Under the pieces are notes generated by a model, which was given only the letters and a program-made list of their open reading frames with translations, was not told the origin of the DNA and made no database searches. This document shows, one piece after another, positions 1 to 39,924 of a stretch of 39,924 nucleotides of DNA. Source of the stretch: Nonomuraea lactucae (GTDB lineage: Bacteria; Actinomycetota; Actinomycetes; Streptosporangiales; Streptosporangiaceae); contig NZ_QNFZ01001067.1 of NCBI RefSeq assembly GCF_003313395.1, positions 1-39,924 on the forward strand, written 5' to 3'. A program made the translations under genes and the position numbers. The stretch's first letter is position 1; each line of letters opens with the position of its first letter.

Positions 1-606
1 CGCGCGGCCAGGGCGCCTCGCAGGGGCGGCCTGATCGCGGGGATCGCCGCCGCGGTGGTGCTCGGCGCGGGCGCGGGCGCGGTGGCCGTGTCGGGCATGA
101 ACGCGGCCGAGGAGCCGACCCCCAGCTCCACCACGTCGAACATCGCCGCCTCCGAGCCCACCGACAAGCCGACGACCCGCAGGCCCTCCAGAACGCCCAA
201 GCCCACCGCGAGCACGCCGAAGCCGGACTTCCGGCCCACGGAGAGCGAGCCCACGCTGACGAAGGAGCCCACCAGGGAGCCGACGCCCGAGCGCTCGCCC
301 ACGCCCACCACCAAGTCGCCGTCGCCCACGCCCACCAAGCCGGTCGTGAAGAGACCAGTGCCGCGGGTGATCGACAAGCTCTACCCGGAGGCCAGGCGGC
401 TGATCCTGGAGGCGGGCTTCACCATCAGGGCCGACGATCAGACCCATGGCCAGATGCCGCCGGAGTGCCTCAGGATCGGGGAGTCGATCCCCGAGGGGGG
501 CACGATGCTCGAACCGAAGAAGCCGGTCACCCTCGTGCTCATCGAGGCCTACTCGTGCCCGCAACTCACCCCGTCCCCGGCGCCGACCATCACGGCACGC
601 AGATAG
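1..606 (+). CDS. PASTA-domain membrane protein, 5' end missing
   Basis: The reading frame is open from base 1 and stops at TAG 604-606, so only the last 201 residues are present. The visible part starts with a basic stretch (RAARAPRRGG), then a transmembrane helix at about residues 10-32 rich in Ala, Gly and Val. Next comes an exported linker of about 85 residues made almost only of Pro, Thr, Ser, Lys and Glu. The C-terminal 70 residues resemble one PASTA domain (VIDKLYPEARRLILEAGF, then a hydrophobic VTLVL strand). PASTA domains bind peptidoglycan fragments, and this layout fits the C-terminus of a Ser/Thr protein kinase of the PknB type or a stand-alone PASTA anchor. The kinase domain, if any, is outside the window. 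Confidence 0.75.
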   Translation, partial: RAARAPRRGGLIAGIAAAVVLGAGAGAVAVSGMNAAEEPTPSSTTSNIAASEPTDKPTTRRPSRTPKPTASTPKPDFRPTESEPTLTKEPTREPTPERSPTPTTKSPSPTPTKPVVKRPVPRVIDKLYPEARRLILEAGFTIRADDQTHGQMPPECLRIGESIPEGGTMLEPKKPVTLVLIEAYSCPQLTPSPAPTITARR

Positions 607-637
607 CACGGCGAACCGTCTAGCACGGCGAACCGTC
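604..637. repeat. Perfect 17-bp tandem duplication over two convergent stop codons
   Basis: TAGCACGGCGAACCGTC occurs twice head to tail (604-620 and 621-637). The first copy begins with the TAG stop of the PASTA gene. The second ends inside the TGA stop of the minus-strand thiamine enzyme (636-638). Each copy can fold as ACGG-CGAA-CCGT, which on the minus strand is a 4-bp hairpin with a UUCG loop. It may serve as a compact bidirectional terminator, but the stems are short. Confidence 0.8.
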
Positions 638-2282
638 AGACCCCCGTCGTGTTGCGGGGGTAGGCGATCCGCGGGTCGGTCGCGATGTTCACCATGTACG
701 GCACGCCTGAGTCGAACGCCCGGCGCAGCGCCGGGCCGATCTCCGACGGCTCGGTGACCAGCTCCCCGCCGCCGCCCAGCGCGGCCACCACCTGGTCGTA
801 GCGGCAGTGCGGTTGCAGCTCGGCGGCCACGTCGTAGCCGTACAGCATCTGCATCGGGTGCTTCTCCAGCCCCCAGATGCCGTTGTTGCCGCACACCATG
901 ACCACGGGCAGGTTGTGACGCACCAGCGTGTCGACGTCCATCAGCGAGAAGCCGGCCGCGCCGTCGCCCAGCAGCAGCACCACCTGCGAGGAGGGCCTGG
1001 CCAGGCGTGCGGCGATCGAGTAGCCGAGGCCGGTGCCGAGGCATCCGTAGGGGCCGGGGTCGAGCCAGTTGCCGGGCCGGCGGGGCTCGACGTACTTGCC
1101 CGCGTAGGAGACGAAGTCGCCGCCGTCGCCGATGACGACCGCGTCCTCGGCCAGCACCTTGCCCAGCTCGCCGTAGACGCGCATCGGGTGGATGGGGTCG
1201 CTGTCGGCGGCCAGCAACTCGGCGTCGCCGGCGATGGCGGCGGACGCGGCCTCGGAGAGCCTGCTCACCCAGCCGGCGTAGCGCTCCGGCTTGACACCGG
1301 CGTCGCCGCAGGCCGTGCCGAGGCTCCAGAGCACCACGGACAGGTCGCCCGCGGCGGACGCGACCGGCTGCATGTGCGTGGCGAGCTGCGACGGCGCGTC
1401 GGCGATGTGCACCACCTTGGCCAGCGGGGCGCCGTCCTTGCCGCCGAACCAGCCGTAGCCGAGACGGAAGTCGAGCGGTGTGCCGATCACGATGACCAGG
1501 TCGGCCTGGCCGAAGGCGAGGCCGCGGGCGCGGGTGACGAGCAGCTCGTGGCCTGAGGGCAGGATGCCGCGCCCCTGGCCGTTGGGGATGACGGGGAGCC
1601 GCCAGCTCTCCGCGAAGTCGCGGGCCGCCTCCTCGGCGCGGTCCATCCACACGTCCGACCCGAACACCAGCACCGGCCGCTCGGCCTCGGCGATCAACCG
1701 GGCGATCGAGGCGAGCGCGTCGGGGTCGGGCTCCAGGGGTGACGGCGTCTGCGTCTGGACCTCGTGCATGGGCGACGGGGCGAACAGGTGGTCCATGTAG
1801 AAGTCGAGGAAGACGGGGCCGCGATGGGGGGCCAGGGCCGTGCGGAAGGCCATCTCGACGTCCTGGCCGACCGACTCGGCGTCGCCCGCGGTGAACGCCA
1901 GCTTGGTGATCGGGCCGAGCAGCGGCGGGTGGTCCATCTCCTGGAGGGCGCCGCTGCCCCAGCGCGACTGCGGCGCTCTGCCGCCCAGCACGACCACCGG
2001 TGAGCCGTTGAAGTGGGCCGTGGCGACGCCGCTGACGCCGTTGGTGATGCCAGGGCCGGCCGTCAGCACGGCCAGGCCGGGTCTCCTCGTCAGCCGGGCG
2101 GTGGCCTCGGCGGCGAACACCGCGCTCTGCTCGTGACGTACGTCGAGGATGCGCATGCCCTCGTGCACCGCGCCGTCGTAGAGCGGGAAGACGTGACCTC
2201 CGGAGAGGGTGAACATGGTCTCGACGCCATAGGCCTTGGACACGGCGACGGCGGCGTCACCGGCGTGCTTCGCAGACTCCAT
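636..2282 (-). CDS. ilvG: Thiamine-diphosphate enzyme, acetolactate synthase-like (IlvG family)
   Basis: 548 residues, full length for the family. The N-terminal pyrimidine-binding domain has the catalytic glutamate in RHEQSAVFAAEA (Glu51). The C-terminal domain carries the ThDP/Mg motif from GDG (439-441) to NN (466-467). The closest relatives I can recall are the mycobacterial IlvG/IlvX proteins, with matching blocks such as TLSGGH, LTAGPGITNG and GNNGIWGLEKHPM. Those are annotated as acetolactate synthase large subunits but lack an adjacent regulatory subunit, and none is seen here either. The reaction could be pyruvate condensation or another 2-oxoacid decarboxylation, so the substrate is unproven. 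It starts at ATG with a weak ribosome site and stands alone, convergent with the PASTA gene. Confidence 0.8.
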   Translation of the reverse strand: MESAKHAGDAAVAVSKAYGVETMFTLSGGHVFPLYDGAVHEGMRILDVRHEQSAVFAAEATARLTRRPGLAVLTAGPGITNGVSGVATAHFNGSPVVVLGGRAPQSRWGSGALQEMDHPPLLGPITKLAFTAGDAESVGQDVEMAFRTALAPHRGPVFLDFYMDHLFAPSPMHEVQTQTPSPLEPDPDALASIARLIAEAERPVLVFGSDVWMDRAEEAARDFAESWRLPVIPNGQGRGILPSGHELLVTRARGLAFGQADLVIVIGTPLDFRLGYGWFGGKDGAPLAKVVHIADAPSQLATHMQPVASAAGDLSVVLWSLGTACGDAGVKPERYAGWVSRLSEAASAAIAGDAELLAADSDPIHPMRVYGELGKVLAEDAVVIGDGGDFVSYAGKYVEPRRPGNWLDPGPYGCLGTGLGYSIAARLARPSSQVVLLLGDGAAGFSLMDVDTLVRHNLPVVMVCGNNGIWGLEKHPMQMLYGYDVAAELQPHCRYDQVVAALGGGGELVTEPSEIGPALRRAFDSGVPYMVNIATDPRIAYPRNTTGV

Positions 2283-2357
2283 GCCGGGAACTTACCAACG
2301 AGTCACAAGAGTAAACAGGGCTTCAAGTCCAGCCGCCGCCGAGAGGCGCGGGGAGTG

Positions 2358-3134
2358 TCAGCCGCAGCAGACGTTGATGTGGCCTTCGGCCGTCTCGGCG
2401 ATGATCCGTCTCGGCGAGCCGTCACTTCTCCGGACGTCGACGTCGACCCTGGGCGCGTTCGTGGTCACGTTGTAGGTGACCTGGTTGGAGGGCACGCGCA
2501 CGTACACGTCTCCCACGACCCGGACGACGGAGCGCACGTCCGTCGGCGTCTCCTGGAAGGCCAGCGCCACGTCACCGGAGCCCACCTCCACGTCGGCGTG
2601 GACGCCGCCCAGGTCCGTCGCCTCCACGCTCCCCGAGCCGCTCCTGACGTACACGTCGCCCGACGTCGCCTCCAGGTACACGTCACCGGAGACGGAGGTC
2701 CCGCGCACCTTGCCGCGGATGCGTCGCACGGAGAGCAGGCCGGTGCCCGTGCCGGCCTCGACAGAGGTCTCGGGCGGCACCATGAGAACGTAGTCGGCCT
2801 CGCAGATAGGTCCGTCGAACCGGTCGGAACCGGGGCATACCGCGCCGATTTCCAGAGTGTCGCCATCCCACTCCTCGGTGATCCGCGGCTTCTGCCTGGA
2901 CCAGCGCAGTGACCGCTGCACGACGAGCTCTCCCGCCTCGCCCGGCACGATGTCGATGTCCACGTCGCCGTCCTCGGCGCGGATCGTCACCTGCTCGGCG
3001 TCGAACGGGATGGACCGGCGGGTGGTCTCCGTCGGCGGGTCGGCGTCGGCGAAGCCGTGGTAGAGACTCGCGGTGGTGAAGAACAGCGCGATGGCGGTCG
3101 TAACGGCGCCCAGGGTCAGCCAGATCGCCCTCAT
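2358..3134 (-). CDS. DUF4097-type beta-repeat protein, membrane-anchored
   Basis: 258 residues. An N-terminal hydrophobic helix (about residues 4-25, WLTLGAVTTAIALFFTTASL) acts as signal anchor. The rest is a run of short beta-strand repeats of the form GDVYVRSGSGSVEATDLGG, typical of the DUF4097/adhesin-like beta-helix fold. Its ATG overlaps the TGA of the response regulator by the 4-nt ATGA junction, so it is the last gene of a kinase-regulator-DUF4097 operon and its translation is probably coupled. In other bacteria DUF4097 proteins sit beside envelope-stress systems, but their biochemical role is not defined. The C-terminus ends in CCG. Confidence 0.75.
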   Translation of the reverse strand: MRAIWLTLGAVTTAIALFFTTASLYHGFADADPPTETTRRSIPFDAEQVTIRAEDGDVDIDIVPGEAGELVVQRSLRWSRQKPRITEEWDGDTLEIGAVCPGSDRFDGPICEADYVLMVPPETSVEAGTGTGLLSVRRIRGKVRGTSVSGDVYLEATSGDVYVRSGSGSVEATDLGGVHADVEVGSGDVALAFQETPTDVRSVVRVVGDVYVRVPSNQVTYNVTTNAPRVDVDVRRSDGSPRRIIAETAEGHINVCCG

Positions 3135-3784
3135 GGCAGGCTCCTGATCTTGAGGAACCGCAGGACGGCCAGCACGCGCCGGTGGTCGCCTTCCGAGGGC
3201 GGGAGGTCGAGCTTGGTGAAGATGTTGCCGATGTGCTTGCCCACCGCCCCCTCGCTGAGCACGAGCTCCTGGCCGATGCCCGCGTTGGAGCGGCCTTCGG
3301 CCATCAGCTTGAGCACCTCCCGCTCGCGGGGGGTGAGCCGGTCGAGCGGGTCGCTGTGGCCGCGCAGCAGCAACTGGGAGACGACCTCCGGGTCGAGCGC
3401 GGTGCCCCCCGCCGCCACCCGGCGCAGCGCGTCTATGAACTCGGCCACGTCCGCCACCCGGTCCTTGAGCAGGTAGCCGACGCCGCCGGTCGCTGAGGCG
3501 AGCAACTGGGCGGCGTAGCGCTCCTCCACGTACTGCGACAGCACCAGCACGGCCAGCTCGGGCCGCTGGCGGCGCAGCACCAGAGCCGCGCGCAGGCCCT
3601 CGTCGGTGTGCGTGGGCGGCATCCGCACGTCGGTGACCACCAGCTCCGGTTCGTGCTCCTCGGCGGCGCGCAGCAGCCCCTCGGCCTCGGCCACCGCCTC
3701 CACCACCTCCATGCCGGCGGCGTCCAGCAGCCGGATGAGCCCCTCGCGCAGCAGCACGGAGTCCTCGGCGAGCACTACTCGCAC
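3131..3784 (-). CDS. NarL/FixJ-family response regulator
   Basis: 217 residues, usual family length. The receiver domain (1-120) has the acidic pair in LAEDS, the phospho-acceptor Asp52 in VVTDVRMPP, and the conserved Lys in YLLKD near residue 107. The C-terminal LuxR helix-turn-helix is clear: LTPREREVLKLMAEGRSNAGI followed by LSEGAVGKHIGNIFTKL. It starts at GTG (3782-3784), inside the last codons of the upstream histidine kinase (10-nt overlap), and ends overlapping the DUF4097 gene. The kinase and regulator are therefore the cognate pair of one operon, and the DUF4097 protein is the likely output or auxiliary part. Confidence 0.93.
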   Translation of the reverse strand: MRVVLAEDSVLLREGLIRLLDAAGMEVVEAVAEAEGLLRAAEEHEPELVVTDVRMPPTHTDEGLRAALVLRRQRPELAVLVLSQYVEERYAAQLLASATGGVGYLLKDRVADVAEFIDALRRVAAGGTALDPEVVSQLLLRGHSDPLDRLTPREREVLKLMAEGRSNAGIGQELVLSEGAVGKHIGNIFTKLDLPPSEGDHRRVLAVLRFLKIRSLP

Positions 3785-4935
3785 GGCAGGTCCACCTCGA
3801 TCGTCGTCGGGCCCCCGAAGGGGCTGGTGAGCCGGAACCTGCCGTCGACGGCGCCGATCCGCTGCGCCAGGCCGCGCAGCCCGGTGCCGGCTTCGAGCGT
3901 GGCCCCGCCGCAGCCGTCGTCGTGGACGAGCACGCGCAGCCGGTCGCGCTCGCGCGTCACGGTCACCTCCGCCTTGGTCGCCGCCGCGTGCTTGGCGATG
4001 TTGGTGAGAGTTTCGGACACGATGAAGAAGGCCACCGCCTCGATCGTGGGGGAGGGGCGCCGCTCGAGGTCGACGCGGAGCCGCACCGGGAAGGGGGCCC
4101 GCGCGGCGACGCCCGAGAGCGCCGCGTCCAGGCCCTGGTCGTTGAGCACCGCCGGATGCAGGCCGCGGACGAAGTCGCGCAGCTCCTTGAGCGCCTGCTT
4201 GGCCTCCTCGTGCGCCTGCTCGATGGCGGCGCGGGCGGGCTCGGGCAGGTCGGTGAGCGTGGCGCGGGCCAGGCCGAGGTTCATCGCCAGGGACACCAGG
4301 CGCTGCTGGGCGCCGTCGTGCAGGTCGCGCTCGATGCGGCGGCGCTCGGTGTCGGCCGCGTCGATCACTCCGGCGCGGCTCTCGGTCAGCGTCTCGATGC
4401 GCCGGCCCAGCTCATGACGGCTCGGGCCGAGCATCACGCGGGCCACCGACAGGTCCAGCGTGGCCATCGCCCGCGCCAGGATCGGCGCGAGCAGCAGCAG
4501 GACGGCCCCGATGGCGACGTACACGCCGGCGACGACCGGGTTCCTCAGGTCGAACGGGAAGACCATCGGCGGCGGCTGCAGCTCAGGCTGCACGAACGCC
4601 GTCAGCCCCACCACGGCGCCGCTCCACGCCAGCGCGACCGGGGCCGCGCTCACCGCGCTCACCACCGGCGAGAGCAGGTGGTAGCCCGCCTGCCGCCACG
4701 TCGCGGAGTCGCGCCAGGACGCGAGGGCGGGAACCGGCGGGATGCGCACGTCGAGGAACGCCGCGAACCGGGAGCGCTGCACCCGCGTGAACCCGGGCAG
4801 GCAGCGGCGCAGCAGCGGCGGGAGCAGGGCCAGCAGCAGCGTGAGCTGGCCGAGCACCGCCGAGACCAGTAAACCGGTCATCACATTGGACGTGTCGAGC
4901 CATGCCCGTGCCGACCACGGGCGGGGGACTTTCAT
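3775..4935 (-). CDS. Membrane sensor histidine kinase, HisKA_3 type
   Basis: 386 residues from ATG 4935 (MKVPRPWSARAW). An in-frame GTG at 4968 would add 11 residues, and neither start has a good Shine-Dalgarno sequence. The N-terminal half holds about three membrane segments (about residues 20-42, 92-115 and 130-155) like the PF13796 putative sensor. Next come the dimerisation/phospho-acceptor helix ERRRIERDLHDGAQQRL with His206, and a HATPase domain with HDDGCGG and GTGLRGLAQRIGA. It phosphorylates the downstream NarL-type regulator. No extracellular ligand domain of any size is present, so it probably senses the membrane itself. Confidence 0.88.
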   Translation of the reverse strand: MKVPRPWSARAWLDTSNVMTGLLVSAVLGQLTLLLALLPPLLRRCLPGFTRVQRSRFAAFLDVRIPPVPALASWRDSATWRQAGYHLLSPVVSAVSAAPVALAWSGAVVGLTAFVQPELQPPPMVFPFDLRNPVVAGVYVAIGAVLLLLAPILARAMATLDLSVARVMLGPSRHELGRRIETLTESRAGVIDAADTERRRIERDLHDGAQQRLVSLAMNLGLARATLTDLPEPARAAIEQAHEEAKQALKELRDFVRGLHPAVLNDQGLDAALSGVAARAPFPVRLRVDLERRPSPTIEAVAFFIVSETLTNIAKHAAATKAEVTVTRERDRLRVLVHDDGCGGATLEAGTGLRGLAQRIGAVDGRFRLTSPFGGPTTIEVDLPCE

Positions 4936-4988
4936 GGACACAACGGTATTGAGGGGAGAGGGTGGCACGACATGGGTCTGGTGTGCGC

Positions 4989-5018
4989 GTGCGGGGTGGG
5001 GTTAGCCCCACCCCGCAC
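4989..5018 (-). terminator. Strong hairpin after the nuclease gene
   Basis: A perfect 13-bp stem (4989-5001 with 5006-5018) around a 4-nt loop lies 20 nt past the stop of the minus-strand nuclease gene. No T-run follows. It probably ends nuclease transcription before the kinase operon. Confidence 0.65.
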
Positions 5019-5037
5019 ACGCGCCTGCGTCAGGCGC

Positions 5038-6060
5038 TCACAGGGGCGGCACCGACCAGCCCTTCTCGTGGAAGAGCGGGGCGTGCTCGGAGTTGACGAA
5101 CAGCCGGTCCTCCGGGTTGGGTACGCGGAAGTAGCTCTGCGGGTGCAGCAGCTCCTTCGCGTTGTCGGAGAGGTCGAGCACGTAGCGGTCCGGGGCGCGG
5201 CGCTGCGCCAGGAAGCGCAGCTCGAACGGCAGGACGGCCAGCGGGTTCGCGTGGTCCCACAGGCCCAGCCCGTCCTTGCGGGCCCGCCCCACGGCCTCGC
5301 GGGCCCGGCCGAGTGCGCCGGCGCCCCCGATAACGCGGCCGCTCCCGGGTGACGGCACCGCGTCGGCCACCCGCCCCTCCTGCCGGACGAACGGGTCCAC
5401 GTTCGGCCAGATGAAGTACGGCACCACGTGCCCCGCGGCGAGCAGCCGCTCGTTGTAGGGGGCGGGCCGGGGCTTCTCGCGCTGCTCCCGGTTGACGTAG
5501 CAGAGCAGCCGCCCGTACCTGTCGAGGATCTCGTGCGCGAACGCCAGCCTCAGCTTGAACGAGGTCTCCGTGTGCCCCTGCTCGGTGATGTCACGCGCGA
5601 TCATGTCCTTGAGCGCCCGCGTGGCGGGCGCCGCGTGGTGGGCGTGGTTGGGGGCGGCCTCAGGACCGAGCCGGGCCAGCAGGTGCCCGAGCAGGGCCGC
5701 GCGGAGGGCCAGCTCCGGGAAGCCCTCGGCGAACGGGTCGGTGAGGAACGTCGTCCAGGCGGGATCGTCGATGTCGACGAATCCCTTGGGGAAGTCCGGG
5801 AAGTCAGGGCTGCGAGGCAGCTCGAAGCTGACCTCGGGAGCGTCCACGCCCAGCAGGCGCACGCCGAAGTTGCCGTCGGCGGCGATGTTGATCGTGTCGC
5901 CGTCGTGCACGATCTTTTCCACCGGCTGGGGCACGCCGTTGCGGCGGGCCAGCAGCCCGTGGCCGACCGTGATGCCGGGAACAGGTTGTTCGATCGCCTT
6001 CACCATCAGCTCCAAACAACGCCAGAGAGGGCCGTCACAGGATGTCGCGGTGTGCTGCAT
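5038..6060 (-). CDS. Thermonuclease-like (SNase-fold) protein with a large insertion
   Basis: 340 residues from ATG 6060. GTG 6003, which has GGAG 6 nt upstream, is an alternative start. The staphylococcal nuclease signature is visible: VHDGDTINI (Asp53/Asp55, metal), FGVRLLGVDAPE (Arg68, Asp73, Glu76, matching the catalytic Arg35/Asp40/Glu43), and DRYGRLLCYV with Arg184 at the Arg87 position, followed by YNERLLAAGHVVPYF. Between the two catalytic blocks lie about 105 residues rather than the roughly 40 of the classical enzyme, and there is a long C-terminal extension of about 120 residues. No signal peptide or membrane helix is seen, so it would act inside the cell. Activity is likely from the residues but the substrate is unknown. 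Confidence 0.7.
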   Translation of the reverse strand: MQHTATSCDGPLWRCLELMVKAIEQPVPGITVGHGLLARRNGVPQPVEKIVHDGDTINIAADGNFGVRLLGVDAPEVSFELPRSPDFPDFPKGFVDIDDPAWTTFLTDPFAEGFPELALRAALLGHLLARLGPEAAPNHAHHAAPATRALKDMIARDITEQGHTETSFKLRLAFAHEILDRYGRLLCYVNREQREKPRPAPYNERLLAAGHVVPYFIWPNVDPFVRQEGRVADAVPSPGSGRVIGGAGALGRAREAVGRARKDGLGLWDHANPLAVLPFELRFLAQRRAPDRYVLDLSDNAKELLHPQSYFRVPNPEDRLFVNSEHAPLFHEKGWSVPPL

Positions 6061-6253
6061 CCTCTGTGACGGTCACACCGCCGCCCTGCCAAGGCAAGCC
6101 TTGATGGGGCTCAATGCGGGATGAAGCCCGCAGGCAAACCATCCGCTTACCCTCCACGAGCCGGCGAGCGCGGGGGGGCTGGGCCTGTCGCGCTGAACCA
6201 AATCCCGGTACGCGGCATCTCATGTGTTGTCACCAACGTGGGGGAGGCCCGGG

Positions 6254-6841
6254 ATGTTGCAGATGGGAGTGACCGTCATGGCCGCGGCGGCGGTGCTGGG
6301 TGGCCCGGGCGGGCTGCTGGAGGGCACGTTGTTCATGGAGTCGCACCCGCCGGCGAGGTCGTGGGAGAGCTACACGTCGAGCGACTCGCTGAAGCGCCCC
6401 CTGCGGCTCAACCCCTGCGACCGCGAGAAGGCGTGGGACAAGGGCCGGGTGGCGGCCAGGACCATGGCCTTCATCGGCGAGGCCTACGACATGAAGGACG
6501 AGCAACTCGTCGTCTACAAGGACGTGGCCCACGCCAAGAAGGCGATGCGTGGGCTGCGGGCCGAGCTGGCGCGCTGCGCGGACATGAAGGGCGAGGGGCA
6601 CGACCGCTACCGCTACTTCACCAAGCCGGTCCGCGTGGGCGACGAGGGGCTGCGGGCGGGCGGCCTCTACTTCGAGAGCTCCACGAGGTCGGTCGTGGTG
6701 CGGCGGGGGGCCGCGCTCTACGTGGTGGGCGAGTCCGGGAGGGTGTCCAGGAGCCTGCCGCTCAAGCACTTCCGCGGCCTGATCGCGCAGGCGGAGAAGA
6801 TGGCCGTGAAGGTCTGCGACCTTCCCGAGGCCGCCTGCTGA
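6254..6841 (+). CDS. Small exported protein of unknown function
   Basis: 195 residues from ATG 6254, which has GGGGAGG (6241-6247) six bases upstream. A GTG at 6224 would add ten residues without a ribosome site. The N-terminus (MLQMGVTVMAAAAVLGGPGGLLEG) is hydrophobic and could be a signal sequence or anchor. The body has a conserved-looking central part (ARTMAFIGEAYDMKDEQLVVYKD) and two C-terminal cysteines (VCDLPEAAC) plus two earlier ones (LNPCDRE, LARCADM). These four Cys could pair as two disulfides outside the membrane. The size and strand order recall the actinomycete sensor/PknH-like extracellular domains, but I cannot assign a family. Confidence 0.65.
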   Translation: MLQMGVTVMAAAAVLGGPGGLLEGTLFMESHPPARSWESYTSSDSLKRPLRLNPCDREKAWDKGRVAARTMAFIGEAYDMKDEQLVVYKDVAHAKKAMRGLRAELARCADMKGEGHDRYRYFTKPVRVGDEGLRAGGLYFESSTRSVVVRRGAALYVVGESGRVSRSLPLKHFRGLIAQAEKMAVKVCDLPEAAC

Positions 6842-6869
6842 TCAGGCGGACGACCGGGCCGGGCGGTGG

Positions 6870-6906
6870 GTGGTGCGGCTGCGGGCGGGGGCCGCAGCCG
6901 CACCAC
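6870..6906. terminator. Bidirectional hairpin between convergent genes
   Basis: A perfect 15-bp stem (6870-6884 with 6892-6906, 7-nt loop) begins 28 nt after the exported-protein stop and lies before the convergent bioB stop. The following 6910-7020 stretch is purine-rich on the plus strand and holds no gene. Confidence 0.7.
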
Positions 6907-7022
6907 GGCGTGAAGGGGGCCGGAAGGCGTCTGGAGGCGTGCAGGAGGGGCGGGAAGGACCGGTCCAAGGGGGGAAGGGTGTTCGGCGGGCAGAAGGCTG
7001 TTCAGCGGGTCTGGGAGCGGCG

Positions 7023-8018
7023 TCAGAGGGTCTGGGAGAGGGCCTTGATGGGCATCTTGAGCTCGTCGAGCAGGTCCAGGTCACGCTCCGGCGAACGGCC
7101 CAGCGTGGTCAGGTAGTTGCCCACGATGATCGCGTTGATGCCGCCGAGCATGCCGTCGCGGGTGCCGAGGTCGCCCAGGGTCACCTCGCGGCCTCCGGCG
7201 TAGCGCAGGATCGTGCGTGGGAGGGCCAGCCGGAACGTGGCGATCGTGCGCAGCGCCTCGGGCCCCGACACGACCGGGTAGTCGCCGAACGGGGTGCCGG
7301 GGCGCGGGTTGAGGAAGTTCAGCGGCACCTCGTGGGGCTCCAGCTCGCCGAGCTGGGCGGCGAACTCCGCGCGCTGCTCCAGCGTCTCGCCCATGCCGAC
7401 GATGCCGCCGCAGCAGAGCTCCATCCCCGCCTCGCGCACCATCAGGCAGGTGTCCCAGCGCTCCTCCCAGGTGTGCGTGGTCACGACGTTTCCGAAGTGC
7501 GACCGCGCGGTCTCCAGGTTGTGGTTGTAGCGGTGCACGCCCATCGCGGCCAGGTCGTCGACCTGCTCCTGGGTGAGCATGCCGAGCGAACAGGCGACGT
7601 TGATCTCGACGGCCTCGCGGATCGCCTCGACGCCCTTGCGCACCTGGTCCATCAGCCGCCGGTCGGGGCCGCGCACGGCCGCCACGATGCAGAACTCGGT
7701 CGCGCCCGTCGAGGCCGTCTCTTTGGCCGCCTTGACCAGCTCGTCGATGTCCAGCCAGACGGCCCGCACGGGCGAGGAGAACTGACCGGACTGCGAGCAG
7801 AAGTGGCAGTCCTCAGGGCAGCCGCCCGTCTTCAGCGAGACGATGCCCTCGACTTCCACCTCGGGCCCGCACCACTTCATGCGGACGTCGTGGGCCAGCG
7901 CGAGCAAGTCGCCCAGCCGCTCGTCGGGCAGGCGCAGGCACTCCAGCGCCTGCCCGCTGTCCAGTCCTTTGCCCTCGTCGAGCACCTGCACGCGGGCGAT
8001 CTCCAGGATGTCGGTCAC
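7023..8018 (-). CDS. bioB: Biotin synthase
   Basis: 331 residues. This radical-SAM enzyme inserts sulfur into dethiobiotin to make biotin. The radical-SAM cluster motif is [13 protein letters not shown] (Cys67, Cys71, Cys74). Further family blocks are present: [22 protein letters not shown] and [10 protein letters not shown], including the Cys of the [2Fe-2S] site region and the C-terminal [11 protein letters not shown] block that supplies its Arg ligand. The GTG start overlaps the bioD TGA by GTGA, so the last two biotin steps are co-translated. Length and motifs are complete. Confidence 0.97.
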
Positions 8019-8737
8019 GCGGACAGCTTAAAGGTCCGCTTGAACGAGGCGAGGTCCAACCCACCCCCCAGCGTGACCGACAGGCTCCGGCGGGCCAGGC
8101 CGGAGAACTCCTCCTCGCCCAGCGCGCCCGCCCCTTCCGGCAGCACGCCCGCGAGGGGGCGTGCGGCCAGCATCTCCAGGTCGGCCACGTTGCTCCGCTC
8201 GGCCTCACCCGGGTCGTCCGGCCACGACCCGATCACCAGCCCCGCCAGGTCGAGCCCCCGGTGCGCCAGCGCCTCCAGCGTGAGCGCGGTGTGGTTGAGC
8301 GTGCCCAGGCCGGCCCGGACGACCACCAGCACCGGCGCCCCGAGCATCCGCGCCAGGTCGGCCAGCGTGCCGCCGTCCTCGTCGAACCGCACCAGCAGCC
8401 CGCCCGCGCCCTCGACCAGCACGAGCCTGCTGGTCTCGGCCAGCTCGCCGATCCGCTCGGCCGCCGCGGCCAGCGAGACGGGCGGCTCCCCCGCGGCCCT
8501 CGCGGCGGCGGCAGGGGAGAGCGCGGCGGGGTAGCGGGCCAGCTCGAACGTGGTCGGCACCCCGGACAGCCGGATGACCTCGTCGAGATCCCCGGGCTCG
8601 CCGGGGGCCACGCCCGTCTGGGCCGGTTTCACCACGGCGACGCTCGACCCCCGCTGCCTGGCCAGCGACGCCACGGCCGCGGTCACGACCGTCTTGCCGA
8701 CCCCGGTGTCCGTCCCGCTGACGATGAGAACACTCAC
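8015..8737 (-). CDS. bioD: Dethiobiotin synthetase
   Basis: 240 residues. It is an ATP-dependent ring-closing enzyme acting on 7,8-diaminopelargonate and CO2. The N-terminal P-loop [17 protein letters not shown] (about residues 7-23), the substrate loop VVKPAQTG, and the [13 protein letters not shown] block (about residue 115) are all present. It starts with GTG 8735-8737, has no clear ribosome site, and overlaps bioB. A 283-bp gap separates it from dasR upstream, so bioD-bioB may have its own promoter. A bioA gene is not in the window. Confidence 0.95.
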
Positions 8738-8913
8738 CGGCCCAGCCTAGAGAACCACCGCGCTCGAACACGCCACCACGCGTCGACAGCCAGTGGGGCA
8801 TCGGGACGGCGGGCCCAAGTAGGCATCGGGGTGGGGGGCATGCTGTGCGTCGGGGTGGATGGGGCCATGCGGTGTGTCGGCCGTGGTGTGGCCCACAAGA
8901 CGCCGTGACGGCG

Positions 8914-8938
8914 GCCCGCTGTCACCCGGTCAGCGGGC
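8914..8938 (-). terminator. Hairpin in the dasR-bioD gap
   Basis: GCCCGCTG (8914-8921) and CAGCGGGC (8931-8938) form an 8-bp stem with a 9-nt loop, about 80 nt past the dasR stop. Outer AAGACGCC and GGCGTCTT arms (about 8897-8904 and 8937-8944) could extend the pairing. It may separate bioF-dasR from bioD-bioB transcription. Confidence 0.45.
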
Positions 8939-9020
8939 GTCTTCCTGGAGGCCCTCAGCCACGGTCGGCGGGTGGCGGCCCACTTGGCCGTGCCGTAACA
9001 GGAGATGGAAGGAAGCAGGG

Positions 9021-9740
9021 TCAGGGGCGGCGGAGACGGGTGACGAACTTGTAGCGGTCGCCGCGGTAGAGGGACTGGGCCCATTCGACCGGGTTGCCGT
9101 CGGCGTCGAAGGCGTGGCGGGTGAGGAGGAGCATCGGCAGGCCCACGTCCACACCCAAGGCCTTGGCGTCGTACGGGGTGGCCAGGACGGTTTCGATGAT
9201 CTCCTCGGCGTCGGTGAGCCGCACGTTGTAGGCGTTGTGCAGCGTCTCGTACAGCGACGAGTGCACCTCCAGCTCGCGGCGCAGCCGGGGGAAGCGGCGG
9301 GCCGACAGGTGCGTGGTGTCGATCGAGACCGGCTCGCCGTTGGCCAGCCGGAGCCGGTGGATGCGCAGGACGCGCCCGCCCGGGTTGATGGCCAGGCGGC
9401 GGGCCAGCGTCTCGTCGGCGGTGATGTAGCCGATGTCAAGGATCTTGGTGTCCGGTTCGAGGCCGGCGGTGCGCAGGTCGCCGATGTACGACGTGAGCTG
9501 GAGCACCTGGGCCACCTTCGGCTGGGCGACGAACGTGCCCTTGCCCTGGATGCGCAGCAGCCGCCCCTCGACCACCAGCTCGGTCAGCGCCTGCCGGACG
9601 GTGGTGCGGGAGGTCTCGAACCGTACGGCCAGCGCCCGTTCCGGAGGCAGCGCCGTGCCGGCGGGCAGGCTCTTGGTGAGCTCCAGCAGGCTGCGCTTCA
9701 CGTCGTAGTACTTCGGTACGCGAGGGCCGTCGTCCGTCAC
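9021..9740 (-). CDS. dasR: GntR/HutC-family regulator, DasR type
   Basis: 239 residues. The N-terminal winged helix-turn-helix ([24 protein letters not shown], about residues 32-55, then [13 protein letters not shown]) and the C-terminal UTRA effector domain are both complete. Similarity to Streptomyces DasR is strong over the whole length, as recalled: RVPKYY at the start, [27 protein letters not shown] and YRGDRYKF near the end. DasR responds to phosphorylated amino sugars and controls chitin and N-acetylglucosamine use, development and antibiotics. Here its GTG start overlaps the bioF stop by GTGA, an unexpected partner for this regulator. No clear dre operator is seen nearby. Confidence 0.85.
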
Positions 9741-10885
9741 GCTCTCACCTTCACTTCTGCCACGGCGGTGAGGGCGTGTCTGATCACCGCTAGATCATCC
9801 GAACTCAGATTGGCCCGAGCGGTCAACCGCAGGCAAGACCGGCCCACCGGCACCGAGGGCGGGCGGAAGCACCCCACGCGTACTCCCAGCTCCGCACAGG
9901 TGGCGGCGGCCGTCAGTGCGGTCTCGGGCCGGCCGAGCACGACGGGCACGACCGCGCCCGCCGGCTCGCTCGTCTCGAGGTCGAGCTCGCGGGCCGCCGC
10001 GGCCAGCTCGCCCGCCATCAGACGCGCACGTCCTGGCAGCTCAGGCTGATGCTGAAGGATATCCACAGCGGCCGAGGCGGCGGCAACCGAGGCGGGCGCC
10101 AGGCCGGTGTCGAAGATGAACGACCGGCCCGTGTCGATCAACGTGTCGATCACCTCCGGCTCGCCCAGCACAGCTCCACCCTGCGATCCGAGCGACTTGG
10201 ACAGTGTGACGGTTCTCACAATGTGAGATTCCCGAAAAAGGCCGGTTGAGTGCACCAAACCGCGCCCCCGTTCGCCCACGACGCCGAGCGAGTGGGCCTC
10301 GTCGACGACCAGCAGGGCGCCGTGCCGCGCGGCCACGGCGGACAGCTCAGCGACCGGCGCCACGTCCCCGTCGACGGAGAACACGGCGTCCGTCACCACG
10401 ACCGCGCGCTCCTCGTCCCGTCCGGCCAGCGCCTTCTCCACGGCCGCCACGTCCTTGCGCGGCGTGACCACGACCCGCGCCCGCGCCAGCCGGCACCCGT
10501 CCACGATCGAGGCGTGGTTGCCCGCGTCCGAGACCACCAGCCCGCCCCGGCCGAGCGCCGCCACGGCCGCCAGGTTGGCCAGGTAGCCCGACGAGAACAC
10601 CAGAGCCCCCGCCGCCCCGCAGAAGGCCGCCAGCTTCGTCTCCAGCTCCTGGTGGAGCCGCGTGGACCCGGTGACCAGGCGGGAGCCCGTCGAGCCCGCT
10701 CCCCACGTCCGCACCGCCTCGACGGCCGCCTCGATCAGCCGGGGGTCACGGCTCAGCCCCAGGTAGTCGTTCGAGGCCAGGTCGAGCATGCCGTCGTCGT
10801 CGGGGGTGCGGGGACGCAGCGCGCGCTTGAGGCCGGCGGCTCGCCGGTCGGCTGTGGCCTTGCGAAGTACTGCCAGGGGATCCAT
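9737..10885 (-). CDS. bioF: 8-amino-7-oxononanoate synthase
   Basis: 382 residues from ATG 10885 (MDPLAVLRK); an in-frame TTG at 10897 would add four. It is a PLP enzyme condensing pimeloyl thioester with alanine, the first ring-building step of biotin. Family motifs in order: [12 protein letters not shown], the G[11 protein letters not shown] loop, [24 protein letters not shown] (Asp/His contacting PLP), and [11 protein letters not shown] with the Schiff-base Lys. It is divergent from pdtaS across 61 bp and overlaps dasR downstream by GTGA. No bioA is adjacent, so the pathway is split in this genome. Confidence 0.95.
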
Positions 10886-10910
10886 GTGCGCATTCAATCA
10901 GGGGGCCGGT

Positions 10911-10947
10911 TTGGTTGTTGTGCCCAGGACCACGCATGATGCACTCG
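10911..10947 (+). promoter_or_regulatory. Possible leaderless promoter of pdtaS
   Basis: TTGGTT (10911-10916) and CATGAT (10935-10940) are 18 nt apart, and the expected start point falls at the GTG of pdtaS (10947). No ribosome site precedes that codon. Leaderless mRNAs are common in actinomycetes, but both hexamers are weak. Confidence 0.35.
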
Positions 10948-12455
10948 TGCCCACACTGAGCGACCTCGTCGTCCGCCACACCGCACTCGACGCGGCGGAC
11001 CTCGAATGGCTGCACTCGCTGGTCTCCGACTGGCAGTTGCTCGCCGACCTGTCATTCGCCGACCTCGTGCTGTGGGCGCCGCTGCTCCCGTCCGACAAGG
11101 AGCCCGGAGGCGGGTGCGACCAGCGGCACGGCGGCGGATGGATCGCCATCGCGCAGATGCGGCCCACGACGGGGCCCACCGTCTACCACGACGACGTCGT
11201 CGGCACCGTCGTCGCCAAGGGCGAGCGCCAGCTCATCGACACCGCCTGGAACGAGCGGCGCATCTGCCGCGAGGGCGACCCCGACTGGTCGAGCGGCGTT
11301 CCGGTGCGCGAGGAGACCATCCCGGTACGGCGGGCGCTCCCGGGCGGCGGGGGCCGCTTCCTCGCGGTTATCCAGCGCTCCACCAACCTCTCCTCCGCCC
11401 GCACCCCGTCGCGCCTGGAGCTGACCTACCTGCAGAGCGCCTCCGACCTGGCGCAGATGGTCGCAGAGGGCCGCTTCCCGTTCTCCGGCGAGGAGCCGAT
11501 CCTGGTGCGCTCGCCCCGCGTGGGCGACGGGCTGCTGCGGCTCGACCGGGCCGGCCGGGTGACGTACGCCTCGCCGAACGCGCTGTCGGCCTACCGGCGG
11601 CTCGGGCTCCACGCCGACCTGGTGGGCGCCGAGCTGGGCCGGGTGACGGCCACGCTGTGCTATTCGGACGAGCCCATCAACGAGGACCTCATGATCGTGG
11701 CCAGCGGGCGGGCGGCCAAGGAGACGGAGGTCGAGTCCGGCGGCACGATCGTGCAGCTCCGCGCGATCCCGCTGATCGTGAGCGGCGGGCGCATCGGCGC
11801 GCTCGTGCTGATCCGCGACGTGACCGAGCTGCGGCGGCGCGAACGCGAGCTGATGACCAAGGACGCGACGATCCGCGAGATCCACCACCGCGTCAAGAAC
11901 AACCTGCAGACCGTGGCCGCGCTCCTCCGCCTCCAGGCGCGGCGGTTGCGCGTGCCGGAGGGGCGGGAGGCGCTGGAGGAGGCCGTGCGCCGGGTCGGTT
12001 CGATCGCGATCGTGCATGAGACGCTCTCCCACGCGCCGGAGGAGTTCGTCGACTTCGACGACATCGCCGACCGGGTGATCGCGATGGCCGGCGAGGTGTC
12101 GTCGGCGGAGGCGGCGGTCACGCCGCGGCGGGTGGGCGCGTTCGGGGTGCTGCCCTCGCTGATCGCCACCCCGCTGGCGATGGCGCTGACCGAGCTGCTG
12201 CAGAACGCCCTGCAGCACGGCAACCCCAAGCGGCTGCAGGTGGTGGTCAAGCCGGAGGCCGACCGGCTCAACGTGGTCGTCTGGGATGACGGTCAGGGGG
12301 TGCCGGACGACTTCGACCTCGACAGCACGACGAGCCTGGGGCTGCAGATCGTGCGGACGCTGGTCGTGGGGGAGCTGTCGGGCAGGCTGGCGATCGAGCC
12401 GCGCGAGGGCGGGGGCACGGAGGTCACGCTGTCGATCCCGCTGCCCGCCACATGA
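10947..12455 (+). CDS. pdtaS: Cytosolic sensor histidine kinase, PdtaS type
   Basis: 502 residues from GTG 10947 (MPTLSDLVVRHTALD), a start matching the mycobacterial protein. A longer upstream frame runs through the bioF promoter and is rejected. Domains: N-terminal GAF-like part (WQLLADLSFADLVLW, RPTTGPTVYHDD), PAS-like part (LRLDRAGRVTYASPNALSAYRRLG), then the HisKA_2 phospho-acceptor helix TIREIHHRVKNNLQTVAALL, and a HATPase domain with ELLQNALQHG and WDDGQGVP. PdtaS phosphorylates PdtaR, an RNA-binding ANTAR regulator; pdtaR is not in the window. As recalled, pdtaS and whiB1 are also neighbours in Mycobacterium tuberculosis, which supports both calls. Confidence 0.93.
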   Translation: MPTLSDLVVRHTALDAADLEWLHSLVSDWQLLADLSFADLVLWAPLLPSDKEPGGGCDQRHGGGWIAIAQMRPTTGPTVYHDDVVGTVVAKGERQLIDTAWNERRICREGDPDWSSGVPVREETIPVRRALPGGGGRFLAVIQRSTNLSSARTPSRLELTYLQSASDLAQMVAEGRFPFSGEEPILVRSPRVGDGLLRLDRAGRVTYASPNALSAYRRLGLHADLVGAELGRVTATLCYSDEPINEDLMIVASGRAAKETEVESGGTIVQLRAIPLIVSGGRIGALVLIRDVTELRRRERELMTKDATIREIHHRVKNNLQTVAALLRLQARRLRVPEGREALEEAVRRVGSIAIVHETLSHAPEEFVDFDDIADRVIAMAGEVSSAEAAVTPRRVGAFGVLPSLIATPLAMALTELLQNALQHGNPKRLQVVVKPEADRLNVVVWDDGQGVPDDFDLDSTTSLGLQIVRTLVVGELSGRLAIEPREGGGTEVTLSIPLPAT

Positions 12456-12466
12456 CGGTCCGCCAC

Positions 12467-12580
12467 GTGCTCCCGAGCCCTCTTCACGGTGCTCCCGAGC
12501 CCTCTTCACGGTGCGTGCTCACGAGCCCTCTTCACGGTGCTCACGAGCTCTCGTAGCGGTGCTCGCGAGCCCTCGTCGTG
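12467..12580. repeat. 22-bp tandem repeat, five copies
   Basis: Five copies of a 22-nt unit starting GTGCTC and ending TCACG (or a variant) run at 12467-12488, 12489-12510, 12515-12536, 12537-12558 and 12559-12580. A 4-nt GTGC insert precedes copy 3. Copies 1 and 2 are identical, and copies 4 and 5 have drifted most. The array starts 12 nt after the pdtaS stop. Each unit has a GAGC/GCTC-type core that can pair with its neighbour, so the transcript may fold into a chain of hairpins. No gene is seen here. Confidence 0.9.
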
Positions 12581-12743
12581 CGGAACGTGACCGCACCGGA
12601 GGGCTCGCAGCCGCACTGCTCCCGGGCCGTGCCTGGCTGGGTCGTATCGCCGTGCTGTCGCAGGGGGTTGCCTGCGTACACGTGCGATCGACAGGCGGGG
12701 GCGTGCGGGTGCCGCCCCCGGCAGGCGTACGGCGTGCCGGATT

Positions 12744-12817
12744 CAGTGGCCGGTTTCAGTGGCCGGTTTCAGTGGTCTGTTTCGGTGGCCGGTTTCAGTG
12801 TTCGGTCAAGTGGCCGG
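12744..12817. repeat. 13-bp tandem repeat running up to the wblE stop
   Basis: CAGTGGCCGGTTT is perfect at 12744-12756 and 12757-12769, then degenerate at 12770-12782 and 12783-12795, with broken copies (CAGTGTTCGGT, CAAGTGGCCGGT) reaching the wblE stop at 12818. It differs from the 22-nt array 160 bp away. The DNA between the arrays (12581-12743) shows no gene. Confidence 0.85.
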
Positions 12818-13072
12818 TCAAGCGGAGGCGCGGGCGCGGGCGCGGGCCGTGCGGCGCTTGAGCGCGCGGCGCTCGTCCTCGCTGAGCCCGCCCCAGACGC
12901 CGGCGTCCTGACCGGACTCAAGGGCCCACTTCAGACACGCGTCGACAGCCGGACACGAGCGGCAGACCTGCTTGGCCTCCTCGATCTGCATGAGCGCGGG
13001 GCCGGTGTTGCCGATCGGGAAGAACAGCTCGGGGTCCACGTCACGGCAGGCGGCTCGGTGGCGCCAGTCCAT
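12818..13072 (-). CDS. whiB1: WhiB-family iron-sulfur regulator, WhiB1/WblE
   Basis: 84 residues. Four cluster-binding cysteines are present: Cys9 (AACRDVD), and Cys37, Cys40 and Cys46 in CRSCPAVDAC. They hold a [4Fe-4S] cluster sensitive to nitric oxide. The G(V/I)WGG turn (GVWGGLSEDERR) and a basic C-terminal tail (KRRTARARARA) for DNA contact follow. The sequence matches the WhiB1/Streptomyces WblE subgroup almost throughout (MDWRH start, ELFFPIGNTGPA). AAAGGAG five to six bases before ATG is a strong ribosome site. WhiB1 is essential in M. tuberculosis and binds the housekeeping sigma factor. Confidence 0.95.
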   Translation of the reverse strand: MDWRHRAACRDVDPELFFPIGNTGPALMQIEEAKQVCRSCPAVDACLKWALESGQDAGVWGGLSEDERRALKRRTARARARASA

Positions 13073-13090
13073 GCGTACTCCTTTGTAGAT

Positions 13091-13109
13091 GGAGCCGGTG
13101 GTCGGCTCC
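13091..13109 (-). promoter_or_regulatory. Small hairpin in the wblE leader
   Basis: GGAGCC (13091-13096) pairs with GGCTCC (13104-13109) across 7 nt, just upstream of the wblE ribosome site. It could modulate translation; there is no other support. Confidence 0.3.
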
Positions 13110-13124
13110 GGGCGGCCACTACTT

Positions 13125-13140
13125 TGTGAAGAGTTTCACT
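13125..13140. promoter_or_regulatory. CRP-type operator upstream of wblE
   Basis: TGTGAAGAGTTTCACT matches the CRP consensus TGTGA-N6-TCACA in nine of ten positions. It lies 53-68 nt before the wblE start codon. In M. tuberculosis the whiB1 promoter is known to bind the cAMP receptor protein Rv3676, so conservation of the site fits. The rest of 13141-13346 contains no gene that I can support. Confidence 0.6.
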
Positions 13141-13346
13141 AACGCGCGCGAACAATTACCCGGACCCACTGCGGACCGGGATTGCTCGCCGGACGGGCGG
13201 AACGACCTCGGGGTTACGGTCAAAGGTCCTACGTTCCGACGTCAGTCTTGAGCCTGTCAGCCACGTAGAGTGCACGCAAGGGGTCGGGCCGAAGTTTTGG
13301 CCGCAATAGATGTCGTATGCGTCACACAATGACCGAATGTAACCAG

Positions 13347-14339
13347 CTAGACCAGTACTTGTAACGCGTTCGGGGTAGACCGGAACGTTACGGACTCCCG
13401 CTCGCCCAGGTAGTCGCCGTCCAGCTGGAAAGCCACCGGGCGGTCCGCCGTGAGCGTGAACTGCCGCTCGTCGTGCAGTTGCACCAGGTGCCTGCCCGTC
13501 GGAAGCGCCTCACTCTCGGTGAGGATGTGGCGGATGAGAGGCAGCAGCGAGATCAGTCCCAGCCGCCGGAGGCCCAGCATGTCGAGCCCCGTCTCGAAGC
13601 TCGCCCACGGGGTGGGCCGGACCGGCCTCGTCCCCACGTACGTCCACGGAGAGGTGTTGGAGACGACCACCATGAACACGCCCTCGACCGTGGGTATGCC
13701 CGGTCCGGTCAACGTCATGGCCGGATGGCGCTTGTCGGTGGCCAGATAGTGGCGTACGGCGGTGTTCACGTAGCGGGCGGGGGTGGCCTTGCGTCCCGTG
13801 CCGCGGAGCCCTTCGACCGCTCGGACCACTTCCGCGTCGTACCCCATCCCCGCGCAGAACGTGAAATATCGGCTTTCGTTGCCCCAGAGGGCCTGCCCGA
13901 GGCCCACGGTCCTGCGACGTCCCTCCCGCAGCGCTTCGAGCACCGCGCCGGTGGCCTCGACCGGGTCGTTCGGCAGGCCGAGCCCGCGGGCGAAGACGTT
14001 CGCGCTGCCGCCCGGGATGACGATCAACCCGGGGCGCCCGGCGCTGGGATCGCCGCCGGGAAGGGGAGCGGGGGCATGCGCGGAGGGCGGGGAGTCATGG
14101 CCGTTGACCGGGTTGAGCAGGCCGTTCACCGTCTCGTTGATCGTCCCGTCGCCGCCGAGCACGACCACCACGTCGTATCCCTTGGCCCGCGCGGTGGCGG
14201 CCAGCGTGGCCGCGTGCCCCCGGTAGCCGGTCTCCTCGACGGTCAACTCCAGGGCCGCGCCGAGCGCGCGGATCAGCACGTCCCGCGTCCGGGCGTTCGT
14301 GGTCGTGGCCTTGGGGTTGACCAGCAGCATCGCGCGCAT
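13347..14339 (-). CDS. Diacylglycerol kinase-like lipid kinase
   Basis: 330 residues from ATG 14339 (MRAMLLVNPKATT). The open frame continues upstream but that part is compositionally unlike the family. The catalytic DAGK domain shows VVVLGGDGTINETVNGL (nucleotide loop GGDGT) and VIPGGSANVFARGLG, both diagnostic of the DagK/YegS/sphingosine kinase superfamily. The C-terminal beta domain ends in FQLDGDYLGERESVTF, which carries the usual catalytic Asp region. It phosphorylates a membrane lipid such as diacylglycerol; the exact lipid is unknown. A linker of about 25 residues between the two motifs (GHDSPPSAHAPAPLPGGDPS) is a low-complexity insertion. It is divergent from the small membrane protein. 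Confidence 0.88.
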   Translation of the reverse strand: MRAMLLVNPKATTTNARTRDVLIRALGAALELTVEETGYRGHAATLAATARAKGYDVVVVLGGDGTINETVNGLLNPVNGHDSPPSAHAPAPLPGGDPSAGRPGLIVIPGGSANVFARGLGLPNDPVEATGAVLEALREGRRRTVGLGQALWGNESRYFTFCAGMGYDAEVVRAVEGLRGTGRKATPARYVNTAVRHYLATDKRHPAMTLTGPGIPTVEGVFMVVVSNTSPWTYVGTRPVRPTPWASFETGLDMLGLRRLGLISLLPLIRHILTESEALPTGRHLVQLHDERQFTLTADRPVAFQLDGDYLGERESVTFRSTPNALQVLV

Positions 14340-14471
14340 GTCGCCAGCGTATCCGGGCTCGATGTCTATCTTGTCGGGTAAATTCCTATTTTGCTTATCG
14401 GAGCGTCCCCGAACTCGCGAGCCCGAAGGGCCAGGGGTGGGACCGGTGGGCGGTGTGGATAGGGTTCCGGT

Positions 14472-14855
14472 GTGTCGAAGCGTCCCTTGAGCCTGGTCGT
14501 CGCCGCACTCGTGGTCGCCCTCGAAGGGCTGGTGGCGGTCGGCCTGGGCGCCTTCGCCGCGGTCGAGACGGTGCGCGGGGCCGCCGACGAGGTCACGGCG
14601 GCGATCGCCGAGGCGGTGTTCGGGCTGCTGATCGGCGCGGGGCTGCTCTGGGTGGCCTGGGGCGGGCTGCTCAGGGCCGAGCGGTGGGGGCGTGCCCCCA
14701 GCGTGCTGACCCAGATCTTCATGGTTCCCGTCGCGGTGACGCTCATCCAGTCGGACCAGCCGCTGCTCGGGATCCCGCTGATCGTGGTGGCCGTGATCGG
14801 CCTCGGATCGTTGCTCGCGCCCCCCACCACGCACGCCCTCTACGGCGAGGAGTGA
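14472..14855 (+). CDS. Small four-helix membrane protein, unknown function
   Basis: 127 residues from GTG 14472, with AGGG nearby as a weak ribosome site. The hydropathy pattern gives about four transmembrane helices (around 6-30, 44-67, 80-94 and 97-115), with short loops such as LRAERWGRAPS. The N-terminus is basic and so probably cytoplasmic. I recognise no family motif; many actinomycetes carry similar integral membrane proteins near sigB or whiB. Codon use is typical of a real gene, with third positions strongly GC. Confidence 0.7.
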   Translation: MSKRPLSLVVAALVVALEGLVAVGLGAFAAVETVRGAADEVTAAIAEAVFGLLIGAGLLWVAWGGLLRAERWGRAPSVLTQIFMVPVAVTLIQSDQPLLGIPLIVVAVIGLGSLLAPPTTHALYGEE

Positions 14856-14868
14856 CCCCGGACGCCCG

Positions 14869-14883
14869 CCCGGCGTAGCCGGG
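14869..14883. terminator. Short hairpin between convergent genes
   Basis: CCCGGC and GCCGGG pair across a GTA loop between the membrane-protein stop and the sigma-factor stop. The stem is only 6 bp and no T-run follows. Confidence 0.35.
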
Positions 14884-14906
14884 GGCGCGGCGGCGTGACG
14901 GGGCAC

Positions 14907-15686
14907 TTAGTCGTCGGCGGTGAGGCCCTCGCGGAGCTGCGCCAGCGTGCGGGCCAGCAGTCGCGAGACGTGCATCTGCGAGATGCCGAGCTCGGTCGCG
15001 ATCTGCGACTGGGTCATGTTGCCGAAGAACCGCAGCAGCAGGATGCGCTTCTCGCGCGGCGGCAGGCGCTCCAGCAGCGGCTTGAGCGACTCGCGGTATT
15101 CGACGCCTTCGAGCGACTCGTCCACGATGCCCAGCGAGTCGGACACCGCCGGAGCGTCGTCGTCACCGGAGTCGGGCGCGTCGAGCGAGACGGTCGAGTA
15201 GGCGTTGGCCGATTCGAGGCCCTCCAGGACCTCTTCCTCGGTCATCTTCAGGTAGGCGGCGAGCTCGGCGACGGTCGGCGCCCGGCCCTCGCGCTGCGAC
15301 AGGTCGCTGATCGCCTTGGTCAGCGACAGCTTCAGCTCCTGCAGGCGGCGCGGCACGCGGACCGCCCAGCCCTTGTCGCGGAAGTGGCGCTTGATCTCGC
15401 CCACGATGGTCGGCGTGGCGTAGGTGGAGAACTCCACCCCGCGGTTGAGGTCGAACCGGTCGATCGACTTGATCAGCCCGATCGTGGCGACCTGCGTGAG
15501 GTCGTCGAGCCATTCGCCCCTGTTGCGGAACCTGCGGGCGAGGTATTCGACCAGCGGAAGGTGAAGCTCGACCAGCTCGTCCCTGATGCGCTGACGGCGC
15601 GGCTCCTCGGGGCCCAGCTCGGCCAGCTCGGCGAAGAGCATGCGGGCGCGGACCCTGTCGGGCACGGCGTGATCGCTGGTGGCCAT
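14907..15686 (-). CDS. SigB/SigF-family RNA polymerase sigma factor
   Basis: 259 residues from ATG 15686, which has AAGGA eight bases upstream. A GTG at 15707 overlapping the upstream stop by GTGA is also possible and would add seven residues. Region 2 is clear (VEYLARRFRNRGEWLDDLTQ, GLIKSIDRFD, FSTYATPTIVGEIKRHFRD), then region 3 (RVPRRLQELKLSLTKA) and region 4 helix-turn-helix (MTQSQIATELGISQMHVSRLLARTL). It has no region 1.1, as expected for stress and development sigma factors of group 3. It follows its anti-sigma gene closely. By recalled gene order it matches the SigH/SigB group of Streptomyces. Confidence 0.93.
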   Translation of the reverse strand: MATSDHAVPDRVRARMLFAELAELGPEEPRRQRIRDELVELHLPLVEYLARRFRNRGEWLDDLTQVATIGLIKSIDRFDLNRGVEFSTYATPTIVGEIKRHFRDKGWAVRVPRRLQELKLSLTKAISDLSQREGRAPTVAELAAYLKMTEEEVLEGLESANAYSTVSLDAPDSGDDDAPAVSDSLGIVDESLEGVEYRESLKPLLERLPPREKRILLLRFFGNMTQSQIATELGISQMHVSRLLARTLAQLREGLTADD

Positions 15687-15703
15687 GGCTCCAGTCCTTT
15701 CCG

Positions 15704-16129
15704 TCACGCCGGCCTCGCCGCGCCTCGGCGCTTACGCAGGACGATCGCCATGCGGTCGGGGGAGTCGGTCACCGCTTCCACGTCGTCGGCCAGGGCGGTC
15801 AGAACCATCCAGGCGAAGTCGTCACGCTTGGGCGCGGAGCTGCCGACCGTCGCCACCTCGACCCTGACCTGCATCTCCAGCCCGGTCAGCTCGAACTCGG
15901 CGGTCAGATCGGTGCCCGGCACGGCCTCGCTCAGGAGCATGGCGCACGCTTCGTCGACCGCGATCCGCAGATCCTCGATCTCGTCGAGCGTGAAGTCGAG
16001 CCGAGCGGCGAGCCCGGCCGTGGCCGTACGCAGCACGGACAGGTAAGCGCTCGCCGCGGGGAGCCTGATGCTCACCACGTCACGGATGCCGGCCTCGCCT
16101 TCCATGCGCGTCTCGGTTTCCTCGGTCAC
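15704..16129 (-). CDS. RsbW/UsfX-type anti-sigma factor
   Basis: 141 residues from GTG 16129, preceded by GAGGAGGAA. The GHKL fold is recognisable from the N-terminal beta-strand and helix (VSIRLPAASAYLSVLRTATAGLAARLDF) and the N-box region LDEIEDLRIAVDEACAML. It would bind and silence the sigma factor encoded just downstream (GTGA-type junction). Unlike RsbW, the Mg-binding Asn of the N box is replaced (ACAML instead of CTNA) and no Gly-rich G1 box is visible, a feature shared with the UsfX-like group. ATP binding and kinase activity are therefore doubtful, but the pairing with the sigma gene is clear. Confidence 0.85.
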   Translation of the reverse strand: MTEETETRMEGEAGIRDVVSIRLPAASAYLSVLRTATAGLAARLDFTLDEIEDLRIAVDEACAMLLSEAVPGTDLTAEFELTGLEMQVRVEVATVGSSAPKRDDFAWMVLTALADDVEAVTDSPDRMAIVLRKRRGAARPA

Positions 16130-16212
16130 GTTCCTCCTCGCGTATACGACGCTGACTGCAACTTACCGCCCCTGAGAGGTGCTTGGACGAATCAGACTCG
16201 CCATCAACGGAA

Positions 16213-16247
16213 AAGGCTCTGTGCAGAGCGTTACCACACAGAGCCTT
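16213..16247 (-). terminator. Terminator of sodN
   Basis: AAGGCTCTGTG (16213-16223) and CACAGAGCCTT (16237-16247) form a perfect 11-bp stem with a 13-nt loop, 12 nt past the sodN stop. On the minus strand it is followed by TTTT. Confidence 0.85.
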
Positions 16248-16258
16248 ATGTGCCGTTT

Positions 16259-16660
16259 TTACGCGGCCTTGGTCTCCCAGAAGATCTTGGAGATCTCGTC
16301 GATCTTGCCGAGGAGGTCCTCCGCCTTGGCGACGTCGACCGTGCCCTTGGCGCCCGCCGCGCCCGCGAGCTTGGTGGCGTCCCAGAACAGCTGGTGCAGC
16401 TGGGGGTACTGCTCCAGGTGCGGCGGCTTGAAGTAGTCGGTCCAGAGCACCCAGAGGTGGTGCTTGACCAACTCGGCCCGATCCTCCTTGATGGTGAGCG
16501 CGCGGGCGCGGAAGACCGGGTCCTCGTTCGCCGCGTACTTCTCCATGATCGCCTTGACGGACTCCGCCTCGATCCTGGCCTGCGCGGGGTCGTAGACACC
16601 GCAGGGCAGGTCGCAGTGAGCCGAGGCGACGTGCTTGGGTCGCAGCAGTCGTGCGAGCAT
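16259..16660 (-). CDS. sodN: Nickel superoxide dismutase
   Basis: 133 residues. The N-terminal 14 residues (MLARLLRPKHVASA) are a propeptide removed to expose the nickel hook HCDLPCGVYDP. His15 becomes residue 1, and the two Cys (16 and 20) bind Ni together with the N-terminal amine. The rest is the four-helix bundle of the family (HHLWVLWTDYFKPPHLEQYP, LHQLFWDATKLAG). Length matches the usual 131 residues. GAAGGA stands eight bases before ATG. It is divergent from its maturation peptidase gene across 91 bp. In Streptomyces sodN is activated by nickel and controlled by Nur; I did not find a convincing Nur box. Confidence 0.97.
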   Translation of the reverse strand: MLARLLRPKHVASAHCDLPCGVYDPAQARIEAESVKAIMEKYAANEDPVFRARALTIKEDRAELVKHHLWVLWTDYFKPPHLEQYPQLHQLFWDATKLAGAAGAKGTVDVAKAEDLLGKIDEISKIFWETKAA

Positions 16661-16751
16661 CGGAAAGTCCTTCCTTGATGCTGAGTCAGCTTGGTCCAGT
16701 TACCGACCTTACTCGGGTGCCAGGGCCTGCGGCGGAGGGGGTCACGGCCTT

Positions 16752-17048
16752 ATGAGAGTGCGTGTCGAGGGCGATTCGATGCGCCCCGCGCTGATGCCCG
16801 GCGACTGGCTTCTGGTGCTGCGGGGCGCCCGGATCCACCCCGGCGACCTCGTCGTCGCGAGGCTGCCGGGCGACCCCGGCCGGCTGATCGTGAAGCGCGC
16901 CCAGTGGCACGGCGAGGACGGCTGGTGGCTGGAGAGCGACAACCAGCGGGCCGGGGGCCGCCGGGACAGCTGGGACTTCGGCCCGGTCAGCGACATCGTG
17001 GGCCGCGTGGTGCTGCGCTACTGGCCCCTCTTGAGGCGGGCGCGGTAG
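16752..17048 (+). CDS. sodX: Ni-SOD maturation peptidase (S24/S26 type)
   Basis: 98 residues from ATG 16752 (MRVRVEGDSMRPAL). The Ser-Lys dyad of signal-peptidase-like enzymes is present: Ser in GDSM (residue 9) and Lys in RLIVKRAQW. The size and position, divergent from sodN, fit SodX, which trims the Ni-SOD propeptide so nickel can bind. No membrane helix is seen, in agreement with a cytoplasmic protease. GGAGG lies about 12 nt upstream. Its 3' end overlaps the convergent CGNR gene by 31 bp. Confidence 0.9.
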   Translation: MRVRVEGDSMRPALMPGDWLLVLRGARIHPGDLVVARLPGDPGRLIVKRAQWHGEDGWWLESDNQRAGGRRDSWDFGPVSDIVGRVVLRYWPLLRRAR

Positions 17049-17461
17049 GCGGCGACGTTCGCCCGGCTGGCGCAGCGCGCTGAGCAGTAGCGGCGCGAGC
17101 GGTTCGAGGAGGTGTCGAGGAAGGCCCGCGAGCACCGCGGCTCCTGGCACCGGCCGAGCCGTTCGGTGCCCACTTCGGCGACGACCGCGGCCAGGCCCAT
17201 CACGGCGCCGGCGGCGGAGTCGGCGGCGGAGTCGGCGGCCAGGTGCAGGTGCCAGCGCCGGCCGTCGTGCGCGGAGAGCTGGGGGTGCACCGGATAGGTG
17301 GCGAGCAGCGCGTTGAGCAGGGCCGCCACGGCGTCCTCGTCGCCGGAGGCCGCGGCTGCGAAGACCGCCTCCAGCTCGTCGCGCAGCCCCCTCAGCTCGG
17401 ACGGCGGGCCGGGGTCGTTGACGAGCCGGACCGCCCACTCGGCGTAAGAGGTCAAGTCCAT
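17018..17461 (-). CDS. CGNR zinc-finger protein (ABATE type)
   Basis: 147 residues. The C-terminal zinc-binding CGNR domain is clear: RCQEPRCSRAFLDTSSNRSRR followed by YCSARCASRANVAAYRAR. Four Cys are placed for one Zn, with CASR in the CxNR position. The N-terminal part is a short version of the stress-related ABATE domain (RRWHLHLAADSAADSAAGAVMGL). These proteins are thought to be transcription regulators, but few have been tested. Its gene stands alone, and its stop lies inside the convergent sodX reading frame. The family usually has about 180-200 residues, so the N-terminus is on the short side. Confidence 0.8.
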   Translation of the reverse strand: MDLTSYAEWAVRLVNDPGPPSELRGLRDELEAVFAAAASGDEDAVAALLNALLATYPVHPQLSAHDGRRWHLHLAADSAADSAAGAVMGLAAVVAEVGTERLGRCQEPRCSRAFLDTSSNRSRRYCSARCASRANVAAYRARLKRGQ

Positions 17462-17505
17462 GCCGGAGTATTACATGCCGCCGGGAGGAGGCAGAGCGGA
17501 GACCA

Positions 17506-17539
17506 TGACGGCGGGGCCCGGGTAGGGGCCCCGCCGTCA
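17506..17539 (-). terminator. Terminator of the amino-acid ABC operon
   Basis: TGACGGCGGGGCC (17506-17518) and its complement (17527-17539) make a perfect 13-bp stem with an 8-nt loop, 17 nt past the ATPase stop. Confidence 0.75.
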
Positions 17540-17556
17540 CGGGCGGTCCGGCGCGG

Positions 17557-18300
17557 TCAGTCCTCGGGGTGCAGGACGCGGCGGAGGAAGGTACGGGTCC
17601 GCTCATGCTGGGGGGCGCCGATCACCTGGGCGGGAGGCCCGTCCTCGACGATGACACCGCCGTCCATGAACACGACCCGGTCGGCGACCTCACGGGCGAA
17701 GCCCATCTCGTGGGTCACCACGAGCATGGTCATGCCCTCCTCGGCCAGCTTGCGCATGACCGCCAGCACGTCGCCGACCAGCTCCGGGTCGAGCGCCGAG
17801 GTGGGCTCGTCGAACAGCATCAGGTCGGGGCTCATGGCCAGCGCCCTGGCGATGGCCACCCGCTGCTGCTGCCCGCCCGAGAGCTGGGCGGGGTAGGAGG
17901 CGGCCTTCTCGCCGACGCCCACCCGGTCGAGGTTGGTCCTGGCGACGTCCTCGGCCTCCTTCCTGCCCCGCTTGAGCACGCGCTGCTGGGCGATCATCAC
18001 GTTCTGCAGCGCGGTCATGTGTGGAAAGAGGTTGAACTGCTGGAACACCATGCCGATGCGGCGCCTGACGGCGTCGATGTCCGCGTCGGGGTCGGTGATC
18101 TCGACCCCCTCGACCAGGACCTTGCCCCTGGTCGGCTGTTCCAGCAGGTTCACGCAGCGCAGCAGCGTCGACTTGCCCGAGCCGGAGGGGCCGATCACGC
18201 AGACCACCTGGCCTGGCTCGACCGTGACGTCGATGCCCCTGAGCACCTCGTTCATGCCGAAGTGCTTGTGCAGGTCCTTGATCTCGATGGCGTGCGTCAT
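17557..18300 (-). CDS. Polar amino-acid ABC transporter, ATPase
   Basis: 247 residues, GlnQ/ArtP type. Walker A is GPSGSGKST (about residues 33-41), the Q loop lies in [11 protein letters not shown], the signature is LSGGQQQRV, Walker B is [14 protein letters not shown], and the switch His is in VVTHEMGFA. It couples ATP hydrolysis to uptake by the permease encoded just upstream (ATGA overlap). Gene order binding protein, permease, ATPase in one minus-strand operon is the standard polar amino-acid importer. Substrate, likely glutamine/glutamate or a similar residue, is not fixed by sequence alone. Confidence 0.93.
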
Positions 18301-19124
18301 CGGGCCCTCACCTTGCGCTTCTCCAGCCGGTTCGCGAGGTGGCCCAGCGGGATCGTGACGAGCAGGTACGTCACGCCGGAGACCATGATCGGCGTGGCGT
18401 TGGCGTACTGCGAGGCCAGGTCGTTGCCGAACTTGGCCAGCTCCACGTACTCCCCTGAGACACCGAGGAACAGCACCAGCGAGGAGTCCTTGAGCAACGA
18501 CACGAACTGGTTGGTGGTCGGCGGGATCACGATCCTGATGGCCTGCGGGATCACCACGGTGGCCTGCGCCCTGCCCGCCGACATGCCCAGCGACCTGGCC
18601 GCCTCGGTCTGGCCCTTGGGCACGGCCTGCAGGCCCGCCCTGAAGACCTCCGCCTGGTAGGCCGCGCCCACCAGGCCGAGCCCCAGGATGGCCTGCCCGT
18701 AGGTGCCGCCGGGCACCGTGAAGCCGGGCAGCGCCAGGGGCAGGAAGGTGATCATCAGGAAGATGAGCAGGGCGGGCAGGCCACGGAAGATCTCGATGTA
18801 CAGCGTCGAGATCCAGCGGTAGGGCCGGACCGTGGACAGCCGCATGAGCGCGAGCACGAGCCCCAGCAGGAAGGCGAAGACGAACCCGCCGACGGTGTAG
18901 ATGATGGTGTTCTTGAGCGCGATCGTGAACAGCTCGGGCAGCGTCTTCTCGGCCACGTCGGGCTTGGCGAAGTTCTGCGCCAGGCTCGTCCAGTCGGCGT
19001 ACAGGACGACGCCCACGACCACGGCGACCAGCACCACGTACTGGACGGCGCGGCTGATCTGCTGCTTCTTGCGGGGGCTGAGCCGGGGCTTGCCCGGCTC
19101 AGCCGCCACTGACTGGTCCGTCAT
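18297..19124 (-). CDS. Polar amino-acid ABC transporter, permease
   Basis: 275 residues. A cytoplasmic tail (about 30 residues) precedes the membrane part of about five to six helices, among them [21 protein letters not shown] and [15 protein letters not shown]. The EAA loop that docks the ATPase is seen in [32 protein letters not shown]. It belongs to the HisM/GlnP family, in which the usual form is a single permease working as a homodimer. Only one permease gene is present, so a homodimer is expected. The ATG starts 3 nt past the binding-protein stop. Confidence 0.92.
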
Positions 19125-19127
19125 GGA

Positions 19128-19988
19128 TCAGCCCAGCTCACCAGGCTTCTTGCCGAACCACTTCACGTAGATCTTCTCGTACGTGCCATCGGCCTTGGCG
19201 GCGGTGATCGTGTCGTTCACGGTCTTGAGCAGGACCGGGTCGGCCCCCTTCTTCAGGCCGATGCCGTACTGCTCGCCGGTGTTGAGGCTGGCGATCAGCT
19301 CGAACTTGTCAGCGATCTCCGGCTTCTTCAACCAGGTCAGCACCACGGGCAGGTCCTGGACGATCACGTCGGCCTGGCCGGACTGCAGAGCCAGCAGCTC
19401 CTTGGCCGAGTCGGCGTACTCCGTCGGGTTGAATCCCTGCTTCTTGACGTAGTCGAGGCCGGTCGTGGACGCCTGCGCGCCCAGCTTGAGGTTCTTGGCC
19501 TTGACGTCCTCCAGCGACGTGGCGCCGGTGCCCTTCTTGGCCAGCAGCGCCTGCGTGGCGTCGAAGTACGGGACGGAGAAGTCGATGTTCTGCTGCCGCT
19601 CGGGCGTGATGGTCATGCCCGCCGCGGCGACGTCACACTTGCCCGAGGCCATGGCAGCGCCGCTCTTGATCACGGCGAAGTCGATGTCCACGATCTGCTG
19701 TGTCACACCGAGCTTCTTGGCTGCCAGGTCCACGATGTCGACGTCGAACCCGACGATCTTGCCGCTCGCGTCCTTGAACTGGAACGGTTCATACGGGATG
19801 TTGGTGCAGGTGGTTAGCTTGCCCGGATTCACGAGCTTCGCACCGGCCGCCGCACCCGTGCCGCCAGGGCTGGCGGTCGCGGTCGTGCCGCCTCCCGAGC
19901 CGCCGCCACATGCGGACAGCGCCAAGGTGGCGGCAACGGCGAGCGCGCTGAAGGTGTACCCGCGGCGGCTCTTGGACCAGAGGGCCAT
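19128..19988 (-). CDS. Amino-acid ABC transporter, substrate-binding lipoprotein
   Basis: 286 residues from ATG 19988, with GAGGAGG seven bases upstream. A lipoprotein signal ends in the lipobox LALSAC, followed by a Gly/Ser/Thr-rich spacer to a periplasmic-binding-protein fold of cluster F (PBP2). Family blocks are YEPFQFKDASGKIVGFDVDIVD, GKCDVAAAGMTITPERQQNIDFS and GTGATSLEDVKAKNLKLGAQ. It captures a polar amino acid outside the membrane and hands it to the permease. First gene of the operon; its promoter lies in 19989-20079, which is AT-richer than its surroundings. Confidence 0.92.
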   Translation of the reverse strand: MALWSKSRRGYTFSALAVAATLALSACGGGSGGGTTATASPGGTGAAAGAKLVNPGKLTTCTNIPYEPFQFKDASGKIVGFDVDIVDLAAKKLGVTQQIVDIDFAVIKSGAAMASGKCDVAAAGMTITPERQQNIDFSVPYFDATQALLAKKGTGATSLEDVKAKNLKLGAQASTTGLDYVKKQGFNPTEYADSAKELLALQSGQADVIVQDLPVVLTWLKKPEIADKFELIASLNTGEQYGIGLKKGADPVLLKTVNDTITAAKADGTYEKIYVKWFGKKPGELG

Positions 19989-20079
19989 GTCAGGCCTCCT
20001 CAAAGGTATATGTCATGAATGTTGCGTTTTGCGAAGCCTAAATCGCCTATTGCGACGATCTGTCATCGGAGATTTAACG

Positions 20080-20274
20080 ATGCGTCAACAGAACAGCGTC
20101 GGCCTCGGTACCGATGGCCGTCTCACCATGTGGCACTATGGAGCGACGGGTGACCCCCGTAACCCCTCACGAGACGATCGGGAGGGGACCCTGGCGGCTA
20201 CCGAAGCCAGGCCTCTCGCGCCGTCTGCCGAAGGTCTCTCGTCCGTCCCGATGACTACTGGGGTCTCTCTGTGA
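20080..20274 (+). CDS. Possible 64-residue leader ORF coupled to malic enzyme
   Basis: ATG 20080 has GGAG eight bases upstream (CGGAGATTTAACG) and the frame ends with TGA 20272-20274, which overlaps the GTG of the malic-enzyme gene as GTGA. The peptide (MRQQNSVGLGTDGRLTMWHY at its start) is Arg/Asp/Pro-rich and has no family I recognise. Malic enzyme itself lacks a good ribosome site, so coupling from this frame is plausible. It could also be a chance open frame in GC-rich DNA, although the region is less GC-rich than its neighbours. Confidence 0.4.
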   Translation: MRQQNSVGLGTDGRLTMWHYGATGDPRNPSRDDREGTLAATEARPLAPSAEGLSSVPMTTGVSL

Positions 20275-21467
20275 CTGCCACGCCTGCTTCTCCCTCCCTC
20301 GAATCACTCGACCTGGACCCGGCTTTCGCCCTGCACCGCGGTGGCAAGCTGGAGGTCCGCTCCACCATCCCCGTCCGCGACGCCGACGACCTGTCTCTGG
20401 CCTACACCCCGGGCGTCGCCAGGGTGTGCACCGCCATCGCCGACACGCCGTCACTGGTCAACGACTACACCTGGGTCTCCAACGTGGTCGCCGTCGTCTC
20501 CGACGGCACCGCGGTGCTCGGCCTCGGCGACATCGGCCCCGCCGCGGCCATGCCCGTGATGGAGGGCAAGGCGCTGCTGTTCAAGGAGTTCGGCGGCGTC
20601 GACGCGGTCCCCCTCTGCCTGGCCTGCACCGACGTCGACGCGCTGGTCGAGACCGTGGTCCGGCTCGCGCCCTCGTTCGGCGGCATCAACCTTGAGGACA
20701 TCAGCGCCCCGCGCTGCTTCGAGGTCGAGGCCCGGCTGCGCGACCTGCTGGACATCCCGGTCTTCCACGACGACCAGCACGGCACCGCCATCGTCGCCCT
20801 GGCCGCCCTGACCAACGCCGCCCGTCTGACCGGCCGGTCCCTGGGCGACCTGCGCGCCGTCGTGGCCGGCGCGGGCGCCTCCGGCGTCGCGGTCACCCGC
20901 ATCCTGCTGGAGGCCGGCATCGGCGACATCGCGGTGGCCGACTCCAAGGGCATGATCTACCCCGGCAGGGAGGGCCTCAACTCCGTCAAGGAGGCCCTGG
21001 CACGCGACACCAACAAGGCCGGCCACCTGGGCTCCACCGAGGAGGCCCTGGCGGGCGCCGACGTGTTCCTCGGCCTGTCGGGCTCGACCGTCTCCGAGGC
21101 CGCCATCGCCTCCATGGCACCAGACTCGATCGTGTTCGCGCTGTCCAACCCGACGCCCGAGGTGGCGCCGGAGGTGGCCGCCAGGCACGCCAGGGTGGTG
21201 GCGACCGGCCGGTCCGACTTCCCCAACCAGATCAACAACGTGCTGGCCTTCCCCGGCGTCTTCCGCGGCGCGCTCGACGTCCGAGCCACCACCATCACCG
21301 AGAACATGAAGGTCGCCGCGGCCACCGCCCTCGCCGCCGTGGTGGGCGACGACCTCGCCGCCGACTACGTCATCCCCAGCCCGTTCGACGCGCGGGTCGC
21401 CCCCGCGGTCACCGCCGCCGTGGCCGCCCAGGCCAGGCAGGACGGGGTCGCCCGGATCCAGGGCTGA
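20271..21467 (+). CDS. Malic enzyme
   Basis: 398 residues from GTG 20271. It decarboxylates malate to pyruvate with NAD or NADP. Family blocks in order: [11 protein letters not shown] (catalytic Tyr), [20 protein letters not shown] (catalytic Lys), [15 protein letters not shown] (metal Glu/Asp), [12 protein letters not shown] (metal Asp), [13 protein letters not shown] (dinucleotide fold), and [10 protein letters not shown]. It is of the short bacterial type without the C-terminal phosphotransacetylase-like domain of longer enzymes. Cofactor preference is not decidable from the motifs alone. It is divergent from the amino-acid ABC operon, as also recalled for the Streptomyces coelicolor malate oxidoreductase region. 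Confidence 0.93.
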
Positions 21468-21474
21468 ACCACCA

Positions 21475-21496
21475 CGCCTCCCCCCGGGAGGAGGCG
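21475..21496 (+). terminator. Hairpin after malic enzyme
   Basis: CGCCTCC (21475-21481) pairs with GGAGGCG (21490-21496), with further CCC/GGG pairing inside. It follows the malic-enzyme stop by 7 nt and has no T-run. Confidence 0.5.
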
Positions 21497-21540
21497 GGCC
21501 GGCATCCAGGCATCCGAGTTCGCGTGAGCATCGGGAAGTT

Positions 21541-21571
21541 TTGAACGTCCCTTTACTCAGCGTGCTATAAC
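21541..21571 (+). promoter_or_regulatory. Possible promoter of the TPR regulator
   Basis: TTGAAC (21541-21546) and TATAAC (21566-21571) are separated by 19 nt and lie about 50 nt before ATG 21619. The hexamers are good, the spacing is slightly long. Confidence 0.4.
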
Positions 21572-21618
21572 AGGAGCCCTCTGTAAGGATGCCGGCTCCC
21601 TCCGGGGCGAGGAGAACG

Positions 21619-22977
21619 ATGCGACGCGAGCCCAACCGACTGCTGCAGCAGCTCATCGCGGAGGCGGGCTTCTCCCACAAGGGGCTGGCCAGGCGTCTCA
21701 ACGATCTGGGTGCCGCACGTGGCACGCCCGGGCTGAAGTACGACCACAGTTCGGTCCTGCGATGGCTCGCCGGCCAGCGCCCGCGAGACCCGGTGCCGTC
21801 GCTCCTTACCGAGATCTTCGCATTACGGCTCGGCAGGCCCGTCACGGCCGAAGACCTGGGAATGCCGGCCATCATCTCACCCCCCGATCTCGGGCAGGAG
21901 TTCACGCACACGTGGCAGGAGGGGGTCGCGACCGTGACGTCGCTGTGGCGGGCCGACGTGGAGAGACGAAGGTTCCTGATCGACTCCACGTTCGCGATAG
22001 GAGCGGGCTCCGTCGGAGCCGTGCGCTGGCTGACATCCCCACCCGAGAGCCGCCTCGAAGGCGGCGGCTCGCGGCGGGTGGGCAGGGCCGACATCGCGGC
22101 CATCCACGAGGTCACCCGCTCGTTCGGTGAGCTCGACAACCGCTTCGGCAGCGGGCGCGTGCGCGCGTCCGTGGTCAAATACCTCGACACCGCCGTCGCG
22201 CCGCTCCTCAAGGAAGGCTCGTACGGCGAGGCCACCGGCAGGGAGCTCGCGGCGGCCGCGGCCGAGCTGACCAGGTTGGCCGGCTGGATGGCCTACGACA
22301 TGGAGCAGCACGGCCTGGCCCAGCGCTACCTCATCCAGGCGCTGCGTCTGGCCAGGGGAGCGGGCGACGACGCGCTGGGCGGCGAGATCCTGGCGGGCAT
22401 GGCCCACCAGGCCGTCTACATGAACCGCCCGGCCCACGCCCTCGACCTGGCCAGGGCCGCGCAGCTCTCGGCCCGGCGCTCGGGCGTCCAGACCCTGGTG
22501 GCGTCCTGCCACGTGCTGGAGGCGCACGCCCACGCCGGTCTCGGCGACTCCCGCGCCTGTGCCGCCGGCCTGCACGAGGCCGAGCTGGCCTTCGACCGCC
22601 GCTCCCCGGGACGGGAGCCCGCCTGGCTGGGCTACTTCGACGAGGCCTACCTGTCGGCCAAGTTCGCCCACTGCTTCCGCGACCTCGGCGACGGGGTCCA
22701 GGCGGTGCGGCAGGCGCGCCGCTCGCTCGACATGGACGGCCGCTACGTGCGCGGCCGGATGTTCAACCTGTCGCTCCTGGCGGCCGGGCTGATGCAGTGC
22801 GGCGAGCTGGAGGAGGCCTGCCGGGTCGCCGGCGGGGCGTTCGACCTCGCGGGCGAGCTCCAGTCGGTCAGGTCGCGCTCCTACGCCACCGACTTACGCA
22901 GGCGGCTGGAGCCCTACAAGCGCGAGCCCGCGGTGACGGCGCTGCGCGAGCGCACCAGAGAGCTGGCCGCCGTATGA
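21619..22977 (+). CDS. NsdA-like regulator with HTH-like N-terminus and TPR repeats
   Basis: 452 residues from ATG 21619, preceded by GAGGAG at about 5 nt. The N-terminal 70 residues (LLQQLIAEAGFSHKGLARRL, SSVLRWLAGQRPRD) resemble a helix-turn-helix in which a cognate tail follows. A twin-Arg hydrophobic stretch (RRRFLIDSTFAIGAGSVGAV, about residues 113-132) follows, then a series of helix pairs of tetratricopeptide type (AQRYLIQALRLARGAGDD, HALDLARAAQLSARRSG). This matches the NsdA type of Streptomyces, reported as a negative regulator of antibiotic production and sporulation. The resemblance is general, not residue by residue, so function is inferred. Confidence 0.7.
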   Translation: MRREPNRLLQQLIAEAGFSHKGLARRLNDLGAARGTPGLKYDHSSVLRWLAGQRPRDPVPSLLTEIFALRLGRPVTAEDLGMPAIISPPDLGQEFTHTWQEGVATVTSLWRADVERRRFLIDSTFAIGAGSVGAVRWLTSPPESRLEGGGSRRVGRADIAAIHEVTRSFGELDNRFGSGRVRASVVKYLDTAVAPLLKEGSYGEATGRELAAAAAELTRLAGWMAYDMEQHGLAQRYLIQALRLARGAGDDALGGEILAGMAHQAVYMNRPAHALDLARAAQLSARRSGVQTLVASCHVLEAHAHAGLGDSRACAAGLHEAELAFDRRSPGREPAWLGYFDEAYLSAKFAHCFRDLGDGVQAVRQARRSLDMDGRYVRGRMFNLSLLAAGLMQCGELEEACRVAGGAFDLAGELQSVRSRSYATDLRRRLEPYKREPAVTALRERTRELAAV

Positions 22978-23044
22978 GACGCGGCCTGTCCTGGGGATGA
23001 CTTCGTGAGGCGTGTAAGGCGTGTAAGGCGGGGAAAAGGCCGAA

Positions 23045-23067
23045 GGGCCCGGCTGGCAGCCGAGCCC
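23045..23067 (-). terminator. Terminator of P1
   Basis: GGGCCCGGCT and AGCCGAGCCC pair with one mismatch (23045-23054 with 23058-23067, loop GGC), beginning about 55 nt past the P1 stop. On the minus strand it is followed by a TTTT tract. Similar GAAGGGCC-type hairpins follow P2 and P3. Confidence 0.6.
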
Positions 23068-23121
23068 TACGGGTAAAGCTGGTGAACGCTGACCCAGGGT
23101 CCTCGTTCGATCCGCAGCGAA

Positions 23122-24630
23122 CTACGGGATGAGCTTGCCGGACCACGAGGCAGCAGCGGCCTTGTAGATCGCGGCGGTCTCACCGTCGAAGATCGGCGAG
23201 GTGATGTGGTCGTAACGGTTGTTGCCGTCCGTGTCCACGATCAGGCTGGTGACACCCTGGACGTAGCCAAGACGCTTGGCGTTGCTGTACTTGGCCAGCC
23301 ACGGGCCACCGTCGTAACCAGCGGTCACCGCGCAGCGGAACGACTGGTGCTCCTCGACCTTGCGGGCCGGGACCTTGAGGACGTGCTTCTCGGTCTTGCC
23401 GTAGCACCACTTCGGCGTGACACCCGTGTAGGGCTTGTTGCCGTCGGGGTGCGGGCCGAACGGGTACCCGAAGGTACGCACGTAGGTGCCGGTGGGCTGG
23501 TTCCACGCCACACCCTGGCCACCAACGTTGTCGCCGAGGCGACCGTTGCTCTTGACCGCGTGCACGACGGTGTAGAACTCAGTCCGGAAGTACTCGACCT
23601 TGACGGACTTCTTCACCCAGTACTTCAGGAAGTAGTGGGTGATGGTGAAGTTGCCCTTGGAGTCGATCTTCCGGTAGCCCGGGCCGGTGTACGCCTTGTA
23701 CTCGGACTCCGTGACGTACTCGGTGTAGGTCGCCCGGTAGGCCTTGGCGCCGTTCACCTGACCGCTGGGAGCGGCGTTGTACGCCTCGACCGGCACTTCC
23801 TTGAGAACCTTCACCGAGTCCGGGTGGTCCGGGCCAGCCAGGTCCTCGATCTTGGTGGCCTTCGCCCAGCAGTCGGGCGTCTCGCCGCCGTTGAGGTCCT
23901 TGCACTTCTTGTACTCGGCCTCAGTGATCGCGAAGTCCTTGGTGAACTTCTCGCCCTGGTAGGCGTCGTACTCAGCCTTGGTGACCTTCTTCGGCTGGTT
24001 GAGCACGCCGCCGATGCCGTCGTACACGGTGACGAACGCGTAGTCGCGGTCGAAGTCCTCGTACACGTCGAAGTCGTAGTGGGTGAAGGCCTGCTTACCC
24101 ACGTAGACGCCCCAAGGAGCCTTGCCCTGGTAGTAGCCGGGGACGAAGACCCACTTCGACACGACCTCACCGTTGGCGGCGATGTCGTAGACGCAGTGGC
24201 CGGCGGTGGCGACCAGGTTGCGGTACTGCGACTGCACCGAGGTGCCGGAGCACCAGTACAGCTTGCCGTCACGCGTCTCGAAGAACACCTTGCCGATGGT
24301 CTTCGGCAGGTTCACGTTCTGCGTCTTGACGGTCTTCTTCTTCTCCTCGCCGATCGGAACGGCGGAGCCCGGCTTCGTGTCCGCGCTATAGCCGCCGCCG
24401 CGCTTGATCTTCTCAACCTCGAGGGAGTCGGGGTTGAAAGCCACAGCCTGCTTCAGGGCAGCGTTGTCGGACTTGGTCCAGAAGTTCAGGACCTCGGCAG
24501 CCTGCGCAGCCGTCTTGGCGAGGGGGTCGGTGGCGATGTCGCCCTGGGCCTGAGCCGAACCGGCGAGGCCGGCGGCCAGGAGACCAGTGGCGAGAACCGC
24601 GCCACCGGCGGGGAGGAGGATGCGCTTCAA
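23122..24630 (-). CDS. P1: secreted trypsin-like protein with Asp in place of the catalytic Ser
   Basis: 502 residues from TTG 24630, which has AAGGAG five bases upstream and a Sec signal directly after (MKRILLPAGGAVLATGLLAA, cleavage near Ala28). An in-frame ATG at 24672 would add 14 basic residues. The chymotrypsin-fold protein has His145 (LVATAGHCVYD) and Asp196 (DFDRDYAFVTV), but the serine position of GxSGGP reads GYDGGPW, so Asp440 replaces Ser. The oxyanion Gly-Gly-Pro is kept. Residues about 215-365 hold an insertion with repeated (V/I)T(K/E)xEY units and two Cys. The protein is rich in Lys and acidic residues. It is therefore probably a non-hydrolytic pseudoprotease that may still bind substrates. 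Single gene with its own promoter and terminator. Confidence 0.85.
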   Translation of the reverse strand: MKRILLPAGGAVLATGLLAAGLAGSAQAQGDIATDPLAKTAAQAAEVLNFWTKSDNAALKQAVAFNPDSLEVEKIKRGGGYSADTKPGSAVPIGEEKKKTVKTQNVNLPKTIGKVFFETRDGKLYWCSGTSVQSQYRNLVATAGHCVYDIAANGEVVSKWVFVPGYYQGKAPWGVYVGKQAFTHYDFDVYEDFDRDYAFVTVYDGIGGVLNQPKKVTKAEYDAYQGEKFTKDFAITEAEYKKCKDLNGGETPDCWAKATKIEDLAGPDHPDSVKVLKEVPVEAYNAAPSGQVNGAKAYRATYTEYVTESEYKAYTGPGYRKIDSKGNFTITHYFLKYWVKKSVKVEYFRTEFYTVVHAVKSNGRLGDNVGGQGVAWNQPTGTYVRTFGYPFGPHPDGNKPYTGVTPKWCYGKTEKHVLKVPARKVEEHQSFRCAVTAGYDGGPWLAKYSNAKRLGYVQGVTSLIVDTDGNNRYDHITSPIFDGETAAIYKAAAASWSGKLIP

Positions 24631-24660
24631 GGTGACTCCTTGCGCTGTCGTGGAACGCCT

Positions 24661-24701
24661 CTTGCGTCCCATGCGTCAGTAAAGGGATAGCCAGGAACAT
24701 A
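24661..24701 (-). promoter_or_regulatory. Conserved promoter/leader of P1
   Basis: Of the 41 nt, 39 match the stretch upstream of P2. TATGTT (complement of 24696-24701) is a plausible -10 box of the TAnnnT type. The remainder is then the start of a leader of about 58 nt ending at the TTG codon. Confidence 0.65.
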
Positions 24702-24759
24702 CAGTGTGGATCTTGAGGACTGGTAGCCGCTTTGAGAAGAAATGATCGGCCCTGCCGCC

Positions 24760-24776
24760 CGTGATCGTTCTGTGAT
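24760..24776 (-). promoter_or_regulatory. 17-nt element upstream of P1 promoter
   Basis: CGTGATCGTTCTGTGAT, 58 nt upstream of the conserved promoter. The P3 copy has 16 of 17 identical bases at nearly the same distance, and the P2 copy 12 of 17. Likely a shared operator. Confidence 0.55.
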
Positions 24777-24905
24777 GTTTAAGCGGCCTATGTGGGTGAC
24801 TCGCCGGAAGTGTCAGACCCGCCCGTTTCCGCAGATCAACATAAGGAAGTTGTCAGTGTGACTCAGGGGGCGGGCGGTCAGTCATCCGAGTGTCATCCGT
24901 GAAGG

Positions 24906-24921
24906 TGTGATGCAGATCACA
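24906..24921. promoter_or_regulatory. Perfect CRP-type palindrome upstream of P1
   Basis: TGTGATGCAGATCACA matches TGTGA-N6-TCACA in all ten positions and extends to 6-bp arms (TGTGAT/ATCACA). It lies 204 nt upstream of the P1 promoter box and 65 nt past the P2 terminator. The rest of the 447-bp gap (24631-25077) holds the P1 promoter elements, the P2 terminator, and no gene I can support. Confidence 0.6.
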
Positions 24922-24986
24922 TCGACTTGGTGGCACCGTCCGGGCGTGGCGTGCGTCCAAACGCCCCACAGATTCCTCGGAAACGC

Positions 24987-25015
24987 CGAAGGGCCCGGCG
25001 ATGCCAGGCCCTTCG
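24987..25015 (-). terminator. Terminator of P2
   Basis: CGAAGGGCC (24987-24995) pairs perfectly with GGCCCTTCG (25007-25015), 11-nt loop, about 60 nt past the P2 stop; a short TTT follows on the minus strand. Confidence 0.75.
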
Positions 25016-25077
25016 CGAGTGAACGCCTTGAGCGATCGGCCTCAGGCCAGTCGCGCTGCGTTACTTAGGTGCGTTGC

Positions 25078-26586
25078 TTAGAGGATCCTGCCGGACCACA
25101 CGTTCGCGGCGGCCTTGTAGACCGAGGCGGTCTCACCGTCGAAGTACGGCGAGGAGATGTAGTCGACACGGCCGTTGCCGTCCTGGTCGTTGAAGGTGCT
25201 GACGACACCGTTGACGTAGCCGAGACGCTTGGAGTTGCTGTACTTGAGCAGCCACGGGCCACCGTCGGCGCCTTCGGTCATGGCGCACTTGAGGGCGATG
25301 TGCTCCTCGATCTTCTTGGCGGCCGAACCGACCAGCTTCTTCGTGGTCTTGCCGTAGCACCACTTCGGCGTGATGCCGGTGTAGTTCTTGTTGCCGTCGG
25401 GGTGCGGGGCGGCCGGGTAGCCGAACACGCGGACGTACTTGCCGGTGGGCTGGTTCCAGGCGACACCCTGCCCGCCGACGTTGTCACCGAGGCGGCCGGC
25501 GTCCTTGACGAAGCCCTCGATGATGTAGAAGACGGTCTTGTAGTAGCCCTTGACGTCCGTCTTCTTCACCCAGTGCTTGATGAAGTAGTGGGTGATGGTG
25601 TAGTTGCCCCGCGCGTCGATCTTGCGGTAACCCGGGCCCTTATAGGCCTCGTACTCGGACTTGGTGACGTGCTCCGTCTTGGTCTGGGACGGCGCCTTGG
25701 TGCCGTTGCCCGCACCCGTGGGAGCCGCGTCGTAGTCCTCCTTCGTGACCTCGGTGAAGGCCTTCACCGCACCCGGGTAGTCCGGGCCGACGGTCTCGAA
25801 CTTGGTGTCGGTCTTGGCCCAGCAGTCCGCGGTCTCGCCACCGTGGAGGTCGACGCACTTCTTGTACTCGGCCTCGGTGATCGTCACGTCCTTGGCGTCC
25901 TTGACGCCCTGGTACTTGTCCCAGTCGGCCTTCGAGACCTGCTTCGGCGTGCCGCCGCCGATGTGGATGCCGTTGTACACCGTGACGAACGCGTAGTCGC
26001 GGTCGTAGTCCTCGTAGACGTCGAAGTCGTAGTGGGTGAAGGCCTGCTTACCCACGTAGATGCCCCAGGGCGTCTTGCCCTGGTAGTAGCCGGGCACGAA
26101 GACCCACTTGGACATGACGTCCGTGTTGTTGGCCGTGTCGTACACGCAGTGGCCGGCGGTGGCCACCAGGTTGCGGTACTTGGCCTGGACGGAGGTGGCG
26201 GAGCACCACTTCTTCTCGCCCTTGCTGTTGACGAAGAAGACCTTGCCGATGGTCTTCGGCAGGTTGACGTTCTGGACCTTGACCTTGGTCTTCTTCTCCT
26301 GGCCGATCGGCGCGGCGGAGCCGGGCTTGGTGTCGGGGCTGTAGCCGCCCTTGCTCTGGAGCTTGGCGACGTCCTTGTTGTCCCAGATGTTGGACTGGGT
26401 CGCGGCCTTGAGAGCCGCACCGTTGGACTCGGCCCAGTACTGGGCGATGGCCTTGGCGTCGGCCGCGCTCTTCGCCATCGGGTCGCTGGCGACGTCGGGA
26501 GCGGCCGTGGCGGTGCCGGCCAGGCCGGCCGCCAGAAGGCCGGTAGCCAGAACGGCGCCACCGGCGGGGATGAGGATGCGCTTCAA
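25078..26586 (-). CDS. P2: secreted trypsin-like protein with Asp in place of the catalytic Ser
   Basis: 502 residues from TTG 26586, with AAGGAG eight bases upstream, and the same signal as P1 (MKRILIPAGGAVLATGLLAA). It is the closest paralogue of P1 and the same length. His146 (VATAGHCVYD) and Asp197 (YDRDYAFVTV) are kept, while the serine motif is GADGGPW with Asp441. It contains the same inserted segment as P1 with matching blocks (VSKADWDKYQG, ITEAEYKKC, TKEDYDAAP, VTKSEYEAYKGPGY). Conservation of the Asp and of the insert together argues against recent decay. Function is probably binding or decoy rather than hydrolysis. A short leader frame ends in its start codon. Confidence 0.85.
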   Translation of the reverse strand: MKRILIPAGGAVLATGLLAAGLAGTATAAPDVASDPMAKSAADAKAIAQYWAESNGAALKAATQSNIWDNKDVAKLQSKGGYSPDTKPGSAAPIGQEKKTKVKVQNVNLPKTIGKVFFVNSKGEKKWCSATSVQAKYRNLVATAGHCVYDTANNTDVMSKWVFVPGYYQGKTPWGIYVGKQAFTHYDFDVYEDYDRDYAFVTVYNGIHIGGGTPKQVSKADWDKYQGVKDAKDVTITEAEYKKCVDLHGGETADCWAKTDTKFETVGPDYPGAVKAFTEVTKEDYDAAPTGAGNGTKAPSQTKTEHVTKSEYEAYKGPGYRKIDARGNYTITHYFIKHWVKKTDVKGYYKTVFYIIEGFVKDAGRLGDNVGGQGVAWNQPTGKYVRVFGYPAAPHPDGNKNYTGITPKWCYGKTTKKLVGSAAKKIEEHIALKCAMTEGADGGPWLLKYSNSKRLGYVNGVVSTFNDQDGNGRVDYISSPYFDGETASVYKAAANVWSGRIL

Positions 26587-26633
26587 GGGAACTGCTCCTT
26601 GGTCTGTCGTGGGTCGCGCAACTTGCGCCCCAT
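26583..26633 (-). CDS. Possible 16-residue leader peptide of P2
   Basis: ATG 26633 begins MGRKLRDPRQTKEQFP and stops at TGA 26583-26585, overlapping the P2 TTG as TTGA. The first residues MGRK also occur at the upstream in-frame ATG of P1 (24672). No ribosome site precedes it, so translation is uncertain. Confidence 0.3.
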   Translation of the reverse strand: MGRKLRDPRQTKEQFP

Positions 26634-26662
26634 GCGTCAGTAAAGGGATAGCAAGGAACATA
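26622..26662 (-). promoter_or_regulatory. Conserved promoter/leader of P2
   Basis: 39 of 41 nt match the stretch upstream of P1, and the inner 34 nt (26629-26662) differ by one base. The -10 candidate TATGTT is the complement of 26657-26662. Confidence 0.65.
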
Positions 26663-26721
26663 GCGCGGTGATCTTTGCAGGTGAAAGCTGGTTTGCCCCA
26701 CTCGGTAGAGGCGATTACCGC

Positions 26722-26738
26722 CGTGACCTTTCCGTTAC
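26722..26738 (-). promoter_or_regulatory. 17-nt element upstream of P2 promoter
   Basis: CGTGACCTTTCCGTTAC matches the P1 copy in 12 of 17 positions and starts 59 nt upstream of the conserved promoter, against 58 (P1) and 60 (P3). Confidence 0.45.
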
Positions 26739-26857
26739 CGGTCAGTGATCTTTGCCCAGAGTGAGCGTGAAGCTACGTCTTTGCAGGGCATGTAAGGGTT
26801 TCCGGGGCGCCCTGGAAAAGGGGGTGAGGAGGCCGTCGCGGAGCGTGAGCGCTCCAA

Positions 26858-26873
26858 TGTGACTCAGATCACA
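26858..26873. promoter_or_regulatory. Perfect CRP-type palindrome upstream of P2
   Basis: TGTGACTCAGATCACA matches all ten consensus positions, 195 nt upstream of the P2 promoter box and 70 nt past the P3 terminator. The 405-bp gap 26587-26991 is otherwise without a gene. Confidence 0.6.
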
Positions 26874-26943
26874 GGAACCAAAACGGGCTCCAACTCCGTC
26901 TAAGCTGCCTTCCGCGCTGTGATGATCTTCTCGAAGGCGCGAA

Positions 26944-26971
26944 AAGGGGCCCGGCGGGAGCCGGACCCCTT
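26944..26971 (-). terminator. Terminator of P3
   Basis: AAGGGGcCCGGC (26944-26955) pairs with GCCGGaCCCCTT (26960-26971) with one mismatch and a 4-nt loop, 20 nt past the P3 stop. TTTT follows on the minus strand. Confidence 0.8.
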
Positions 26972-26991
26972 CGTTGTGACGCTTCTCCGCC

Positions 26992-28158
26992 CTACTTGTA
27001 CAGCTCGCCGTTCGGGCCGACGATCTTGCCTGACCACACGTTCTTCGCCGCGTTGTAGACGGAGGCGGTCTCGCCGTCGAAGTACGGCGAGGTGATGTAG
27101 TCGACCCGGTCGTTGCCGTCCTGGTCGGCGAAGGTGCTGGTGACGCCGTTGACGTAGCCCAGGCGCCTGCCGTTGTCGTAGCCGCTCAGCCAGGGGCCGC
27201 CGTCGTGGCCGGGGGTCACCGCGCACTTCAGGCCGATGTGCTCCTCGATCTTGAGCCACGGCGCGCCCACGGCCTTGCCGGTGGTCCTGCCGTAGCACCA
27301 CTTCGGCGTCACGCCGCTGTACGGCCTGTTGCCGTCGGGGTGCGGGCCGGCCGGGTAGCCGAAGGCGCGGACGTACTTGCCGGTGGCCTGGTTCCAGGAG
27401 ACGCCCTGGCCGCCGACGTTGTCGCCGAGGCGGCCCACGTCCTTGGACAGCAGGAGGTAGTGGCGCCCGCCCCAGCTGCGCTTGGGGCCGGTGAAGCCCT
27501 CGAAGTCCTTGCGGCCCACCTGCTTCACGCCGGTGAAGGCGATGCCGTTGTACACGGTCACGAACGCGTAGTCGCGGTCGTAGTCCTCGTAGACGTCGAA
27601 GTCGTGGTGGGTGAAGGCCTGCTTGCCCACGTAGATGCCCCATGGCGCCTTGCCCTGGTAGTAGCCGGGCACGAAGACCCAGTTGTCCAGGACGGCCTTG
27701 TCGCTGTCGGTGTCGTACACGCAGTGGCCGGCGGTCGCGACCAGGTTGCGGTAGTTGGACTGGACCGAGGTGGCCGAGCACCAGCGGTGTCTGCCCGAGC
27801 CGTCCACGAAGAAGACCTTGCCGATCGTCTTCGGCAGGTTCACGTTCTGGACCCTGCCGATCGGCCTGCGCTCCTCGCCGATCGGGGCGGCGCTCCCCGG
27901 GCTGCCGTCGGCGCTGGGGGCGCCCTTCGAGACGAGCTTCCTGACCTCCTTGGCGTCCCAGGTGTAGGCGGTGGCGGCGCGGAGCGCGGCGCCGTTGGAC
28001 GCCAGCCAGAAGGAGGCGACGGAGGCGGCCCGCGCGGTGTTGCGGGCCATCGGGTCGCTGGCGATGTCGTTCCGGGCCGGCGCGGTGCCCGCCAGGCCGG
28101 CGGCCAGGAGGCCGGTCGCCAGTGCGGCGCCGCCGGCCGGGAGGAGGATTCGCTTCAA
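26992..28158 (-). CDS. P3: shorter secreted trypsin-like protein with Asp in place of the catalytic Ser
   Basis: 388 residues from TTG 28158 (GGAG upstream). Signal and N-terminal half match P1 and P2 closely (MKRILLPAGGAALATGLLAA, NVNLPKTIGKVFF). His145 (VATAGHCVYD) and Asp196 (YDRDYAFVTV) are present. The serine motif is GHDGGPWL with Asp319. The long insert of P1 and P2 is almost absent: only VGRKDFEGFTGPKRSWGG remains, resembling its last repeat. P3 may thus represent the ancestral length, with P1 and P2 expanded. GC is higher than in P1 and Lys is partly replaced by Arg. Otherwise the same single-gene layout with its own promoter elements. Confidence 0.85.
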   Translation of the reverse strand: MKRILLPAGGAALATGLLAAGLAGTAPARNDIASDPMARNTARAASVASFWLASNGAALRAATAYTWDAKEVRKLVSKGAPSADGSPGSAAPIGEERRPIGRVQNVNLPKTIGKVFFVDGSGRHRWCSATSVQSNYRNLVATAGHCVYDTDSDKAVLDNWVFVPGYYQGKAPWGIYVGKQAFTHHDFDVYEDYDRDYAFVTVYNGIAFTGVKQVGRKDFEGFTGPKRSWGGRHYLLLSKDVGRLGDNVGGQGVSWNQATGKYVRAFGYPAGPHPDGNRPYSGVTPKWCYGRTTGKAVGAPWLKIEEHIGLKCAVTPGHDGGPWLSGYDNGRRLGYVNGVTSTFADQDGNDRVDYITSPYFDGETASVYNAAKNVWSGKIVGPNGELYK

Positions 28159-28208
28159 GGTAACTCCAGGCTCTGCCTTGTGCTGACCGGGGCTCCGTAC
28201 ACCCTCGT

Positions 28209-28236
28209 GATCAGCAAACGGTCAGCCCGGAACCTA
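28209..28236 (-). promoter_or_regulatory. Related promoter/leader element of P3
   Basis: 20 of 28 nt match the P1 element. The -10 candidate is TAGGTT (complement of 28231-28236). Confidence 0.5.
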
Positions 28237-28296
28237 CAGCCCTGACTCGGGGCCGGTGAATCCGCCGGAGATCATGCCAATCACCCGTGAGCCGGG

Positions 28297-28313
28297 CGTG
28301 ATCGTTCTGAGAT
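28297..28313 (-). promoter_or_regulatory. 17-nt element upstream of P3 promoter
   Basis: CGTGATCGTTCTGAGAT differs from the P1 copy by one base and starts 60 nt upstream of the P3 promoter element. Confidence 0.55.
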
Positions 28314-28352
28314 CCGGTCTGCGCTGATCGCTGGAGGGCCGGCCACGCTGCG

Positions 28353-28368
28353 TGTAAGTTGCGTCACA
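28353..28368. promoter_or_regulatory. Near-consensus CRP-type site at the end of P4
   Basis: TGTAAGTTGCGTCACA has 9 of 10 consensus positions (one mismatch, A for G). It overlaps the P4 stop and lies 116 nt upstream of the P3 promoter element. The distance differs from P1 and P2, so it is weaker support. Confidence 0.35.
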
Positions 28369-29452
28369 TTTGCGGCGAGCTGAGCGCGGCGGCGCGGCGG
28401 TAGACCGCGCCCGTGGCAACGGTGAAGGGCGGTGAGGACACCGCGTCGTAGGCGTCCTTGGCGTCCCGGTTCCAGGTGAGGCTGTTGATGCCGTTCAGCC
28501 CGCCCAGCTGCTGCGCGGGCTGGTAGCCGAGCAGCCAGGCGCCTCCGCTCGCGCCGGCGCTGAAGTTGCACGGCTGGAGCTGCACGCCGTACTGGAGGTC
28601 GAGGCTGGGGGCGACGGTCCGCCTCGTGGTGCCCGTGCACATCTGGAGCTTGCGGCCGTCGAACGGGCGGCTGCCGTCGGGCTGGGCGCCGGCCGGGTAG
28701 CCGAAGGCGTGGATCGTGTTGTTGAGCCCCTTGGAGAGCGCCAGCCCCTGGCCGCCGACGTTGTCCTGAAGCATGCCGACGTCCTGCATGACGAGCCGGC
28801 CGTCCTTGGACGTCCAGGTGAAGCCGCGGTTGACGGTCACGAACGCGTAGTCGTAGTCGTAGTCGCCCTTGCCCGGCCAGTGCTCGTGCATGCTGATCGC
28901 GGCGCCGACGTAGATCCCGTCCGGTGTCGTCCCGTCCGGTCCAGGATTGGGAACGAAGATCCAGTATTGGGCGGCCTTGCCCTGCCGGGAGTCGTAGGCG
29001 CAGTGGGCGGCGGTGGCGACGACGCTGTGGTTCTTGGCCGCGACCGCGCTGGCGGAGCACCAGTATTCCTTGGCGCCGAAGCGGAAGAAGACCTTGCCCA
29101 TGGTCTTCGCGACCGCGCCCTTCTGCGGCAGGGCGGGCGCCACGTTGAGCGGGGCGGTGGAGGCCTTGGTCGTGGTGACGCCCTGGCCGGGCCCGAGCGC
29201 GGCCCCGGCGGCCGAGGTGGGCGATGACTGCGATCCCGGAGTGGCGGGGCTGTAGCTGTCGGCCTTCTTGAGCCGCTCGGGCTGCCAGTAGTCGGCCACC
29301 TTCTGCACGTCCGCCGCCGTCTTGGTCAGCCTGACGGAGTAGACCGAGCTGTCCGCGCTCTCCCCGGTGGCGGCGGCGTTCCCCGTGAAGGCAGGCAGCG
29401 TCAGCAGCGCGCTCAGCGCGGCTGCCGCCAGGTGCCTGGCTCGGGGGATCAT
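28364..29452 (-). CDS. P4: secreted trypsin-like serine protease, intact triad
   Basis: 362 residues from ATG 29452 (AAGG six bases upstream); a TTG at 29455 is an equivalent start. Signal peptide about residues 1-28 (MIPRARHLAAAALSALLTLP, cleavage near NAAA). The triad is complete: His150 (VVATAAHCAYD), Asp201 (YDYDYAFVTV) and Ser302 (SAGASGGAWLL). The fold is chymotrypsin/trypsin-like (S1 type). It lacks the inserted repeat segment. The prodomain region contains a Pro/Ser/Thr linker (about 65-110). It shares YWCSA, FGYPAG-QPDG and the C-terminal half with the other paralogues. The protein would be exported and active in the extracellular space. Family substrates are unknown. Confidence 0.87.
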   Translation of the reverse strand: MIPRARHLAAAALSALLTLPAFTGNAAATGESADSSVYSVRLTKTAADVQKVADYWQPERLKKADSYSPATPGSQSSPTSAAGAALGPGQGVTTTKASTAPLNVAPALPQKGAVAKTMGKVFFRFGAKEYWCSASAVAAKNHSVVATAAHCAYDSRQGKAAQYWIFVPNPGPDGTTPDGIYVGAAISMHEHWPGKGDYDYDYAFVTVNRGFTWTSKDGRLVMQDVGMLQDNVGGQGLALSKGLNNTIHAFGYPAGAQPDGSRPFDGRKLQMCTGTTRRTVAPSLDLQYGVQLQPCNFSAGASGGAWLLGYQPAQQLGGLNGINSLTWNRDAKDAYDAVSSPPFTVATGAVYRRAAALSSPQM

Positions 29453-29470
29453 CAAAAGCCTTTCCGGGGG

Positions 29471-29490
29471 TGTAAGTGTGGATTCTTACA
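29471..29490. promoter_or_regulatory. Palindrome TGTAAG-N8-CTTACA upstream of P4
   Basis: Two perfect 6-bp arms 8 nt apart lie just before the P4 ribosome site, in the divergent region to the inhibitor gene. The spacing is not that of a CRP site. It could be an operator or a leader hairpin. Confidence 0.4.
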
Positions 29491-29651
29491 GATCGGCGCA
29501 CTGTATTGCAGCTCGGGTGGAGGATTCGTTATCCGATCAAGCATGACGTGTGTCCCATAAGACAGCTATCAAGGTGTACGTCCAGATAGGCGTAACTCAT
29601 CCCTCGTGTCGGTCGTTGCCGCAGGTCAGAGGGTCAGGAATCGTAGTGACC

Positions 29652-30011
29652 ATGCGTCGACTTGTCTGCCTGGCCGTCCTTTCCTGTACGGCTTTCACCG
29701 CCGCTCCCGCCGAGGCCGCCACGCGTGTTCCCGGCAGGAACCTGAGGCTTTTCTTGATCACAGTGGGCCCGAAGACGGGCATGCTGTCCTGCGCCCCCCG
29801 GTCCACCAAGCCCGCGTGCGTCGCGCTCGCGAAGGCCGGCGGCGACCCCGCGCGGCTGGCGGGGCCGTCCGACATGGCCTGCACCATGGAGTACAACCCG
29901 GTGCACGTCAAGGCGATGGGCGTCTGGGACGGCAGGCGGCACGACTACGACCGGACGTTCTCCAACGGCTGTGAGATGGCCGCGTCGACCGGGCCGGTCT
30001 TCCAGTTCTGA
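29652..30011 (+). CDS. Subtilisin inhibitor-like (SSI-family) protease inhibitor
   Basis: 119 residues from ATG 29652; GTG 29646 with AGGA upstream is an alternative. A Sec signal peptide (MRRLVCLAVLSCTAFTAAPA) precedes about 96 mature residues. The four SSI cysteines are in place: LSCAP and KPACVALA (first disulfide), and MACTMEY and SNGCEMA (second). Aligning CTMEYNP with the SSI reactive loop CPMVYDP puts Met at P1 and Glu at P1'. The family signature GVWDGRRHDYDRTFSN and the C-terminal VFQF are present. SSI proteins form tight dimers that inhibit subtilisins and some trypsin-like proteases. Placed between two intact-triad proteases, it may restrain them or foreign proteases. Confidence 0.93.
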   Translation: MRRLVCLAVLSCTAFTAAPAEAATRVPGRNLRLFLITVGPKTGMLSCAPRSTKPACVALAKAGGDPARLAGPSDMACTMEYNPVHVKAMGVWDGRRHDYDRTFSNGCEMAASTGPVFQF

Positions 30012-30024
30012 GCGGGCACTCCGG

Positions 30025-30060
30025 AGGGCGGCCCGGTCCTCGACGGACTCGGGCCGCCCT
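30025..30060. terminator. Bidirectional terminator between inhibitor and P5
   Basis: AGGGCGGCCCG (30025-30035) and its perfect complement (30050-30060) form an 11-bp stem with a 14-nt loop between the two convergent stops. Confidence 0.75.
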
Positions 30061-30074
30061 GTGGCGTGCGCCGG

Positions 30075-31196
30075 TTACGGCATGTTGCCGGTCCAGCGGT
30101 TGGCCGCCGCCTTGTACACCTTGTAGGTGTCGCCGTTGAAGTACGGCGACGAGACGTGGTCGTAGCGGTCGTTGCCGTCGGTGTCCCACGCGACGCTGTT
30201 GACGCCGATCAGATAGCCGGTGCGCGAGGCGCTCCTGTAGTCGAACAGGAGCGGCCCGCCGCTGGCCCCGGCGGTGAAGCCGCACTTGAAGCCGACGTGC
30301 TCCTGCAGGTTGTACTTCGGCGCCGCGGGCATCGGCCTGGTCTTGCCGTAGCACCACTTCATCGTGCGCCCGGTGAAGGGCCGGTCGCCGTCGGGGTGCC
30401 CGCCGGCCGGGTAGCCGAAGGAGAAGACGTTCACCTTGGTGCCGCGGTTCCAGGTGAAGCCCTGCCCGCCGACGTTGTCGCCGAGGCGGCCCGCGTTCTT
30501 CCTGGTGAGCCGCCAGCCGTCGGCCGCCTTCTCCCAGTTGACCTTGATGCCGTTGTAGACGTTGACGAACGCGTAGTCGTAGTCGTAGTCCTCCTTCACC
30601 ACGAAGTCGTCGTGCGCGTTGAACGTCTTGGCGGCGTAGATGCCGTACGGGGCCTTGCCCTGCCAGACCTGGTCGCCGTCCCAGTAGGACGGGATGAAGA
30701 TCCAGTTGTCGTAGAAGCGGTTGGCCTTGATGTCGTAGACGCAGTGGGCCGAGGTGGCCACCAGGTTGCGGTACCTGCCCTGGACGGAGGTCGCCGAGCA
30801 GTACCTCCAGCTCTTCGGGTCACGCGGGTCGCTCCCCGGCAGCGTGAAGAACACGCGGCCCACGGAGTTGGGCAGGTTGACGTGCTTGCTCTTGACGGAC
30901 CTGGCCTTCTCGCCGCCGATCGGCGGCACGGATCCGGGCGGGCCGTCGGGGGTGGACCGGCCGCGCCTGGCGCCCTTCAGGCGGGCGTCCACCTGGTCGT
31001 CGTGGTCGGTGGCCAGCTTGATCCGGTCCGGCGTCCAGAACTGGACGGCCTGTCCGGCGGGGGTGGGGGCCGTGCGCGTGACGACGTCCGAGGGTGCCGT
31101 CGCACTCGCGGCGGTGCCGCTGATCGTGCCCGCGGCCAGCCCGACGGCGACCAGGCCGGCGAGGGGGATGGCGATGCGCCTTGCTCGGGGGTACAT
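30075..31196 (-). CDS. P5: secreted trypsin-like serine protease, intact triad
   Basis: 373 residues from ATG 31196 (AGGAG four bases upstream). Signal about residues 1-32 (MYPRARRIAIPLAGLVAVGL, cleavage near ASA). His151 (LVATSAHCVYD), Asp207 (EDYDYDYAFVNVY) and Ser312 (TAGASGGPLLF) complete the triad, and the oxyanion GGP is present. No inserted repeat segment; the Asp-Ser spacing matches P4. Conserved blocks shared with P1-P3 are NVGGQG, FGYPAG-HPDG, WCYGKT and the C-terminal DGNDRYDHVSSPYF. Of the five paralogues it resembles P1-P3 most while keeping the active Ser, so it is a good model for their ancestor. Confidence 0.88.
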   Translation of the reverse strand: MYPRARRIAIPLAGLVAVGLAAGTISGTAASATAPSDVVTRTAPTPAGQAVQFWTPDRIKLATDHDDQVDARLKGARRGRSTPDGPPGSVPPIGGEKARSVKSKHVNLPNSVGRVFFTLPGSDPRDPKSWRYCSATSVQGRYRNLVATSAHCVYDIKANRFYDNWIFIPSYWDGDQVWQGKAPYGIYAAKTFNAHDDFVVKEDYDYDYAFVNVYNGIKVNWEKAADGWRLTRKNAGRLGDNVGGQGFTWNRGTKVNVFSFGYPAGGHPDGDRPFTGRTMKWCYGKTRPMPAAPKYNLQEHVGFKCGFTAGASGGPLLFDYRSASRTGYLIGVNSVAWDTDGNDRYDHVSSPYFNGDTYKVYKAAANRWTGNMP

Positions 31197-31539
31197 GGAG
31201 CTCCTCTCAGTTCTCGGCGGCCCAGAGCGGGGTACGACGCCCCGGATGGGCCAGGAAAACGATTGGAACGTTAATGAATGGCGCGACGCCGTACCCGGGA
31301 AACGGCTGGGGAATATCTAATGCGCATGTATTACCAGAAAGCATTTCCGCAGGTCGGAGACGCTCTGAATTTGCTCTGGCCTCACTGGTAACAGTCGTTA
31401 TCACAAGCCTCTCTCCGAGTATGGTTGTGAATCTGTGACCCGTGAGAAGGATTTCGCCCGGCCAGAAGGCTTGCGCCGGCGGTCGCCGCTCGACTGAACT
31501 GGTTGCGAGGGCACAGCCGCACTACTGGGCGAGGTCGTC
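31197..31539. other. 343-bp divergent intergenic region upstream of P5
   Basis: No gene is supported. The region is AT-richer than its surroundings (31255-31440). The P5 leader holds GGGG-TACGACG-CCCC at about 31231-31245. A TAACGT that could be a -10 box for P5 lies near 31270 on the minus strand. No CRP consensus was found. Confidence 0.4.
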
Positions 31540-32421
31540 GTGGCCGATCAGTTCGATGTCATCGAGGCGGGGCAGCGCGGCCACCGCCGGTGGATCGGGC
31601 TCGTGGTGGTGGCGGCGCTGATCGCGATCCCCGTCGTGGGGCTGCTGGCCAGCCGCGACCCCGGGTCGCCGCTCGGTCACGCCGGGGCGACGCCCGACCC
31701 CATTCAGTCGCTGAGCACGCTCAGCAGCGCGCCCAACGTCCTCTACCCCAGGGCCACGACCCGCGGGGACGACGAGGTCATCCAGGTGGTCTTCCCTCAC
31801 GGGGCGCGGGCCGAGATCCGCTATCCCGCCGTGCTGGAGCTCGACGAGCTCGGGGCGCGCCCGTTCCGTGGCGCCTGGATCGACGGCCAGTACCGCCGCC
31901 TGTCCGCGCCCTATGGCGGCGAGGTGGAGGTGTCGAAGGGGGGCCAGCCGATCAGGAGCCTCACCTCCAACGTCCGGCTCTGGCCGCGCCAGCCGGGCAG
32001 CGGCTCGTCCGGGCAGGTGCTGCTGTTCGCGTTCGGGCCGTGGCGGCTGGCGCTGTACGACCGGCAGGAGGGGCTGACGTTCGAGCAGCGGATGGCGGTC
32101 GCCGAGCACCTGCGCGGCAGGGTGACCAAGGACGGCTACCTCGTGCTGTCGGGTGGCGGCCCGGTCCGCCTGGCCAGGCCGGGGGAGGACGCGAACGGCG
32201 ATCCGGTCGGCCCGCAGCTCTGGTTCGGCGGCGTCGTGGGCGACATGGTGGCGTTCATCCCGGCGCCCGGCTGCGACAAGGCCACGCGCGTGCCGCCGAA
32301 CTTCGACCGGCCCGGCCGGCCCGTCGAGGCCACGTGCAGGGGCGGGGTGCAGATCGCCGCCAGCGGCTCGGCGGAGTTCGTTCAGCGGGCCGTCGAAAAG
32401 ATCAGGATCACGCTGAAGTAA
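31540..32421 (+). CDS. Membrane-anchored protein of unknown function
   Basis: 293 residues from GTG 31540 (GAGG six bases upstream). A cytoplasmic start of about 18 residues (MADQFDVIEAGQRGHRR) is followed by one transmembrane helix (about 18-37, WIGLVVVAALIAIPVVGLL) and a large exported domain. That domain has beta-rich segments (EVIQVVFPHGARAEIRYPAVLEL, VLLFAFGPWRLALYDR) and one Cys pair near the end (PGCDKAT, ATCRGGV). No catalytic motif or family is recognised. It ends 10 nt before the dehydrogenase gene, so the two probably share a transcript. P5 is divergent. Confidence 0.7.
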   Translation: MADQFDVIEAGQRGHRRWIGLVVVAALIAIPVVGLLASRDPGSPLGHAGATPDPIQSLSTLSSAPNVLYPRATTRGDDEVIQVVFPHGARAEIRYPAVLELDELGARPFRGAWIDGQYRRLSAPYGGEVEVSKGGQPIRSLTSNVRLWPRQPGSGSSGQVLLFAFGPWRLALYDRQEGLTFEQRMAVAEHLRGRVTKDGYLVLSGGGPVRLARPGEDANGDPVGPQLWFGGVVGDMVAFIPAPGCDKATRVPPNFDRPGRPVEATCRGGVQIAASGSAEFVQRAVEKIRITLK

Positions 32422-32430
32422 GGTGCGGCC

Positions 32431-33387
32431 ATGTTCGCCGTAACCGCCACACAGACCGATCCCGACAACCCCCTCGCCGGGCTGACGCTCGGCGAGCGGC
32501 CGGAGCCGCAGGTCCCGGACGGCTGGACGACCGTCTCCGTCCGGGCGACCGCCCTCAACCATCACGACCTGTGGACGCTCAAGGGCGTCGGCATCAGGCA
32601 GGACCGGCTGCCGATCGTGCTCGGCTGCGACGCGGCAGGCGTCGACGAGGACGGCAACGAGGTCATCGTGCACTCCGTGATCGGCACCGGCGCCGACGAG
32701 ACCCTGGACCCCAGGCGTTCGCTGCTGTCGGAGGTCCACGACGGGACGTTCGCCGAGCGGGTGGCCGTGCCGCGCCGCAACCTGGTGCCCAAGCCGGCCG
32801 CGCTGACGTTCGAGCAGGCCGCGTGCCTGCCCACGGCCTGGCTGACCGCGTACCGCATGCTGTTCGACAAGGCCGGGCTGCAGCCGGGCTCGACCGTGCT
32901 GGTGCAGGGCGCGGGCGGCGGGGTCGCCACGGCGGTGATCGCGCTCGGCCGGGCGGGCGGCTACCGCGTCTGGGCCACCAGCCGCTCGGCAGAGAAGCGC
33001 GACAGGGCTCTCAAGCTCGGTGCCGACCAGGTCTTCGAGCCGGGCGCGCGGCTGCCCGAGCGGGTCGACGCGGTGATGGAGACCGTCGGCCAGGCCACCT
33101 GGGACCACTCGCTCAAGTCGCTCAAGCCGGGCGGGCGGATCGTGGTCTCGGGCGCCACCAGCGGCGGGGTCCCGCCCGCCGACCTCAACCGGGTGTTCTT
33201 CCTGCAGCTGTCGGTGGTCGGCTGCACGATGGGCACCCGCGACCAGCTCCAGCGCCTGGCGGTCTTCCTGGAGCAGACCGGGGTGCGGCCGGTCATCGAC
33301 AGGACGATGCCGCTGGCCGAGGCGCGCGACGGGTTCGCGGCCATGCACGAGGGCGACGTCTTCGGGAAGATCGTCTTCACCGCGTAG
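32431..33387 (+). CDS. MDR-superfamily zinc-binding-type dehydrogenase
   Basis: 318 residues from ATG 32431. The N-terminal GroES-like domain has ALNHHDLWTLKGVG and VLGCDAAGVDEDGNEV. The C-terminal Rossmann domain has VLVQGAGGGVATAVIALGRAGG (about residues 148-169) and the basic SRSAEKRDRALKLGA loop suggesting NADPH. Structural and catalytic zinc ligands of alcohol dehydrogenases are lacking (no Cys-rich lobe), so this is more like the quinone-oxidoreductase branch. The substrate cannot be told. It lies 10 nt downstream of the membrane-anchored protein. Confidence 0.88.
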   Translation: MFAVTATQTDPDNPLAGLTLGERPEPQVPDGWTTVSVRATALNHHDLWTLKGVGIRQDRLPIVLGCDAAGVDEDGNEVIVHSVIGTGADETLDPRRSLLSEVHDGTFAERVAVPRRNLVPKPAALTFEQAACLPTAWLTAYRMLFDKAGLQPGSTVLVQGAGGGVATAVIALGRAGGYRVWATSRSAEKRDRALKLGADQVFEPGARLPERVDAVMETVGQATWDHSLKSLKPGGRIVVSGATSGGVPPADLNRVFFLQLSVVGCTMGTRDQLQRLAVFLEQTGVRPVIDRTMPLAEARDGFAAMHEGDVFGKIVFTA

Positions 33388-33443
33388 CAGCGACTTCCCC
33401 GGTGGTACAACGGAGTTGAGGGGGTTCCCCGGGAGGCGTCGCC

Positions 33444-34304
33444 ATGGACGTGGAGCCGTTCGGGCCGGGCTCGATGCACTGGGAGTCGGCCGGCGAATAC
33501 CGCAACCTGCTGGTGGCGGGCAGTGCGCTGGTCCTGCAGACCATGCACCCCGCCGTCGGCGCGGCGGTGGCCCGGCACTCCGGCTTCCGCCAGGACCCGT
33601 GGGGCCGGCTCAACCGGACGCTGGAGTCGGTCCAGAGGTGGGTGTACGGCGGGGCGGCCGGGCCCGCGGAGGGGGTCAGGCTGCGCGAGCTCCACCGGCC
33701 GATCAGCGGGGTGGACGAGCGGGGCAGGCCCTACCACGCGCTGAACGGCGAGGCGTGGGCGTGGGTGCACCTGACGCTGTTCGAGCGCTACATCGTGCTC
33801 AACCGCTGCTTCGGCGTGCCGTACACGGAGGAGCAGGAGCGCCGGCTGTACGCGGAGACGCGGCGGCTGGGCGCGATCCTGCGGGTGCCCGCCCGGGAGG
33901 TGCCGGGGGACGTCGAGGCGTTCCGGCGCTACTTCGAGGCGATGGTGGCCGGGCGGCTGGAGGCGCACCCGACCGCGTTCGAGGTGCTGTCGGTCCTGCG
34001 GATGTCGCCGGCGCCGCCCGGACTGCCGGGGCCGCTGCGCCGGGTCTGGGGGCCGGTGGGGGCGGGCTCCGGCGGGCTCACCTTCTTCGTGACCGTGGGG
34101 ACGCTGCCGCCCGCCGTACGGGAGAAGCTGGGGCTGGCCTGGACGGCGCGGGACGAGCGGCGGCTGGGGCACCTCGGCCGGGCGGTGGCGGCGCTCACGC
34201 CGCGCCTGCCGGAGCGGCTGAGGTACATGCCGATCGCCTATCACGCCCGCAAGGCCGCTCGCCGCTCGCTTCGGGACGCGGAACGGGCTCCGCGCCCGGC
34301 ATAG
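33444..34304 (+). CDS. Oxygenase MpaB-family protein (DUF2236)
   Basis: 286 residues from ATG 33444 (GGGAGG upstream). Motifs of the MpaB/latex-clearing-protein fold: LLVAGSALVLQTMHPAVGAAVARHS (heme-side His), NRTLESVQRWVYGG, and EAWAWVHLTLFERYIV with the central His. Further on are an Arg/Glu-rich helix and a C-terminal RYMPIAYHARKAARR. Some family members oxidise unsaturated lipids or rubber with a b-type heme; for this one no substrate is known. The C-terminus is basic. It stands 56 nt after the dehydrogenase gene and is convergent with the PadR gene (34305-34394 holds no gene). Confidence 0.85.
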   Translation: MDVEPFGPGSMHWESAGEYRNLLVAGSALVLQTMHPAVGAAVARHSGFRQDPWGRLNRTLESVQRWVYGGAAGPAEGVRLRELHRPISGVDERGRPYHALNGEAWAWVHLTLFERYIVLNRCFGVPYTEEQERRLYAETRRLGAILRVPAREVPGDVEAFRRYFEAMVAGRLEAHPTAFEVLSVLRMSPAPPGLPGPLRRVWGPVGAGSGGLTFFVTVGTLPPAVREKLGLAWTARDERRLGHLGRAVAALTPRLPERLRYMPIAYHARKAARRSLRDAERAPRPA

Positions 34305-34394
34305 CGCGCTCGGCCGGCGAGCGTGGCGGGGTGCTGTCGGGGGGTGGCGGCGAGGCCCGGCGTTGGGCCGGAGGCCGCAGGCCGTGCCGGATCA

Positions 34395-35144
34395 TCACCG
34401 GAGGGTGTCGCGGATGCGGTCGGACGTCTGGTCGAGGACGGCGCGGAGCCGTTCGAGGGTCTCGGGGGTGAGCCGGGACTCCGACGCCTCCTCGCGAACC
34501 TTGGCCACGAAGTCGGCCAGCATGCTCCCCAGCTCGGCGTCGAGATCGGCGTCATGGTCGGAACGCCCGGCGGGCGGACCCCCCAGCGTGGCCCAGACCT
34601 CGGCCCAGATCCTGCGCCACTCACCGGTGAGCCGCTGGCTCTCACCCTGCCACTGCTGGGCGTGCTCCATCCACTGGCGCTTCTGCTGTGCCTTGAGCCG
34701 TTCGAAGTCGGCCTTCTGCTGCTCGCGCAGCCGCCTGGAGTCGGTCTTGGCGCCGACGCGCACGTCCTTGGCCATCCTGGTCAGCTCCTCGCGGAGCGAC
34801 TTGACCGTGTCGCGGACGTCCTCCTTCACCTCGCGGGCGATGTCGCGCACCGAGGCGGAGATCTCCTGCTCGAGGTCGTCGAGCTCGTCGAGGCGGGCGT
34901 TGAGCTCGTCGCGGCCCTTGTCGGTGATGGAGAACACCTTCTTGCCGTCGATCACCTCGTGCGTGACCAGTCCCTCCTCCTCCAGGCGGGCCAGGCGCGG
35001 GTAGATCGTGCCGGGGGAGGGGGAGTAGACCCCGAGGAAGCGGTCCTGGAGCAGCCGGATCACCTCGTAGCCGTGGCGCGGGCTCTCGTCCAGCAGCTTC
35101 AGCAGGTAAAGCCTCAGGCGGCCGTGAGCGAAGACAGGGCTCAT
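34395..35144 (-). CDS. PadR-family transcription regulator with long coiled-coil tail
   Basis: 249 residues, longer than the usual 110-190. The N-terminal winged helix is typical: LRLYLLKLLDESPRHGYEVIRLLQDR, SPGTIYPRLARLEEEGLVTHE, and the wing GKKVFSITDKG. Residues about 75-185 form a long, highly charged helical tail (LDELDDLEQEISASVRDI, RRLREQQKADFERLKAQQKR) that likely makes a coiled coil, more than the dimer helix of normal PadR proteins. The ATG overlaps the stop of the DUF4097 gene by ATGA. It probably represses its own operon. Confidence 0.9.
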   Translation of the reverse strand: MSPVFAHGRLRLYLLKLLDESPRHGYEVIRLLQDRFLGVYSPSPGTIYPRLARLEEEGLVTHEVIDGKKVFSITDKGRDELNARLDELDDLEQEISASVRDIAREVKEDVRDTVKSLREELTRMAKDVRVGAKTDSRRLREQQKADFERLKAQQKRQWMEHAQQWQGESQRLTGEWRRIWAEVWATLGGPPAGRSDHDADLDAELGSMLADFVAKVREEASESRLTPETLERLRAVLDQTSDRIRDTLR

Positions 35145-35941
35145 TCCTTCTCCCCCTTGAGCAGCGTGACCTCGCCGGACACCGTGACCGCCGACACCGA
35201 GGCCATGCCGCCACCCAGCCGGCCCGTCAGCGACTTCGCGCCGGGACCGCTCTTGTCGGACAGCTTCTCGAACGTGCTGACCAGGCGGCCGGAGGTGGAC
35301 CGCACGTTCACGTCCGCCTCCACGTCCTCGGGCAGCCTGACAAGGATGTCACCCGAGACGCTGTTGAGCGTCACGTGCCCGGTCGGCCGGAGCTCCAGGT
35401 CGGCGGTGATGCGCCCCGACACCGTGTTGGCGCGCAGGCGCCGCGGGATGCCGTGGGCGACGGTGAGGTCGCCCGAGACGCTCTGGAACGCCAGGTCGCC
35501 CTCCATGGCCCGGCTCTCGACGCTGCCCGCGGCGGTCGTGACGTTCACCTCGCCGCTCACACCGTCGAGGACGACGTTCCCGGAGACGCTCTTGACCCGG
35601 GTGACGTTCTCGAACCCGGCGACGACGGCCGAGGCTGAGACCACGCCCGCGTTGACCTTGCAGTCGCGGGGCACGGTGAGCGTGGCGACCGTCTCGCGCC
35701 GGACGCTGCGCAGCCAGCCGAGCAGGCCGTCCCAGGTCAGGTCCTTGTAGGCGACGCTGAGCCGCCGGGCGTCCTCGTCGTAGGTGACGATCAGCGGGGC
35801 GGAGTCGATGGACGACACCTCCAGCGCCGGCGGCCCCTCGCTGGCGAGGACCGCCAGCCTCCCGGCCACTATTCGCACCTCCAGGGAGGACACCTGCCCG
35901 AACGTCAGTTGCTCGGGCCCGTCGATCGTCCACTGCGGCAT
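35141..35941 (-). CDS. DUF4097-type beta-repeat protein, cytoplasmic
   Basis: 266 residues from ATG 35941 (MPQWTIDGPEQLTFG), with AGAGGGG upstream; an in-frame start 78 nt further up has no ribosome site. Unlike the first DUF4097 protein it has no signal or anchor. The central part consists of repeated beta-strands of the type VSGNVVLDGVSGEVNVTTAAGS (about every 20 residues). The four-base overlap with the PadR gene makes a two-gene operon. Two separate DUF4097 systems, one under a two-component pair and one under PadR, are thus present within 35 kb. Confidence 0.78.
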   Translation of the reverse strand: MPQWTIDGPEQLTFGQVSSLEVRIVAGRLAVLASEGPPALEVSSIDSAPLIVTYDEDARRLSVAYKDLTWDGLLGWLRSVRRETVATLTVPRDCKVNAGVVSASAVVAGFENVTRVKSVSGNVVLDGVSGEVNVTTAAGSVESRAMEGDLAFQSVSGDLTVAHGIPRRLRANTVSGRITADLELRPTGHVTLNSVSGDILVRLPEDVEADVNVRSTSGRLVSTFEKLSDKSGPGAKSLTGRLGGGMASVSAVTVSGEVTLLKGEKE

Positions 35942-36074
35942 GATCCCGCCCCTCTCCGTTGACACGTCCGCACACGTCCGCACACAAGACACGATATGTC
36001 GCGTTTCTCGAAAACTCAAGATGTATCGCGTCTTACGCGCTACCCCGCCGCCGCGAAGGGACCGCAGGGGGACG

Positions 36075-36094
36075 GGAGCCGGTGCGCCGGCTCC
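36075..36094 (-). terminator. Terminator directly after the small conserved gene
   Basis: GGAGCCGG (36075-36082) and CCGGCTCC (36087-36094) form an 8-bp stem with a TGCG loop immediately past the stop of the 58-residue gene. Confidence 0.6.
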
Positions 36095-36271
36095 TCACTC
36101 GTCCTCGTCGTCGAGCCGGGCCAGCCACGTGGCCAGCCGCTCGACGGGGATCTCGAACTCGGGGTTGAGGTCGACGAACTCGCGCAGCCGCTCGCCGAGC
36201 CAGAGCAGGCTGACCTCCTCCTCGCCCCGCCGCTCGACGAGCTCCTCGATCCCCCGGTCAGTGAAGTACAT
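36095..36271 (-). CDS. Small acidic protein, DUF6104-like
   Basis: 58 residues from ATG 36271 to TGA 36095-36097 (MYFTDRGIEELVERRGEEEV at the start, WLARLDDEDE at the end). It is strongly acidic and mostly helical, with no signal. GGAGCACG precedes the ATG, giving GGAG four bases away. Third-position GC is high throughout. I recall a conserved small protein of this kind in Streptomyces near the oxoglutarate genes (DUF6104), but cannot confirm it here. It lies in the same orientation as kgd, about 200 nt downstream of its terminator. Confidence 0.7.
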   Translation of the reverse strand: MYFTDRGIEELVERRGEEEVSLLWLGERLREFVDLNPEFEIPVERLATWLARLDDEDE

Positions 36272-36428
36272 CGTGCTCCGTTCGGTCGCTGTGCAGCCGG
36301 CACGCCGGAATCACGCCCGCGGGAGCCGGGACGCCGGCGCGCCCACGCCTCACTCTAGGACCTGGTGGCGAGGGCCACGCATTGCTGGTGGCGGGCCACG
36401 TAAGGGAGGCCGGGCGCGCCGGAACGGG

Positions 36429-36463
36429 GAAACCCCCGCGCGGCGCCGGCCGGCGGGGGTTTC
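36429..36463 (-). terminator. Terminator of kgd
   Basis: GAAACCCCCGC (36429-36439) and GCGGGGGTTTC (36453-36463) form a perfect 11-bp stem with a 13-nt loop, 13 nt past the kgd stop. Confidence 0.85.
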
Positions 36464-36476
36464 GGGGTGGGCTGTG

Positions 36477-39924
<3,448 letters not shown>

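Follow-up and report, generated by a model that had tools for sequence, protein, structure and literature searches.

We found that three neighbouring genes in the analysed stretch of Nonomuraea DNA (39,924 nucleotides, hereafter the window) encode trypsin-like paralogues, P1, P2 and P3, in which the nucleophilic Ser is replaced by Asp. Many actinomycete relatives carry such a row of predicted secreted trypsin-like genes with the Ser-to-Asp exchange in several copies, and in some of them a variable segment is rapidly exchanged. Our data suggest that proteases have been repurposed here as binding or recognition proteins. We consider it moderately likely that P1-P3 are secreted pseudoproteases that function as scaffolds for binding. 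They share the array with proteases that look active and, in many cases, with an SSI-type protease inhibitor.

Organisation of the gene array

The five protease-like genes are all located on the minus strand. P1 (23122-24672; 516 aa; H159/D210/D454) and P2 (25078-26661; 527 aa; H171/D222/D466) are predicted to be secreted and each contain an insert of about 160 aa, which was assigned by insert comparison to class 0 of a variable cassette (23545-24024 and 25498-25977, both minus strand). P3 (26992-28158; 388 aa; H145/D196/D319), likewise predicted to be secreted, starts with TTG and is without the large insert. P4 (28364-29455; H151/D202/S303) and P5 (30075-31196; H151/D207/S312) have a Ser/His/Asp triad. 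In the preliminary description P4 was placed two genes beyond P3, but it is the very next gene. It is between P4 and P5 that the gene of an SSI-type protease inhibitor is found (29550-30011; PF00720, E=1.4e-16), on the plus strand and thus opposite to the array. An Rfam search of positions 21000-32000 gave no match.

Replacement of the nucleophile

The motif reads GYDGGPW in P1, GADGGPW in P2 and GHDGGPW in P3 (codons at 23299-23319, 25252-25272 and 27190-27210, minus strand), where P4 and P5 have GASGGAW and GASGGPL. A DNA pattern for the Asp motif has three occurrences in the window, one in each of P1, P2 and P3, and none in 100 shuffles. In a five-way alignment the Asp of P1-P3 shares a column with the Ser of P4 and P5, and there is no variation among the five proteins at the His, the triad Asp, the Gly-Gly and four Cys. 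The motif count and the alignment exclude that the motif arose by chance or by misalignment. Together with the open reading frames, they bear out the original observations of Asp against Ser and of the retained His, triad Asp, Cys and Gly-Gly.

P3 is homologous to the solved proteases 3wy8 and AL20 (3cp7) (E=4.6e-18 and 3.6e-16), with which it has in common a CxMTxGxSGGPW-like loop and the His motif. The match to 3wy8 extends in two stretches over both barrels, as expected of an S1 trypsin-like (PA clan) fold. The Ser/Asp column and the His column coincide with those of both structures. At the triad Asp, P5 lines up with both structures and P3 with 3cp7; the weak alignment of P3 with 3wy8 has a two-residue shift at this place. 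Unlike P1-P3, the two solved proteases have kept the Ser, and their aligned chains contain no large insert. The His-Asp-Ser triad of an active S1 protease is thus incomplete in P1-P3, where His and Asp are present and Ser is replaced by Asp. All five proteins match Pfam Trypsin/Trypsin_2 below the curated cut-off, which is a weak argument because P4 and P5 miss it too.

Conservation of the exchange among relatives

We collected 481 matches in 97 loci in addition to the five window proteins. Of these sequences, 470 were kept (at least 340 aa), 456 were well filled and 448 were distinct. The Nonomuraea loci L010-L039 and L077-L085 were left out so that nothing was counted twice, and the identical rows of L133, which equals L074 (same genome), were dropped. 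Part of the genome scoring used the best candidates of each genome, at most six.

In one clade, which comprises 160 distinct sequences from 16 genera, the nucleophile is Asp in 149 members, the His is present in 156 and the triad Asp in 159. The exchange was fixed before the duplications that gave rise to P1-P3, as the preliminary description proposed, and is much older still. In a tree of 85 sequences, calculated with the nucleophile column removed, 33 of the 35 Asp rows fall within one 42-row clade (99/90). In the window and the named Nonomuraea loci, Asp is retained in 28/28 rows of P2, 32/33 of P3, 17/22 of P1 and 17/18 of a fourth paralogue. Ser, His and Asp are present throughout the P4 clade (78/78) and the P5 clade (46/46). 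Among 84 loci with a substituted copy, 74 also have a Ser-type P4, P5 or C28 copy, and the remaining ten include L133 only because its identical rows were dropped.

By residue conservation, the Asp clade has no Ser of its own that would be an obvious substitute nucleophile from P5 position 96 onward, the region covered by the screen. T136, T194, T333 and S369 (P5 numbering) are the only Ser, Thr or Cys residues that occur in more than 80% of the Asp rows and in less than 25% of the Ser rows, and none of them is an obvious nucleophile. We also rejected the Arg preceding the triad Asp as a compensating residue, since it is frequent in Ser and Leu/Ile rows as well. Without an evident clade-specific replacement for the lost Ser, the Asp paralogues have probably given up proteolysis.

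The His was lost in three of the 11 clade members without Asp and in one of the 149 with it (Fisher p=0.0009; single tips, with kinship uncorrected). The nucleophile column ranks 106th of 258 in conservation within the Asp clade. Asn, Ser (in three members), Gly, Ala and Thr also occur there, so Asp is not strictly required. It seems quite unlikely to us that the Asp is used chemically, as part of an Asp-His-Asp site that would catalyse a novel hydrolysis or transfer reaction. Such a role would fit the coupled retention of Asp, His and triad Asp and the loop glycines retained in most rows read, but Asn, Gly and Ala are found in otherwise intact orthologues, and we know of no Asp-His-Asp enzyme in the S1 fold.

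In a neighbouring group with Leu or Ile at the nucleophile, both His and Asp are retained in only 30 of 68 sequences. Mean core identity is 0.81 among the Leu/Ile rows and 0.69 in the Asp clade, which is the more diverged of the two. One change kept in 16 genera, beside a group in which the triad has eroded, offers a natural comparison between a maintained and an unmaintained inactivated site.

We prefer to think that P1-P3 are binding scaffolds. By homology they have retained the trypsin-like fold, and their sequences still show the His-Asp pair and the glycines of the oxyanion loop; the ancestral Ser-to-Asp change, likewise visible in the sequences, removed the nucleophile and presumably, with it, the activity. 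From the joint retention of Asp and His we suppose that the two residues are probably paired at the oxyanion hole, which may keep the active site in its mature shape without cutting. P1-P3 would then work by binding, with the conserved core as a surface, and in P1/P2-type copies the exchangeable insert may determine the ligand. Judging from their location, they could be partners of P4/P5 and the SSI-type inhibitor, or could serve alongside them as decoys or capture proteins.

Selection on the paralogues

Purifying selection on P3 is as strong as on P5, with omega values from the codon model of 0.039 and 0.035, respectively, and 0.083 for P4. A near-full-length P3 match was found in 49 of 55 Nonomuraea genomes, with stops in none. 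The low omega rejects relaxed selection on P3, and neither of the two signs named beforehand as evidence against a selected role, relaxed selection and stop codons, was seen for this paralogue. Selection rather than decay had been predicted, correctly in the case of P3. Conserved homologues that have lost a residue essential for catalysis (Asp in 149/160), with P3 under constraint, are what is expected of putative pseudoproteases. In a simpler count, P2 without its insert equals P5 (both 0.25), P1 is at 0.39 and P4 at 0.51. Runs on the P1 and P2 cores with GY+F3X4 in IQ-TREE remained stuck at an omega of 1.000 and were disregarded, like several other codon runs.

We regard it as extremely improbable that P1-P3 are decaying duplicates heading for loss. 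Asn, Ala, Gly and Thr at the nucleophile and His losses in some rows could be read in this way, as could the Asp lost from P1 in 5/22 rows and the stop within the match in some second-locus copies. Yet the constraint on P3, its stop-free copies and the Asp retained in 16 genera all point in the other direction, and decay is disfavoured for P3 and P2 in particular. Overall, the preliminary description recognised that the change is older than the duplications and that P3 is under selection, but overlooked the insert, the Leu/Ile group and the array in other genera.

Relation to the SSI-type inhibitor

An SSI-like gene is present in 48 of the 97 loci examined, and 54 of 55 Nonomuraea genomes have SSI genes. 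Together with the conserved pseudo-active site, this would be in line with an inhibitor sink, in which the Asp paralogues bind own or foreign SSI-type inhibitors through their protease-like face and thereby protect P4/P5. The co-occurrence says little because SSI is so common in Nonomuraea; the gene adjoins the array in only 14 of the 55 genomes, by our reading, and many Nonomuraea loci retain Asp copies yet show no SSI gene. Moreover, P5 position 336, a Gly in the aligned 3wy8 and a column that we take to be Gly216 of trypsin, is Phe in 87% of the Asp rows, and both this Phe and the charge of the Asp should interfere with an inhibitor binding in the canonical way. We therefore consider a sink for inhibitors unlikely.

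Comparison with known inactivated proteases

Scabies mite inactivated protease paralogues and insect serine protease homologues are families of inactivated protease paralogues, but unlike P1-P3 they are animal proteins, and to our knowledge no exchangeable insert occurs in them. Human protein Z has Asp in place of the nucleophilic Ser, as in P1-P3. It differs from them as an animal plasma protein in which the His is replaced as well. The role ascribed to it is that of a cofactor (PMC13194640), and a non-catalytic cofactor in a protease/inhibitor system would be a further likeness to P1-P3.

In bacteria, pseudoproteases have seldom been described as families. A survey of 91 prokaryotic genomes counted 42 of 966 serine protease homologues without catalytic residues, the general class to which P1-P3 correspond; in the accessible portion of that paper, an Asp-nucleophile family was not met (PMC2605481). 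In the literature searched, with few subscription journals, we recognised no paper describing an Asp-nucleophile trypsin-like family. As far as the available text goes, MamO is a duplicated bacterial trypsin-like pseudoprotease with a changed nucleophile, His and Asp present and a non-proteolytic role, and in these respects resembles P1-P3 (PMC4794232). It differs in being of the HtrA type and in having Thr instead of Asp, and the same part of the source mentions no exchangeable insert. MamO binds metal, although at other residues in another surface site and not in the old active site, according to these excerpts (PMC4794232). The mark of this type is a di-histidine metal site at the surface. 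With this bacterial precedent and the retained Asp/His pair, P1-P3 might be metal-binding pseudoproteases with the old-site Asp and His as ligands. We consider this very unlikely, as many Leu/Ile relatives persist after losing the pair, and in an unsystematic look no further conserved ligands were noticed.

The exchangeable insert

An insert of 109-234 aa is found in P1/P2-type copies and in the Ser clade C28. In 66 pairs with a core identity of at least 0.95, the median insert identity is 0.57 and the minimum 0.25; at the sequence level the insert behaves as an exchangeable cassette. A known domain was rejected by database searches, in which five inserts gave no Pfam match under E 0.1, and no PDB match was seen under E 0.4 for class 0 or E 0.68 for class 1. 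Positive selection on the insert is unsupported: omega is about 1.3 by Nei-Gojobori, but 0.59-0.73 with the codon model MG+F1X4 (cores 0.18-0.25) and 0.08-0.26 with others.

In all 20 Nonomuraea genomes whose inserts were assigned to one of the two main classes, P1 and P2 have the same class (20/20), despite about five switches on the tree. The insert-class count of 42/42 refers to the two large classes only, with the fourth paralogue, the small classes, one Leu/Ile-clade row and L133 set aside. The fourth paralogue differs in class from P1/P2 in L041, L055 and L068. Among loci with at least two insert-bearing members, L069, L086, L089, L091, L123, L132, L136 and L138 disagree at the 50% cut through small classes, and L058, L071, L073 and L134 disagree with inserts cut by the locus end.

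Recognition or conflict would be expected to produce a variable cassette of this kind, with concerted changes in adjacent genes. We tentatively put forward, as a possible but rather speculative extension, that the array serves strain-specific recognition. The members of a locus that bear an insert, namely Asp pseudoproteases and, in loci that have it, the Ser-type protease C28, would carry matched cassettes that co-switch between species by gene conversion, so as to fit one another or a shared variable partner such as a rival, predator, phage or kin, and the Asp-His-Asp site would lock a non-cutting, substrate-bound-like state. P3 is without the large insert, so the cassette would not be the whole function. 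C28, a Ser clade, carries the same kind of insert, and hence insert and Asp are not tied to each other. Insert classes 0 and 1 are related to each other by comparison.

The catalytic site of the tandem paralogues

The window is a Nonomuraea-like contig, with its closest named matches in Nonomuraea. The five tandem trypsin-like paralogues P1 (23122-24672), P2 (25078-26661), P3 (26992-28158), P4 (28364-29455) and P5 (30075-31196) are encoded on the minus strand; their putative signal peptides were judged by eye. A five-way alignment places Asp in the nucleophile column of P1, P2 and P3 and Ser in that of P4 and P5, and the His, the triad Asp, four Cys and the loop Gly-Gly are invariant across all five. 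The preliminary description had claimed both the Ser-to-Asp change and the retention of His, the triad Asp, the Cys around His and the loop glycines in P1-P3. Both are borne out, and the observation was understated. The DNA pattern of the Asp motif matches three times in the window vs 0 in 100 shuffles. The catalytic columns agree with 3wy8 and 3cp7, save for a two-residue shift at the triad Asp in the weak P3-3wy8 alignment; by the P5-3wy8 and P3-3cp7 alignments, the triad Asp is that of DYAF.

Distribution and origin of the Asp nucleophile

P3 was matched in all 55 Nonomuraea genomes searched (E up to 0.001), near full length in 49. The remaining genomes comprise G007, with a partial P3, and five best matched via other paralogues or part matches. 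Stop codons, which had been named as possible evidence against a selected role, were found in none of the 49 near-full-length P3 matches. Among the tree rows from the window and named Nonomuraea loci, Asp is present in 28/28 for P2, 32/33 for P3 (one Gly), 17/22 for P1 (four Asn, one Ala) and 17/18 (one Thr) for P0, a fourth paralogue missing from the window. In the family sample 273 of 298 genomes were matched at E up to 0.001, many of them weakly. At E up to 1e-20, the order sample yielded matches in 123 of its 298 genomes, representing 24 of 62 genera, every one within the same family, and the class sample 12 of 296 genomes, one of them outside the family.

Altogether, 97 loci were read, and these contained 481 homologues. 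In a FastTree phylogeny of 448 distinct cores, Ser is found throughout the P5 clade (46/46) and the P4 clade (78/78), while C28, a Ser clade with the insert in most members, has 24 Ser and four Thr; in the remaining expansion the nucleophile is mostly substituted. The Asp clade of 160 members (149 Asp, 5 Asn, 3 Ser, 1 Gly, 1 Ala, 1 Thr), whose Asp-bearing members span 16 genera, has a support of only 0.549, and an inner clade of 157 has 0.906. With the nucleophile column removed, an IQ-TREE of 85 rows places 33 of the 35 Asp rows in one 42-row clade (support 99/90), and the Asp therefore seems to be mainly of single origin, with later losses. The other two Asp rows fall among the Leu/Ile rows, a neighbouring group with Leu or Ile as nucleophile, where the loop alignment is poor; this tree requires ten gains or losses of Asp. 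Ser is encoded by AGY in P4, P5 and 23/24 C28 Ser rows and by TCN in the Leu/Ile and g31 clades, and Asp by GAC or GAT. The three Ser-bearing members of the Asp clade (L121:7843-9600, L128:5452-7005 and L131:8041-9594) may have regained Ser; the codon is AGC in two of them and TCC in the third.

Maintenance of the Asp-His-Asp site

The catalytic site of the Asp clade is maintained. The His is present in 156/160 and the triad Asp in 159/160 members, whereas only 30/68 Leu/Ile rows have both, even though their cores are more alike (mean identity 0.81 vs 0.69 in the Asp clade). Parsimony requires His to have changed four times and the triad Asp once in the Asp clade (tree length 19.6), vs six and eight times, respectively, in the clade with the Leu/Ile rows (tree length 14.0). 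Loss of His in the Asp clade affects 3/11 rows without Asp vs 1/149 with Asp (p=0.0009, on single tips and uncorrected for kinship). Ranked by conservation within the Asp clade, however, the nucleophile column comes only 106th of 258, which counts against maintenance of the site.

The comparison of dN/dS between P1-P3 and P4-P5 proposed in the preliminary description was made with a codon model for P3, whose omega under GY+F3X4 (0.039) is near that of P5 (0.035) and below that of P4 (0.083); P0 including its insert has 0.071. P1 and P2 are compared with P4 and P5 by a simpler count only, which gave 0.25 for P2 and 0.39 for P1 (P2 without insert) and 0.33 for P3, vs 0.25 for P5 and 0.51 for P4. 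Without the insert, omega is 0.253 for P1 and 0.175 for P2 under MG+F1X4, a model with no Ser-type values alongside.

Exchange of the insert

The insert lies after the triad Asp and before the second barrel; Pfam searches with five inserts and PDB searches with inserts of the two main classes found no known domain in it. Inserts of at least 100 aa (109-234) occur in 152 sequences, of which 103 belong to the Asp clade, 25 to C28 and the others elsewhere; a 50% single-linkage cut gives 21 classes, dominated by two related ones with 75 and 49 members. Comparison of near-identical cores demonstrates that the insert is exchanged: the 66 pairs whose cores are at least 0.95 identical have a median insert identity of 0.57 and a minimum of 0.25. 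The tandem copies L087:11079-12854 and L087:13849-15606, with barrels 98-100% and inserts 61% identical, represent an apparent recent cassette replacement.

Inserts of one locus tend to resemble each other. In 13 genomes (window excluded), same-genome P1/P2 insert similarity is 0.589 vs an average of 0.406 (0/10000 permutations), and same-genome cores exceed the average only slightly, 0.724 vs 0.715, also with 0/10000. The own P2 insert is the P2 insert nearest to that of P1 in 6/13 genomes, and outscores the insert of the best P1 orthologue in only 3/13. C28 and Asp-clade inserts of the same locus reach 0.468 vs 0.372 on average (0/5000; 20 loci) and agree by class in 14/20, the six others (L086, L089, L091, L123, L132, L136) having different or small classes. 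Counting the two large classes only, which omits small classes and P0, 42/42 loci are uniform vs 32.2 expected from within-genus shuffling. P1 and P2 agree in 20/20 genomes typed to these large classes, a count that omits L069, where both inserts are of small classes. Mapped on a P3/P4-based tree of Nonomuraea, the class switches five times, scattered, which gives only three independent contrasts on well supported branches and five on all, too few for a significant sign test. The P0 class is unlike that of P1/P2 in L041, L055 and L068. In L041, P1 and P2 inserts are 83% identical with a dS of 0.24, vs 0.42 and 0.36 for the barrels, a pattern such as gene conversion would give.

That the array is a strain-specific recognition system, with matching exchangeable cassettes in its insert-bearing members, appears unlikely to us, a judgement lowered because P0 and six of the 20 C28 loci are mismatched by class.

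Putative role and relation to known pseudoproteases

The alignments and trees document the sequence change, its age and its maintenance. P1-P3 have probably lost proteolysis; their Asp may pair with the catalytic His, and they could act by binding, possibly with P4/P5 and SSI as partners. In 87% of Asp rows, sequence alignment places a Phe opposite a Gly of 3wy8 that corresponds to Gly216 of trypsin, and on this alignment the Phe would narrow the substrate pocket.

Protein Z also carries Asp at the nucleophile site. MamO is a bacterial trypsin-like, metal-binding pseudoprotease with Thr at the nucleophile (PMC4794232), and a 2008 survey lists 42 putative inactive homologues among 966 prokaryotic serine proteases from five families (PMC2605481). 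Serine pseudoproteases have roles as ligands, cofactors, scaffolds or decoys (PMC13194640). Our literature searches returned no recognised description of the P1-P3 family or its insert. The P1-P3 family can be regarded as a pseudoprotease variant with a putative role, unusual in its maintained Asp and unexpected cassette.

Neighbouring genes and variant arrays

A substituted copy is present in 84 loci, and in 74 of them a Ser-type P4, P5 or C28 copy lies alongside; the other ten include short and secondary loci and one doubled (L133). In the window, a gene for an SSI-type inhibitor (PF00720) lies inside the array on the plus strand (29550-30011), in the P4/P5 gap. An SSI-like gene was found in 48/97 loci; SSI genes occur in 54/55 Nonomuraea genomes and, by reading of the matches, adjoin the array in 14, so that a link between SSI and the array is suggestive only. 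A Pfam search at E 0.001 gave no domain for the plus-strand flanking proteins of 293 aa (31540-32421) and 462 aa (21589-22977).

Arrays with many Leu/Ile nucleophile copies, the His often being Ser, were seen at L094, L101, L102, L104-L110 and L112-L118 (coded genera g27, g33, g38, g39, g59, g61, g65). At L122 and L139, with three Asp copies each, Asn replaces the Cys after the catalytic His (AHN), which suggests that these copies lack the first disulfide.
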